DNA of 64,000 nucleotides from Polytrichum commune (lineage: Eukaryota > Streptophyta > Polytrichopsida > Polytrichales > Polytrichaceae). This document shows positions 1 through 64,000 of this stretch, in pieces; position 1 is the stretch's first letter; every line of letters begins with the position of its first letter. Below the pieces are notes generated by a model. That model worked only from the letters and a program-made list of their open reading frames with translations, was not told where the DNA came from and ran no database searches. The DNA is taken from NCBI GenBank assembly GCA_950295325.1, contig OX485806.1, positions 22,818,001 to 22,882,000 on the forward strand, read 5' to 3'. Made by a program: the position numbers and the translations under genes.

Positions 1-241
1 AAGTGAGTCCCAAAGTAGGTGGGTCTAGTATAGGTTAGGTCCTTGGATGAGAGATCCAAGGTCGCTAACGGACCACCTAGGAACGACACCTTTGGGACCA
101 TGCCAAATTTGAAGATGCATTGTGGGGGTCGCGCCCTAAGGTAAACACAATGCCGCACCATAGAGGATGGCAACTTGAGAATTGGTGTGCCGACTACGAG
201 TATAGTCGATGAGGGCATCGACTCCGTTTGGTGGGGGTGAG
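1..241. other. Unidentified sequence left of LTR copy A
   Basis: No gene is recognised. If the LTR at 242-1215 is the 5' LTR of a minus-strand retroelement, this would be the beginning of its internal region, continuing off the window. The 20 or so bases beside the LTR show no obvious tRNA primer-binding site, so this stays open. Confidence 0.25.
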
Positions 242-1215
242 TGTCGCGCACCTCTCCATAAGGAGTGCCCGAAACACCATGGGCACAAGGGGGACCCCGG
301 AGTGACACCCGGGACTTGTGGCGCCGTTGGTGAGAGGGCCCAAGTGATCCTAGTGTGGGTGAGGGCCCCGGGCGTTGGGAACGCCTCCCACCCACAAAGA
401 CTAGGAGGCATGAGGGTGAGGCCATGAGCTATGCGTAGCTCATGGCGTGGTGATTCTAGAATGCTCAAGATCACCTCAATCGGAGGTGTGAGCTAGGAGT
501 TATGGCCATTTGAGTGGGGTGCTGTCCCGGGACAGCGCCCTGGTACAGCAGTGCCTGGGAGTGATTCCCGGGACTGCCAAGGTTCAAACAGGCATAACTT
601 CCTCAAGCCTTGCCCGAATGGGGCAAGCAAGGAGTCCATCGGCATCTACGTGAAGCGTAGATGCGGATGGAGTGGTTGGTTGTTATGATCAGACATCATA
701 CAAGGAAGTTATGATGGTCTGAAGCTGCTGGGGGGGTTCTAGGCCCAGCAGCTAAGGGAAAATGTCCACTTGGCCCCAACTCTTGGTAGAGAGACAAGAG
801 GTTGGTTGGCGGTGGGGTAGGGGCTCCGTGTAGAGTCCTAGAGGCTTATATGGGTGAGGTGGTGTGGCCTCACCCACCCGAGGCCGAACGGCACGGCCTC
901 CATGGGCATTGGCCCATTGTGAGGACATAGTTGCCTAGTATGGTTCGGGTTGTTGTAGTGTTGCTCCGGCAACGCGATGATCAACATAGGATTGGACTTC
1001 CATGGATGGAAGTCCACATTGGGGAAATGGGTTACCGATTAAGGGGTGAGCCCCGAAAGCAAAGTAGGAGGGTTGGTTCCCTCCTATGAACTATTGGTCC
1101 GGGGTAAGAGGAGCTATCCATTAGCATGGCGGAATGCGAAGGGTTAGCGACTCGTAACCTTTGCTAGAATTGAAAATTGGCAAGATTATTAAGGGACCTA
1201 GCAAGGGTTGCGACA
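242..1215 (-). mobile_element. LTR, copy A (974 bp, minus strand)
   Basis: Read on the minus strand this begins TGTCGCAACC and ends GCGCGACA, a TGTCGC...GCGACA inverted terminus typical of an LTR. It matches the copies at 24150-25123 and 54000-55373 over its full length and has exactly the same length (974 bp) as the 24150 copy. The flanks (GTGAG on the left, AAGGG on the right) do not form a 5-bp target duplication, so it may be one LTR of a longer element or a rearranged solo LTR. No reverse transcriptase or integrase was found anywhere in the window. Confidence 0.75.
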
Positions 1216-1827
1216 AAGGGCCTGATGCCGATCGTTTGCAGGAGAAGGTTCCTGACGTCGTCGGAGAAGGCGGTGGCGAGAGAGGCGGGGCAGCAGGGAC
1301 GGTGGAGGCTTCTACATCGTCGAGACATGACCAAGGCGAGGTAATACACTGAGCCCTCCCAGTTTGGGTCGACCGACCCAAACTTCCTGGGTCACTGTCT
1401 TGTTGGCGTGGTCGTGTCCCCCTTGCTAGGAGGAAATGCACACCCCCTGCCCCCCCCTGCTCTACACTTGCTCCCCCTCCCCCCAACGTGCCCCCCCGCG
1501 ATCCCCTTCGTCTTGTCTGCATTCGACTACGCTCGACCTTGGGGGCGCGCAACCAATTTTGTGGATGTAGAATTAGGATAGTGTGAATGCCCTCGTTCAC
1601 CGTGGTCCCCCCCCCATCAAATTGTACATAGAGATTTGTAAAAATAAAATTATTATTTTTGGCGCCCATATGTTTGCATCCGTGTCCCAATGTATGTTGT
1701 TCCCCTTGTATGTTTTTGTTGCCACCAATGGTCCAATTCTTCTTGTGTTTGCACAAAATTTCCGTTCTGCTTGAGATGGACATAGCATAACATAGTCCTC
1801 GCCGCCTTCTCTCGCTCGTCGCCGCAG
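1216..1827. other. Non-coding spacer, C-rich in part
   Basis: Lies between LTR copy A and the phosphatase pseudogene. It includes a very C-rich tract around 1420-1510 and a run of nine C at about 1606. No reading frame here matches a recognised family. The stretch just before 1828 ends in GCCGCAG, a plausible splice acceptor for the following gene. Confidence 0.4.
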
Positions 1828-3526
1828 GGTTCGGAGCATAGCGTCGTGGCTCCCCACCGATCCTCCCCGAGGAGTGTGGAGGACAGCGTGTTGGTCCCCC
1901 CGATTTTGCCCTCGCCACCTTCGCCTCCCAAGACCCGGTTCCTGGTGCTAGACCTCAACGGGGTCCTTGTCCAGTGCGTGCATTGTCCGAGGGTCCCCAC
2001 GGTGCCTTTCTGCAAGCCCGAGGACGCCAACTACGATGGACCCCCCGCGTACATCAAAAGCAAGCTAGTGTACCTCCGCCCGTGGCTTTGGCGCTTCCTA
2101 CAGGTCGCCCTATCCAAATGGTGGGTGATCATTTGGAGCTCCATGAAGTCCGAGAATACCCAGGCTGTCGTGGAGTTCATCTTCAAGGGACTCTAACCCC
2201 CGTGCTTGGTCCTAGGATAGGATTCTTGTAAAACATTATACACCCCCGAGGGCAGGGTTGTGAAGAAGCCCAACAACCCCGCCGTAAACCAATTTCTTAA
2301 GGTCTTGAAGCCAGTCGTATGGGACCAGCGTCCGACCATGGTCGGCTGTCCCTACGACGTTCGCCCCACCCGTGACAACACGTTGATGGTGGACGACAGC
2401 GCTTCCAAAAACATTTTGAACCCGACCTCCAACTTCATAGTTTGCCCGACGTGGACGGTCGAGAAGGTCCGAGACCGCTTTTTGTTAGACCTACTTAAGT
2501 ACATTCAAACGCTCGTGGGGAGCGGACTACCCGTGCCCCGGTTCCTTAGTTGTAATCCGATAGGCGAAAGATACATGGATCCGAAGGACTATATGTACAG
2601 AGAGTTGTACGCTCACGCGAAATATAATAAACTCATTTGAGATACTACATGGTGTGCCATTGTGTGTGATATATTATGCCTCAATTGTATATCGATTTTC
2701 ACATGCTCCCCCCTTCCCCCCTCCCCTTGGGTTTTGTTTTGTTTCCTTTTTTGCGCCAACATTTGGAGCCTTCGATTGAGATCGTCAGCGAATCAAACTT
2801 GGGGAGCTTTTTCTACGAGACCGTCTACGATGCCGCGTCCACCATCGACTACTCCAAGGAGCCTCTTGACGCCGGCGTCGTCGATAGCCCCCCACCCAAG
2901 CAAATCTTCCGGCATTCTCCGTCCCCGTTGCCGCTCAAGGGCATAAATCGCAAATGCGTCCGGACGTCCCCCTCTCGGCCCGGCGGCAGTATTACACCTC
3001 AACGGCGGCTGCGGATGGACGCTCGGCCTACGAGGAGTGGAACCCTTCCTATTCCTTTGCGGGACGCCTTGCCCCTCCTCGCCAATTCCGACGCGAATGG
3101 CCCCGGTGACAAGGTGAACCCCCCCACACATGGTTAACCGCGCATTACAATCATTTTGCTCTAAAAAAATGAACGTGTGACACGTTTGGGTCTTCCTCCC
3201 TAAACTAACACATGTGTTCTTGCTTTGACGCGTTGCAGGTTGCTCCCACCCGTAGACCTATGCGGGCTAGTGCGTCCGTCGAGTTGGAGCGTTTCTACTC
3301 CATGACCAGAAATGCAAGACAGTCCACTTCATCGTATTCGAATTCTTCGTCGTATAATTCGGGCGGCCGACGGAATCCAAAATGTGTTGTTGATGGCGTT
3401 CACCCCAAGAATGGCTATAGTCGCGGGGCGGAGATTTTCAGGAATGTTGAAGCAATGCGAGCAAAAGAAGCCGCAGCAAAAGAAAAAAAAGAAAAAGAAA
3501 AAGAGGCAGTATCCGAGGCTAGATAG
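1828..3526 (+). pseudogene. FCP1/NIF-type HAD phosphatase-like gene, broken
   Basis: One reading frame from about 1828 to 2637 shows the HAD hallmarks of FCP1/NLI-interacting-factor phosphatases. These are FLVLDLNGVLV near 1939 (first Asp box), WVIIWSSMKSENTQA near 2125 (motif II Ser) and LMVDDSASKN near 2380 (the DD motif). Two in-frame stops, TAA at 2194 and TAG at 2218, interrupt this frame. Homology appears to continue directly across both, so a normal coding exon has decayed. After a stop at 2638 a further open stretch (about 2745-3105) ends near a GT, and a second exon follows a CAG acceptor at about 3239. That exon encodes a Ser-rich segment and a Lys/Glu-rich tail ending at 3526. The second Asp of the DxD box is Asn, which is common in plant members. 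The family dephosphorylates phosphoproteins; no function is expected from this copy. The exon borders after 2640 are inference. Confidence 0.55.
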
Positions 3527-3668
3527 GCCATAGTAGGCGTAGGGTTTTGGGCCATAGGCAACATGATTTTGGGTCGCACTATCCAATGGATGTGTGGTGT
3601 TAGCATGCTATGCATTTTACATGCCACACTTTGTATGTTTTTTTTTGCAATAATATAAGTGTCACATG

Positions 3669-3680
3669 CACTACAAGAAA
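3669..3680 (+). repeat. Left terminal inverted repeat of the CACTA element
   Basis: CACTACAAGAAA, preceded by the target duplication ATG. It pairs with 23260-23271 (CACTACAACAAA on the minus strand), differing at position 9 only. Confidence 0.9.
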
Positions 3681-3903
3681 ATCGACAAAAAGACGACTTT
3701 GTTTATGATTATTTTTTTAGTCGTTGAGGACAGAAATGACTATTATTTTTTGTGTTATTACGGACGAGTTGTAACGGACAGTCAGTCGTTTTGGACGTGA
3801 CGTCGGAACGCGGATGATATAGTCATTGAGGCTAGTCGTAAACATGGATGAATGACGTGGCTGACTGTCTATGATGTATGCATTGCGTGGCGTTACGTGG
3901 CAA

Positions 3904-4089
3904 CACGTGGCGTTACGTTGTATCCACGTCGACATCCTAGTTGGCACGGGTGCCATGTCACCGAACACGTGGCGTTACGTGGAATCCACGTCGACATCCT
4001 AGTTGGCACGGGTGCCATGTCATCGAACACGTGGCGTTACGTGGACACCACGTCGACGTCCTAATTGGCACGGGTGCCATGTCACCGAA
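3904..4089 (+). repeat. 62-bp tandem repeat with G-box core
   Basis: Three consecutive 62-bp units start at 3904, 3966 and 4028; a fourth begins at 4090 and decays. Each full unit contains ACACGTGGC, a G-box/ABRE-type CACGTG core, plus a second CCACGTCGAC box. Further CACGTG motifs follow near 4123 and 4184. The array lies in the left subterminal region of the CACTA element, where TNPA-type proteins bind in characterised En/Spm elements. Whether these units bind a transposon protein or host bZIP/bHLH factors is inference. Confidence 0.8.
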
Positions 4090-4264
4090 CACGCGGCGTC
4101 CAGGTCAATTGGCCACGTCATCCAGCCACGTGGCATGAATGGTATATGTCGGTGTGCGGGTTCACATGTGGGCAAGTGATATATCGCCACGTGTCCATTA
4201 TGTAGTTTTTATGTAGTCGTTTTGAAGTTCTTATTTTGTTATTTTGTAGTTATTATGTGGTCAT

Positions 4265-4374
4265 TATTTAATCGTTTTATAGTTCCTATTTAATCGTTTT
4301 ATAGTTCCTATTTAATCGTTTTATAGTTCTTCTTTAATCATTTTCTAGTTCTTATGTAGTCGTTTTCTAGTTCT
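4265..4374 (+). repeat. 22-bp tandem repeat, five units
   Basis: Units of TATTTAATCGTTTTATAGTT plus CC begin at 4265, 4287 and 4309. Two diverged units follow at 4331 and 4353. The motif resembles the surrounding GTAGTCGTTTT and AGTCGTTT words of the element's subterminal DNA, so this is probably an expanded subterminal binding repeat. Confidence 0.75.
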
Positions 4375-5259
4375 TAGTTAGTACTTGTGTAGTCATTTTA
4401 TGGTTGTTGAACAGTACATGCCGCAGACGTGAAGTTGAATGGCGTGGCCTTCTGTGTTCTAAATGACTAAGAAGTCACTATTGAACAACTACATTCTAGT
4501 TATTAGAGCTCGGGTTAATGCCATCTTTGAACACATTCAACCATTGTTTACTCTTTTCTTAGTTGTGCATATCATTGCGTAAGCCGAGGTGAGATGGGTA
4601 GCATTGTGAATGCATGCAACCACCATTCAAACATTGCCATGCAGCCTCAATATGAAAGCATGAATCATACATGAAACACAACACATCTTTGAATTTGATT
4701 GTGGGGTTCCCAACAAAATATGTAAGAGTGTTCATATGTGGGTTCTCAGTGTTTAGTGTAGGGAAGACCTTTATCTACTCCATGCTAAGTACGTCTAAGG
4801 AAATTCACGCTGCTCTCAAACTCCTCTCATTCCAAAGTGTGCTGCCTCCCACTACGTCTTTAATTACCCACTGGTCTCCATCCTCGTGTGGGTAGGCAAG
4901 CTTCACATCACCTATGTGAGCAGTTGTCACATCAACTTTATAGCAAAATTGCGGAATCACCTTGAAGTGGAACTTGTCCACACCCCCTACGCCACTGATT
5001 TTACCGGTTGCCACCTTGCGTCTCTTGTTTTTCGGACTCATGAGGTGCACACATTGCCCAACATTAAATTGTACCTACACACCATCCTCACAACAATCAA
5101 ATGCACACCCAATGAACTGTAGTGATCATTACAACAATGTTTCAGCAATGGATGCCACTACTAGAACATGTATTGCCCAACATTGAACTGCACCCATACA
5201 CCATCCACAACACAATCAATAGCATACCTCATACAATGTAAGTACCTCATACAATGCTG
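4375..5259. other. CACTA left subterminal spacer
   Basis: Inside the CACTA element between the subterminal repeats and the TNPA-like gene. Open frames on both strands around 4800-5050 are short and match nothing I recognise. Confidence 0.35.
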
Positions 5260-5340
5260 AATGACTGCTTAAGGACGGCTTAAGGACTGCTGAATGACTG
5301 CCGAATGACTACTGAATGACTGCTCAATGACTTCCAAAAA
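5260..5340. repeat. GAATGACT-type repeat cluster 1
   Basis: A run of CTGAATGACTGC-like words about every 10-13 bases (for example at 5261, 5291, 5301, 5311). The same word family recurs at 8425-8575, 15112-15186, 17260-17350, 18128-18240 and 21575-21745. It lies just beyond the 3' end of the TNPA-like reading frame. Confidence 0.6.
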
Positions 5341-6439
5341 GTTCAGGGATGGATTGGACAAACCGGACGTGCAGGCAATGTTGCATTGCCTGATGTGCTA
5401 TCCCCTGTTTTCGCACCCCTTCCCCGCAATTCCATCCTGTTTGAACCACCAATGTCACCTATCTTACTTGGTGACACGATCTTGGGGTTTTTGCTCTCAG
5501 ATTCCGGAGATTCTCCCTCCCCCACTGTCGCAACAAGGGGGGCATCCTCAGCCAACACAACAACTTCTCCGCCCTCTACATGCTCACTCTCCACAATTTG
5601 CTCCAGCCCTTTCCCTCCTCCCAAACTCCCACCTCCACCACTGATGCATTTCCCACTCCCACCTACCTTCTGTGCTTCTCCCCCAGTTGCGTTTTCCACA
5701 TTCTCTCCCTTCCCCCCCCCTCTCCACATTCTTCCACCCCACTCCCACCCATTGCAATGTTGGGAGGGCGGGTGCCATGTTCTACAACCCCACCTACAAG
5801 AGCTCCAACTTCCTGCCTCCCCTCATCCGGAGTTATTGGCTGCCCAGTGGCCTCCGCTGCTGCAGCTCGCCTCTTCACACCTCTCTTTGTTGTCGTCCCT
5901 TTCTTTGGTGCATTCTCATTTGCTCGGCCCTTGCTTCCCACCTGGCTGTCCTCTTGAGACATGGTAACCCCTTTCAACTTGGCATCTTTGCTTCTAGTGA
6001 ACCTAGTATATACCAAGGGCTCGTGCTCATCTTCGCTACGAGCGTCTGTGTCATCCACCACATCTATTGGCAACGTAATGGAGGTTCCTATGCCAGCCGG
6101 GCGGGATTGGGCTTGATTCTCGCACGTAGACTTAGGAGCGCTTCCATGAATGCCCTCGTTGTTGACTGCCGTGTTGGGGTCGCTCACAATGGTCTGACCC
6201 CGTAGTGTAGTAATTAGGCTCGTCACCATAGTAGCCAAGCTATTCAACGTCAGCGTGTTTGCTTTCAGAGTTTGCTCATTGCTCAACATCACCTCAGACA
6301 TTTGATGCCTAAACTCGGCCTGGGTTAGCTCCATGGCAGCAATGCGTGCTGACATCCTTCCTGACAGGGCTTGCTGTGCACGCCACAAACAAAGACTTCC
6401 AACCTTAGAGTGGGATCCAGTTGGGGTCTGCTTTAGCAT

Positions 6440-6790
6440 TCATTTCAATACAATTTCACCACTACACAATGACACGTGGACTACTGACTGCAGCTACACA
6501 ATGACTCATTAAGCACTAGGTGCAACTACCCAATGACTTAAATACAACTGTCAATACATTGCAACAACAACACATACAGCAGGATCTACCATTACATAAT
6601 GACACATAAAATACATGATACGACTAAACAATGACACATAAGACATTGAATTACGACTGCACAATGACTAGTATTGGCTACTGGAAACGACTACATAATG
6701 ACACATATTGTGTAGGATACAACTACAGAATGAAACAAGTATCACTCCATACATACAACTGAACAACAACAAGTAAAATGCACATGCAAA
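6440..6790. other. Intron-like spacer rich in ACAATGAC words
   Basis: Between two coding parts of the TNPA-like gene. Words such as ACACAATGACAC, CACAATGACT and ACATAATGACAC recur about every 20-45 bases. It is therefore another ATGAC-rich spacer like the other clusters in this element. Confidence 0.5.
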
Positions 6791-8424
6791 CATTTTTTGG
6801 ATCTTACAGAGGTGCATGCCCCAGTCTGCTCTGATTCCTGCAGTTCCTCCGCTATTTCCGTAATCCCGGGACTCCTCTGTCTCTTCTTCCTCTGTGATCA
6901 TGAATACACGCTCAATTAGTGGCCCACATTTCAAAGGCACCAAGCCCAGTCCAACATAATGGCGAAGGGACACTAGAAAGTCATTACTAATCATTGCATA
7001 CACAACACTTACCAACTGCGCTTCTTTCCCAGCTTTGCCACCCCGCCCAACATTGGACTGGTTCTTCACTGACTTCCTTGCATTTGCCATTCTCATTGCC
7101 TTTTGCTCCGTTTCTGGTTTGGACCAGTACTCACAAAGACGTGCCCACTGATCGGGCTCAATGTAAACCGGGCATTGTTTTTTCCACTCAAAAACCATGC
7201 CTTCATTTTAGACCTCTCAGTCTTCATCTGCCTCTTTACTGCATTCTTGAATCCCCTCTCTGATAGTTTGTTCCCCACATATTCAAACTCATTGTCCAGA
7301 GCATTCCTTAGTTTCTCAATGCTGCAAGGGGATTGGTCCTTCCACTCCACACAACTCACGTCCAATATCCTAGGGATGAGGCTCCTAAGTGCTTCGTCAA
7401 ATTCATTCTTACCTTCGCAACCTCCATCTATGCCTCCACCCGCCTTGACACTCACCTTCTGCGGTTTCTGTCCCACAGCTTTCCTTGCATCCACTGACTC
7501 CTCTATTTCCTTCTTATGCGCTCTTCTCGCTGCCCTTGCCTCGCTCTCTGGCTTCAATGTAGGACCCTCGTTATTAGGGGCCGCGGGAGCTTATTGTGGC
7601 TGCATCCAAGGTCCAGGAAATTGTTGAGACATCATCCATGGGTTGGGCTGACCCATCATCCACGGGGCCTGTTGCCCCATCATCCACGGGGCCTGTTGCC
7701 CCATCATCCACTGTTGTTGTTGTGTGGATGGCGGCGCCATCCATGGTTGTTGCATCCAGGAGGAATTGGCCGGGAGTGCGGCTTCAGTTTGAGGAGGAGC
7801 TGTTGTTTTTGGTTGGGAGACGTGCGCCTTCTACATTGAACCAACATTCTCATGAGCTACTTAATGACTGCTTAATGACTCAGAGACTAACCGGCAATAA
7901 AGCATGGAAATTACCTTTTTGGCTGGGCTCTTCAATATTTGCCTTGTGCGCCTCCTTGTTGCACTTGACCCTGGCAGATCCGAGGTGCCTCTTCGTAGTG
8001 AGTGAACATCTTCATCTTCTTCCTCATCTGCAAGTGGCTCACCAACCACACAATCAGGTGCGTACGCACAGTTGCGGTGGCAATGACGATCATGCAGGGT
8101 AGAGAAAAGTCACCGTCCAGAAATGTACCGAAATTGGAGCCACTAGAATCTGCCGTGCCTGTTCAATCAGAAATTGCAACGTGGTTTAGAGGGGTCGCTT
8201 CAAAGGGATCAGCTCTAGTGCTCAGCCAATAAAAGATGTTAGTTGAAGGCTACAAACCCTTGTATATTGTTCCACCTTTGTGAATGTTGCAATGTCCCGG
8301 CTCCATGAATGCTGGAGCTCATGGAAAATGTCAGTTGGTCAACAGTCCCTACGCAATATATGATGTAGGGATCATATAGGTGCGGTTGGTCCTAGGATTT
8401 AGGGAATGTCTGGGTTTTGAATGA

Positions 8425-8575
8425 CTATGAAATACTACTTAATGACTAGTTTGCAACTAGTGGATGACTGTTGAATGACTGCTCACTGAGTGGTGAATGA
8501 CTGCTGACTAATGCTGAATGACTAGTGAATGACTAGCAAATGACTAGTTGGATATGCAGGCAATGACTAGTTAAA
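8425..8575. repeat. GAATGACT-type repeat cluster 2
   Basis: About ten copies of (A/T)GAATGACT(A/G) words, most about 10-15 bases apart. The cluster ends with TTGGATATGCAGGCAATGAC, very like the TTGGATGTACAGGCAATGG at the exon 3 acceptor of the TNPD gene (21735-21753). That suggests the cluster was copied together with a splice acceptor. Confidence 0.65.
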
Positions 8576-9619
8576 GACCCTAAAACCACATGCATAGTCT
8601 CAATCCAAAACTTAATATGAAAAATACACACTATGATAGTGCTAGTGTAACAACATTGAAAAGCTATAAATCCATGCCAAAAATTGTATCAATGTTGCAA
8701 TATTGTGGACTTACAAAGCTGTATCTCCATTCCAAAAATTGTAGACCCCTTCTCCACTCACTTACCCATGTTCACATTTCATATCAACCATCGTCATGGT
8801 TGAGGATGCTCACCTGGACTGTACTCGTCCTCAGTCTTTGTGTCTAGTGATTCCTCCGAAAGATGCACCATGTCTTGAAGATCTTCCCGAGCCTCCAAGG
8901 TTGCAGTTTTCCGCAGTACTCTGTGGCTGCGGCGCACTCGTACCCCCGGTGCCGCCTGCCTAGCGATCGAAGCTGACTTCACTGCGCCGAAGCTGTCACG
9001 CCTGCATTGAGCACAATGGATAGCATGCAACAATCTCTCAATAATTGAACGATACAAAATGAACAATACATAATGAACAATACAAAATGACATGTACATC
9101 ATGACCGATACAAACCTTCATCACACCGCATTCTCAGCATATCAAAATCACCCCCTAAATCAGCTAAGCATCGCTTGCTTATGAGCAAATAATTGTGTCT
9201 TCACTAAGAAAAAATTCAAGACTAAGTTGAATGTGGGATATTTTTGTAGAATATCCACTTTTCCCTGTCAAAGCATGCCAGTTGCCACATGGGTCAGAAA
9301 AGAAATTTAGAGGACTGCAAATTTATGGGGCTTTAGGACAACAAATTTAGAGGACTGCAAATTTAAATGGCTTGCTCCCTAAGCATAAATACACACCAAT
9401 CATGCTAGATATTCCATATAACATACAATCTAAGGTGCTTATAGGTTAATCAACAAATGAATTAACCACTTCGTTTCAATACGAACCTAAACAGAAAAAG
9501 ACCAGCAAACACTTTGTACACTCAGGAAATGTCCATCTACAAGAACTGTAAAGCACTACATAGTAATCCCAGAATATACAGAATTGCAAATCTGGAGTAT
9601 TCAAAAAGCACAAAGAGCT

Positions 9620-9732
9620 TGCCTTCAGTCTAAATGCCCATAAGAAGTGACTATGTTCCAGTCGAGGGATATTTCAATTTTCGAGCCTCCAACTCAGCCA
9701 TGCTAAATGACTTGACAGCTCTTGCTTCCCAG
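9620..9732 (-). pseudogene. Captured ClpT-like (Clp N-motif) exon fragment
   Basis: On the minus strand, after a TTGCAG acceptor, the frame reads WEARAVKSFSMAELEARKL and KYPSTGT, then a TAG, SLLMGI, a second TAG and TEGK. Apart from the two stops this follows the start of the Clp N repeat of plant ClpT1/ClpT2, accessory subunits of the plastid Clp protease core. The stops fall where those proteins have coding residues, so the piece is decayed. It is an isolated exon inside the CACTA element with no neighbouring ClpT exons recognised, which points to transposon capture. Confidence 0.6.
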
Positions 9733-10020
9733 CTGCAATGAATAAGAAAGTAGTGAGGCTAATAATGGTTGTGCCCAACTAAGCTAGGTGATCGAGCAGT
9801 CTACCAATCCTCAACCAATTGTTTTTAATTATGAATATATTATAAAGTGTACCAACATAAGTTCTTTGGGAGCTGTAGAACAGATCCATACGTGCATTTA
9901 CATGCTACTATGATAATGAGAATATCGCATGAGTCTGGCTTAGACTATTTCTCTGCATTTATCCAGTTTTTTTAATTGGAGTAACAACAATCTCTAAGAT
10001 GTCCCATTTTTGTAACGACA

Positions 10021-10092
10021 GAGGGAAAAATAATGTACTTACGGATACTATTGAAGGGCAATTGTATCCGAGTTTCTGCACAGCACACCACC
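10021..10092. repeat. 72-bp direct repeat, copy 1
   Basis: Nearly identical to 11339-11412. On the minus strand both copies hold a 33-bp stretch bounded by CTGTGCAG and GTAAGTAC or GTAAATAC, so each could be a mini-exon with its splice sites. The encoded peptide was not identified. The duplication inside the captured interior of the CACTA element suggests repeated acquisition or unequal exchange. Confidence 0.6.
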
Positions 10093-10553
10093 AACAAAAA
10101 GTCACAATTTGACCAAAATAATGCATTTAGAATCTACAGCCTAAACCATTTGTTGACCCTTGATCTACACTCCAATAGGAAGAAGGTGTAATACAGCTTC
10201 CACGTTCATGGCTCATTCTTTGTGTGCCCAAACCAATTCTGCATAGTATAATTTGAGGGTAATTTAGTTTCAAGAAGTTATACTCCAAGTAATGTAAAGG
10301 AAGTACAAAACTTGTATACAGGAGACAGGGTAGACAAAGGTAAGTTGGATTGCACATCGGTGGATAAATATGAGTACCCAGGGAAGAAATACATTTTGTT
10401 GCCTTGATTTGAATGAGCTATTTTCCCATTTCCTGTGCATCGTCACAATCACAACGACTGTTAAGTACAGAATCGTAGTAAAATGATGGGAAATCACTCT
10501 GCTGGTAGAACACTAACAAAAAACATTTGCTGACTCACACTACACCTGCATCA

Positions 10554-10731
10554 CCTACTAGTGTGGGTTACCATTTGGAGTTACTCATTGCTATAACTTT
10601 TTAAAAGTTATATCATGTTCCTGGATGTGCAGAGTCCAGATTAACTATTTAAGTTATATGTGTAAAAACTTATATACTTGTTATGAAGTTATAACATTGT
10701 GTAAATCTAGATGATAACCCACACTAATAGG
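10554..10731. mobile_element. MITE, 178 bp (AGTGTGGGTTAC family)
   Basis: Ends are inverted repeats: CCTACTAGTGTGGGTTACCA at the left and, reverse-complemented, CCTATTAGTGTGGGTTATCA at the right. A second copy is at 27806-27992, and a relative with AGTGTCACTTACTATTTGGA ends is at 34410-34592. The exact target duplication could not be fixed; a TA dinucleotide inside the shared ends is possible. Confidence 0.65.
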
Positions 10732-10943
10732 CGATACCAGTGTACTTGTGTATATTTAAATCACAACTACAGTGACACACTTCCAAAATTCCAAGAGTAT
10801 GATCAAGAACATAATTGCAGAGTCTTGATTGTTGATTTACATAATTAAAAGATTTTTTGGCCCGCTTTTGCTGTGCTAATGAAGAGTAGAAGTGTGTGTC
10901 TAAAAAGCAGGAACAGGAAAAGGAAAAGGAAAAGGACACGCAC

Positions 10944-11030
10944 CAAGATCAACATCTCGAAATGGGCTACCACTTGCAAAGATGATATCATGTCCGGCGT
11001 ACTGAAAAGCTTCTTTCGCTGTGCATTCAG
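10944..11030 (-). pseudogene. Captured exon of NAD-dependent malic enzyme
   Basis: An 87-bp exon on the minus strand with ACTTGTAG acceptor and CTTG/GTGCGT donor. It encodes AECTAKEAFQYAGHDIIFAS then GSPFRDVDL. The ECT...A...FASGSPF block is the conserved NAD(P)-binding region of malic enzymes, and the wording around it is closer to plant mitochondrial NAD-malic enzyme than to NADP-malic enzyme. Malic enzyme decarboxylates malate to pyruvate. A possible trace of the following exon (IGLGT) is near 10230, but the exons between are missing. The exon itself has no stop, so capture could be fairly recent. Confidence 0.65.
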
Positions 11031-11338
11031 CTACAAGTCACTCCAAAGGTATCAAGATCAAATTCCATAATGCAACTCCTTGCACTAAATCAAACCAACA
11101 AACATACTTCAGATGCTATAATCCAGGTATAATCAAATAAGGAGATGCCAAGGTATAGAAGGAGCACCGTTTGTAGTAGGGTGGCAGCCCAAGACCAGCT
11201 AGGACATTGCCCCTAGAACCTGTATACATTCATAAAGTAACAGGTTCCTTAAATAGATTCTGTAAGTTTGAACTGGTAGATATCTGAAACTTACGCCAAT
11301 AATGCCAGCAGAAGCCCACAGTGCAACCAAATAAGGAT

Positions 11339-11412
11339 AGAGGGAAAAATAATGTATTTACGGATACTATTGAAGGGCAATTGTATCTGAGTTTCTGCAC
11401 AGCACACCACCT
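11339..11412. repeat. 72-bp direct repeat, copy 2
   Basis: Second copy of 10021-10092, about 95% identical by eye, followed on the minus strand by an open stretch reading VALWASAGIIG. That piece resembles membrane-spanning sequence but cannot be assigned. Confidence 0.6.
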
Positions 11413-11686
11413 TTGTAGACAATCAAAAGGACAACTTTCTAATGCAAATTGCTTCGAAAATGAAGAGAGCACTCACAAGAAGTGTCTAACAAGTGGGACC
11501 TCTTTAGAACAGGCTCATTTTCAAAGAGGTTATTTAAGAAATTCAATGCATGCTTAATGTATTTATACATTAATCTAAATACCTACAGAAACAAGTGTAT
11601 TCAATTTTACTATCTGCATACCAATTCACTCAGTACAATTCTGTTACTCAATTACATTAGATAATCTGAAATACAGACAATGGTAC

Positions 11687-11833
11687 CTGCGAGATAAGCG
11701 GCTCCGCTTCAGTTCGTTTCACGAAATGAATGGAATTGCGTAATAAGGAAGTTGATTGATCACCCAAGAGCACCTCCCCAATATCATCCAGCACTCTCAC
11801 TTGAATATATGGATCTTTTGGTGGTGAAGCATC
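11687..11833 (-). pseudogene. Captured exon of GINS subunit PSF1
   Basis: A 147-bp, stop-free exon on the minus strand, precisely bounded by TATTCAG and GTACC, coding for 49 residues. Key parts are PPKDPYIQVRVLDDIGEVLL, then HFVKRTEAEPLIS. This is the C-terminal B-domain region of plant PSF1, a subunit of the GINS complex in the replicative CMG helicase. No other PSF1 exon is recognised on either side, and it sits between other unrelated gene fragments. I read it as a captured exon, not a resident PSF1 gene. Its intact splice sites mean it could be spliced into a chimeric transcript of the element. Confidence 0.7.
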
Positions 11834-12346
11834 CTGAATATAAATATTTTTCAGAACAAATGAAGAATATATCCTATGATTAGTTCCACTCATTGTGAAC
11901 TTACCGCCCACTTAAGGCCACTTTACACTATGGCCAAAGGCTGTGAGGGCCCTTGAAACTCATCCAAAGGCTGTATGATGGTAAAATGTTGGAACCTAAA
12001 TTTCCTTCTCCACTCTGAGAGCATGAAATGTACAGTTCTGAATGCCAAATCAATTCAAGTCCGTAACATTCAGAAAAATGTAAAGCAATTCTAAGGGCTT
12101 ACTTAAGAACCCAAATATGACCAAGGTGTAAGTGGAGTTTCAGTATTTGTATATCTTATAAGTGGAGTATTTTCCATTCAAATATGTAGATGTTTTGAAG
12201 ATCCCTTGAAGATCCCTTGAAAGATTCTAAACAACACACAGCATAAAGATGTTGTGTGATGATCAAAGAACAAACACCATAAAGACCACACGATGTTTGA
12301 AAGAGATTGGAGTACTACGTCCTCAAATTCTATCATCTACTCCACA

Positions 12347-12576
12347 CTCGATAGGGAACATCGCAATTGGGAGGACCTAGTTGTTCAGTTACGAAATCAC
12401 CAAACATGCGCTTCCATTAAACACAGCTGAGTACATCCTAGCAGAACTGACTTTCGAGACAATTTTTGCTGACACTTCATCCTAGATTTTGAAAAGCAAC
12501 ACAAGTTTTGTTGTGTAGATCTAATCTGTAGAAGTTGAAGAACATGAAAAACGAACTGAATAACACCCGCACACCT
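12347..12576. repeat. 230-bp direct repeat, copy 1
   Basis: Matches 13372-13601 base for base apart from a handful of differences and has exactly the same length. A more diverged version, preceded by about 100 further homologous bases (12250-12346), lies in intron 2 of the P450 gene at 27190-27487. No coding content is recognised. Confidence 0.85.
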
Positions 12577-13186
12577 GTAGATCCCTTGAAGATCCAAAAA
12601 GCCCATTCTGGGCCTCAAGGTGTCTTACGGGGTTTAGAGCCTACTTGATATATTTAGCTAAATGTGCCAAAGTGACCCTATCTAAAATTATTTAATTCAT
12701 CATTTGCATTAGTACAATGCAGCATGCATATATGTAAATTAAATTACAGAGAGATATGAACTCTTATTAGTGACCTAGACTCAAATACATATCACATGTG
12801 TTTAGCTAATCACCATTGTCACATATGGCTTTTATTTTCACTTCCTCATTTTATCAGGTTGTACTAAAATGTGGATTCAATATGCTAGACTAAATAAAAT
12901 ATCATCTCAATGCTTGGTTGGGGACTGGGGTTTGTACAAATTGTCACTCGGATAAACACAACCCCCTGGTCCTTCAAGGGTTAATGCAAAGCTGCTAAAG
13001 TATTAGATTCATCTTACTTCGCTTGGTTAAATCTGTATCAGATACTTGAACTTTGACCCAAGGTCTTTCAGTTGCCCAATTCAATATGGGTTTGATGGCA
13101 ATCAAATTGCTCAAACATTGTCCAAGGATGCAGTTAAACATTCTATAAACTAAGCACAATCTTCTGGCAATTGTTAAACATTTTGA

Positions 13187-13355
13187 TTGCCTCCAAACCC
13201 ATTGCTCTTGATGAATGCTCCATCAGCAAGCAGAATGATGAGTTTTTTTGAGGAAGATCATACAGATGTGTGCTTCTTAGTAGACAACAAGCAGTTCAGA
13301 TGTCATCGATTTTTATTGGGTGCTCGATCTGAATACTTGAAGGCTAGAACAATAG
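13187..13355 (+). pseudogene. Captured BTB/POZ-domain fragment
   Basis: The plus-strand frame includes FFEEDHTDVCFLVDNKQFRC and HRFLLGARSEYLKA. The pattern DVxFLVxxxxFxxHRxxLxARSEY is the N-terminal half of the BTB/POZ fold, found in plant Cullin-3 adaptors and ankyrin- or armadillo-BTB proteins. The frame runs out immediately after EYLKA, where the 230-bp repeat copy 2 begins, so only about 35 residues of the domain remain. It has the opposite orientation to the other captured exons. Confidence 0.6.
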
Positions 13356-13371
13356 GGAACAATATTGGGTG

Positions 13372-13601
13372 CTCGATAGGGAACATCACAATTGGGAGGA
13401 CCTAGTTGTTTAGTTACGAAATCACCAAACATGCGCTTCCATTAAACACAGCTGAGTACATCCTAGCAGAACCGACTTTCGAGACAATTTTTGCTGACAC
13501 TTCATCCTAGATTTTGAAAAGCAACACAAGTTTTGTTGTGTAGATCTAATCTGTAAAAGTTGAAGAACATGAAAAACGAACTGAATAACACCCGCACACC
13601 T
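13372..13601. repeat. 230-bp direct repeat, copy 2
   Basis: Copy of 12347-12576; both are in the same orientation, 1025 bp apart. It abuts the end of the BTB fragment, which suggests that the duplication or insertion truncated that fragment. Confidence 0.85.
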
Positions 13602-14690
13602 TATACATTGATCTCGCGCAGCAACACCGCTCAGAAACAATCATCACAAGATGGAGTGTCAACACTCACCGCATCATGAGTACTGGAGCCAGCCAGCGCC
13701 AAACTCTGCCGGCAGCGAGCTTGAAGGCTACAAAGTTAAGGAGAAAGATGAAGCCCAACACCGGCTGCCCTATCTCCTAGAAGGCTCCAAGGCATGCTAG
13801 TATAGATCCAGGTAATGCCAAAATGTATTGAATCTCGATCCCACATACCATTGCCGATCGTGTAAGTCCCTGTTTCTGCCGAACTTCAACAATTCAAATC
13901 TGCAGCCAGAATTAGGTAAAGACTTCAACTTACGAGCTTCATTCAAGCACACCATATCCATGTTTAACTCCACTAGTTGATTTAATCGAGAAGCTCAGTT
14001 GACATAGAAAGACAGGAATGGAGTCTAACAGGATACCATAGAAGTAACCGGAAAACCCACCTTGTGGCAGGAAGGGAGCGATTGACTGGCCCGTAACATG
14101 GAAACCCTACAAATTGAGATTCCAGCCATCTTGCAACTTCTCAAAGAGACACGAATCTAAGCGACTTCTCAAAGAGACACGAATGGCAAGAAACTAAGCC
14201 ACAGGGAGGTGATTTGAGGAGCTCATCAGAAACCCCACAATCACACCCTACAACTGGTAATTTACAACCCCTTTGCATCACAAACCCTTACAACCACACC
14301 CTTAGCTACACAATCTAGAAACCTTGAACCTCAGCATGGGAGATGGGTACCTTACCAGGAGCGGAGAGCACAATGAGAGAGGAGCGCAGATCGAAACGGA
14401 GAGAATGAAGGGGGGACTTCGTCAACAGTCTGTGACCCCTGCAGACCCACAGCGAAGTGGACTGCATCCACACCTTCCACATGAACGGCTCCGATGTCGC
14501 CACGTGGCGCGTAAAGAACCCTCCCAACCTGCATCCAACGCCCAAAACCCCAACGTGTGCTTCTCCCGAATTTTCGGAGCTGTGGGGCCGCGGAGCATCT
14601 GATGCAGGCTTGTGTTGAGTAGTGCCGGATTTGGTGGCGCCAATGTAGCTGACATCGGACATTTGGAGGCTATTCATCCCCATTAGTGAT
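13602..14690. other. CACTA interior, unassigned
   Basis: Mostly short direct repeats (for example CTTCTCAAAGAGACACGAAT twice near 14140 and 14165). A minus-strand frame at 14655-14422 begins MSATLAPPNPALLNTSL and is Ser/Arg-rich further on. It resembles an organelle transit peptide and could be the first exon of another captured nuclear gene for a plastid protein. Nothing decisive supports this. Confidence 0.3.
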
Positions 14691-14729
14691 TTGGACACAA
14701 CATTACAACACTTAGCAGGTAAGAAACAC

Positions 14730-14990
14730 TTACAGACTCACTGCAGCTTGTTGCATGGGCTTCATAATCTCCTTGATCTTCGCGACGCGTTTGTCGCGTT
14801 CCATCTCATAGGAGCACCTGTCGAGGTCTCCATCGTCATCTTCAATGGGACCGCTGACAAGAGGTTGGCCACGCTTCTCTTTGGTCTTCGGAGGTCTGAG
14901 AGGTTCGGTCACGGAGTCCATATCCTCAGCCTTATACTTCAAAGATTCGCACAAACTACCTCTATACTCTCTACAGATAAGACAACAATT
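14730..14990 (-). pseudogene. Charged exon of unknown origin, possible 5' exon of the TNPA-like gene
   Basis: The minus-strand frame includes KAEDMDSVTEPLRPPKTKEK and YEMERDKRVAKIKEIMKPM. The Tyr-Glu-x-x-Arg-x-x-Arg-Val pattern followed by a Lys-rich helix recalls the N-terminal segment of some plant B3-type and transposon-derived proteins. It lies upstream of the exons at 9001-5343 on the same strand and could be spliced to them across the captured region. No homologous family is certain. Confidence 0.3.
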
Positions 14991-15111
14991 TGAGTCTCTT
15001 GCCTTGAGCCCAGACGTGCAATACGCCATGGACTGCAATGTATTTAGGGGCGGGGACCTAACGGATACAATCCGACGCGCCAGGGCTTCACTATGTAGAT
15101 TGTTCCAATTT

Positions 15112-15186
15112 GAATAATGACTAATGAATGACTCGTGAATGACTAGTGAATGACTTTTGGATGACTACTTAATGACTAGTGAATGA
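15112..15186. repeat. GAATGACT-type repeat cluster 3
   Basis: Seven or so GAATGACT(A/C/T) words in 75 bases, immediately left of the 190-bp tandem array. Confidence 0.65.
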
Positions 15187-17050
15187 AAATAGGCATACGA
15201 AACAAGAATGGATTTCATCACACTTACGTATAAGTGCGGTATATGAATCGGGTGGAATCGATTATGATATATTAAAAGGTCCACTAAAATTAGGCAAACA
15301 GGGTGAAAAATGTTGTTTATTTCAGGAACATGGTAAAAAGGGGTTGGAATTGGAATTTACTTAGGGCCTGATTGAAATTACTTTTACAAAACACGAACAG
15401 GTTTGGACACACTTACGTATAAGTGCGGTGGATGGGTGGGGTGGAATCGATTATGATGATCTATTTAAGGGTCCACTAAAATTAAGCAAACAAGGTGAAA
15501 ATGTTATCTATTTCAGGAACAGGGTAAAAAGGGGTTGGATTTGGAATTTACTTAGGGCTTGATTGAAATTACTTTTACAAAACACGAACGGGTTTGGACA
15601 CACTTACATATAAGTGCGGTGGATGGGTGGGGTGGAATCGATTATGATGATCTATTTAAGGGTCCACTAAAATTAGGCAAACAGGGTGAAAAATGTTGCC
15701 TAATTCAAGAACAGGGTAAAAAGGGGTTGGAATTATGATTTACTTAGGGCCTGATTGAAATTACTTTTACAAAACAGGAACGGGTTTGGACACACTTACG
15801 TATAAGTGCGGTGGATTGGTGGGGTGGAATTGTGTGAGAAATGTTGTCTATTTCAGGGTCGGAAAACAGGGTAAAAAGGGGTCGTAATTTGCATTTACTT
15901 AGGGCCCGATTGAAAGTGGGTATAGGAAACAAGAGTGTGTTTGGACACACTTATGTATAAGTGCAGTGGATGGGTGGGGTGGAATCGCTTAGGGTCTATT
16001 GAGGGCATGGATAAAAATAGGTGAAGGGTGTGAAAAACATTATCTTTTTCGGTCTATTTCAGGATTAGGGTAGAAAGGGGTCCGAATTTGGATTTACTTA
16101 GGGCCCGATTGAAATTACTTTTACAAAACAAGAATGGGGTTGGACACAATTACGTATAAGTGCAGTGGATGGGTGGGGTGGAATTGATTATGATGTATTT
16201 AGGGAATGGATAAAAATAGGCAAACAGGGTGAAAAGTGATGTCTATTTCAGGGTTGAGGGTAAAAAGTGGGTTGGAATTTGGATTTATTTAGGGCCCAAT
16301 TGAAAGTAGGGATACGAAAAAAGAATGGGGTTAATGACACTTAGGTAGAAGTGAGGTGAACGGGTGGGGTGGATTTGATCTGGATGTATTTAGGGGTGGA
16401 ATAAAATTAGGTAAATAGTGTGATCTATTTCAGGGTTGAGGGTAAAAAGGGGTCAGTTTACAGGGTAAAAAGGGGTCGTAATTTGCATTTACTCAGGGGC
16501 CGAATGAAAGTAGGTATAGGAAAGAAGAACGGGTTTGGACACACTTAGGTATAAGAGCATCCTCACTCGATCTAGGTAAAGCTCACTGCAAACCTAAACC
16601 TATCTTTTGACTGACCTAAAATTAGAAACTTAAATTACCATCATTAGAAGCACACCTAAATAAACGTGAGATATTTCTCAAGAAAAAAGAATTGTAAAAA
16701 TTTGACGTAGGTGAAATCCCTCATTGAAAACACCACATTTTCAAATTTTAGAGGGAGTGTACCAAATCTTGCTTTAAAATGGAAAGATCCTCCCACACTC
16801 CCTCCAAATTTTTGACATTTAGAGGGAGTGTGGGAGGATCTGTCCATTTTTAAGCAAGATTTGGTGCACTCCCTCTAAATTTTGAGCAATTTTAAGCAAG
16901 ATAGGTCTTGGTTTGCAGTGAGCTTTACCTAGATCGACTGAGGATGCTCTAAGTGCGGTGGATGGGTGGGGTTGGATGGATTATGATGTATGTAGGGACC
17001 GACAAAAAATAGTGAAAAAGGGTGATCTATTTAAGGGTTGGATGAATGCG
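15181..17050 (+). repeat. About 190-bp tandem array, eight units plus a remnant
   Basis: Successive units can be aligned on the motif CACTTACGTATAAGTGCGGT at 15221, 15410, 15601, 15793, 15948, 16147, 16338 and 16542. Spacings are 189, 191, 192, 155, 199, 191 and 204. Each unit also contains GGTGGGGTGGAAT, a GGGTAAAAAGGGG motif and TTTACTTAGGGCC. A Tourist MITE at 16555-16949 interrupts the last unit, whose remainder resumes at 16953. ACTTACGTATAAGT is nearly palindromic. The array lies between the captured-gene interior and the TNPD gene. Confidence 0.85.
16555..16949 (+). mobile_element. 395-bp Tourist-like MITE (copy in CACTA)
   Basis: Terminal inverted repeats GAGCATCCTCA / TGAGGATGCTC and a perfect 3-bp TAA duplication (16552-16554 and 16950-16952). 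Both are features of PIF/Harbinger-derived Tourist MITEs. A second copy of exactly the same length, in reverse orientation, is at 54725-55119. The interior holds further inverted repeats (CTCCCACACTCCCTC / GAGGGAGTGTGGGAG). An open frame of about 60 codons inside is not regarded as a gene. Confidence 0.92.
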
Positions 17051-18343
17051 GGAGGTAGGAAATAGTGAATTGGATGTTGGGGAGATTTAGGTATGAAGGA
17101 GAAAGGTTGCTATTGTGGCGGATTGGGTTTGGTTTCATTCGTGTAGGAGCAAACTTTGAATGGAATGGAACGGAACGTAACGTAACAGATTGGGGTGTGA
17201 ATGGGTTACCCCGGTTAAGCTAGGGTTTCCATACGCAGAGCGTTCCAATTTGAAGAACGATTAAGTAACGACTAGTGAGTTACTCTTGAGCGACTGGGAA
17301 GTCAATGTTGATTGACTAGGGAATGACTACTGAATGACAAGCTTATGACCAATTTATGAAAACTGAAAGACTAGTGGTAATCGAACCCCTGATCAGACGC
17401 CACAACCCTATAAGCCCGTGAAATATGTTCATTCTGTTGCGTCAAACCTCTGGCCCAAGACATGTGCATAGCCATCTTTATTATTTGGAGGATAATTTCG
17501 CCAGGTTAGAGCTAGGAGTGGAACTTATCAGCATGGTCGCAATATATCGTCCTATGTGCTGAAAATATACCAACTATGTACCCAACAACATATTCGTCCC
17601 CACAAACGTCTACCACGTATTGAATGGAGGGACCAACCCTCGGCGCATTCTTAATAGTCCAATCAGCTACATGTTGCCATGCTCCAAGTTTCCTTTATTC
17701 AAATGGGGTCTACTCTATAATATTCCTTAGCATGATTGGCAAATATCGTGCAGTATAGAACTTCAGCTTGTGATTTCTCAAACTCAACCGGGTCATATGT
17801 AACTAACTGTCGGTCCCCCCCCCAACAATTAGTGAAGAATGCTCACTATTGAGGAGTGTGGACTCACCTGATGTCCATTTTGTGCATAACCAGTAGAGAT
17901 CCTAGTGCACAACTACTTGAGATCGTGGTGTTTCCAAGCCCACATGGTTACGTGTAGATGTCCTTGCACTTTTTTCTTTAATGGTTTGAGATATATTTCA
18001 GGAGATTTATGTAGTATGAGCATAGAACCTACAACTTAATTCAAGGGATGCAATCGTCTCACAGTAATTTGTGATTGGCAAACCACAAGAAGGGGGCATA
18101 TACCCTCTGACCAACTAGTCAAGGTTGCTGACTAGTGAATGACTAGTAAATGACACGGGGATGACTAGTGCATGATTGCCCACATGTTTAGATATGTCTG
18201 GTTACATGTGAACGACTAGTGTGTGAGTACTCTACGACCAGTTTATGACAGGTTGTCAACCAAGAAATGGGTGGATACAACCATGTTTAGGGGCCTAATA
18301 TTAAAGTACCTAATATGTGCATAGTGGCAAGCCTGCAGGTTAC
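17051..18343. other. Upstream region of the TNPD gene with ATGACT clusters
   Basis: No gene recognised. Clusters of GACTAG(T/G)GAATGACT-like words lie at 17260-17350 and 18128-18240. The segment GCCTGCAGGTTACATGG at 18331-18346 looks like a splice acceptor followed by the likely TNPD start codon, so an untranslated leader exon could lie in this stretch. Confidence 0.4.
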
Positions 18344-21300
18344 ATGGACCATCGAAGACTCCCTCTTAGTGACAGGAGACGGCAACAACTTCGAGACGAC
18401 CATCTGTGGAGGAGGGAGCAAGAGAGGGCCAGATTGTATGGCTTGAGACGAATTCATTGCCCATGCTCCAAATGCAAGGGACGGGTTCAATGCTCTATTG
18501 CAAAAGTGAAGGACCATCTAATCCGAAATGGGAGGGAACCCAGCTTCAGAGTGTGGAGGGGGCCTGGAGAGAGGGACGGATCCGATGAGGAGTGGGAACA
18601 TGAGCTTAGTAGACCCCCAGGAGCACATGACGGACACATTGACGAAGGGTTGGATATGCACGCGATGGTTGAGGACGCATTCACAAAAATTGATGAGGCA
18701 CCAGCCCCCCCCCCACTACATTGGAAGATCAGTTGGAGGACATAGTAATAGGTGCCTTCACAGTCGTCGATGAGCTGGCCCATGATGACCACGAATTTTC
18801 TGACGATGAGCTAGAGGACGAGGTTTTGGGGGAAATTGGAGGTGGCATTGCAGAGGAAGACAATTATGGTGATCCGCACGAGTTGGAAACAGCAATTGAG
18901 GAGTTGTACCATGGAGCCAAGTCTTCGGTGTTGGCCGCCACAATATTGATAATGACATTGTGTACGGTCCATGGTGTGAGCAACAAGTTTGCGGACCAGC
19001 TATTCACCCTCTTCCGCGAACACCTACTACCCAGTGAGAATATGCTACCCAAAAACCTCCATGCTGCAAAAGGCTTGATTCGGAAATTAGGATTGAATTA
19101 CAATACAATTCATGCATGCCAAGCAGGTTGTATATTATTTAGAGGGCAATATGAAGGTGCAACTCATTGTCCAAAGTGTAAGAAACCACGTTACAAAGAC
19201 GAGGCCAATAAACGGAGGCCTTGGAAAGTACTTAGACACTTTCCCCTAATTCCAAGACTAAGGCGTATGTTCCGTACACCCACAATATCTAAACTCATGG
19301 TGTGGCATGCAAAGAACACAAGCAGTGATGGATTGGTAAGACATCCTTGTGATTCAAAGGCATGGAATCACGTACATGAAAATGTAGATTATAGTTTTGG
19401 CCAGGAAGACCGCAACATTCACTTAGGAATGGCGGCCGATGGAGTAAACCCTTTCAAGTTGCAACGTACGAGTTGGAGTACATGGCCGGTAATGTTGTTA
19501 AATTACAACATACCCCCATGGTTGACTACGAAGAAATTTTTCATAATGTTGGCGTTGCTAATCCCGGGAAAACAGTCTGTGACATCTCAATTCTTCGATG
19601 TGTACTTGGAACCATTGGTAGAGGAGTTCATCCAACTATGGAAGGGTGTGGATGCTTATGATGTGCTCAAAGAGGTGGGGTCAAGGGCCTTCAAACTTAG
19701 AGCAATTTTGTTGTGGACCATACACGATTTTCCTGGTTATGGGACAGTTGCAGGTGTTGCACATCAGGGCTATGTGGCATGTCCTGTGTGTGGGCCTCAT
19801 TTTAAAGGTGAACATTCTATCGAACTTGGAAAGCAAACCTATACAGACACAAGGAGGTGGCTTGCCCATGACGATCCGTGGAGATCACCAGAAATGAAAG
19901 ACCACTTCAATGGACGTATAGAAGTTCGCGGTAAGCCCAATGTGGTTAATGCAAATGAGCAAATGCAGCGAGCCACCGAGTATCAAACCTGGTTGGATGC
20001 AGGCAACAAAGAGGGTGCCGCTGGAGACCCCTCCAAAACACACGGCGTGAAAAGGAGGAGCATCTTACACAACTTGCCTTATTGGAAGGTATATGTTCCA
20101 GCTGCTTTGACTCAATTGTTGTATGCATCCTCACAGGGAACGACATGTCCAACTTAAAAAATACTAAAAAACGACTGAATGTGCTCATAGATGGCATAGA
20201 CAAGTGCACGTGTCAGAAGCATTTAGTTGTTGAGTAGTAGCAGAATAGTCGTTTACCATACACATGGGCACATGTCCATTAACATAGTCGTTTGAAAGTC
20301 GTTTACAATACATATGTTCAACCAAGGGAAATGACTACGAGAAACTACACGTCTGGAAACGTGGCAACACAGACGAGAGTATATGCTCCCACGACCCATC
20401 CATTAGTACAGTCGGTGCGTTACAATACGTCCACAATGACACAAAATTAGTAGTCGTTGTAGACATCAACGACGTAAACGCCAGTCGTAATCGTAGTCGT
20501 TATCGGACGAGTTTCCGCAGGGTCCTTTCACTAACTAGTATATGACTATATTGCCAGGATCTGCTCATACGATACACCCTGGATGTTATGCATTGTGAGG
20601 CAAATTTTTCGAAGAACATATTGAAGACCGTCACAGGACACAAGGACACAGTAAAGGTCCGCCGCGACCTGCAACGCAGAGGCATCAGGCCGCATTTGTG
20701 GCTCATTCCCCACCCAAGGAAAAATGGGAAAATGTTGAAACCGGCGGCCCCGTATGTGTTGACAAGCGAAGAGTTCGAAGTATTTAGTAGTGTTATCGAG
20801 AACCTGAAGACACCATCAGGACATGTTTCCAACATGGCTCAGTACGTACGGAAGAGGACGTTCGGGGGTTTAAAGTCGCATGACTACCATGTGCTTATGC
20901 AGCAAATCATGCCACTAGCACTACGAGGTCTTTTACAACCTGGTCCACGAATGGCGGTGATGAGGATTTCGAAAGTGTTCCGAAGGATATGTGGGAGTGT
21001 TTGGAACCCATTGGAATTTGAAGCTCTTCAGGCGGACGTCGCACGGAGCATGGCACTTCTGGAGATTCATTTCCCTCCTTCATTTTTTGACATTATGACG
21101 CATTTATTGTATCACCTTGTCGATGAATTGGACATGTGTGGTCCCGTCTCCACAAGGTGGATGTATCCTATTGAAAGATACATGAAAACCCTAAAGCATT
21201 ATGTTCGGAACATGGCAACACCGGAGGCATGCATGGCGGAGGGTTACGCGAGGGATGAATGCCTAGGTTTCATCACGGAATATCTACACAAGTTTGAAGT

Positions 21301-22328
21301 GGTTGACCGTCGAGTATAGGATGCGGATGAGGAGTACGGAGATGCAGAGGAGGTGCTAGAAGGGGCAGGAACAAAGTACTTGATGACACCAGCATTGAGA
21401 GATGTAGCCCACCAATATGCTTTGACGAATTTATCCCTCATGGCACCTTTGCATAGGTGAGTGTGACCGTGTTTTTTTTTATTGCACATTATTGTGTCAA
21501 TGTGCCCTGTTATTTTGCAAAAATATGAACGCCTCTGTAAACCCCTACTGCCTGAGCGGGCGGATGAGTCCGTCATGAATAATGAATGACTAGTGAATGA
21601 CTAATGAGCGACTAGTGAGCGACTCGTGAATGACTATTGAATGACTTATGAGCGACTAGTTAGCGAGTGGTGAAGGACTAGTGAATGACTTATGAGGGAC
21701 TATTGAGCGACTGGTGTATGACTATTGAATGACTGGTTGGATGTACAGGCAATGGAAAGTGGAACAGGAGGCGAATCCCAACATATCGGCTTTTGGAAAA
21801 TGGATTAAAGACGTAGTACGCAATCACCCTGTTGACCCGAACGATGAGGATGACATGGATAGGGTTCTGATGTGCAACAGACCGTCACAGTTAGCCACAC
21901 GATATACGAGGATGAAGGCATATGGAAACCACTTTCGGGTGGAGGACCAACAGTCCAGGACATTAAAAACCTACGATAGCGGAGTTGCCTCTGTGTTTCA
22001 CATGCCCTGCGAGGGTTCGGAGGAGGTGACATTGAATTATGTGGGAGTACTAAAGGATATACTAAAATTGAACTATGGGCCAATTCGTACACCTGTCATA
22101 CTTCTTAGGTGCGAGTGGATGAAGCAATTTGACAATCGGGGCAACCCAACGTATGTAAGAGATGAGGCTGGATTCATGGTCGTGAATTTCCGCCACAGGG
22201 TTCCTCAGATGTTGGATCCGTTCATATTTCCCAGCCAAGCGACTCAAGTATTTTGGTCAGACGAAGTGCGGAAACCGGGGTGGAAAGTAGTTTTGGCAAA
22301 GGAGGCACGCTCCCAAAGACATGAATAG
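18344..22328 (+). pseudogene. TNPD-like CACTA transposase (Transposase_21), broken
   Basis: Three exons fit: 18344-20088 (AAG/GTATAT donor), 20558-21456 (GCCAG acceptor, AG/GTGAGT donor) and 21749-22328 (TACAG acceptor), about 1070 residues in all. Order: an N-terminal Cys box (IHCPCSKCKG), an acidic linker, then the Transposase_21 core with AAKGLIRKLGLNYNTIHAC and a CPKCKKPRYK finger. It continues with MAADGVNPF and HDFPGYGTVAGVAHQGYVAC, then CPVCG. Exon 2 holds YTLDVMHCEANFSKN and the DUF4218 part (FPPSFFDIMTHLLYHLVDEL); exon 3 holds the DUF4216 part. Two lesions are visible: a frameshift in a run of ten C at 18705-18714 and an in-frame TAG at 21317-21319, after which the frame stays open to the donor. 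TNPD binds and cuts the 13-bp CACTA ends. The codons between lesions look well conserved, so inactivation seems fairly recent. Confidence 0.88.
21575..21748. repeat. GAATGACT-type repeat cluster 6, inside TNPD intron 2
   Basis: About fifteen words of the type GAATGACTA, GAGCGACTA or GAAGGACTA about every 10-12 bases fill most of the 292-bp intron (21457-21748) right up to the splice acceptor. Confidence 0.75.
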
Positions 22329-23259
22329 AGCACACAAGATGTCTTCATGACCACCACCGAAGAAACGGATGGCATGCAGTTGGCAAACCATGTGCCTCCC
22401 CCGCCCACCACAACGTCATTGGTGGGAGCCATAGAACTATCAGATTCCGATAACTCATTAGCACTAGCTAAATTTTAGGTGTTTGTTTTTACAGAAGCCT
22501 AGCTGGGGTCACAAATGTCCTTAGTGGTTGTATTTAACAATATTGTGACTGAATGTATGTGCACATTGGCAATGTATATCTTCCATATATGTACTTGTAA
22601 TCTGTTGGAGAGTCATGGTTAAGTATGAGTTAGTGAAGGGCAACACAGAAATGACTGCACAGTTGCTATGTGAGAGTTGTTTTGGCACGTCACACCGGCA
22701 TGGATGAGTTGGACGATGAATAACTAACCTTTCACCAAAAGTTGCACATGTCATCCACGAGTCATTTCAGTAACTGAACAATGACTAAACGCTTGTACAC
22801 GTCATCCCAATCTTGGCGGGCGTGTGAGTCAGTCATTGAGCTCGAAATTCGTAGTCATTCTTTTGACAGGTCACTATTATCGAGAATAATTTTCATTCAA
22901 TTAATCCCTAATTTCCACGTCATTAGAGGGATGTAAGTGCCACATCACATATTTGTGTTATTTTTAAATAATAGTAAACACGTAGTCGTTAAATCACGAC
23001 CAGATAATGACTAACAGTCAGCCACGTCAAGATATTCTATCCACGTCATACACGAATGGATGTAGTGGATGAAATTTGTTAGACATAAAATGAGTATGTT
23101 GTGCGGTCGTCAACAGAGTTCATCTTTAGTCATTTAAATGACTAAACAATGACTCACATGTTAGCCACGTCACACAAGGTGACTTCATCAGGCATCACAG
23201 TCGTTTAATGAGTTGTTTAGGACACTGAGTCATTGATACCCTGGTTGGAATGGACAAGG
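22329..23259. other. CACTA right subterminal region
   Basis: No gene. Contains dispersed AACAATGACTAA, AGCCACGTCA and AGTCATT words in both orientations between about 22740 and 23230, the right-hand counterpart of the left subterminal repeats. Confidence 0.6.
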
Positions 23260-23271
23260 TTTGTTGTAGTG
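23260..23271 (-). repeat. Right terminal inverted repeat of the CACTA element
   Basis: Reverse complement CACTACAACAAA, followed by the target duplication ATG at 23272-23274. Confidence 0.9.
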
Positions 23272-23274
23272 ATG

Positions 23275-23540
23275 ATTTCCCCTTCCATATGGTCTAAGGT
23301 TTGGATTGCCCTACCTAAACCATCACAAATATGAGTTTGGAATATTTTGTATGTTATATTATATTGGTTCACATATTTCCCCTTCAATATGATCTATGGT
23401 TTGGATTGCCCTACCTAAACCATATTCATACAAGTTTTTGTGCGATAATATGAATGTTTTAAGATTTCCCCTTCAACTTGGCCTAAGGTTTGGATTGCCC
23501 GCCCTAAACAATCCCAAATATGAGTTATTAATGGGGTTCT
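23275..23540 (+). repeat. Three-unit tandem repeat beside the CACTA right end
   Basis: Units beginning ATTTCCCCTTC at 23275, 23375 and 23464 each continue with TAAGGTTTGGATTGCCC or a near match and a YCCTAAACCAT-like end. The first unit starts one base after the ATG duplication, so the CACTA element sits at the edge of this repeat. Confidence 0.65.
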
Positions 23541-24149
23541 TGTTCTAAACACCCGCTTCAAAGTGTTCGCATCTTACAACTTTCTCCAATATGTGTTCCA
23601 TTTATCCTTGTTCTTATTTCTGTGAATGTCTCAAAATGCCCAAAAAGTCTCAAATTAACGAATATAGTGTTCTATGTGATTATAGTCATTGGGTGAGCAC
23701 CTTGTGAGTACAAGTTGGGTGGTCAAGAATGCAACAATCTTATTTGAATCAGTTGATTCCACCACTAGCCCATATGACATGAAAGCTCTCAAACCTAGTT
23801 AAATCAAACATGAGGGAGCAACACTATGAAATTATTGAAATCCATTTAAAATTTATCATGTTTTGATTCTAGGTGATGCAATGGCTAGTACAAGAGTCTC
23901 TTTTCACACATCACATCTTCCAACAAGACAAAAGAAACTATAAGGATGTGCTAGAACTTATTAAAAGGATGTCAATCTTATTGTTTGTAAAAATACCCAA
24001 AAATAGGTTTCAAAGTAAAGTCATTGATAGAATTGGGCGCTTCCACCTTAGAGCCAAGTTCCAATGCTATAATTTTCTATTTCAAAATTGAAAATTTAGA
24101 CAAATGAAACATGCTTTATTTCATTGCCAAGAAATCTAAAAGGTCACTG
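23541..24149. other. Intergenic, nothing recognised
   Basis: AT-rich sequence between the tandem repeat and the solo LTR. Short open frames only. Confidence 0.4.
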
Positions 24150-25123
24150 TGTCGCTACCCTTGCTAGCTCCCCTTACCAATCTTAGTCATTTTTCAATTC
24201 TAGCAAGGGTCACGAGCGCTAACCCTTCGCATTCCGCCATGCTAATGGTTAGCTCCTCCTACCCCGGACCTTATAATTCATAAGAGGGGAACCAACCCTC
24301 CTACTTTGCTTTCGGGACTCACCCTTAATCAGTAACCAATTCTTAGATGTGGACTTCCATTTATAGAAGTCCAATTTTATGTTGATCATCGCGTTGCCGG
24401 AGCAACACTACAACAACCCGAAGCATACTAGGCAACTATGCCCTCACATTGGGCCAAAGCCCATGGAGGCCGTGCCGTTGAGCCTCGGGTGGGTGAGGCT
24501 ACACCACCTCATCCATATAAGCCTCTAGCACTCTACGCAAGGCCCCTACCCCACCGTCAAGAAACCTTTTGTCTCTCTACCAAGAGTTGGGGTCAAGTAG
24601 ACATTTTCCTTTAGCCGCAGGGCATAGAAACCCCCAGCAGCTTCAGAACACCATAACTTCCTTGTATGATGTCTGATGCTAACAAGCGACCACTCCATCT
24701 TCATCTACGCTTCACGTAGATGCCAACGGACTCATCCCTTGCTCCATTTGGGCAAATATTGAGGAAGTTATGCCTGTTCAAACCTTGGTAGTCCCGGGGG
24801 TCACTCCCAGCCACTTCTGTACCAGGGCGCTGTCTAGGGACATCGCCCCACTCAAATTGCCATATCTCCTAGCTCACACCTCCGATTGAGGTGTTCTTGA
24901 GCATTCTAGAATCCCCACGCCATAAGCTACACATACCTTATGGCCTTACCTTCATGACTCTTAATCTCTGTGGGTGGGAGGCATTCCCAACGCCCGGGAC
25001 CCTCACCCACACTAGGATCACTTGGGCCCTCTCACAAATGGTGCCACAAGTCCGAGGTGTCATTCCGGGGCCCCCCTTGTGCCCATGATATTTCAGGCAC
25101 TCCTCTTGGAGAGGCGCACGACA
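24150..25123 (+). mobile_element. Solo LTR, copy B (974 bp)
   Basis: Begins TGTCGCTACC and ends GCACGACA. Both flanks carry CACTG (24145-24149 and 25124-25128), a perfect 5-bp target duplication, so this is a solo LTR left by recombination between the two LTRs of an integrated element. Same family as 242-1215, 53118-53846 and 54000-55373. Confidence 0.9.
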
Positions 25124-26281
25124 CACTGGGACCTAAAGTAGAGGACAAGGTAACTCTTCAGGACTCACGTGGTGGAACCACAAACCCCAAGAAGGGTGAT
25201 CATCCTAAGCATGCACATGGTTAACTAATTGAACATTGAGTGTCATGTTGTTTCATACAATCTTTTAATGAGGCCTATGATAGAGTTCAAGCTTGTTGCC
25301 ACCCCAAGTAGCACCGAGTTTAGCAAGGACATCGTTGTGGATGGCTTCCCTCTTTGAGTCTTTAGGTGCTTTACTCCATGCAATCTGAGCGTATGCAAAC
25401 AAACTTTGCCAAATCGTTAGTTTTACTTTCCTTCCATCCCACCCTAATGTTGTTGAAAATTGGGTCATTCCTTTCAATCCAAATGGTTCATAATGTGATA
25501 CCGCGAAATAAGATCCAAATCCTTGAGACTTTGCAAAGGTCTGAATGGTATTTTCCTCCCAAAAAACCCATGATCCTAAACTCCAATCTAATCCTTCTTG
25601 ATTAGCTCTAGCAGTCACATCATTGGACATAATGCTAGTGGAAAAGTCTCCACCTTACATTCGATTGAGGATTTTCAAACTAGGTCCATCGAATGTCATC
25701 CAAATGGCAAAATTTAGTGCAACTATTGGAGTTTGGTGTGTAGGCACTATTGGAATCCAATGGATTTAATATCATATTCATTTGTTAACTTTGTGGCATT
25801 TTCAATTTCCAATGAAAGAAAATGTCATATTTGTGACATTATTGTGCTCAGTAAGTTGGCATTAACACAGTCAAAATGCATTTGTGAGGGTGAGGAAAAG
25901 CACAAAATTCTCACGCCTTTGCATCCACAATAAACATTGCTTTCAGAAGCTGACATGTTCTAACATTTATGAAAGTATCTTAAGATCAATTATGGTGACA
26001 CCTTGGCACATTTCCAATATGAACCCAATTCTTTTAGCCACTCCACATTCTGCTACGAAAGGAAGTCTCTTATTCTATCAAATATCCTTCCTCCCCTGTC
26101 TACACTGATCTTAGAGTGCTTATTCTTGATATATGGCTTCTTGAATCTGCCTTTAATATCATAGGACTTGCTGATAGAGCTACATGCACTCACTTATTGC
26201 AATGTCCAAAATTTAAGCTACATAACATTAGAGGCAATCAATATCTAGCTAGTCCGATTGTGTGTGTGTTGAATGGAATAA
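25124..26281. other. Intergenic, downstream of the P450 gene
   Basis: A minus-strand open stretch at 25265-25630 includes GWDGRKVKLTIWQSLFAYAQ. It has the look of decayed coding DNA, perhaps retrotransposon-related, but I cannot assign it. Otherwise nothing is recognised. The region directly after the P450 stop (26282) would hold its 3' untranslated end. Confidence 0.35.
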
Positions 26282-29200
26282 TCAAATTGGGCAATGACGG
26301 GGAGTAGCAATTGCCCGCAACGGTGTTGACAGCGGCGAGACGTCCGCGATGGACACGCTCATGTCCATGTCCTCGGGCCGCACGCCACGGGGCGGCGCCC
26401 ACGTGAAGCGGTGCACGAGGTTGGCGACGACGAGGAGCACGAGCGAGCTGCCGAGGTTGGCACCGGCACACGCACGCCGGCCAGCGCCGAAGGGGATGAT
26501 GCGCATGTGCTCTGGATCAGTGAGATGGGATGGGTTGGAGCCCTCCCACCGCTCAGGGCGGAACACGTGTGGGTCGGTCCAAAACTTCGAGCTCTTGCCG
26601 AGCTCGCCCACACTCACAAGCATGAGTGTGCCTGCGGGGATGTCATAGCCCTTCAATTTTGACGCTGCCATGCTTAGACGTGGCAACCCAAACGCACCCG
26701 GTGGGTGGAACCGGAAAACCTCCTTTAAGACACACTTGAGGTAGGGCATATTTGGCAGGTCCGCATCCCTCACCATCCGGGGGCCTCCACCTTCACTGCC
26801 GGTGCCCACCACACTGTCGAGCTCCTTTTGAAGCTTTCGCTGCATCTCAGGGTTTTTCACGAGCTCTGCCATCATCCACTCGCTCACGTAGACCGGCACA
26901 TCTAGCCCTGACCACATCAAATTCTGCAAAGGCCACAATAAACAGCCGACAGATGCTTAAGTTAGTACTGTAAGCAACTTCGTAGACTCGTCTACAATGT
27001 TGTATGTAACATTTGTTTGATAATATCATACAACTGACGAAAGCCTCTTGTGAGAAACCTTGTCACAGAGTGGCTCGAGGGTTCACCATGGTCCTTGATT
27101 CAGTCTCTAGGCCTGATGTAAGGTAGATGGGTCTTAAGTGGCTTGGTTTCTTATTCGGACACCTATGTTTGATTGTTCTGTGGTTCCGTGTATATCAAAG
27201 AGCAAACATCATACAAACATGTTTAACAGAGATTGGACTGCGTCTTCAAACATTAACAATTGCTTTACATTTAATAATTAACATAGTTGGGAGGACCTTT
27301 GTATCTAATTAAGAAACCAATCAACATGCACTTCCAGTAACTATAACTAAATCAAAGGAGGTCCAATTTTCAGCCCAGTTTTTACAGTTGTTTCTTTGTA
27401 GATTGGCTAATGCAACACAAGTTTTGTGATGTAAATCTAGCCGGTAGAAGCTGTAGAACATGACAAATGAACCAAATAACACCCACCGACCTTAGATAGG
27501 ACCACTCGTGAAAGTTGGCAACTTCATGTCACTTCTAAGTCCTCTACCACTCCCCACGTTTTGTCAACCACGTGTTTCCCCATATGAGAAATTGCCCGAA
27601 ATTCCTCAATGTGTTGAACAACTTTGTCAAGTATTTGATACAGATCTAGATGGCACCACTGATGAAAGCGGTACCTTTAACCAAACTCCTTGGTATTGGG
27701 AGAGGTGATAAACTATAAAGCCCCTATTTGATGACCAAAAAGCTTGTTGCCACAGGGTTTGCCACCAATGCCCCACTATCTATGAAGAAACTACACCAAA
27801 TGTTGTTATTACTGTGGGTTACCACTTGGAGTTACATGTTGATATAGCTTTTTACCGACGATATCCTTTTTTTACCAAGTTATATCATGTTCGTTGATGT
27901 GCATACTAAATTTTTATTAAGGTAGTTTGAGTATACACTCTATAAAATTTTATAGCAATGCTTAACTCCAGATAGTAACCCACACTAATAGGACAACTTA
28001 GGCCTGCTTTACACCGGTGGGCATCATTTCTTAACATCGTCATTATTTTTATCTACATTCACACATGGCCCATTGTTGACTTACCTCATACATAAAGTTA
28101 TCATTCCTAGGTTAAGTTACTGCACCGTCATATCCTAACAACACAAATTAGTTCCTAACTTTGGTGACAACTTACCTCATGCATACTAAAATGGTTAGCT
28201 ACATTTCAAGACCATGATAGTGACTAGTGACTTACTAGTTAATATCAAATGACATGTGAACATGCAACAAGCAAGGTGAGTCTAATGATGACATGTGCGA
28301 ATAGAAGTGCACTAAATATGATATTTAGTGTCACCAATTCTAATTGTCTTGCTCAATACTAATTGTAAACCATGGTATAGTGTCACCAACACTAAATGTT
28401 AACCCAAACATTGTTTGTCAATCCTTATAAATTTTTGGGGGGTTAAAGATTTACAGTGTTGTAATTATTGTCACTTACCAAGTGATTTTTCATCCAAATT
28501 TTACACTAACAAGAGAAGGTAGGGTTTTGGCCAATGGATGAACTCCTCCATCATCCATGACAGTATTTGTTCACTTATAAGAAATGTCATCTGAAAAGTT
28601 ACCATAATGACATTATTAAAATTAGGATTTACCCATAGATGTGAAACCTCCCTTAGTGTATTAGATGTGCCCTATTCACCAATGGTACGATCTCACTCAG
28701 TCAAAGGCACTGAGTCACAGAGTTGATGTACTTCAGGGCCCTTTTGTGATACGATGAGATTGATCGGGTTTTCCCCCTGCTTTGCAAAATAGAATTGATC
28801 TTGCTTTGCAGCACCATTATCGTCAGCATGGAAAGCTAATAAAATCGATCAATTCTAAATTGCAAAGCTTTGATTAGTTCTATCTTCAACATGATAGTAG
28901 GTTTGATTGGATTTTTCTTGAGGATGTTCTCATCCTGTGAGACGAAAGAAGGCGATCAAGGGCATGAACTCATCTTGACGCGAATGCACGATTAAGCTGC
29001 AGAATCATGAATCAATTGCTGATGGATTGAAATGTAGGGCGCGCTTACGAGAATGACAGCCTTCATAGTGATATCGTCAATATGCTTCTCCCCATCTAAG
29101 CCAGGCAACTCTTGCAGCACGTCCACGAAATCCATCGCTTTCTTCTGACTCTCCGGAGCTCGGGACCCGGCCATCATCGTCCGCGCCGCCCGGTGCTCAT

Positions 29201-30808
29201 CGATGATCGCTTGAATTTTGGCGTCAAGCTTGGCATGAATCTGCAGGCCGATCGAGACACATCTATGAATTGAAGCCGCATGAGGTTGAACTCTGGCTAT
29301 AAAATGTACATCATCGACACAAACTTTGTACGGAACAGGCACCAGATTTTCCCTGAACTTTTTATTTACTTCGAATTTGCAGAATCTTTACAAAATATTA
29401 ATGTGATGCATTGTTACCTACGTTTTACGTCAGTTCAAGATGAACTAGTGTACAGCTGTTAGTGTATGACTATATTATCATCAGAACATTTGTATGTCAA
29501 TATGTTTCGGTAACTTATGCTGTAACTGATTCCTGCACTTCTTTGTTCGACGACATTACTGAATCATTAAGTGTACAGGAATCGACATGCAGTAAGTGAC
29601 AATTCTACACATGAGTGATCACACCGATCGAGAAGAATTTACACATCAGTTTAAGATTGAACAGAAGGGGAATTATGTATGGAAATTCAGTGTGACTATT
29701 TCAACATTAAATTTGTCCGTCAATATGTTTCGGTAACTTATGCTATAAGTGAATCCAGCACTCCTTTGTTCGGTGACGTTTAAGTCTACAGGAAGCAGCA
29801 TGCATAAAGGGTTAATTGTAACCACCACACCAATCGAGAAGTATCTTATAAATAGGAGTGCAAGCAGCAATACTAAATCGAAGAGGAATCATTGAGATTC
29901 AATGCGACTTTGCATCAGAGAATTGGTATGTCAATGTGTTTCGGGAACTTGCAGCTTACGCGTCATACCTTCTTGGCATTTCTCAAATGGCCTTGCAAGT
30001 CGAGCGGCGCGAGCCACGGGATGAAGTCACTTATGTTAAAGACACCAAAGTAATGGAAACTGTCCATGAGCAGGCGCGCAACCTCGGAATTGTTGTCGTC
30101 GACGTTGTGACCGCCGCCGCCGGCATGGGTGGCGTCATGATGTGTGCCAAAGAACTTCTTCCCGAGAACCATGCCCGTAAGGATATTCATGTTGTTCCTC
30201 TCCAACATACCCCGGATCTCGACCTGGAGGCGGCCTGACTCGCCGACCGTTTCCACCGACGTCACGAGCTCGGCCACCTCCTTCTGCCGTAACCCCGCGA
30301 ACGACTCCAGACGCTTGTTCGACAGGAGCTCCATGACGCAGATTTTGCGCAGCGCCCTCCACCGGTCGCCCGGCGGGGTCATCACGAAGTCGCGACCGCC
30401 GTAGGTGAGGAAATGCCCGCACACCGTCTGCGGCCGCGATGTGAACACCTGGTCGTGCATGATCGAGTTGACGACGTCGGGGTCGTGCGTCACCACCGCG
30501 GGTTGCGACCCTAATTTTAAGAACACCAGCGAGCCATACTTCTGGGTTAGATCCGCCACTGTCTGGTGAGGATTAGGCCCCAGCGATGGCAGGCTGCCGA
30601 TCACAGGGTACACCTTCGGCCCGGGCGGCAGGTTAAGTTTGGATTTCGAGCTTTTCTGTTCCCAGAATGCCATGATCCCGAGCATCTTGTGGCTAAGCTC
30701 GAGGAACGTGATGAATGCCGTCGCGACCGTTCTGTACAACATCGCGGCAACCCAGTTACTGATGCTGTACCATTGGCTCCCCGCCCGCAGCGTGAAATGT
30801 GTGCCCAT
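26282..30808 (-). CDS. Cytochrome P450, CYP71 clan (A-type), possibly CYP703-like
   Basis: Three phase-0 exons: 30808-29969, 29240-29049 and 26923-26282. Borders are AAG/GTATGA, CTGCAG, CTC/GTAAGC and TTTGCAG. They encode 557 residues without a stop, somewhat longer than the usual 500-520. The ATG is in a good plant context (CAACATGG). Visible parts: an N-terminal membrane anchor near residues 19-38, the hinge LNLPPGPKVYPVIGS, a C-helix WRALRKICV, the K-helix Glu-x-x-Arg in LKEVFRFHPP, the PERF-type FRPERW, and the heme loop PFGAGRRACAGANLG with its Cys ligand. The second intron falls just before the I-helix, near the intron position conserved in plant A-type P450s. The I-helix reads SGLDVPV where the family has (A/G)GxDT(T/S). 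The acid is kept but the oxygen-activating Thr is Val. By eye the closest family is CYP703 (spore and pollen wall fatty-acid hydroxylases), but other CYP71-clan families remain possible. It would sit in the ER membrane and need a P450 reductase. Confidence 0.88.
27190..27487. repeat. Diverged copy of the CACTA-interior repeat, in P450 intron 2
   Basis: Aligns with 12250-12576. Shared landmarks in the same order include a CAAAGAACAAACA-like start, GAGATTGGA, GGGAGGACCT, CAACACAAGTTTTGT, TAGAAG and AATAACACCC. Similarity is roughly 60% by eye. It is an ordinary dispersed repeat or the source of the CACTA interior sequence. Confidence 0.65.
27806..27992. mobile_element. MITE, AGTGTGGGTTAC family, in P450 intron 2
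   Basis: Left TATTACTGTGGGTTACCA and right (reverse complement) TATTAGTGTGGGTTACTA inverted ends. The interior shares TTGGAGTTAC and TATATCATGTTC with the copy at 10554-10731. Confidence 0.65.
28310..28640 (+). repeat. Dispersed repeat, copy 1 (P450 intron 2)
   Basis: Matches the reverse complement of 35407-35780 over most of its length, including CAAGTGATTTT, GTCACCAACACTAAATG and CAATGGATGAACTC. Both copies have CACTA(A/C)ATATG at one or both ends, so it is probably a small TIR element. No clear target duplication. Confidence 0.65.
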
Positions 30809-33800
30809 GTTGCTTCCAATTCAAGTTTTCGACGTCGATTACAATGATATCGATCGTAGGTGGAGTGCTGCTAATTCTTGCAACGGCTACAAATCACAGC
30901 TGCCATGGAGCTTCTCGTCGTCGGGATAGGTATGAATGCTGCTGCATAAACCACACAGAATTTTCTTAGTGGTGCAATCTCGTGCTAAACTAAAGGAAAT
31001 CGAGGATTATATACGTGACAAGTGTACTAGTTTGGATTTTCGACGTTAGTCGATGTCTAATCTACTTCTCTGATGTGAGCCTGCAGGTTTAATCTCGTAG
31101 CTTGAGTGCGCTTTTCAAATGGGCACATGACATAGAACGCCGGTCGGGCTTATGTTCAATGCTCAGAAAGTTTCTCCGAAGTGGTTATAAGGAAATCGTG
31201 GACCTGATTGTACGTGGTGAGTAGTTGATCGTTTGCTCTTGACGCTGTCGGTGTGATTAACTTAGCAGCTAGCTGGCTATCGTAGCAGAAGTCTGCTTTT
31301 CACAATGGATACAATGGAGCTCGCCAGGCTATGATGCTACGATGATCATGAAACCATTTCGTTTCAATAGAGGTACAGAAATTGTACCGGATCACCAGAC
31401 TGCTTTTCCCGATGGATACTACAGCATAGAGCTCAACCATGAATGATTGACGCTTCACCAGGTATCCAAACACTCAAAGTAATTTTCAGCTAGTGGTCTA
31501 CTTCATACTAATTCAAGGACGTCAAAGAATTCAATGATTCTGTGGTGAGTACTGAGCCTGCCACTAGATTTCATAAGCAACACTCTTAATGGCAATGGAC
31601 ACAAATTACAATGAACAGTATGCAGCTCGCCGGGCTTACGAATGCTGAATCCCGATGGATATACACTCAAACATTATTCTTAACTTGTTCAAACCCAAAT
31701 TAGTCTATCCTGATGAATGCAACTTGCAACGGATACAAAATTCTACAGCACACAGCTGATCCTCGGGCACATAATTTAAGCTGGTGCTGGACATTGAATA
31801 CACCCATTGGAGACTCAGGCTTCTCTTACCGGTTCTGTCTCCGAGTGCCAACTTAAGTTGAAGGACATTTCATCTCAGAAAAAACCGGTTACAGTACCTG
31901 ATCTTCGATCCGTCCAGTATCTGTCGACGTTTGCGTCAATGCAGTCTATCGATCGGCTTACATATGTAGCAGCTCGGAGCTTGCAGGTAGCTCGATCGAT
32001 CGTAGCTACCAGCTAGGTAGCGGACTGGAGCTTGCAATGGGATCATACAATCAACAGCATCTATATACATGCATATAAATGCTGCTGCTGCGGCGATCGA
32101 CGAGCGCCTCCCAATGGAGGTTTCTGGGATTGTGGAGTTGATTCGACTCGTAGAAAGTAAGGGGCGTGATCACGTGAGGAAATAGTCGGTGGGCGGCGGT
32201 AATCGGTAAGGAGGAAGAAGATTCATGAGCAAATAGAGTCGAACTCCGCAAGCATGAGCGAGGACAATAATGCGAACTCCGAATCGGATTCTTGGTTTTA
32301 TAACGTCACGGATGGAAGGAGTTGTGGGCATGAGGAGACTTCAGGTGCAGCTGAAGAAGATCCCAAGCTTCTTACCAGCTGCAAGTACACTTTGTATATT
32401 TATATTGTAAATAAGGTAGACGCACCTAATGCCAACACAAACTCGTATTTAAGTAAATCCGGACATATGGCTTTTTGGTTGCCTCGATTTTATGGGCTGC
32501 TCCTATATGATCATTTGCTAAGAAAGAGAACTTGTACTTTGATAAATAGTAAAGACATGTCCATATTTGAGTTCCAAAGACAAAAAATAAAAATAAAAAT
32601 AAAAAACAAAACTTTGGCCTTCATTTAGATTTGTTGATCATTTCCCCGGAGAATGGACTCTTCATTGGAAACCTAACTAATGTGTGTGGGTCCCTATGAA
32701 TTCAAACCCCATGTATACAAGAAGTTTATAAAAAAACAAATATATGCGTACTAATTGCATGCTAGAAATGGACTCATGTATTATTACTAAGTTTTTCAAT
32801 TTGAAGTGGTAAATGCTTCCACTACACATACAAGATAAAAAAAATCATGAATTAAATAAATACGCCTTTATAGCATAGGAAATCCACTTTCACATTCCAA
32901 TGAGAACTCATTGAGCATTTAATTTCCAAAGCATGTAATTCAACGATTGCATCAAACCAATGAAGATTAAAGCACATAATTTACCCGCAACATGGAGAGC
33001 AAAACTCAATGGAGTCCATGAGCACTCGAAACGCCCTTAGTTTGTAAACATCCAAAACCAAAAATGCAAATCCTAATTAAAAAAAGGACAAGGTTGTCAT
33101 TGAGGAATATTACCCTATGACAACAATGGATGAAAATGGAAATTGGATGAAACTAACACATATATTGTGAAGATTCTCTTTATAGCTAAGGGCCCCCTTT
33201 TGTACATCTACCTTTATCTCAAATTTCTATATAGCCTTCTTGGGGGCATCACGGTTTGGGTACTACTTTTGGGTGTCTAACAGTTAAAGGACTAAATTCG
33301 ATAACTTTACATAGTTGGTGTGCTTAGATTTGTATTGTGGAGCAGATTTTGGATCATACCTACATTTAATATTCCATATTGAGTACACCGACAAAGTTAA
33401 TTTACAAGGAATAAGGTTATTTAAGATATCATTTTGATTCTTTAATGGAAATCCATGGGTGATGTCAAACTTGTTGACCTTAGGATCAATGAATGAAAAG
33501 GATAACAAAAATTAATTGAAACGATCCCAATTTTTTTTCCTCACAATTATCGTTCAATTGTGTACCAATAGAACTAAAAATGTATTGCATACCAATTGTA
33601 TAGCTTTACATATGACACCAAACATAGCCAACAGTACACAATAACATCGCTACATGAAAAAGGAACGTTTAGTATTAGAATTGGACATAAAAAATATATG
33701 TATGGACACATGACACTTACACCAAGGTACTAAGATGGAAAACATGAAATATATCACCTTCGATGTATACTTCAATAATGAAATTGCTATTGATGTGGCC

Positions 33801-34409
33801 CAAACAAGTCATATGACCTCTTTACAAGTCCTATGACCTATCTATTCATTTCATAAAGGATTTATCTATTATTGGTGATTATTTAATAATAAATAATATA
33901 TTTCTTGATAAATCCTATGACCTATCTTCTTATATATTTAAAATTTATTGATCAAATAATAGTAAATCATAATAAACGCTGAGATCCAATGCGACATAGT
34001 CCTTAATTCCTTTGTCCCAAAAGTAGTACCCCAATCATGAATGGCCCTTCTTGGATGTTTACACTAGACAAAAATAATACCTCTCACTTATGTGTACTAT
34101 GTACACTAATGCCTCGAATATTACCCCTTTTTACACGTACATTAGTTCGTACGTACTATGAAGAGTCCACCCCCCCCCCCCCCGCGGCCCCAGGGGATCA
34201 TCGCACACAAATTGCGTCTTTCATATTCTAAAAGAGTGGGTGCAAAGCTAAAAATGTTTGTTTAAATCATGCTTACCTTATCAATGATGAGGCAGGCATG
34301 CGTCATACCACATGTTTTAAGCCTCAATAAGGAGTGTTTTCTTACTTGATTATCCATGTACATGTTGTGTCAAATTTTCTTGAAAAGAACTTCACTGAAT
34401 ATGATAGTC
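30809..34409. other. P450 promoter region and intergenic DNA
   Basis: No further gene recognised. The part beyond 32640 is strongly AT-rich. A run of 14 C lies near 34170. A plus-strand frame of about 124 codons at 32254-32628 starts with an acidic, Ser/Asn-rich segment but shows no family features. Confidence 0.35.
31006..31013 (-). promoter_or_regulatory. Candidate TATA box of the P450 gene
   Basis: On the minus strand TATATAAT follows GTCACG, about 200 bases upstream of the ATG, with an ACGT core directly beside it. Position and sequence suit a plant TATA box, but there is no transcript evidence in the sequence. Confidence 0.35.
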
Positions 34410-34592
34410 AGTGTCACTTACTATTTGGAGTTACACAATGCCATGTATTTTTATTATTGATGTAATTTCTTACCAAGTAAACATGTTGATGTTCTATAAT
34501 GTCCAAACAATCAATTTGACATTTGTTGGTAAAATATGAGATATACAGTAAATAGATACAACATTGTGTAATTCCAAATAGTAAGTGTCACT
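34410..34592. mobile_element. MITE, 183 bp, with 31-bp terminal inverted repeats
   Basis: The left end AGTGTCACTTACTATTTGGA continues to ACACAATG at 34440. The right end 34562-34592 is its reverse complement with one mismatch. The ATTTGGAGTTAC core is shared with the elements at 10554 and 27806, so this is a sister family. Flanking duplication not evident. Confidence 0.75.
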
Positions 34593-35406
34593 AAATCTCA
34601 TATTTAGTGTAATTATGATTGATCGTTACTTCATCTAAGGGGGTCAGTAAGTTAACGAAGGCACCAATCAAGGTGATGGTGGTTTAAGAAGGTTACATAT
34701 GCGGCGTGATCACCCGTGATTGTTAGTATGGAAGGTGACAATTGTTTTCTAGTTTTGTAACTTGCGCCCTCCCTATGCAACTTTGTGTGTGTATTGAATG
34801 CAATCGATAAAGAAGCTCCGCAACATGGGATGCCAGTGACAATAATGACTTTTAGAGTCATTCTTGTACAAAAAATAATCTTTTTAAAATTCTAAAATTT
34901 TGGAACACAAGAGTGGCCACATGGCTAGTTTTTCCGTCAAGTAGAGAAGATTTTACGGCCGGGAAACATACAGCCAACCACTTCATTTGATTTGGGTTAC
35001 CTATTCAGTATCATCCGGTAGTTTAAGGTCACCTCAAATCCAAAGGATCATTCTTTTGATGTTGGGTCCATTAGACATAACATTAAAGTAGTGCTTACAC
35101 ATTACCTTTTGAATTCATGTAATATTTGCTTGGTTATAACCGTAACATAGATAAGATCTTGTAAGGTCAACATGAAAGGTAAACCTTGTTTTTTGTGGAT
35201 ACTATGTCCTTTTTCCTTGACTTTATGGCATGCATGAGTATTCAAGATTAAGATCTACCTTAGTTGAGAATAACTTCCTTCAATTGTCCATCATTTTTGT
35301 CCTCTATACACCTTCATTAAAGACTAATAAATCTATCATGATCGTGAAAATGTCAGCCTAAAAAGTTCACTTATAGTAAAGATAATTTCTCAAAAGATAA
35401 TTGCTA
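34593..35406. other. Intergenic, nothing recognised
   Basis: AT-rich DNA with no recognised gene or repeat end. Confidence 0.35.
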
Positions 35407-35780
35407 CACTACATATGATAATTGGTGTCATATGGTATTTAATGTCACTATGGCAACTTTTCATATGAGACTTCTTATGAATAAGTGAACAAATATTGTC
35501 CTGGATAATGGATGAGTTCATCCATTGGCCGAAACCCTACCTTATGTTGTCAGCAACTTGTGATGAAATAATGTCATGGATGATTGAAATTTGGATGTAA
35601 AATCACTTGGTAAGTGACAGTTTCTGCAAAATTGTAAATCTATAATCCCCCCCAAAAAAATTACAAGGAATGACAAATATTGTTGGGTTAGCATTTAGTG
35701 TTGGTGACACTATACCGCGGTTTACAACTAGTATTGAGCAAGACACTTAGAATTGGTGACAATAAATAACATATTTAGTG
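35407..35780 (-). repeat. Dispersed repeat, copy 2
   Basis: Inverted relative to 28310-28640; the two copies flank the 5' part of the P450 gene about 7 kb apart. The left end reads CACTACATATGAT. The right end, reverse-complemented, reads CACTAAATATGTT. Confidence 0.65.
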
Positions 35781-37065
35781 CACTTCATATTTTGGATGTG
35801 TCATAGTACATCCCGTCCTTTCCTCTCATTTTAAACCTCGGTGAGGTCTTCAGAGTACATCCCTTCCTTTCCTATTATAGAGTCAATGTCCTTGGCCTGT
35901 TGAAGTCAAACTACTAATGGAATGCCCAATATGGAGTAACAAAAGTTTCTGGCTATAGTGGGCTCGCTCTAAAGGACCATGTTCTTCGGATTCTTCATGG
36001 ATTGGTTACACTACGAGAATTATTTAGGTGGTCTTGCCACATTGTTCTATTCGTTGGATGACAATAAAACTATGAATGTAGATCTAGAGTCTACCGCTTT
36101 ATATAAATAATACAATTGTTCAGTGGGTAAGAGCACGTGATCGATCCTTGAAGTGCTAAGATGAGTCCACCCACAATGAGGTCTAAGTTTGATTGTAACA
36201 AGATCTTCTAGAATGATCTTTTAGCCTAAAATGCTTGAAGTATCTCTCTTTTTAGAATACGATTATTATTATTATAAAAAAACTCTCGTATTTCATGCTC
36301 TCTATTCCAATTTAAAAGTGACTTTCATTGGTAACTTCATTGATAGGTGGATTTCTTGCAAGGTACTATGTGATGATGACCTAGTCATGCATCTATGGAG
36401 TAAGGTCAAAGACATCCATAGATGACCATGTTCATTTAATTGCTCACTAGGATAATTCTAATGCCGACATGGATGACGTCTATATATTCTAAGCAAACGG
36501 AGTGAAGGTGTATGTGGTGGCAGCTTTGTGATTGATTACCCACATAAGAGTTTTGACAACTGCCGTAGCCAAGAAAGCATTTAGATAAGCGGTTATTGGT
36601 CAGCCCATAGGTTGATTGCGTGTTCTAGTAATCTTAGCGCTTCAAAATTTGTAGCAATTTCCATACTCATGAAAGGAAAAAATGCATTTTCTTTAGATTT
36701 TGTTTCTCATTGCAAGACAAGTATCCCATGTTTTTACTCCTCCTAAATAGATTGAAACTCTCTTATTGTATCGGTTATAGATGCCTCAACCTTATTCATT
36801 GAGGCCTCTTGGCATCAACAACAAGCAACCAAAAGTATTAAATTGAGGGCAGGATTAAATACCATAGTTCTCTAGCAGCTTGGGCTGAAAATAATTAATT
36901 TTAAAAATGCCTTAATTTATGGGAAATCAACTTCGTTGACTATCCAAAAAAAATAACATTTAAAGATTTCCTAAAATCATAATAATGCAAGTGACATTTA
37001 CTAAAATCCAACAAAATAGCATCAAATAACTACAAAAATGTCTTCATGCAGCATCAATCTCACCC
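35781..37065. other. Intergenic, nothing recognised
   Basis: AT-rich sequence up to the left target duplication of the MULE. A TACATCCC(G/T)TCCTTTCCT motif occurs twice near 35812 and 35859. No coding region is supported. Confidence 0.35.
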
Positions 37066-37150
37066 GAGGGAAGCTATCTTATGAGCGATGAGCAGTGAGC
37101 GGTGAGTGGTGAGCAGTAACACATGAGCAATGAGCAGTAACATATGAGCA
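37066..37150 (+). repeat. Left TIR and subterminal GAGCAGTGAGC words of the MULE
   Basis: Starts with the TIR, then (A/G)TGAGCA(A/G)TGAGCAGTAACA-like words repeat to 37150. The counterpart is 44930-44974. Confidence 0.7.
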
Positions 37151-37284
37151 ATGAATCCAAATTTAGTAAAGACATACGGGTTTAGGGTACACAACCAGAA
37201 TTTTGACAAATTAATTGCATATTTTCAATTGTAAATTGCCAATATTTTAAATGATGCACACGTGAAAGGGCCCTATTGCCATCG

Positions 37285-37462
37285 ATCATTTAAAACACTT
37301 TCAATCCATTGCTGATTTTTATTATAATAATTCAAACCAATACATGTTACTTATTGACATCCTTATACATGTAGTTACAACCAACACTTGCACAACCACT
37401 CACATTCCACAACACCAACAAGTTCAAGTAGGTGCATAACTTCATTATACGTATATGTAGGT
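37285..37462. repeat. Direct repeat of the transposase gene tail, copy 1
   Basis: Aligned to 37861-38040: TTTTTATTATAATAAT, TTTATTGACAT-like, CACTTGCA and TATATGTAGGTG occur in the same order. The second copy overlaps the end of the transposase frame (stop at 38008), so the gene's 3' end was duplicated inside the element. Confidence 0.65.
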
Positions 37463-37559
37463 GCCATAATTGTGAGCCACTCAAACCGCTCACAGGTTGA
37501 GTTAAGGCCCACAATCTACAAAAGCAAGGAAATTAGATATTAGAACTAATCAATATGTA

Positions 37560-37760
37560 GGTAGCTACTAGGTTTTGAGACATCCGCCTGTGGATGCGAG
37601 TTGTATAAGAGACTGGTATTAGGTCTGGATCAACCCCGGTTCGAATCCGGTTGGTTACATTGACTGGTGCTATCCCAAATTGAGCTAGTGATAAAGCAAG
37701 AATAATCTATAGGCAGATACCAAGAAGAGGTCACTACGCGGATGTGCGTAGAATCTTCTT
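37560..37760 (+). other. Possible tRNA-derived SINE remnant
   Basis: GGTTCGAATCC at 37638-37648 is a perfect polymerase III B-box. About 50 bases upstream, GTGGATGCGAG is only a weak A-box. No tRNA cloverleaf can be folded around it, so a tRNA-derived SINE or a chance match is more likely than a tRNA gene. It sits between the two direct repeats of the transposase tail. Confidence 0.3.
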
Positions 37761-38007
37761 GATTATTTTTTATTTTTAAAAACTTGTTATTATTTATCCG
37801 TGTGAATCAATCAAACCGCTCACGGTTGGGTCGTAGTCTAAATGGAAATGAAGTTACTGAATCATTTGAAATACTTTCAGTCCATTGCTAATTTTTATTA
37901 TAATAATCCAAACCAAAACATGTGATTTATTGACATTCAAATATATATTGCTTAATAGAACACTTGCAATACTACACACATTCTACAATACCAGCAAGTT
38001 TAAGTAG

Positions 38008-40190
38008 TCACATGACCTCATTACAGGTATATGTAGGTGTATGAATGAATTTGTCACTCTCGTAATCTACCTTGTACAAAAATCTAAACATATAATAAAG
38101 ATGTTTACAATACACCCATTTTCCTTTCTTTTCCAATGCATGAGAGGACATTTTCGTGAAATCCGGGCATGTGCAATGCAGGATGTCGCCAATTATGACA
38201 TGGTAGGTGATATCATGCTTGGAGACAATGCTAATTATCACTCCAAAACCCGGATATGGAATGGCAGTGACCCCAACCACATAGTAACCTTCCATGAGTC
38301 TGGCGCTCTCCCATTTGTTTTTGTGATCCGCCAGCGGTGCTGTTGGATTACGACGCATTGTCTTCCCAAACCTGAATGTAGGGTGGGCGTCCGGGTTTGG
38401 TGGCATACAAAAATACGAACGAGGGATGGGGAAAGTTGCGATTGTTGAAAGCCTACGACAAGGGGACAATGCCTCCCTCTGCTGTAGTTGAAATCCAGCA
38501 TCTTCAAGTGCCAAAACTTCCTCTCTCGATAAATTGGTACCTATCTTCACCGGCCACGTGTTGGGTACTATAGGCCAATCCAATACATATTTCTTCTTAC
38601 TGCCACTCACACAACGCTTGATGTCGTCAGGGCAAAACCAAAATTCATACTCCTCATTGTTGGGAGAGCAAAATTCGTTCCTGAGCCCTTTGTATGTTGG
38701 AGCAGGTGTGCCATGTTTCCCAGTCCCGACTTTGGCATTGCGCATAGTCCTTGTAATGGCTTGTAGTGCCCAACATTGTTTGGCTGAGTTGGATGGCAAT
38801 CTTGCAATGTGCCACTTAGAAGCAAGACAATCACTCTCTAACACAGATGTAATATGAGTCACACCATGAATTACAGAACTCAACGATTCCTCTATGCGTT
38901 GACGAGTTGCTCGGGTGTTGGGACGAGGAATGAAATACTTCACTTTGTCAAGTCGATGAGAGTCACAATCAACATCCGGTGCTAGGTTAAGTTTGCGGTT
39001 GGTGGAACTAAAGAGCTCTGACCTTTCCAATGCACAATCTCTAGTGTTAACGTCTTCTGCCCTTGGATAAGACTTCATGGCATCAGCCAACATTTTTGGA
39101 TCTCCACACCTGGCAGCCGCTTTGAGTTTCAAGGATGTCGAATCAGGACCTTTACCATCAGACCTCCCTTTCAACCATGTCCGGTAATTTGCAATTTGCA
39201 TGAAGGCACGGATCATCGTCCACTGTAGCTTCATATAAACAAGTCATCTTCTCGCGGACTGTTGGAGCCATTTGTTGTGTACAGTCTCTGCAAGGTTGCA
39301 TGTTGGTATTTTCGCACGTTCTTTTATTGTCATATCCTATGGACAACACACAAATATGAGGATAAGAAAAGTATAAGATATATATAACAATGGAAGAAAA
39401 ATGAATAACATTGAATAATGAATTTTGATATGTACTTACAAATAGCATATGACCACCCCATTGTCTGTAACGAAGGTCCCAAAACCCAACCACTCTGAAA
39501 GGCCAAGGATGTCTTCTTCCGAGGCAACTCCGGATGACAACCACCAAAAACAAATCACATGATATTTAATCTCGGCGTCATCCATTATTTTCGCGTCTTT
39601 GTAATCCTTGCATATTTGTTTGTGTTGAAACTACAAGGATGGTTTTATATACTTTTGGGTCACCTTATCCAAACTCGCAGACCAATGGAAAAGACATGTA
39701 TGCTCACGTGCAACCATGGGTAGACTTGGGTCACCATCCCCGTAAATCGTCCTCACCGCATTCCAATTAGTTTGAGCACTATCAACCATAAATCCTTTGA
39801 AATTTACGTTTGGTACATCATTTTTTGCCATAACAAAATTCAAATTCTTCCAAAAGAGAATTTGTGCTGCACCATTTTCAGATTGCATGTCACAACACGC
39901 AATGGTTAACACTTTACAATATCGACTGTCGTACACATGGCAAGTCATTGTCGTCCAGTCTTTCAAACATACGACATAGTCAAACATAATCCATGAATTC
40001 TCCGTATCCCCCCGACTTGCATCTTTTCCACAAGTTCCACACCACTACCTGGAAGGTCTACAGACATCTTGAAAACAAGCACTTTATCTTTTGATTGCCC
40101 TAGGAACCAACTACCATGGACGAACTTAAAAGCAGAGTGGTCTTTAAGTGCCATAATACTATCCATAATTCTCATTCCACTATGCAAAAA
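38008..40190 (-). pseudogene. MULE-type transposase with SWIM zinc finger, broken
   Basis: Reading on the minus strand, the first part contains HGSWFLGQSKDKVLVFKMSV. The core follows with VNFKGFMVDSAQTNWNAVR and then EHTCLFHW, consistent with a DDE Asp and the Cys-x-x-His block of MULE transposases. A helical segment FWWLSSGVASEE and WGGHML precede an intron (TTT/GTAAGT near 39436, CATAG near 39343). The long last exon starts in the MTIKERAKIPTCNLAETVHN region and ends with the SWIM finger CTCPDFTKMSSHALEKKG plus CKHLYYMF (Cys-x-Cys...Cys-x-His). Lesions: a frame change near 39975, an in-frame TAG near 39634 where Gln is expected, a frameshift near 39488 and a stop near 39240. MULE transposases cut and join element ends; SWIM fingers bind nucleic acid. 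The final exon of about 400 residues is intact and well conserved, so the decay is probably not old. Confidence 0.72.
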
Positions 40191-40787
40191 ATGCTTTGAT
40201 CCATATACAAAGTTACGATTAGAGCAAACTCCTACATGTGAAGTTCAACCACGTATCGTCTCTGAATGCAATGAGGACGATGAAGAGGAGGAAGATTATG
40301 ACAAAGGCATCGACGAAAAGCAAGCCACACAATACGAAAAAAAAAAAAACAATCTACTGAGGCGGACATGTAGGTAGGTTGTACGAACGAAATGGTAAGA
40401 GAATAACTTTAAAATGAAAATAAATTTGGAGGTATATAATGTATACTATATTGTACACGCCGAGAATACGATTCCAACGGTATATAGCATGAACAAAATG
40501 ATTTTATTTTGCACGTTTTAGAGCCAAAAAATAATTAGAGCATCTTAGATTCTTCTAAAATCTTCAAAAAATGAAGATTTTATGCATGAAATCTAACCAT
40601 ATTAATTTCAGTAGACTTTGACGATTTATGTAAAATTGATATCATCTCCAAAAATTCTGAAACATTTTGGAGTAAATGGCAAGGCTATAATCTATGTACT
40701 TGATTTTTTGTGGAAATAAATTAGAATATGTGAAAAAGTTATAGCAACTCCGGAAAACAACTCAAATCAAGGTGCATTTCTCTTCCA

Positions 40788-41480
40788 AATGGGTAGCCGT
40801 TAATGGCCACCCTTTCTATGATGCCAACTTTTGTGTTCTAGTTTAGGGCGGCCGTCAACAGCCACCCTTTTGTATGATACTAACTTCTCTGTTCTAGTTT
40901 AGGGCGCCCGTTAACGACCACCCCTTCTTGGGTTTCAGTCTTCATTTAATAACATAATTTCTTTGAAATAAAATTACATATATACATATATTTCTTATGT
41001 CTGTTCCATCTAAAAGTGTCGCCATTAACAGCCACCCTTGGTTGCATCTCATATTTATTGGTATATGTGTTTCTTTCTTCATGTATACACCCATTTCCGT
41101 GATTTTTTGTCCTTCAACAAGGGTAGCCGTTAATGACCACCCTTATTGAAATTTCATATTCTTTTCTATATGTGTTTCTTTCTTCATGTATACACTCATT
41201 TCCTTCATTTTTTTTTCTTTAACAAGGGTGGACGTTAACGGCCATCCTTATTGAAATTTCAAATTCTTTTCTATATGTGTTACTTTCTTCATGTATACAT
41301 CCATTTCCTTACTATTTTTTTTCCTTCAACAAGGGTAGCCATTAACGGCCACCGTTATCGAAATTTTAGATTATTTTCTATATGTGTTTCTTTCTTCATT
41401 TATACACTCATTTTCTTAATGTTTTATCCTCCAACAAGGACGGCCGTTAACGACCACCCTTATTGAAATTTCAAATTCTT
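40788..41480 (+). repeat. Tandem repeat around a GGNNNCCGTTAACGGCCACC core
   Basis: Eight units carry AGGGTAGCCGTTAA(C/T)GGCCACCCTT or variants, near 40791, 40848, 40905, 41015, 41121, 41226, 41332 and 41438. The first are about 57 apart and the last four about 105 apart. The longer units also share TATATGTGTTTCTTTCTTCA. The core contains the palindromic GTTAAC and an inverted GGGTGGCC/GGCCACCC arrangement. It lies between the two divergent genes of the MULE, where a shared promoter would be expected. Confidence 0.75.
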
Positions 41481-41632
41481 TTGCATATATGGTTTTCCCT
41501 TATGTATACTCTCACTTTCATAAATGTTTTTGCATATTATTTTAGTTTGCATATGTGATTTCTTTCATATGTATATATTTATTTTAATTTGTTTTTGTCT
41601 TTTATATGGGTGATATTTTTTGTGCTTTAGAT

Positions 41633-44301
41633 ATGGAAGTTGTACCTCTTTCAGAAGATCAATTAAAATTGCAATTGCATGCGTTTTTCAAAAAAGAAAC
41701 TATCAACATATCTTCCCGTCTTGAACGGTTGAGGTATCAACCAAAGATGAGAATCCTAAGTTGACTTAAGAAAAACTTTGGATGTTAGCAATTTTGGCAA
41801 TGGATACATCTATTAAGATTAAGTGGCTTGAGAGATGGAACAGTTCACTGGCTCTTCATGAGGCTCTCAAGTTTCCGAAACCAAAATTCAATAATATAGA
41901 GTTTTCTAAGTGGCTTCATAAAGCTACTTTGTGGCCTCAGGTAATAATTTTTTGTCTATGTTTTTTTTTTTTAAATATTTTTTTAATCATTCAAATTTTC
42001 TAGTCTTTATTTTGTATTTGGCAGTTGGCTATTGAGACCGAGAAATTCTTTGATGCTACTGTGGTTTATATGCATGTGTCCATCAACTATCTTCCAAATG
42101 ATATGGATCCTTTGTCCATTATTTTTTATTATGTGAAGGCAATGCGCATATCATTGTGGGATACTACATTTTTTCGTGAATTTGGTGTAGATAAAGAAGT
42201 TCACAAAAATCATAACATTCACAAACAACTCAATTTCAATCCAGTCATGCGAAGGGTGTTTTATAGGTACTTCAAATATGTTCTATTTCCTGCTAAAGCC
42301 ATTTCTAAATCTCCCACTTTTTTGGCTAATTATTTGGATATCGAAAGTGAAGAATGCATGTTCACAGAGGGGATCATGAAATCTTGGGATCCTATGCATT
42401 TTGAAAAATATGGGTGGTATTTGAATTCTCCTCTTAAATCACCTCTCACTTTTGATATTGCCCTTTGAAATTTTATTCAACCCGCCCTCAAGGGTGCAAC
42501 TAAAATTACTCCCTCCATAATGGATGAGGATGTAGCCAAAATGCTAAAAAAAAGTCTAAGCATGAAAGATCAATCGTCCTAATTCATGATAGCGATGACG
42601 ATGCTCCAATTTAAAGCAGTCTCAACAACCTTGTAGTTACTGAACCTTCTTATTCAAATCTAGAGACAATGTTTCATACTTCAAAGCGGCAGAAAACAAC
42701 CCCTTCTCCTACCTTCGATATGCCTCCCAAGCTTAGAGGTATGATGGATATCTTGCCTCCTTTACCTGCAAATCATACATTTTTGGATTTAATCTTAAAT
42801 GATTCTTTTGTGAGGATTATCGAGGATAAGAAGCAAACATGTATATTTCGTGTACCATCTGACGACATTGTGACTTTATTTCGTGTACCAAAGGTGAGTT
42901 CATTTTATTTTACAGTTTTTAATTTATTTCATGTTTTATAAAGTTTCATTCATATTTCATCACGTTATTTCATTGTTTGCTTTCAATTGTCGTCTTCATT
43001 AATGAATTGTAATATTTATATTTTATCTTTGTAGGTTGGTGAAGGTAGATAAATTTTTTTTTATGGCCAATTGCAAAAGAAACTTGTTGTGGACCTCATT
43101 ATTACGGATTACCCAGATGGTATTCGGGTTCCAGGTGTCTCGGATCCGCCATCTCAAATTCCCCCTTGGAATACCAACATTCCAAGTTTTCTCAACATAT
43201 TGATGGCATTTGTTCTTACCTATCTTCATGATGATGGAACATTTTTTTGTTTTATCCTGACAGTTTTGCGGTGAAGAGAGAAGTGGCAGGATTCTTCAAG
43301 AACTATAAGTTCAAGATCAAGGATGAATGGACTATCATTAATTGCTTGCACTAAGTAAATCCTATAAATCCGTCCAAAAATGTAAGTAGTAATTATGCCT
43401 TTGAATTTCAAGGCTTTGTTATTGGTTCGATCATTTTCATTTTCCATTGCGAGGTAACCTCAAGAACTTCTGATCACCATGGATCCTTCAATTTCAAAGG
43501 TTGATTTAGCCACAAATGACGTTCTCTTCAACTCTATTACTACGGAAACTCAAATATGTAAACAAAGAAATGGCAAGCCATGGAGGGGTACAAAGGAGAA
43601 GTCTGAAGTTTTAATGAAGTTATTTGTTCATAATTTGAGTCATGTAGGCGGTATTGTGGCAGACATGATTGCTTCTACATGTATTGTATTTTACAGTATC
43701 CAATTATTAGTTCATATGTTTTTTAATTCATACTTCAATGTTCGTATTTTCCTTATTAATATTGTATTAAACGGCTCATCCATGTTCTTCTATTAGACCG
43801 GTTCATTCATCCAATCATCATATTCTAGCATTAGAAAGTGATGCCGAACTCTTTGATGAGGTACTAAAGCCTCTTCAAATACCTACAACTGATATCTCAT
43901 GCGATGGTATGGACTTTGATGATGATACTCCAATAGAAAACACCGCACTACTTAATTTATGTGAGTAAGTTTTTTCCTTGTTTTTTTTTCAACAACTTCA
44001 GTTATAAATTATAGATTTTGTATTCTAATTTGTTGTTACATATTTTAATACATGGTTTGTTGTTTGCAGTTGGATGAATCCATCGCCGATACAAACCTCG
44101 TCATTTTATGGGCACCGTGGATTATTGAGAAGCCCCTCTCTTAGTCCTCATAGCCTCCCTGTGTATGCTGAGGCTTTAGCTGAAGCTTATGCTAATGCTT
44201 CATCTATTTCATTTTCAATTTCACCTTCATCTCGTACATATTACGGAACTAGAGTATGTGCTTATTTTGAACTCAGTGCATCTGAGTCTGACGATATTTA
44301 A
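41633..44301 (+). pseudogene. Beta-class DNA amino-methyltransferase-like gene inside the MULE, degraded
   Basis: Exons follow GT-AG borders: about 41633-41940 (CAG/GTAATA), 42025-42540, 42600-42894 (AAG/GTGAGT), 43035-43381 (AAT/GTAAGT), a short one ending at 43453, 43470-43673, about 43799-43968, and 44071-44301. The N-terminal half is helical and unassigned (IKIKWLERWNSSLALHEALK, YRYFKYVLFPAKAISKSP). Exon 4 holds KKLVVDLIITDYPDGIRVPG, in the position of catalytic motif IV (D/S-P-P-Y), followed by DDGTFFCFYPDSF and DEWTIINCL. The later exons hold GGIVADMIAST, in the position of the AdoMet motif I (FxGxG), then RPVHSSNHHILALESDAELF and DEVLKPL. Motif IV before motif I is the order of circularly permuted beta-class N4-cytosine/N6-adenine methyltransferases. 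A Ser-rich tail ends at 44301. There are stops near 41768, 42466 and 43352 and frame changes near 41770 and 43255. The catalytic box is DYPDG where DPPYG is expected, so this copy is probably inactive. Confidence 0.55.
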
Positions 44302-44929
44302 GTTTGTATTCTTGATTTGATTTTTGATTTTTGATATTTGATTTCCAAGAACTTCAACAATTTAAACCTACTACCCAATTTATATTTACAATCCACTTTT
44401 GTTGTTCTTTATATTTTGGACTTCGTAAATGTCACCCTCATGATGGTGTTATGATGTATTCAAATTTTACATTGATGTGTATTATAGTGAGACATTCTAA
44501 CTACTACACTTGTTTTCAACATGAGTTTGCTTACACATTGTCTCCAATTACATTATTATTATCTCAACAGTTGAATGTATATTAGTTCATTTTTAGTACA
44601 AAATTGTTATAGCAACATTCTCATTTGTTGTTCATTTGGACTATAGACCTTTACATGTAATTCCATAGTCATAGGCCCCCAACCGATTTACAAACCATAA
44701 CCAGGAAAAAATTGAAGGCTCACAGGTTCACGCTCGCATGCTCACATACTATCAACCCCGAGTCGTGTACATATTGGTCTTTTTCATTGCTCACTACTTG
44801 TAATCTAGCATTCATATTGTTTGTCCTCCCCAATCTTCTTATTATTAAACCCTAAAAAAATATTTCTTTAGGCCACGGTTATAGGATACTAGGGGTCCTA
44901 TTACCAAATATTTTGTTTTCTTCACCGCT

Positions 44930-44974
44930 CAAAAATTACCGCTCATCGCTCACCGCTCACAAGATAGCACTCCC
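44930..44974 (-). repeat. Right TIR of the 7.9 kb MULE
   Basis: Reverse complement begins GGGAGTGCTATCTTGTGAGC and continues with GGTGAGCGATGAGCGG. It is followed by the target duplication CAATCTCACCC. Related ends recur at 45239 and 51293. Confidence 0.75.
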
Positions 44975-47276
44975 CAATCTCACCCATAGTCTAAAAATAA
45001 TACAAGCATGAATTTGCTCCATAAGTCATGTTGAAACACTACCATAAAAACAAGAATGAGACAAGCAAATGGGAGTGAATGTCTAACTTACTTTAAAGTA
45101 CATTTTGAATCTGCCCAATTTTGGAATATTATTTTTGGGGATGCCTAACTTACTTTTACACTTCAATTAATTATTCGGCAGAATGGTGCCCAAGCTGCTA
45201 GAGAGCTACTGTACAGGCCTCCTTACACACATGACCAAGGAGTGCTCGCATTTGAGTGATGAGGTTGGCAAAAAAATTGGAGATACACCCGCTAGTATCC
45301 TATAACCATGGTACTTTGGCATAAATCATAACAACTATGTTAATAATAGTCTCGGAGGGGTCCGCCTTCTTGTGTTATATAACCACGTGCGTACAAAGGG
45401 TGTTTTTATGGGGGCTATTTACTTCCTCATTTGGATTTTAGGGAATCATTTAAGTTGAGAGAAAAAACTTCTTCACCAAATATTTAGCACCCTATAGGTA
45501 ATTATAAAAGAAAACCTAGACTATTTCAAATGATGCTAAATTACTTATAAAATTATGATTTACTCGTTTTGTACAAAGGCAAACTTAAAACTCCAATATG
45601 ACATGACATATATCCACGTTGCTATATATTGGTGAAAGAAGAGTGTACACATCATAACCCAATCGCTCAAATTTTTTCATCCATTTTGCATATGTGAATA
45701 TACTCATTCTATTTATTTTTTATTTCTTTATTATTTTCGTCATATTAATTTCTTTCTACCTCAAAGCTGATGTGGGGGATTTCCCCTTATATTGAATTAT
45801 ATATGATCACATCTGTCACAATTTAAGTAGGATATGGTTGATCCAACGTCTATATAGTTTTTCTTGCCAATGAATACAAAGCACCCTATAGTTGTTGTCA
45901 CGTGGTTTCTACTTTTTGGCCGGTCACCCCCCCCCCCCCCGAGATAATAATATGAGTGGAAAACTCACACAAAATGCAATCATCCCCATCAATGCGGCCT
46001 TACTTTACTAATAGAATCAACAACCACAAGCTTGGCATGAGAGTTTGGAGATGATTTTTAATTTTTAATTTTTGAAATTGTCATTAGATTCAACATTCAT
46101 TGAAAAAAAAATTCAAGCATATTCCAAGTATTGAGCATGGTCTAGACTATATTTCTAGAAGTCATGTAAATTTGATAAATGAATTGATGGAGGCGTTGCC
46201 AAAAATTTGGAAACTGAAGTTTTTAGACATAAATGGAAGTACAAGAGGAATTCACTCACACATATCAATGTCCACAAAGTAATGAGCACATTCAATGTGG
46301 TCAATGTGAAACTATGCATAAAAACTTTGTAACTACCTACATTGCCTCCTCTTTGTCACAATCATGTTCAGTTCACGCCTTCACCTCGTCATCTACATAT
46401 GGTAGAATGTGATGATCATAAACCAACGACCTGCTATAATGTGATGTTGTTGAGGTTGGATCCACGACCTTTGTAACCACCTTTGCATGTCATGGGATAA
46501 TTATGCAAGTGGGAGGGGAAATCACATTTTTCATTTTTTTTCATTATTGGAGAATAACATGTTTAATGACTCCAAAATCAAATAAACATGGAACGAATGG
46601 CGAACTTATGTACTCTATTGGAATTTCGTGAAAACTTTCCAAATAAGTTCCTCATCATCATTGAGGGAGATCATCTTCGCTAGTGAGCCACCACTATGAG
46701 GCGATAGAGTATTGTATGATGATGCCAAGATGACATCAAATATGGCAGAGCCTCTCTCGAATGCGATGAAGTATTGTTGCTATACCAACAAGCATGAATA
46801 AATGCATCAACAATCCACACTGATATAGAGATTGTTTTGAGTGCTTGAAATCCATGAATAAATTTGTAAAAAATCACATATAGATGCATAAGCAATAGTA
46901 AATGATCATGGTTTAGTCAACACCTTTATTAAGAAGTGCGGTTTCTTTTTTTGTCCACCTCTTCATGACACATTTACTTCCATAATTTGCATTTATGCAA
47001 TCGTGTGAATGAAAAAGGTTGGTAACTCTATTGGAATTCTCTCTACTACTCATGTTAGCTATCCCTTCTAGTCTGCACTGCCCTACTACCTAGACCTTAG
47101 TATTGGCATAATACCAATGACATTATTCTTGAAGGTTGCATCGGTATTGCCGACCTCTTGACATTGGTCGAGACTTATAGATGTACAACTTTATCATTTG
47201 GTAGGCTTACAACCATATCTTTGTACTCATTACTTGACATATCTTTTGACTTACTCTCTCTTATGTCGGCAATGTT

Positions 47277-47608
47277 CACTACAAGGAAAACACGACAAAA
47301 TGACTACGACCATATGACTGGATATGACTTAGGGCAGTCATGTTGAACCAAAGTGATGACTATACATGACTAAATATAATAAAAAATGACGAAGGGTCGA
47401 GGGGCAGCCCAAAACGAGGTCCCAAAACCCCAGGGGGGAATGCGCCATGGGGAACAAAAATTATCCGATATGACCGTAGTCATTTTGTCTGGAGCGACTG
47501 GTCCGACATGACCAGGTCGAGGACTAAAAATAATGCTAGTCACCATTGTACTTTCTTACCTATATTAGTCATAAACCCCAATCATTTTTTCGTGTTTTCC
47601 TTGTAGTG
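47277..47608 (+). mobile_element. 332-bp CACTA-type MITE
   Basis: Ends CACTACAAGGAAAACACGAC and, on the other side, CACTACAAGGAAAACACGAA (18 or more bases matching). They are flanked by GTT on both sides (47274-47276 and 47609-47611), a perfect 3-bp duplication. Inside are ATGACTA words in both orientations. It is not a deletion form of the 19.6 kb element: the ends agree only in the first eight or nine bases. Confidence 0.9.
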
Positions 47609-48119
47609 GTTGTAACCCTCCAACATGTGATCGATCTACTACAATTACTTCTAGCTTCCTATCATAGTCTGTATATGACCTATCATTACTTAGATGGTGT
47701 AGGAGACGTAAATGTTTAGCACACTGTAGTTGTTGCAAATTTTAGTTTTTGACTAACAAGTTTTATTGTTCCAGAATATATGTGTTGGCATCCAACAACC
47801 AAACCTAACATACACAAAGTCCATACACTACAAGTCTACAATCTAGTAGTTAGCGTTCATGTTGAAAAATTAGTTTCCAAAGTATAGAAATGGGAGAGGT
47901 ATTGCTCCATCTAGTTATGAACAAATCAATAAGCTGCTATGATTTTTTGGAGAGATAAGTATGTTCTTTGGACACTACAAACTAAATAACATGAGTGTGT
48001 TAAATGGGATATTTATAGGCATTGATGTTTATTATATATATATATATAAGGGGGACTTATTGTTTATTATAATTTGTTGTTATCTACAAATAAAATGGCT
48101 ATTGAGCATTTTAAAGTAG

Positions 48120-49284
48120 AGGTAGATGTACAAATCACAATCCTAAAGTTTTAAAAATAATAGTATTTGTGCTTTACCTTATGACTTAAACAAGGATTTG
48201 TTAGTAAATCTAGATTCTATCATTTCCCTAGGTCCAACGACACACGTTGCATGGTCAAATTCTCATGAGCTGCATTTTATGGATGAAAAAAATTTCTTTG
48301 AAGCCGTTCTCAAATTTGAAAACAAAAGTGAATTAGATGAGGTTCATACTATGTAAGCAAACCTTGGGATGAGATATTTAATCTAGAAGATGTCGGTTTC
48401 CAACCCCAAAACCATGGCACAATTCAAGTGCACATACTGCAAAGCATAGTAACAAATGAGAGAGTAGAAGACTTACAATGTATGCCACGGTGGGAAAGAA
48501 ATGCCAATGGGTTATACCACAAACACATGTGTATCTTGTATTCATGTATCTATATGCAAGGTTGACTACATAATGGCGAACACCACAATATATGCAAGTG
48601 TAACTTTGAACTATAACAAGGTCATGCACATCATACCCAAATGATATAGAGTTGTAACTATCGTTGAGCATTAAAAATGTTCTAATTGATGAAAATGAGA
48701 TTGCTAAAATGCCCTCTTAATGCAATGCAAAGTCCATTGTGGCTTATGTAGAGGTAGGGGAGTCTAAAATTTTCAAAGGTACACTTGTTGGTCATTTGAA
48801 TGACGATCCAATTTTATATAAAGATCAATTGACTTGGATTAAGGTTGGCATATTATATATGCAACCTAAACTCCTTGCTATCATAAATTGTGATATTGGA
48901 ATGTTTTTTGAACACACTTGAAGTTAGAATTGTCAAAAAAAAATGTTGTAGACCAAAAATATTAGCTCCAATTAAGGTTTGGTTTGTTGGAAGGGTTTAC
49001 AGGATGCATAAAAATTTTGGTGATTGTTGGGTGGAGTATAGGGTCCAATTGACTTGATATACCATCCATCAAACATTGAGATTGGTTTAGGTTGGTATCA
49101 AAAAGGAACCAACAATAAGTGGACTTTTGATCTTACAAATGATTTGATGGTAGATTTGGGAAAAATAATTGCAATAAGTTCTATGCCATATATTGTAGAC
49201 ATAGATGCTTATGAATTATACCCGGGGGATGAAAAAATCTTCAACACTTTATTAATGAAAGCTAGGGTTTTACATTATACATAA
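48120..49284 (+). pseudogene. Fragment of an unrecognised gene family, copy 1
   Basis: Pieces of frame read YDLNKDLLVNLDSIISLGPT, MDEKNFFEAVLKFENKSELD, KIFKGTLVGHLNDDPILYKD, KVWFVGRVYRMHKNFGDCWV and NIEIGLGWYQK, then DLMVDLGKIIAISSMPYIVD. They are separated by stops and frame changes, including TGA near 49054 and TAA near 48151. I do not recognise the family. The Cys and basic clusters (INCDIG, KKKCC) and the FVGRVYRM block recur in the second copy at 55385-55735, so this is genuine coding ancestry. It lies inside the second MULE-like unit and could be transposon-encoded or captured. Confidence 0.45.
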
Positions 49285-49509
49285 GACAAGGGTTCATTAT
49301 TATTCAAAAGAATATTTTTATACTTATGTTAATGACTATATATGAATGTAATTTTTTTCAAATATAGATATTGTCACTTGTATTTTTATCATTGAAATTG
49401 TACATGTATTTCTTTATTTTACAAAAAGAAAACTTGTATATAGGGGGTTTGTAGAGTATATTCTTAATGTACGTGCACGTCAACACGTTAGTCTCCAATA
49501 ATGAATGAT

Positions 49510-50966
49510 GGCCGGGGATTCGTGGCACTCAAGTAAAGTCATCCGGTAACAAAAATCGGATGAGTCCATCAAAAAGCTTGGATGGAGCTTACTTTAGTGA
49601 AACACCTCCGAGTTGGCATGTAAGACCTATTTTCTCCCTCATAGCTATTGTGAACTACTAGCTATTTTGTAAAGATGAATTAGTTGGCAAGAGGCAGGCA
49701 AACGATGTGGCATTGGATGCTCTAAGCCTATTTTCTAACCTCCCATGAGATTTTTCCAAGGCCATGATGTGGCTTTGAATTCCACATGGTTATTTTGATA
49801 AATATCGCAAGATATCAACGTGTGCAACATATAATTATGATGTGTTGTCATAGACTTTTTTTGTTCATAATTCATTTACTTTGCACGGGTGTGATTGCTC
49901 AAACATTTGTAATATATCAAAATAATATATATCAACTTATGGTAAATTGGTGAACTCAAAAAAAAAATTAAAAATATATATAATACTATTTATTTGAAAA
50001 TAATGAATATATACCATGTGATTTTAAAGATATTGCAATATGTGATGAGGATAAAATATTACAATATTTTAGATAGGCTATAGTCAGAAACTTATGATTT
50101 TCTGAGTATACCTCGTCCATAACGTTGTCCCACAAGTCTAATTCCAAATAACATACCGTTTTTTTATACCTCGTATTATATTACCTAAAAAATAAATTTT
50201 ATTTTTATATAAATTTTTTGTTGTATGTTTTATATTCTATGTTCATTGTTCATTGTTTCATTTTGGTCATCTTATGAACACTTGCACTAATCTATCATTA
50301 GGATGACAAAGATAATTTGAAATGGTAAGTCACAAAATTATAACCTCAATGTTAATGAGGATTTTGCAATGTTTTTGACCTCCAAGTTAATTACGTGCTT
50401 CATTGATGGTTTCACTTCCGAAATGAAACCCCAATCAATTGCTTATTTACTAATTGGAAGTGCACATATATATTGGATTTTAGACCTTGAAGGTGAAGTG
50501 CACACAATATGGGATTTGTAGTCAAGCGGCCTTCAAGAATGCAAGGGCAATGGTTTTTTTCGAAGTTGGGCGGGATGGGCAACAATTTTCGATTGGGTTC
50601 AAAAATATCTTTAGAGGGTTGCCCTAGCCTAGATTTGACACCCCCGAAAGTTTGTGAGGGGGTATTTAATGTCCGCCCATATTAATTTCTTTAAAATAAC
50701 CGGACTAGTAATGATAGGTTGGCAACGCATGATGCACCCACTTGTTTCTATATGAGGCATTTTAATTTTATCTAACCCCCTTTGTATTATTGCCTTAAGT
50801 ATTAGATTAGACTAAGATTATTTAAAACTACTAAAACTTGATATTTTTGAAACCCTTGAGACAAGGAGCCGACAACGTGAGGTAGTGTCTAAAGTGGTTC
50901 ATCTCATCCGCAAAGATGAATGAACTCTCACTAATGAAAATACATGAGTGCCACGAATCCCCGGCC
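49510..50966. mobile_element. 1457-bp non-autonomous MULE
   Basis: Both ends start GGCCGGGGATTCGTGGCACT (the right end read in reverse complement). The perfect 9-bp duplication ATGAATGAT stands at 49501-49509 and 50967-50975. Same terminal family as 58543-58789. No reading frame of note inside, so it must be mobilised in trans. Confidence 0.92.
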
Positions 50967-51293
50967 ATGAATGATGACCATTTGAGGATCTTTTTTTAAT
51001 ACAAAAAATTGAAAAATGTGATGTCCCCTCCCACTTGCATAAAATCCCATTACATTCAAAGGTGGTCATAAAGGTTGTTGATTTTCAGAGTGAAATAAGG
51101 CATTCATTTTGTTCATTGCATTTTGTGTGAACTTCCCCTCATACTGTTATAAACAAAGATGTTATAATTTTTGCTAAAATACCAAGGTTATTGGATACTA
51201 GTGGGTGCATCTCCACATATTTTGCCAACCTCACCGTGCACAAGTTACCACTCATTGCTCATTGCTCACCACTCACTTGTTAGCACTCCCCTG

Positions 51294-52666
51294 CCTACTA
51301 CAATGCATTGAATTGCGGTAGCATCGAAGTAGGTAAAAGGTTACGTCTACCACAACCAATTGCACTTGTGTACACTCGTGTCCATTTATGATGAAGAACA
51401 AAATCTGGAGGTGGCAATTCATGTATAATAAGCAAGCATCCCACAAGGATCAACCACATTAAGATCGAATAAGTCTCAAAATGTTAGAACTTCTAATGGG
51501 AAGAATATACTCTTGTTATAAGGAACTTTTTTTGGATCATAAGGCATGATAGAAAATCTCCTCATAATGAGTTTTTAGAAATTTTCTAGAGAGTGAATTC
51601 CCATGGTGACCATTGTTTAAGAAATTTTGTGTATTACGAATTCTCACAAAAGAAAACTCATGTACAGCAAGTTTAACAGTTCTTAGTATAAGGAAAAAAT
51701 AGATGGATGTTTATCCTGAGGATCCTGGTATTTTTTTTAGTTAAGAAAACCATATATTTTTTATTTTAAAAGAAATTGGACCCATCAAAAATTGATCAAT
51801 TATCTTATAGGGCCAGATGTTCTTAGACTCCTCTATGCAAGGACCATAAGATTTTCACAAACCAAAATATTTAATATAACACTATATGAAATATTGTGGC
51901 ACCAGATATGATTAAAACTTGTATCATATTGTATGGGAGTTTCCACCCAAGGACAAATCATAAACACTTGGGAGCATTAAGGGGAATAATAAGGCATTGT
52001 TGTAGACAGAGTTGGGTTGCCACCCTAGGGGGATTGGGGCGTCACCAAGCCTAGGCCTGGGTAGGCCGGGCCTACCCAGGGTCCGAAGGGCCCACTTGAA
52101 AGCCTATGCCATTTTCCTGGAAAATGGAAAATGGAAAATGACCATTTTCCTGGAAAAATATGCTTTTGATAAAATTCAATCTCCTGAGTGGGTCTACCTT
52201 GAAAATCAAGGTTGGCGACGCCCCTATGGGGGGACAAAAACAACGATCAATTCATTGGCGATTTGCTTTAGTTTAGGGTTATTATTATTTTTTTGAGATG
52301 ACTGAAACATCTTCTCTCAATGCCAAGTAGCCATACAAAGCCAATCGGGGACCCGTAACAAAGAGTGTGGTGGGCTTTCGTGGGTGCAGCCTATTGGAAT
52401 CAATAGGAGATAAGATTGCACAAGCAAAGACACCTATACAAAGACATATGAACAATGCTTGGAGTGAGATGGTCCCATTCTCTCCTTGCTTTGCCTTTTA
52501 TTGCTTTTCTTCTTTTCATTGGTCACTAATATTTGAGATATATTTGGCTCTCTACAAATTGACCGCCACCACTTTATGCCAAATTGACCAAATGAATGCT
52601 ATTTCTTTCTTGCTACGTGTTCAAACCCATACATTTCCCCATTTCAATTTGAGACTAGGACCTCAA
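51294..52666. other. Intergenic with a hairpin-rich patch
   Basis: Nothing coding is supported. Around 52030-52240 several perfect or near-perfect inverted repeats occur close together: GGGTAGGCCGGGCCTACCC at about 52061-52079, CCATTTTCCTGG/AAAATGG near 52110 and 52142, and GGGGCGTCACC at 52037 opposite GGCGACGCCCC near 52214. The outer pair could be the ends of a roughly 190-bp foldback or MITE. No target duplication was seen. Confidence 0.4.
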
Positions 52667-53089
52667 GGCATGGGAAGGTCACTCCATTGTAAAGTTGAAC
52701 AACCATGTGCGAACACTTTACATGTAAAAAATCCTACTTTTTACATAAAGCATCACCAAAATGGATCAAACTTTTATCAAAAAAATTTCATGAATAGAAA
52801 TACATATTACCTATTACATGGTAAAACACATAACTAAATTTGATCATTTGTTTTTATTATAAAACGTACCGTTTCTAACTAGAATGACATAGAATTGAAA
52901 TAAAACATTACTACAAAAAATAAAGATGACTAATTTTTTTAAAACAATATACAAAAGATACTATCAATGATTATGTATATGTAGAAAAAATATCATAAAT
53001 TTCAAAATTATCTATGGCATGTAATATAGGGTAGCAAACTTTGTTCACATGTGGTGTTCAACTTGACAATGGAGTGACCTCTCCGTGCC
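52667..53089. mobile_element. 423-bp element with about 45-bp imperfect TIRs
   Basis: The left end GGCATGGGAAGGTCACTCCA, continuing TTGTAAAGTTGAACA, is inverted in the right end. That end, reverse-complemented, reads GGCACGGAGAGGTCACTCCA and then TTGTCAAGTTGAACA. The interior is AT-rich and non-coding. No clear target duplication, so the superfamily is open. Confidence 0.6.
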
Positions 53090-53117
53090 ATGGGGGGTGC
53101 ACTCATCGTTAAAAGTA

Positions 53118-53846
53118 TAGGTGTGAGCTAGGAGTTATGGCAATTTGAGTGGGGCGATGTCCCGGGACAGCGCCCTGGTACAACAGTGGCCTGGGAGTGG
53201 CTCCCATGATGCCAAGGTTTGAGCAGGCATAACTTCCTCAAGAATTGCTTGAATTGGGTAAGTGAGGGTTCCATCGGCATCTACATGAAGCGTAGATGAA
53301 GATGGAGTGGTCACTTGTTAGCATTAGACATCATACAAGGAAGTTATGATGGTCTGAAGTTGCTGGGGGTTTCTAGGCCCAGCGGCTAAGGGAAAATGTC
53401 TTATTGGCCCAACTCTTGGTAGAGAGACAAAAGGTTTCTTGACGGTGGGGTAGGGGCCCCGCCTAGAGTCCTAGAGGCTTATATGGGTAAGGTGGTGTGG
53501 CCTCACCCACCCGAGGCCGAACGGCACGGCCTCCATGGGCTTTGGCTCAATGTGAGGGCATAGTTGCCTAGTATGGTTTGGGTTGTTGTAGTGTTGCTCC
53601 GGTAATGCGATGATCAACATAAGATTGGACTTCCATGGATGGAGTCCACATCTAAGAATTGGTTACCGATTAAGGGGTGAGTCCCGAAAGCAAAGTAAGA
53701 GGGTTGGTTCCCCTCTTATGAACTATAAGGTCCGGGGTAGGAGGAGCTAATCATCAGCATGGCGGAATGCGAAGGGTTAGCACTCGTGACCCTTGCTAGA
53801 AATGAAAATGAGCAAGATTATTAAGGGGCTAGCAAGGGTTGCGACA
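53118..53846 (-). mobile_element. LTR, copy C, truncated
   Basis: The minus-strand LTR start TGTCGCAACC lies at its right edge. The match to copy A runs from AGGTGTGAGC (position about 486 in copy A) to the end, so the distal quarter of the LTR is missing. It stands head to head with copy D, only 153 bases away. Confidence 0.8.
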
Positions 53847-53999
53847 ATATGTCTTCTCAGGGTCACTAGCTCCTGCAATCTCCAATCTTATTATTCAAAT
53901 ATGATTCAAATGTGACTCACGTTGTCCAAGGATGGCTCACTAAGAATAAATTTAATATGTTGTATGTCAAACCTAAAGCTTGACTATCTTGAGTCAGGG
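53847..53999. other. Spacer between two head-to-head LTRs
   Basis: 153 bases without recognised content. If the two LTRs had arisen by one inverted duplication, this would be the loop. Confidence 0.4.
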
Positions 54000-55373
54000 T
54001 GTCGCAACCCTTGCTAGTCCCCTTAAAAATCTTGCCAATTTTCATTTCTAGCAAAGGTTACGAGTGCTAATTAACCCTTCGCATACCGCCATGCTAATGG
54101 TTAGCTCTCCTACCCCGGACCTTATAGTTCATAGGAGGGAAACCAACCCTCCTACATTGCTTTCGGGACTCACCCCCTTAATCGGTAACCGATCTTTAGA
54201 TGTGGACTTCCATCCATGGAAGTCCAATCTTACGTTGATCATCGCATTGCCGGAGCAACACTACAACAACCCGAACCATACTAGGCAACTATGGCCTCAC
54301 ATTGGGCCAATGACCATGGAGGCCGTGCCGTTCGGCCTCGGGTGGGTGAGGCCACACCACCTCACCCATATAAGCCTCTAGGACTCTACGCGGGGCCCCT
54401 ACCCCACCGTCAAGAGACCTTTTGTCTCTCTACCAAGAGTTGGGGCCAAGTAGACATTTTCCCTTAGTTGTTGGGCCTAGTAGCCCCAACAGCTTCAGAC
54501 CATCATAACTTCCTTGTATGATGTCTGATGCTAACAAGCAACCACTCCATCTTCATGTACGCTTCACGTAGATGCCGATGGACTCCTCACTTGCACCATT
54601 CGGGCAAGTATTAAGGAAGTTAGGCATGTACAAACCTTGGCAGTCCCGGGAGCCACTCCCAGGCCACTGATGTACCAGGGCGCTGTCCCGAGACAACGCC
54701 CCACTCAAATTTCCATAACTCTTAGAGCATCAGCAATGCAACTAGGTAAAGCTCACTGCAAACCAAGACCTATCTTGCTTAAAATTGCTCAAAATTTAGA
54801 GGGAGTGCACCAAATCTTGCTTAAAAATGGACAGATCCTCCCACACTCCCTCTAAATGTCAAAAATTTGGAGGGAGTGTGGGAGGATCTTTCCATTTTAA
54901 AGCAAGATTTGGTGCACTCCCTCTAAATTTTGAAAATGTGGTGTTTTCAATGAGGGATTTCACCTACGTCAAATTTTCACAATTCTTTTTTCTTGAGAAA
55001 TATCTCACGTTTATTTAGGTGTGCTTCTAATGATGGTAATTTCAGTTTCTAATTTTAGGTCAATCAAAAGATAGGTTTTGGTTTGCAGTGAGCTTTACCT
55101 AGATCCACTACAGATGCCCTTAGCTCACACCTCCGATCGAGGTGTTCTTGAGCTTTATGGAATCACCACACCATAAGCTACGCACAGCTCATGGCCCTAC
55201 CCTCGTGCCTTCTAGTCTCCGTGGGTGGGAGGCGTTCCCAAAGCCCGGGCCCTCACTTACACTAGGATCACTTGGGCCCTCTCACCAACGGCGCCACAAG
55301 TCCTGGGTGTCACTCCGGGGTCCCCCTTGTGCCCATGGTGTTTCGGGCACTCCTCATGGAGAGGTGCGCGACA
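54000..55373 (+). mobile_element. LTR, copy D, split by a MITE
   Basis: Begins TGTCGCAACC and ends GCGCGACA. Without the 395-bp MITE and its 3-bp duplication it is 976 bp, matching copies A and B. Flanks CAGGG (53995-53999) and CACGG (55374-55378) differ at one base, compatible with an old 5-bp duplication and a solo LTR. Confidence 0.82.
54725..55119 (-). mobile_element. 395-bp Tourist-like MITE (copy in LTR D)
   Basis: Same length as the copy at 16555-16949 and its reverse complement throughout. The TIRs are GAGCATC and GATGCCC (one mismatch to GATGCTC). The TTA duplication (54722-54724 and 55120-55122) agrees with the TAA of the other copy once orientation is considered. It interrupts the LTR text CATAACTC...TTAGCTCACACC. 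Confidence 0.92.
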
Positions 55374-55384
55374 CACGGATAATG

Positions 55385-55735
55385 ATTATTTGTTGAAATC
55401 GGGATGTGATTGTGCGGTAATGTATATTTCTCAAAGTCTAGTTGGAGTCAAGAAAATAGGGGGAAAAAGAACAAGTTGCCCCAAAATAAAAAATATAATA
55501 ATAATAATTAAAAAAAATGGAGAGGATCTATAGGAAGCGTTTCAAAATTGGCAATAGGTTGGTTGAGTATCGACAACCAATTGACCTCTTGGACCAGCCT
55601 TCCAATATGGAAATAGGGTTATGTTGGTATCAAAATAAGAATGGATCAATGTGGACCAATGATTTGATGGATCATTTAATGGTAGAGTTAGAAACCATCA
55701 TTGCATTATCTGCATTGATAATATTATAGAAAATA
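55385..55735 (+). pseudogene. Fragment of the unrecognised gene family, copy 2
   Basis: Frame pieces include LLKSGCDCAVMYISQSLVGV, KKIGGKRTSCPKI and, after an ATAATAATAATAA insert, VEYRQPIDLLDQPSNMEIGL and CWYQNKNGS, then DLMDHLMVELETIIALS. The order matches copy 1 (CD...KK...C.PKI, then VEYR, then PSN(I/M)EIGL.WYQ, then DLM.(D/H)L(M/G)). It starts 12 bases after LTR copy D, so the LTR may have inserted into this gene. Function unknown. Confidence 0.45.
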
Positions 55736-58542
55736 ATTGTTTGATTTACATCCAATGGATGAATGAGTTTGCAATGATTCTATGAATGATAAATAAGTAT
55801 GTATTGCTAAGAGCATTATAGCCATATTTTTGCAAAAATATTTTTGACGTATACATATGATTGGGGTGTAATTGATTTCACTTGTGATGGTATTCGACTC
55901 CGGGCGATCACACCCCCTTACGTTTCGTAACCACGTGCAATAATGGGGTATTTAATGGGGGACTGATGCATACTAATTTAATATGATGTTCTCGTCGACT
56001 GAATCTTCAAGGAGTAGGTGCCCTAGGTTTTTAAGTTAATGTTCCCCTAAATCCTAATGTCAAGGTTAAGTGTTCTTAGAGGGAAACCATTCTTATGTCT
56101 AATATCTTGGAGAGTTATTCCAATCTCTTTCATGGTTTGAATGACTTATAATTATTCTTATTCCATTCAATATTTCAAGAATGTTTCACTGAGAGAGTTA
56201 TAAAGTTTTGATGGATTTCAAGCATGCTCCCTCACTAATGTAAGTTTACTCACTTAGAGAATATTCAAGTACGAGAATTTCTCATTCATGCATTATTTTC
56301 TAAATGTAACATCAATCTCTTTACATCAAAGTGTTTGAACAATATTCCGGTATTTTTTAATCTTCCCGTACTTCCTATACATCTTGGGTACTTATCCAAA
56401 GATCCCGTCTAGATAATGGTGAGAATGTTGAGTTCTTAGTTTAAACTTAGTTGGATGATACTTGATGAATTCGTATTGTTGGCTTAGGCTTTTCTCATTT
56501 ATGTGGATCCACTCTTTCTTCCGAGAACTTCAAGTGTTTGAAATCCCTTTAGGTCTTCAAAATATCTTGAATCTCTTCTTGGGAAGATTCTTTATCCCGG
56601 GTCTTCGTAGGTTTTGCGTGAACTTTAATCTTCTAAGGTTTGTGAAAACCCTTAGTCTTCCGATGTTCTTCACTCTTATGTCTTCGAAGGTTTTGTGAAA
56701 ACCTTTAATCTTCTAAGGTTCGTGAGAACCCTTAGACTTCTTGTTTTCAAAGGATTTGTCATTGTGTCCAAACTTCTTCTAAGTATTTCAATATTTCTTC
56801 GTCTTCGAGTCCTCTTGGATTTTGGCGAAGTCTTTATCTTCTTGAAGTCCAAGCCTCGTACACTTGAAAGGTCTTGCAGCAATTGTGTGCTCCCAATAGG
56901 CTTCGCGGCGCTCATGTGCATTTGGTCGATGAAAATGAGCTCCCATAGGCCTCCTTTGTGCCTCCTTAAATAGGTTCTAATATCTACCGGTTAGTTAATA
57001 TGGCAATTAGGTCTCCTTCCCCTAATGCCACATGTATGTTTTAGCTATTTTTAGCCCTGCATATAGCTGCAGTCTAATTCTAGCACATGCGGATCTATTT
57101 ATAGTATTAATCACATGTTATAATTAGATGCACTCGTGGAGTGCATTTGATGTAATTCTTTGCTTTTCTAGATGTGCTATGAGGATTACATCCCGTATAC
57201 TCCATCCATCCAAAATTCAATACATTCATTTAAGGCGGTTGAAAAAGTTTGTATTCATCCACAGAGATTCTCATCCCTTGGACATGTCCCTTCATCCACC
57301 CTCTAAAAGTCACTAGGTGTTTACTAGTTTCTAACTATCCTATTCTACTAATGTGGCCGTGTACATTCCTACTTTGGTTCATAATTGAGCTCCCGAACTA
57401 ATCCGTTCCCTACGGCTTGAGGCTCGTTCCCATGGCTTAAAGCCCTAACTTAACGGATATGTCTCCTTGAAGCCGCATGTCGGACCTTTCTAGCCGGCTC
57501 TCATGTCACCTTAAATACCCGGCAATGGTAGGCTCCGTAACCCAACTCCTTTGTCTTCTCTCCTACCCACCGGTCCGGGTTTCACTTGTCTGGGCTTGCT
57601 CCCAGGCTTCCACTTGGCTTCGTTTGCTACACGGCTCACTTCTCTCTCTCTCGGTCCGGCCTCTCCCCGATGCTCGTCCTCATGGTCCTCGTCGTCTCTC
57701 TGCGGCTCCTTGGCGGTGTACTAGTTGCTTTCAATACGATTAACCACTATAACAACGACTTACTTGTTGATGGCTTAAGAATTAAAAATAGGTGTCGTCA
57801 AAGGGAAGGTGTTACTTTAAGACCTTGGTACCTTAGATGCAATAATGAACATTCAAAATAGTGTGGAAAGTTGATTAGATTGCACATATCAATGCAGGCC
57901 AATGTACGGGGAGTACCAAAGTTTAGTTACGAGCTAGCCGAATTGTTTTGAAGATTTTCCGAATGAGTTCGCAACCATTGGGATGAGGTACCGATGTAAA
58001 ATTGTCAGGGTCGAAAATTGACCGGTTCAAGGGAGAATAGATTGGCAATATGGCCGGTTGAGGCATCATAGTTTGGGATATTTACCAAGAGTAATTTCAT
58101 TTATTTTTGGCAAGTAGTGGAAGGGACCAAGGATAACCAGCGGTTGGTTCTCCCCGTTCGTTGATGCACCCTCTTTGGAACCATACATTTTTCAAAGGCT
58201 ACATCCTTGGCCCCAAGATGGTGGGGGCTTGGCAAGGTTCAACTCCTTTCAGGGATACTTGGGACTTCACTCAACACAAATTCACCCCCTTAAGAGCATA
58301 ACACCAATTTTCTTTTATGAAATAAAAGAAACCGACTTACTATACATAACTTCGGAAACATACCGCAGTAAAATTTAGAAACTAAGAAAGTTACCAATTG
58401 GTAAAGGTAAATGTAGGAATTTAACCGAGCGAAGAATTAAAGGCTTTCGGTATCTTCCAAGGAAAAAATACAAAAAAACCGTGGACCTCTTTATAAAATG
58501 TACTAGGGAATGTAGCGATTTTTGTATAGAACTCCCTGGACT
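55736..58542. other. Intergenic, weak local repeats only
   Basis: No gene recognised. Near 56608 and 56686 a roughly 78-bp unit is repeated (TTTAATCTTCTAAGGTT, then GTGA(A/G)AACCCTTAG, in each). A moderately GC-rich patch at 57450-57740 has open frames on the plus strand without family features. AT-rich elsewhere. Confidence 0.35.
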
Positions 58543-58789
58543 GGCCGGGGATTCGTGGCACTCAAGTAAAATCATCCGTGCGGATGAAAAAAACACAGGA
58601 ATCATCTAAATGGATATTTTTGGGCAATTTGATTCCGGAAATAGAGTCAAAGGCCCCGAATTAGTCTAGTGACGTCACATTCGAATGAATCGGCCCTCAA
58701 CCCCATAGGGGGGCTTTTTTTTATTGGAGCCACTTCATCCACGATATCTTGGATGGATGATTTTACTTGAGTGCCACGAATCCCCAGCC
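58543..58789. mobile_element. 247-bp MULE-derived MITE
   Basis: Left end GGCCGGGGATTCGTGGCACT and right end (reverse complement) GGCTGGGGATTCGTGGCACT, both continuing CAAGTAAAATCATCC. The perfect 9-bp duplication CCCTGGACT stands at 58534-58542 and 58790-58798. Shorter relative of 49510-50966. Confidence 0.93.
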
Positions 58790-59698
58790 CCCTGGACTGT
58801 GGTGTAAACAGAGGTTCCGGATGGCTGCTTGGTCACGTGCACATGTACCCACATGTAAGGAAAATATGAGGCCTCCACTGTATAACAAAAGAGGCTGCGG
58901 GAAAGGCAGAAAGCCTGACAATATTGTATAAGCACATGACACATTGACATCATCGGTAGGCCTACTTTAGCCATCTCGTCTCCCAAGTAGAAGATTTTTA
59001 GGCAAAGATTCTAAGCTCAAGTGACTTCATTTGAAGGGTCAGTGGGTCGCAAGCGCCTTGTTATGCCCATCAATGCTCCCTTATGTTTGTGGAGCCACTC
59101 GATCCTCCAACGGCCTCGCAAGTGTAAACTTCTTGGGGTGTTTCCATGAGAGTAGGTGAGAGAATTTGTGGGTTTTCCACACACTTTGTTGTCATTTTTC
59201 CCATTGACAAGGTAGGTCCCTCCACCTCTTCATTCAATCACCAAGTTTTTCCCAGTTGAGATTTCTTATGTCATGGTAAAGTTCACCTCTCAAACTCTAA
59301 GAGAATCCCATGATCTAAAATAGTGTATGCTCATGGGACCCTTTGTCTTAAAGTTTGCCTCAGCCTATGCAAGGCTAGCTTGACTTCACCATCCTGATAG
59401 GACAAGCTAAAAAGCCAAGTTTTAATAGCCCGACACCACTTTTGTGTATGGTGATTTAAGCATGAAGAGAACTTGAGTGACTTTGCGTTCATTCTCAGAA
59501 ACTCAGTGATCGTGACTCAACCAATGATTTCATCTCCTCTGTGTTACAAATACCTCTAATGTTGTTGGGTCCATATAGTAGTGCCCGAGAAAGTGTTTGG
59601 GGCATAGTCGGTCAAGATTCTAATGATTCTAAATCCAGCTGGTCACATGTTGACGTCTTCTGGTGTTGCTTTATGCATTTGAGGTATAATTTTCTATA
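58790..59698. other. Intergenic, nothing recognised
   Basis: Open frames are short; no family features. Confidence 0.35.
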
Positions 59699-60148
59699 GA
59701 TTCCTCTAAAATGATTGGTGATTCTCCGGAAGTCTCCAACTTCAACCAATTATTTCTCGAACTCAACCGGTTCACCTGTAACTAAGGTAGAAATACCATA
59801 ACCCATTAACCACCCTCTAGCCGTGCACTAGACCGCTGTCATAATGGTGAAGTGCCATTTCTAAAACCGATCATGGCTTAGCAACAACTTCAATGCGTGT
59901 ACACTTAGTGTAGCCAATGGGAGTCGAGTGTTAATGTACTCATGAGGTAACCGATTTAGGCGATGTTCAGTATGGAAATGCGGATTACCGTGTTCGGTGT
60001 AGGGAGAATCTAGTGAACGAGTAGGGGTTTGGACCTATGATCAGGGAGAACCAACAATTAGTTACAGATGAACCGGTTGAGTTCGAGAAATGACTAGTCG
60101 AAGTTCAAGATTGCAGGAAAATTACCAATCATTTCAGAGGAATTATGG
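59699..60148. repeat. Foldback-type inverted repeat
   Basis: The arm at about 59699-59786 and the arm at about 60055-60148 are inverted copies, sharing TTTCTCGAACTCAACCGGTT and AAATGATTGGT and roughly 80% similar. They are separated by about 270 unrelated bases. Transcripts across it could form a long hairpin. No target duplication found. Confidence 0.6.
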
Positions 60149-62004
60149 AATGTACCCCCACTTTAATAAAGGAAAACCGGAGGATGTCAACATGTAACCG
60201 GTTGGACTTGCCAACACTGGGATCTCAAGTGGTTATGCCCAAAAATCTCCCCGATCACTGGTTTGGACAACTTTCCACTTTGAAAAATTGTAGCATATTT
60301 TGTAGAGGGCAAAAAAATATGAAACAACTTGCATTCATTCTTCATGAATCCTTCTCGTCTATCTTGCAAAATTATCTCATGATTGTCAGACCAAATCTTC
60401 AATGCGAGTCACCTTATTTTCACGGGTGATGGTATTTCTACCTTAACTAGCCACGGGTTGTCCCCGAGTCATGGTTGGGCCCATATGTAGGGCGTCGGTC
60501 TTGTGCAGTCAATATTTGCTTTATTGTTGGGGGCAAGGAATACGTACAATTTGTACAAGCCTATTGTGAGCGCCCAACCATAAACAAAGTTGCCTGAATT
60601 CGGGTATGTTAAACTATTGCTTCCATAACAAGCTTCTGGGGACACACAAACACACACACATGCATGTCACATACAAAAGGGGTTCCTATACGCATATGCC
60701 AAGCAACGCACTTCCCAAGGAATTCGAAGAAAAGAGCCGAGCTTCTCATTTATGGCGACTCCGTATGCATTTGCTGCACACTATCTAGAAGCAATAACTT
60801 AAGCCGCAATATCTACAATGATAAACAGTTCGAGGGGGCAAGAAACTCCAAATAGTCTTTATGGTTGTACACACGGACGAAGACAATCGAAGGGCCCTTG
60901 AAAACCATCCGAAGGCCGTAACACCGGAGATAAAGATCCAATGTTGTAATCGATGGGCCTTCAAGGGTGATGTTTGGGTTTGGTGTGGCTTCCTTTGATG
61001 AGTTTGTGGACTGTTTGGCTTGGGATAAATGGAAGGTTTTGTTAAAGTTGTTGTTGTGTAATATTGCCTCCTTGGGTGGTTTGTTGGTTAATGTGCTTAG
61101 AGGTGGTTGTGATTGGGGAGGTTAATAATGTGTATACCGTGCTAAATTGGGATGAGTGTGGGGGTCCCACGTGTTGGAGCGGGCATGTGGGAGGGCTTCA
61201 AATTGTCTTAGGATGGTGAGGCACCTTGGGTCCAGTTTCCTAGCAAGTTGTTGGTTACTTTGGTGAGGAAGAGGGCTAAGAACTATTATGAAAGCACAAA
61301 GTTGGAAGTGGAGTGGGTATTTCAAAAGGAGGGAGCTATGTCTTCTAAGATGCGGTAGGTGGTTGTTAATGTTAGTGTTCATGTTGGATGACAAGTATGT
61401 AGTAAAAATGTATGTGAGGTGTAGGTAATGTGGTTTTAGTCTTCAGGTGTTGGGCATGAAGTGTTGCTTTTGTCTTTGTGTATATTTTTTGGGGAAATTC
61501 TTCAGGGTGTGTGTGAGTGAGCCCAAGTTTGGTTTGATGTCGCTACCAAGTGATATAATTGTACTTAGGTCCACTATGTGGGTTATCTTGTGTGTGTATT
61601 GAGGGTGTTTGTGTGGGTCTTGGTGGAGATATGTATGGTGATAGTTGTTGGGTATGTGGCTTGCAAAATTATATCTAGTCAATGGGGGTTGTGTAGTGGT
61701 GATGTCATTATGTTAGCTTGATGTTGTGGGTGGGTAGGTAGTTAGGGCAATGATTTTTTGTAATGTGCTTTGGGTTAAGATGTATATATGTTAGAATACA
61801 TCGTATAAATATTATAAACATTCAAGGAAGGAGCTTGTACTCATTATTTATATATAGATATATAGAGCAAAGTACAAGTTTGTAGAGCCATTGATGACTA
61901 ACAATAAAGAGCTTATGAGTGCAGAATAACAAGGATGAATACCGAGAGCAATGTAGGCACGAGGAATGGCCGACCAAGAAAATTGAAGACAAAAAAAACC
62001 CTAA
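60149..62004. other. Intergenic, nothing recognised
   Basis: Includes GT-rich stretches around 61080-61740. No supported gene. Confidence 0.35.
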
Positions 62005-62130
62005 GGGACTGAGAACAAGGGTCACTATAGACATAAGGAGCCCTAAGGGACCAAGAACAAGGGCCACTGAAGATAGAGAGAGCCATGAGGGACCAAGAAT
62101 GAGGGCCACTACAGGTAGAGGGAGTCATGA
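62005..62130 (+). repeat. 42-bp tandem repeat, three units
   Basis: Units start at 62005, 62047 and 62089, each GGGAC(T/C)(G/A)AGAA then (C/T)(A/G)AGGG(T/C)CACT. The period is a multiple of three and the plus frame is open through all three, giving a 14-residue Arg-rich repeat, but there is no other sign of a gene. Confidence 0.8.
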
Positions 62131-63950
62131 CATATTTTTTTACCTTTTTTTACCCCCCCCCCCAACATGTATCCCGAGGGTATGGGGTAACCGGTGGCTA
62201 AGGCTACCCTTTAACCCTACGGGTATCCTGAGGGTGTCGACATCAACTACCCGAATACCAAGGTTGATAGGGGTAATTAGCCTTAGTAGAGATTAGTAAG
62301 GTACTTTGAATTAGTAGGTGCAATTTTAATTAGTGAAGCACTTTGAACTAGTAGGCCAACATCAAAATATGTAAGAAATTAGTAAGACATGAAGGAGCCA
62401 CTTAGGATTAGTGTACCTATGTGGAATTGATACTATTTTGACCACGTAGGTGAAGGACCCTGGAAGTGGAAGAGGATGAAAGCCAAGAAACGACTTCTTA
62501 GACTATTCTCTAAACATTCCTATACCTAGATAGTATTAGGCAGATCCTAGTACATAAACTAACATACTATGGATGGAAAAGAAGATGGAGTTATGTTCTC
62601 TTTTTGAAGATGGTGAAAAAACATTGCTCATATTTTTAAAAGAAATAAAAGATATAGGAATCTAGGAGGATGGCACATGTAAGACACCACTTTCTACTAT
62701 ATATAGAGTTAGGATTAGTGTTAGCACACCTTATTCACGACAATAGACTACACGAGAGCTAGGTCCTTTGTATCTTTACCATTTTAAAATACAATAGCTT
62801 CAAGCTCAAACCTTCTTCCTAGTTACTCAAGGTAGAGGCAAAGTAATCAATAGCATAGACATCATCAAGTTGATTGTAATCGAGAGATTTGACGAGTGCT
62901 ATGAATAGAAACTCACATGCAATGAGATAGTCTCATGAGTTGGACATTGAGAGTATTGAGAGAAATATATAGAACTTACAAAAAGTGAGAAAACTGTAAA
63001 AGTTGAAAGGCAATTGTGTAAGGAGTTAATTATAGATATGTATGTGTGTTGAGAGAGATTGTAAAGTTGAAAGGCAGTTGTGTAATGAGAGATCATAGAA
63101 GCTCACATGAGGTGAGAATAGTTGCAAAGTGAAGATGGCCACTTGAGAGACTCATGAAAATAAAAAGTTCACCGACTGAGAGAGAGAAGAAATATTAGAG
63201 ATATTAAGGAAATCATTGAGAGAAAGAGAAAATTAAAGAACATCGGAATGGGAATGTATGAGGTTGCATGAAAGGACGTTTGATAATTGAATATATGTAT
63301 CTTCCTAAATTAATGTCGCTATGAGTCTAAAGTTATAAAGTTCTTAACATGAACCAATCATAATTAATTCCTTTTTGCTATCATTCTTCTTGTTATAATG
63401 AGTCTTGAACCTACATTATTTATGTTTCATAATCATGATTGAATGCCTAAGGAAATTAAATACATTGAATGATATGCATGTAAAAGGTGATATGACGTGT
63501 TCTTTGTTATGATAAAATTGAGTGTATAAAAAAGTGTTATTGGATTATTTATACTCTAAAAATATATTGTGGTTGTAATAACTAAAATTCCTTATTTCTA
63601 AGAGCTATATTAAAAATAAACTATAATATATTTATAATTGGAATTGAGATACAACCACTACACTAACAATAGATTGAGGCTATTTTTAGACGAATTATCA
63701 TACATTAAGAAGTTGCACTAAAAATAAATTGTAATCCAATTATAGTAGAGATTGTAATAGAACTATTGTGACTGTACTAAAAATAGACCGTACCACATAT
63801 AGTTGAGGTTCCAAATGTCATTGATATGAGAAGGAGATTATCTTTAAGAGGAATTGAGAAATTAAGAGAGATTACTAACTTTGAGAGGATGACTTAAAGA
63901 TGCCTCTTCAAGAGTTGATAAGAAAATAAGAGGTTAGTAGATGCATTACT
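62131..63950. other. Intergenic, nothing recognised
   Basis: A run of 12 C lies near 62153. The 62900-63300 part is rich in GAGA and TTGAGAG words. AT-rich afterwards. No supported gene. Confidence 0.35.
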
Positions 63951-64000
63951 TGTTGCAACCCCTACTAGTGCCCCTTAACTTATCTCCACTGTTTTGCAAC
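63951..64000 (+). mobile_element. Start of a diverged LTR of the same family, cut by the window end
   Basis: TGTTGCAACCCCTACTAGTG then CCCCTTAA parallels the LTR start TGTCGCAACCCTTGCTAGTC then CCCTTAA. Only 50 bases are visible, so this is tentative. Confidence 0.5.

Follow-up and report, generated by a model that had tools for sequence, protein, structure and literature searches.

A MULE-like transposon family of Polytrichum commune with a ParB- and methyltransferase-like gene opposite its transposase

The element in the window

The window, a 64-kb stretch of the Polytrichum commune genome, contains a 7.9-kb MULE-like element (37066-44974). Its minus strand encodes what is left of a transposase, and its plus strand carries a beta-class amino-methyltransferase-like gene, referred to here as the second gene (Table 1). 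The left end reads GAGGGAAGCTATCTTATGAGCG and the right end, as the reverse complement, GGGAGTGCTATCTTGTGAGCGG, and these similar, inverted arms were recovered by repeat search (pairs I3, I5 and I14). C5, an independent copy with the same ends, has its own exact 11-bp duplication, CAATGGGCAAC, and two diverged relatives, C3 and C7, have the 11-bp duplications CATAGATAGCG and CATTGACGCCT. Thus, the terminal inverted repeats and target duplication of 8-11 bp by which MULEs are recognized were found, with exactly 11 bp duplicated in the window, C5, C3 and C7, while the fifth element examined, C1, is truncated at its left end and its duplication is a 9-bp partial match only. Because the independent C5 copy and the diverged relatives show their own, the ends and the duplication are beyond chance, which upholds the target duplication and the matching inverted ends of the original prediction.

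The copy in the window is defective: deletions have removed roughly half of the transposase as well as the N-terminal domain encoded by the second gene, and exons 4 to 6 are broken by stops and frameshifts. The family to which it belongs is large, MULE-like and includes recently active members, but this copy is a dead derivative that arose by deletion. Judging from the reading frames in relatives, the full second gene would have about eight exons, in line with the eight-exon gene predicted at the locus, but such a gene was not confirmed in the window copy itself, which lacks exon 2, most of exon 1 and about half of exon 3. As for the transposase, a SWIM-like C-x-C...C-x-H pattern was seen by eye at the end of the minus-strand ORF, where a SWIM-finger MULE transposase had been predicted, but the frame is a remnant, and the Pfam SWIM model gave an E value of 1.2 for the window transposase and 0.075 for a relative, both short of the cut-off. 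No MULE model was found at E≤10 in the Pfam search of the transposase, and a PDB search with a transposase query gave no useful match. A D, D, CxxH pattern was recognized, by eye only, in the transposase alignment A4. A KDZ/Zisupton origin of the transposase was considered as another candidate.

Table 1. Coordinates of the features of the element and its flanks in the window.
Feature	Position	Strand	Basis and remarks
Left 11-bp target-site duplication, CAATCTCACCC	37055..37065		Sequence
Left terminal inverted repeat with GAGCGGT-type subterminal repeats	37066..37104	+	Inner border approximate; same end in C5 copy
Transposase C-terminal part with SWIM-like motif (411-aa frame)	38008..39243	-	ORF; matched 105 times in the genome, 104 of these being other copies at 84-90% identity
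Remnants of transposase catalytic (DDE-like) region, frameshifted	39472..40169	-	tblastn with a relative's region
Scar of ~2.7-kb deletion (transposase N-terminal part and upstream region)	40218..40225		Relative to full-length copies; blastn against C1 and C5 copies
Eight GGCCGTTAACGGCC-type palindromes between both genes, forming a degenerate array that consists partly of 105-bp tandem units	40795..41455		Motif search
Second gene, exon 1 remnant (ParB-like domain deleted)	41634..41744	+	Frames, comparison with relatives
Scar of ~1.1-kb deletion (most of exon 1, exon 2, about half of exon 3)	41744..41746		blastn against C1 and C5 copies
Second gene, exon 3 remnant	41746..41939	+	Boundary approximate; frames, comparison with relatives
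Second gene, exon 4, with stops	42025..42895	+	Frames, genome matches
Second gene, exon 5, motif IV region (DYPDG where DPPY is expected), stops and frameshift	43035..43378	+	Frames, matches, motif rows
Second gene, exon 6, motif X/I region (GGIVADMIAST)	43397..43689	+	Borders approximate; frames, genome matches
Second gene, exon 7	43797..43968	+	Approximate; frames, relatives
Second gene, exon 8	44070..44301	+	Approximate; frames, relatives
Right terminal inverted repeat	44922..44974	-	Inner border approximate; same end in C1 and C5 copies and one SG4 element
Right 11-bp target-site duplication, CAATCTCACCC	44975..44985		Sequence; exact copy of the left one

Recurrence of the gene pair and domains of the second protein

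The pair noted at this locus recurs in the genome, so that the refuting condition set with the original prediction, the lack of any second copy of the pair, does not hold. A divergent second gene was present within 20 kb of at least 89 of the 105 close transposase copies (random mean, 1.06) and, for a second transposase type, of at least 79 of 121 copies (random mean, 1.26). The count was based on 108, 150, 142 and 140 rows from four second-gene searches and on all 105 and 121 transposase rows, with second pieces of one copy left out; as about 150 candidates or fewer were scored per search, these values are lower bounds. Among the matches listed, 16 of the 105 and 42 of the 121 transposases had no divergent partner, which counts against the pairing. 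At least 436 merged second-gene loci were found, which belong to strongly diverged types and are mostly divergent to transposases where those were found. Three subfamilies share 47-58% identity over about 900 aa, and the identity of the ParB-like exons of other types falls to about 34%; the types SG1-SG7 are manual assignments based on bands of identity, with SG5? being uncertain. The ParB exon of SG3 was under constraint, with a dN/dS of 0.084 over 38 of 45 pairs (0.15<dS<1.5), while ten recent SG3 copies of the exon were near-neutral (0.79 at a dS of 0.016), which counts against it.

In full-length members, the second protein has roughly 950 aa. It is predicted to have an N-terminal domain of the ParB/sulfiredoxin fold and a C-terminal one with the fold of beta-class N6/N4 DNA methyltransferases, separated by a long region. 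The ParB-like exon was modeled with a pLDDT of 80.8, and the first 43 Foldseek rows for this model were all ParB, Noc, PadC, KorB, sulfiredoxin or SbnI (best E 2.5e-3, probability 1.00) except one Pyrococcus protein, which we take to be of the same superfamily. A VIA comparison of the model with C. crescentus ParB gave a Z of 9.4 over 94 residues with an rmsd of 1.9, and DGNHR was nearly invariant in the ParB-like alignment A2. The model thus points to the fold of the ParB/sulfiredoxin superfamily in the N-terminal domain, against which counts that no Foldseek row reached E≤1e-3. Searches for a ParB domain by sequence profile found nothing in Pfam and NCBIfam, a PDB profile search with the ParB-like region returned unrelated rows only, and the sole signal was an E of 0.4 to a ParB-like family of PHROGs for the SG6 exon; sequence profiles alone are therefore blind to this domain, and structure comparison was needed. 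The domain, being deleted in the window copy, had been missed in the original prediction, as had the palindrome array.

For the C-terminal domain, each of the 26 PDB rows that a fold search with a relative's exon returned at E≤1e-3 was an N6A/N4C DNA methyltransferase, the best being CcrM (1.5e-6). The domain is thus predicted to have the permuted beta-class fold, with motif IV before motif I, which bears out the motif order noted in the plus-strand gene and its descent from beta-class amino-methyltransferases, although the model itself was of low confidence (pLDDT 50) and includes a translated intron. In profile searches, PF01555 of Pfam matched SG2 at an E of 1.5e-4, short of the curated cut-off; PHROGs gave an E of 0.003 and the PDB profile search two weak rows of the DpnA type (E 0.59 and 0.66). 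The catalytic (D/N/S)PP(Y/F/W) motif IV was present in none of 36 rows, which represent 34 distinct loci since the window copy and L011 are one locus and L026 and C3x another, and [DE]YPDG occupied its position in 26 rows, across SG1-SG3. Motif I, which is FxGxG in the class, took the forms DLTAGTG, ADLTASTG, ADMTASTG, VDLTCSTG and VDINAGVG; as it is partly kept (DLTAGTG, ADMTASTG), some SAM chemistry may be possible. In the DNA stretch examined around the SG7 gene, the methyltransferase part was not found. A tblastn search of phage sequences for a donor gave 111 records, the best 20 of which had E values of 0.3 to 8 and covered query residues 165-241 only, and the coordinates of the two matches examined indicate genes for proteins of 240 and 258 aa. 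Because these matches were weak and partial, no prokaryotic donor was found in the phage records searched.

Palindrome arrays and cassette exchange

With up to 3 mismatches allowed, the palindrome of the array occurs 9 times in the window, compared with 0.82 expected, and 8 of these sites are in the array. Five of the six second-gene types examined (SG1, SG3, SG4, SG6 and SG7) had a palindrome array of their own, and none was seen in two upstream regions of SG2; SG7, which was examined after the others as a test, had its array in both copies examined. Exact sites of four types numbered 52, 490, 374 and 44 genome-wide, and the reversed-pattern control gave 0 for each. These sites formed at least 57 clusters, on the basis of 50 of 52, 50 of 490, 50 of 374 and 44 of 44 sites, with the 490 and 374 lists covering part of C1 only. 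Among the clusters listed, 53 had a second gene no more than 12 kb away: for 48 it was of their own type, for 5 of the SG1 type it belonged to the uncertain class SG5?, and for none was it of another type. The arrays sit between the divergent genes and reach 18 units (SG6), and extra arrays occur within the second gene itself in SG3 and SG7. No selection on the palindrome was seen within the arrays, in which it was not better conserved than the spacer: conservation inside and outside was 0.86 and 0.83 in C5, 0.71 and 0.87 in C1, 0.78 and 0.81 in the window, 0.88 and 0.88 in SG3, 0.77 and 0.96 in SG4 (3 units) and 0.86 and 0.90 in SG7; the SG6 consensus lacked the core. Since the palindrome adjoins the second gene, their co-segregation could be a result of plain linkage.

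The transposases of SG1 and SG4 are 95-97% identical, while their ParB-like exons are 39-44% identical, and SG3 and SG6 have 95% identical transposases and ParB-like exons of 35% identity, each of the four types with its own palindrome. The right end is common to SG1 and SG4 elements. These comparisons show by computation that the second gene has been exchanged, together with its array, between near-identical transposases.

Possible roles of the second protein

Because the ParB-methyltransferase-like gene is mostly preceded by an array of matching palindromes, these transposons may carry their own sequence-specific control system. Our main reading, to which we assign a probability of roughly 0.45, is that the second protein is a sequence-specific DNA-binding regulator, perhaps with a VANC-like anti-silencing role, rather than an end-marking methylase. 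The ParB-like domain, perhaps gated by a nucleotide, would load on the cognate palindromes and spread over the element, and the methyltransferase-like domain would serve as a DNA- or SAM-binding module and not as a methylating enzyme. As an outcome, chromatin and expression would be controlled in an element-specific way, most probably through anti-silencing of the kind that VANC exerts on VANDAL elements. Whether this amounts to a plasmid-like ParB-parS system in plant transposons, in which a catalytically altered protein loads on its own array, spreads and excludes silencing, and in which compatible specificities arise by swapping of the protein-plus-array cassette, is a more tentative proposal that we consider possible but doubtful. 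Binding of the second protein to its own palindromes, if true, would make a single genome the source of many natural pairs of protein and site, which would show how a bacterial-type partition fold came to serve as a transposon control system.

The position of the arrays between divergent genes and the presence of KorB among the fold matches would also suit an autoregulatory repressor of the divergent promoter, with KorB-like copy-number control instead of anti-silencing; this is rather unlikely, as the longest arrays and those inside the second gene exceed the needs of a simple operator. A cofactor that acts on DNA in transposition in a mudrB-like manner, for which the palindromes would be internal sites for synapsis or replication, could explain why most transposase copies found have a second gene beside them and why this gene is under constraint in SG3, but the palindromes track the second gene rather than the transposase, and elements of SG1 and SG4 have a right end in common, which makes such a role improbable. 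We also regard as quite improbable an active N6A/N4C DNA methyltransferase that would bind the element encoding it and mark it, as had been envisaged at the outset and as the available text of the Ectocarpus study proposes for algal accessory genes, in terms of binding and modification of their own sequence (PMC12477816). Its fold matches are active enzymes and motif I is partly kept, but an active end-marking methylase is unsupported because none of the 36 rows retains the catalytic motif IV. The other early suggestion, that one MULE recently captured a full-length host gene, draws on the known capture of genes by MULEs (PMC13317346, in the part available), and it is extremely unlikely: recent capture is unsupported because the second-gene loci fall into deeply diverged subfamilies and the pair recurs with most transposase copies found.

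Relation to known systems

The main reading of a sequence-specific regulator has a possible functional parallel in VANC, a protein encoded by VANDAL elements of the MULE family in Arabidopsis, the targets of which are often tandem repeats that vary between related elements and evolve with the protein, according to the portion of the source at hand (PMC5735166). The VANDAL transposase is described, in the available text, as containing SWIM (PMC6446971). The moss elements are alike in having a MULE-encoded protein with type-varying tandem repeats, and a shared function would follow by analogy; a ParB or methyltransferase domain is not mentioned for VANC in the accessible part of its description (PMC5735166). 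If the analogy is true, sequence-specific anti-silencing by MULEs would perhaps have a second, independent case in the moss family.

For algal transposons, a gene of the ParB-methyltransferase kind opposite a transposase has already been published: the available part of that study describes, in a Sola1 transposon of a brown alga, a protein of 1104 aa that combines ParB-like and DNA methyltransferase domains and is encoded on the strand opposite to that of the transposase (PMC12477816). The moss genes are alike in both domains and in orientation, a likeness drawn from domain layout, but here the element is MULE-like and from a moss, motif IV is replaced, and there are type-specific arrays and cassette exchange. 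A moss origin would also fit an LHCII protein of this genome, for which the best single-domain match among rows with E≤1e-130 was 8htu_U, from Physcomitrium patens, nearly unchanged over 213 residues. No description of the altered motif IV, the palindromes or the cassette swaps was found in the literature searched. If the second protein does bind its palindromes, the ParB-methyltransferase accessory class would be seen to extend to land plants and to be able to lose its catalytic motif yet stay constrained.

Bacterial ParB, Noc and KorB resemble the N-terminal domain in fold, in the GxxR-type motif (here DGNHR) and in clustered palindromes, whereas here the domain is fused to a methyltransferase-like one within a eukaryotic transposon. 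DIRS retrotransposons, which are of the tyrosine-recombinase type, are also a group of eukaryotic transposable elements with a bacterial-type amino-methyltransferase, namely a DNA N-6-adenine-methyltransferase domain, and to our knowledge they have no ParB domain. The permuted class-beta fold is further shared with bacterial beta-class methyltransferases and with rotifer N4CMT, the structure of which (8s9n) was among the fold matches; N4CMT is a host gene with an SPPY motif, as stated in the part of its description available (PMC8885841), whereas the transposon protein has no PPY-type motif.

The window element and its relatives

The MULE-like transposon of the original prediction was real, being flanked by an 11-bp target-site duplication and bounded by inverted repeats that resemble each other and contain subterminal repeats of the GAGCGGT type, but its second gene, divergent from the transposase, was broken; the observation was thus confirmed in part. 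The earlier interpretation was supported in part. Compared with full-length relatives, the window copy had an internal deletion of ~2.7 kb at 40218/40225, which removed the transposase N-terminal part and the upstream region, and another of ~1.1 kb at 41744/41746, which left the second gene without exon 2, the greater part of exon 1 and roughly half of exon 3; exons 4 to 6 of this gene were interrupted by stops and frameshifts. The window thus holds a degraded derivative of the element. An inverted pair of 26 nt (88% complementary) was also observed outside the element on both sides (window 36860-36885 and 45188-45213), from which the transposon may be nested within another short inverted-repeat element.

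Relatives on four sequences of the same genome (C5, C3, C7 and C1) each carried the transposase on one strand and the second gene divergently. The C5 copy (~12.7 kb), with one stop and one frameshift in exon 1 of its second gene, had ends as in the window element and its own exact duplication (CAATGGGCAAC); the diverged relatives on C3 (~13.8 kb, of which ~5 kb is N; duplication CATAGATAGCG) and C7 (~15.9 kb; duplication CATTGACGCCT) had related ends; and the C1 copy, truncated at its left end, had only a 9-bp partial match for a duplication. Of the transposase matches listed in same-genome searches, 105 were of the window type (Tp1) and 121 of a second type (Tp3); a divergent second gene lay within 20 kb of 89 and 79 of these, respectively, against random placement expectations of 1.06 and 1.26. 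Such a partner was not found within 20 kb for 16 Tp1 and 42 Tp3 copies among those listed, 3 and 7 of which had a second-gene match only in another orientation. The second-gene matches merged into at least 436 loci.

Features of the window element and of related elements in the same genome (sequences C1-C7)
Feature	Position or sequence	Exact genome-wide occurrences	Reversed control
Transposon element, flanked by 11-bp duplication	window 37066-44974		
Target-site duplication CAATCTCACCC	window 37055-37065 and 44975-44985		
Identical SG6 exons (252 aa)	G000 C1:37680603, C4:39567788 (L052), C6:23005063, C7:11394347		
SG1 palindrome	AATAAGGGTGGCCGTTAACGGCCACCCTTATT	52 (22-bp core)	0
SG3 palindrome	GGGGTGCCGTTAACGGCACCCC	44	0
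SG4 palindrome	CAGACCCTGTGCGTTAACGCACAGGGTCTG	490 (20-bp core)	0
SG6 palindrome	CTGTCGGATCCGACAG	374	0

Domains and constraint of the second protein

Second-gene types (SG1-SG7) were assigned by hand from identity bands; the second genes of the relatives described above represent three subfamilies (SG1, SG2 and SG3), whose identity over 882-920 aligned residues was 47.2% for SG3/SG2, 51.6% for SG3/SG1 and 57.9% for SG2/SG1. The model of the exon 1 domain, built from 23 aligned exons of the same genome translated straight from DNA (pLDDT 80.8) and with DGNHR nearly invariant, resembled ParB, Noc, PadC, KorB, sulfiredoxin and relatives (Foldseek probability 1.00, best E 2.5e-3, with no row at E<=1e-3), and comparison with Caulobacter ParB gave a VIA Z of 9.4 and an rmsd of 1.9 over 94 residues. 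For the last domain, a low-confidence model retaining an in-frame intron (pLDDT 50) matched 26 PDB rows at E<=1e-3, every one of them a DNA N6A or N4C methyltransferase, and Pfam N6_N4_Mtase matched SG2 with an E of 1.5e-4, under the curated cut-off. Motif I was partially retained. The rotifer N4CMT paper (PMC8885841) gives SPPY, DPPY, NPPY, and DPPY/F or DPPW as motif IV variants among relatives; catalytic motif IV of these types was found in none of our 36 rows (34 distinct loci), which had EYPDG (15), DYPDG (11) or one of eight further forms, none of them in more than two rows, at that place.

The ParB-like exons of SG3 had a dN/dS of 0.084 (38 of 45 pairs, 0.15<dS<1.5), and the methyltransferase exon of ten recent SG3 copies had a dN/dS of 0.79 with a mean dS of 0.016, as expected for decay after insertion. 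Counting the query, four SG6 copies, each on a different chromosome, had an identical 252-aa ParB-like exon, indicating that this subfamily moved recently; it is young and perhaps still active.

A ParB-methyltransferase gene opposite a transposase is an architecture already in print for algal transposons. In the accessible parts of the literature searched, no report was found of land-plant MULEs with such a second gene, of the altered motif IV or of type-specific palindromes; "methyltransferase" is absent from the main text of a MULE survey (PMC6446971), and neither it nor "ParB" occurs in a review (PMC13317346). By analogy, VANC, as described in PMC5735166, may be a functional counterpart of the second protein.

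Type-specific palindromes and exchange of the second gene

Tandem arrays with palindromes were situated between the transposase and the second gene. Among the clusters listed, 18 of 19 for SG3, 10 of 11 for SG4 and 5 of 6 for SG6 had a second gene of matching type at a distance of 12 kb or less. A second gene was likewise this close to 20 of 21 SG1 clusters, 5 of these 20 lying by the uncertain class SG5? and the rest by SG1. SG7, examined later as a test, had TGTCTCGG-NN-CCGAGACA repeats in both copies. A palindrome array was absent from the two SG2 upstream regions examined, which belong to copies other than L025 (G000:C3:13620600-13630500), where ~5 kb of the intergenic region (~1860-6900) is N.

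The transposases of SG1 and SG4 elements, which have a common right end, were 95-97% identical, whereas their ParB-like exons were 39% (another SG1 copy) or 44% (the C1 element's own exon) identical; for SG3 and SG6 elements, the values were 95% and 35%. Near-identical transposases with strongly diverged ParB-like exons, each with its own palindrome, indicate that the second gene and the array were swapped as a block. The palindromes are predicted binding sites of the second protein; because their co-segregation with the second gene may be plain linkage, and the palindrome was not better conserved than the spacer inside the arrays, we only infer such binding. This conservation control and the modest E-value of the ParB fold match slightly lower our confidence in the overall reading.

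A second palindrome array was observed inside the second gene of SG3 (C7x 15315-16222, within L027) and SG7 (L085 7515-8297), apparently in an intron. Eight decayed palindromes in window 40795-41455 showed, by eye, 16 differences from GGCCGTTAACGGCC, 12 of which were C-to-T or G-to-A, 6 of these at CG positions; the bias would fit the mutation pattern of methylated cytosines. Elsewhere in the genome, fourteen light-harvesting protein genes of equal score were observed in ~95 kb (G000:C5:1751760-1846160).
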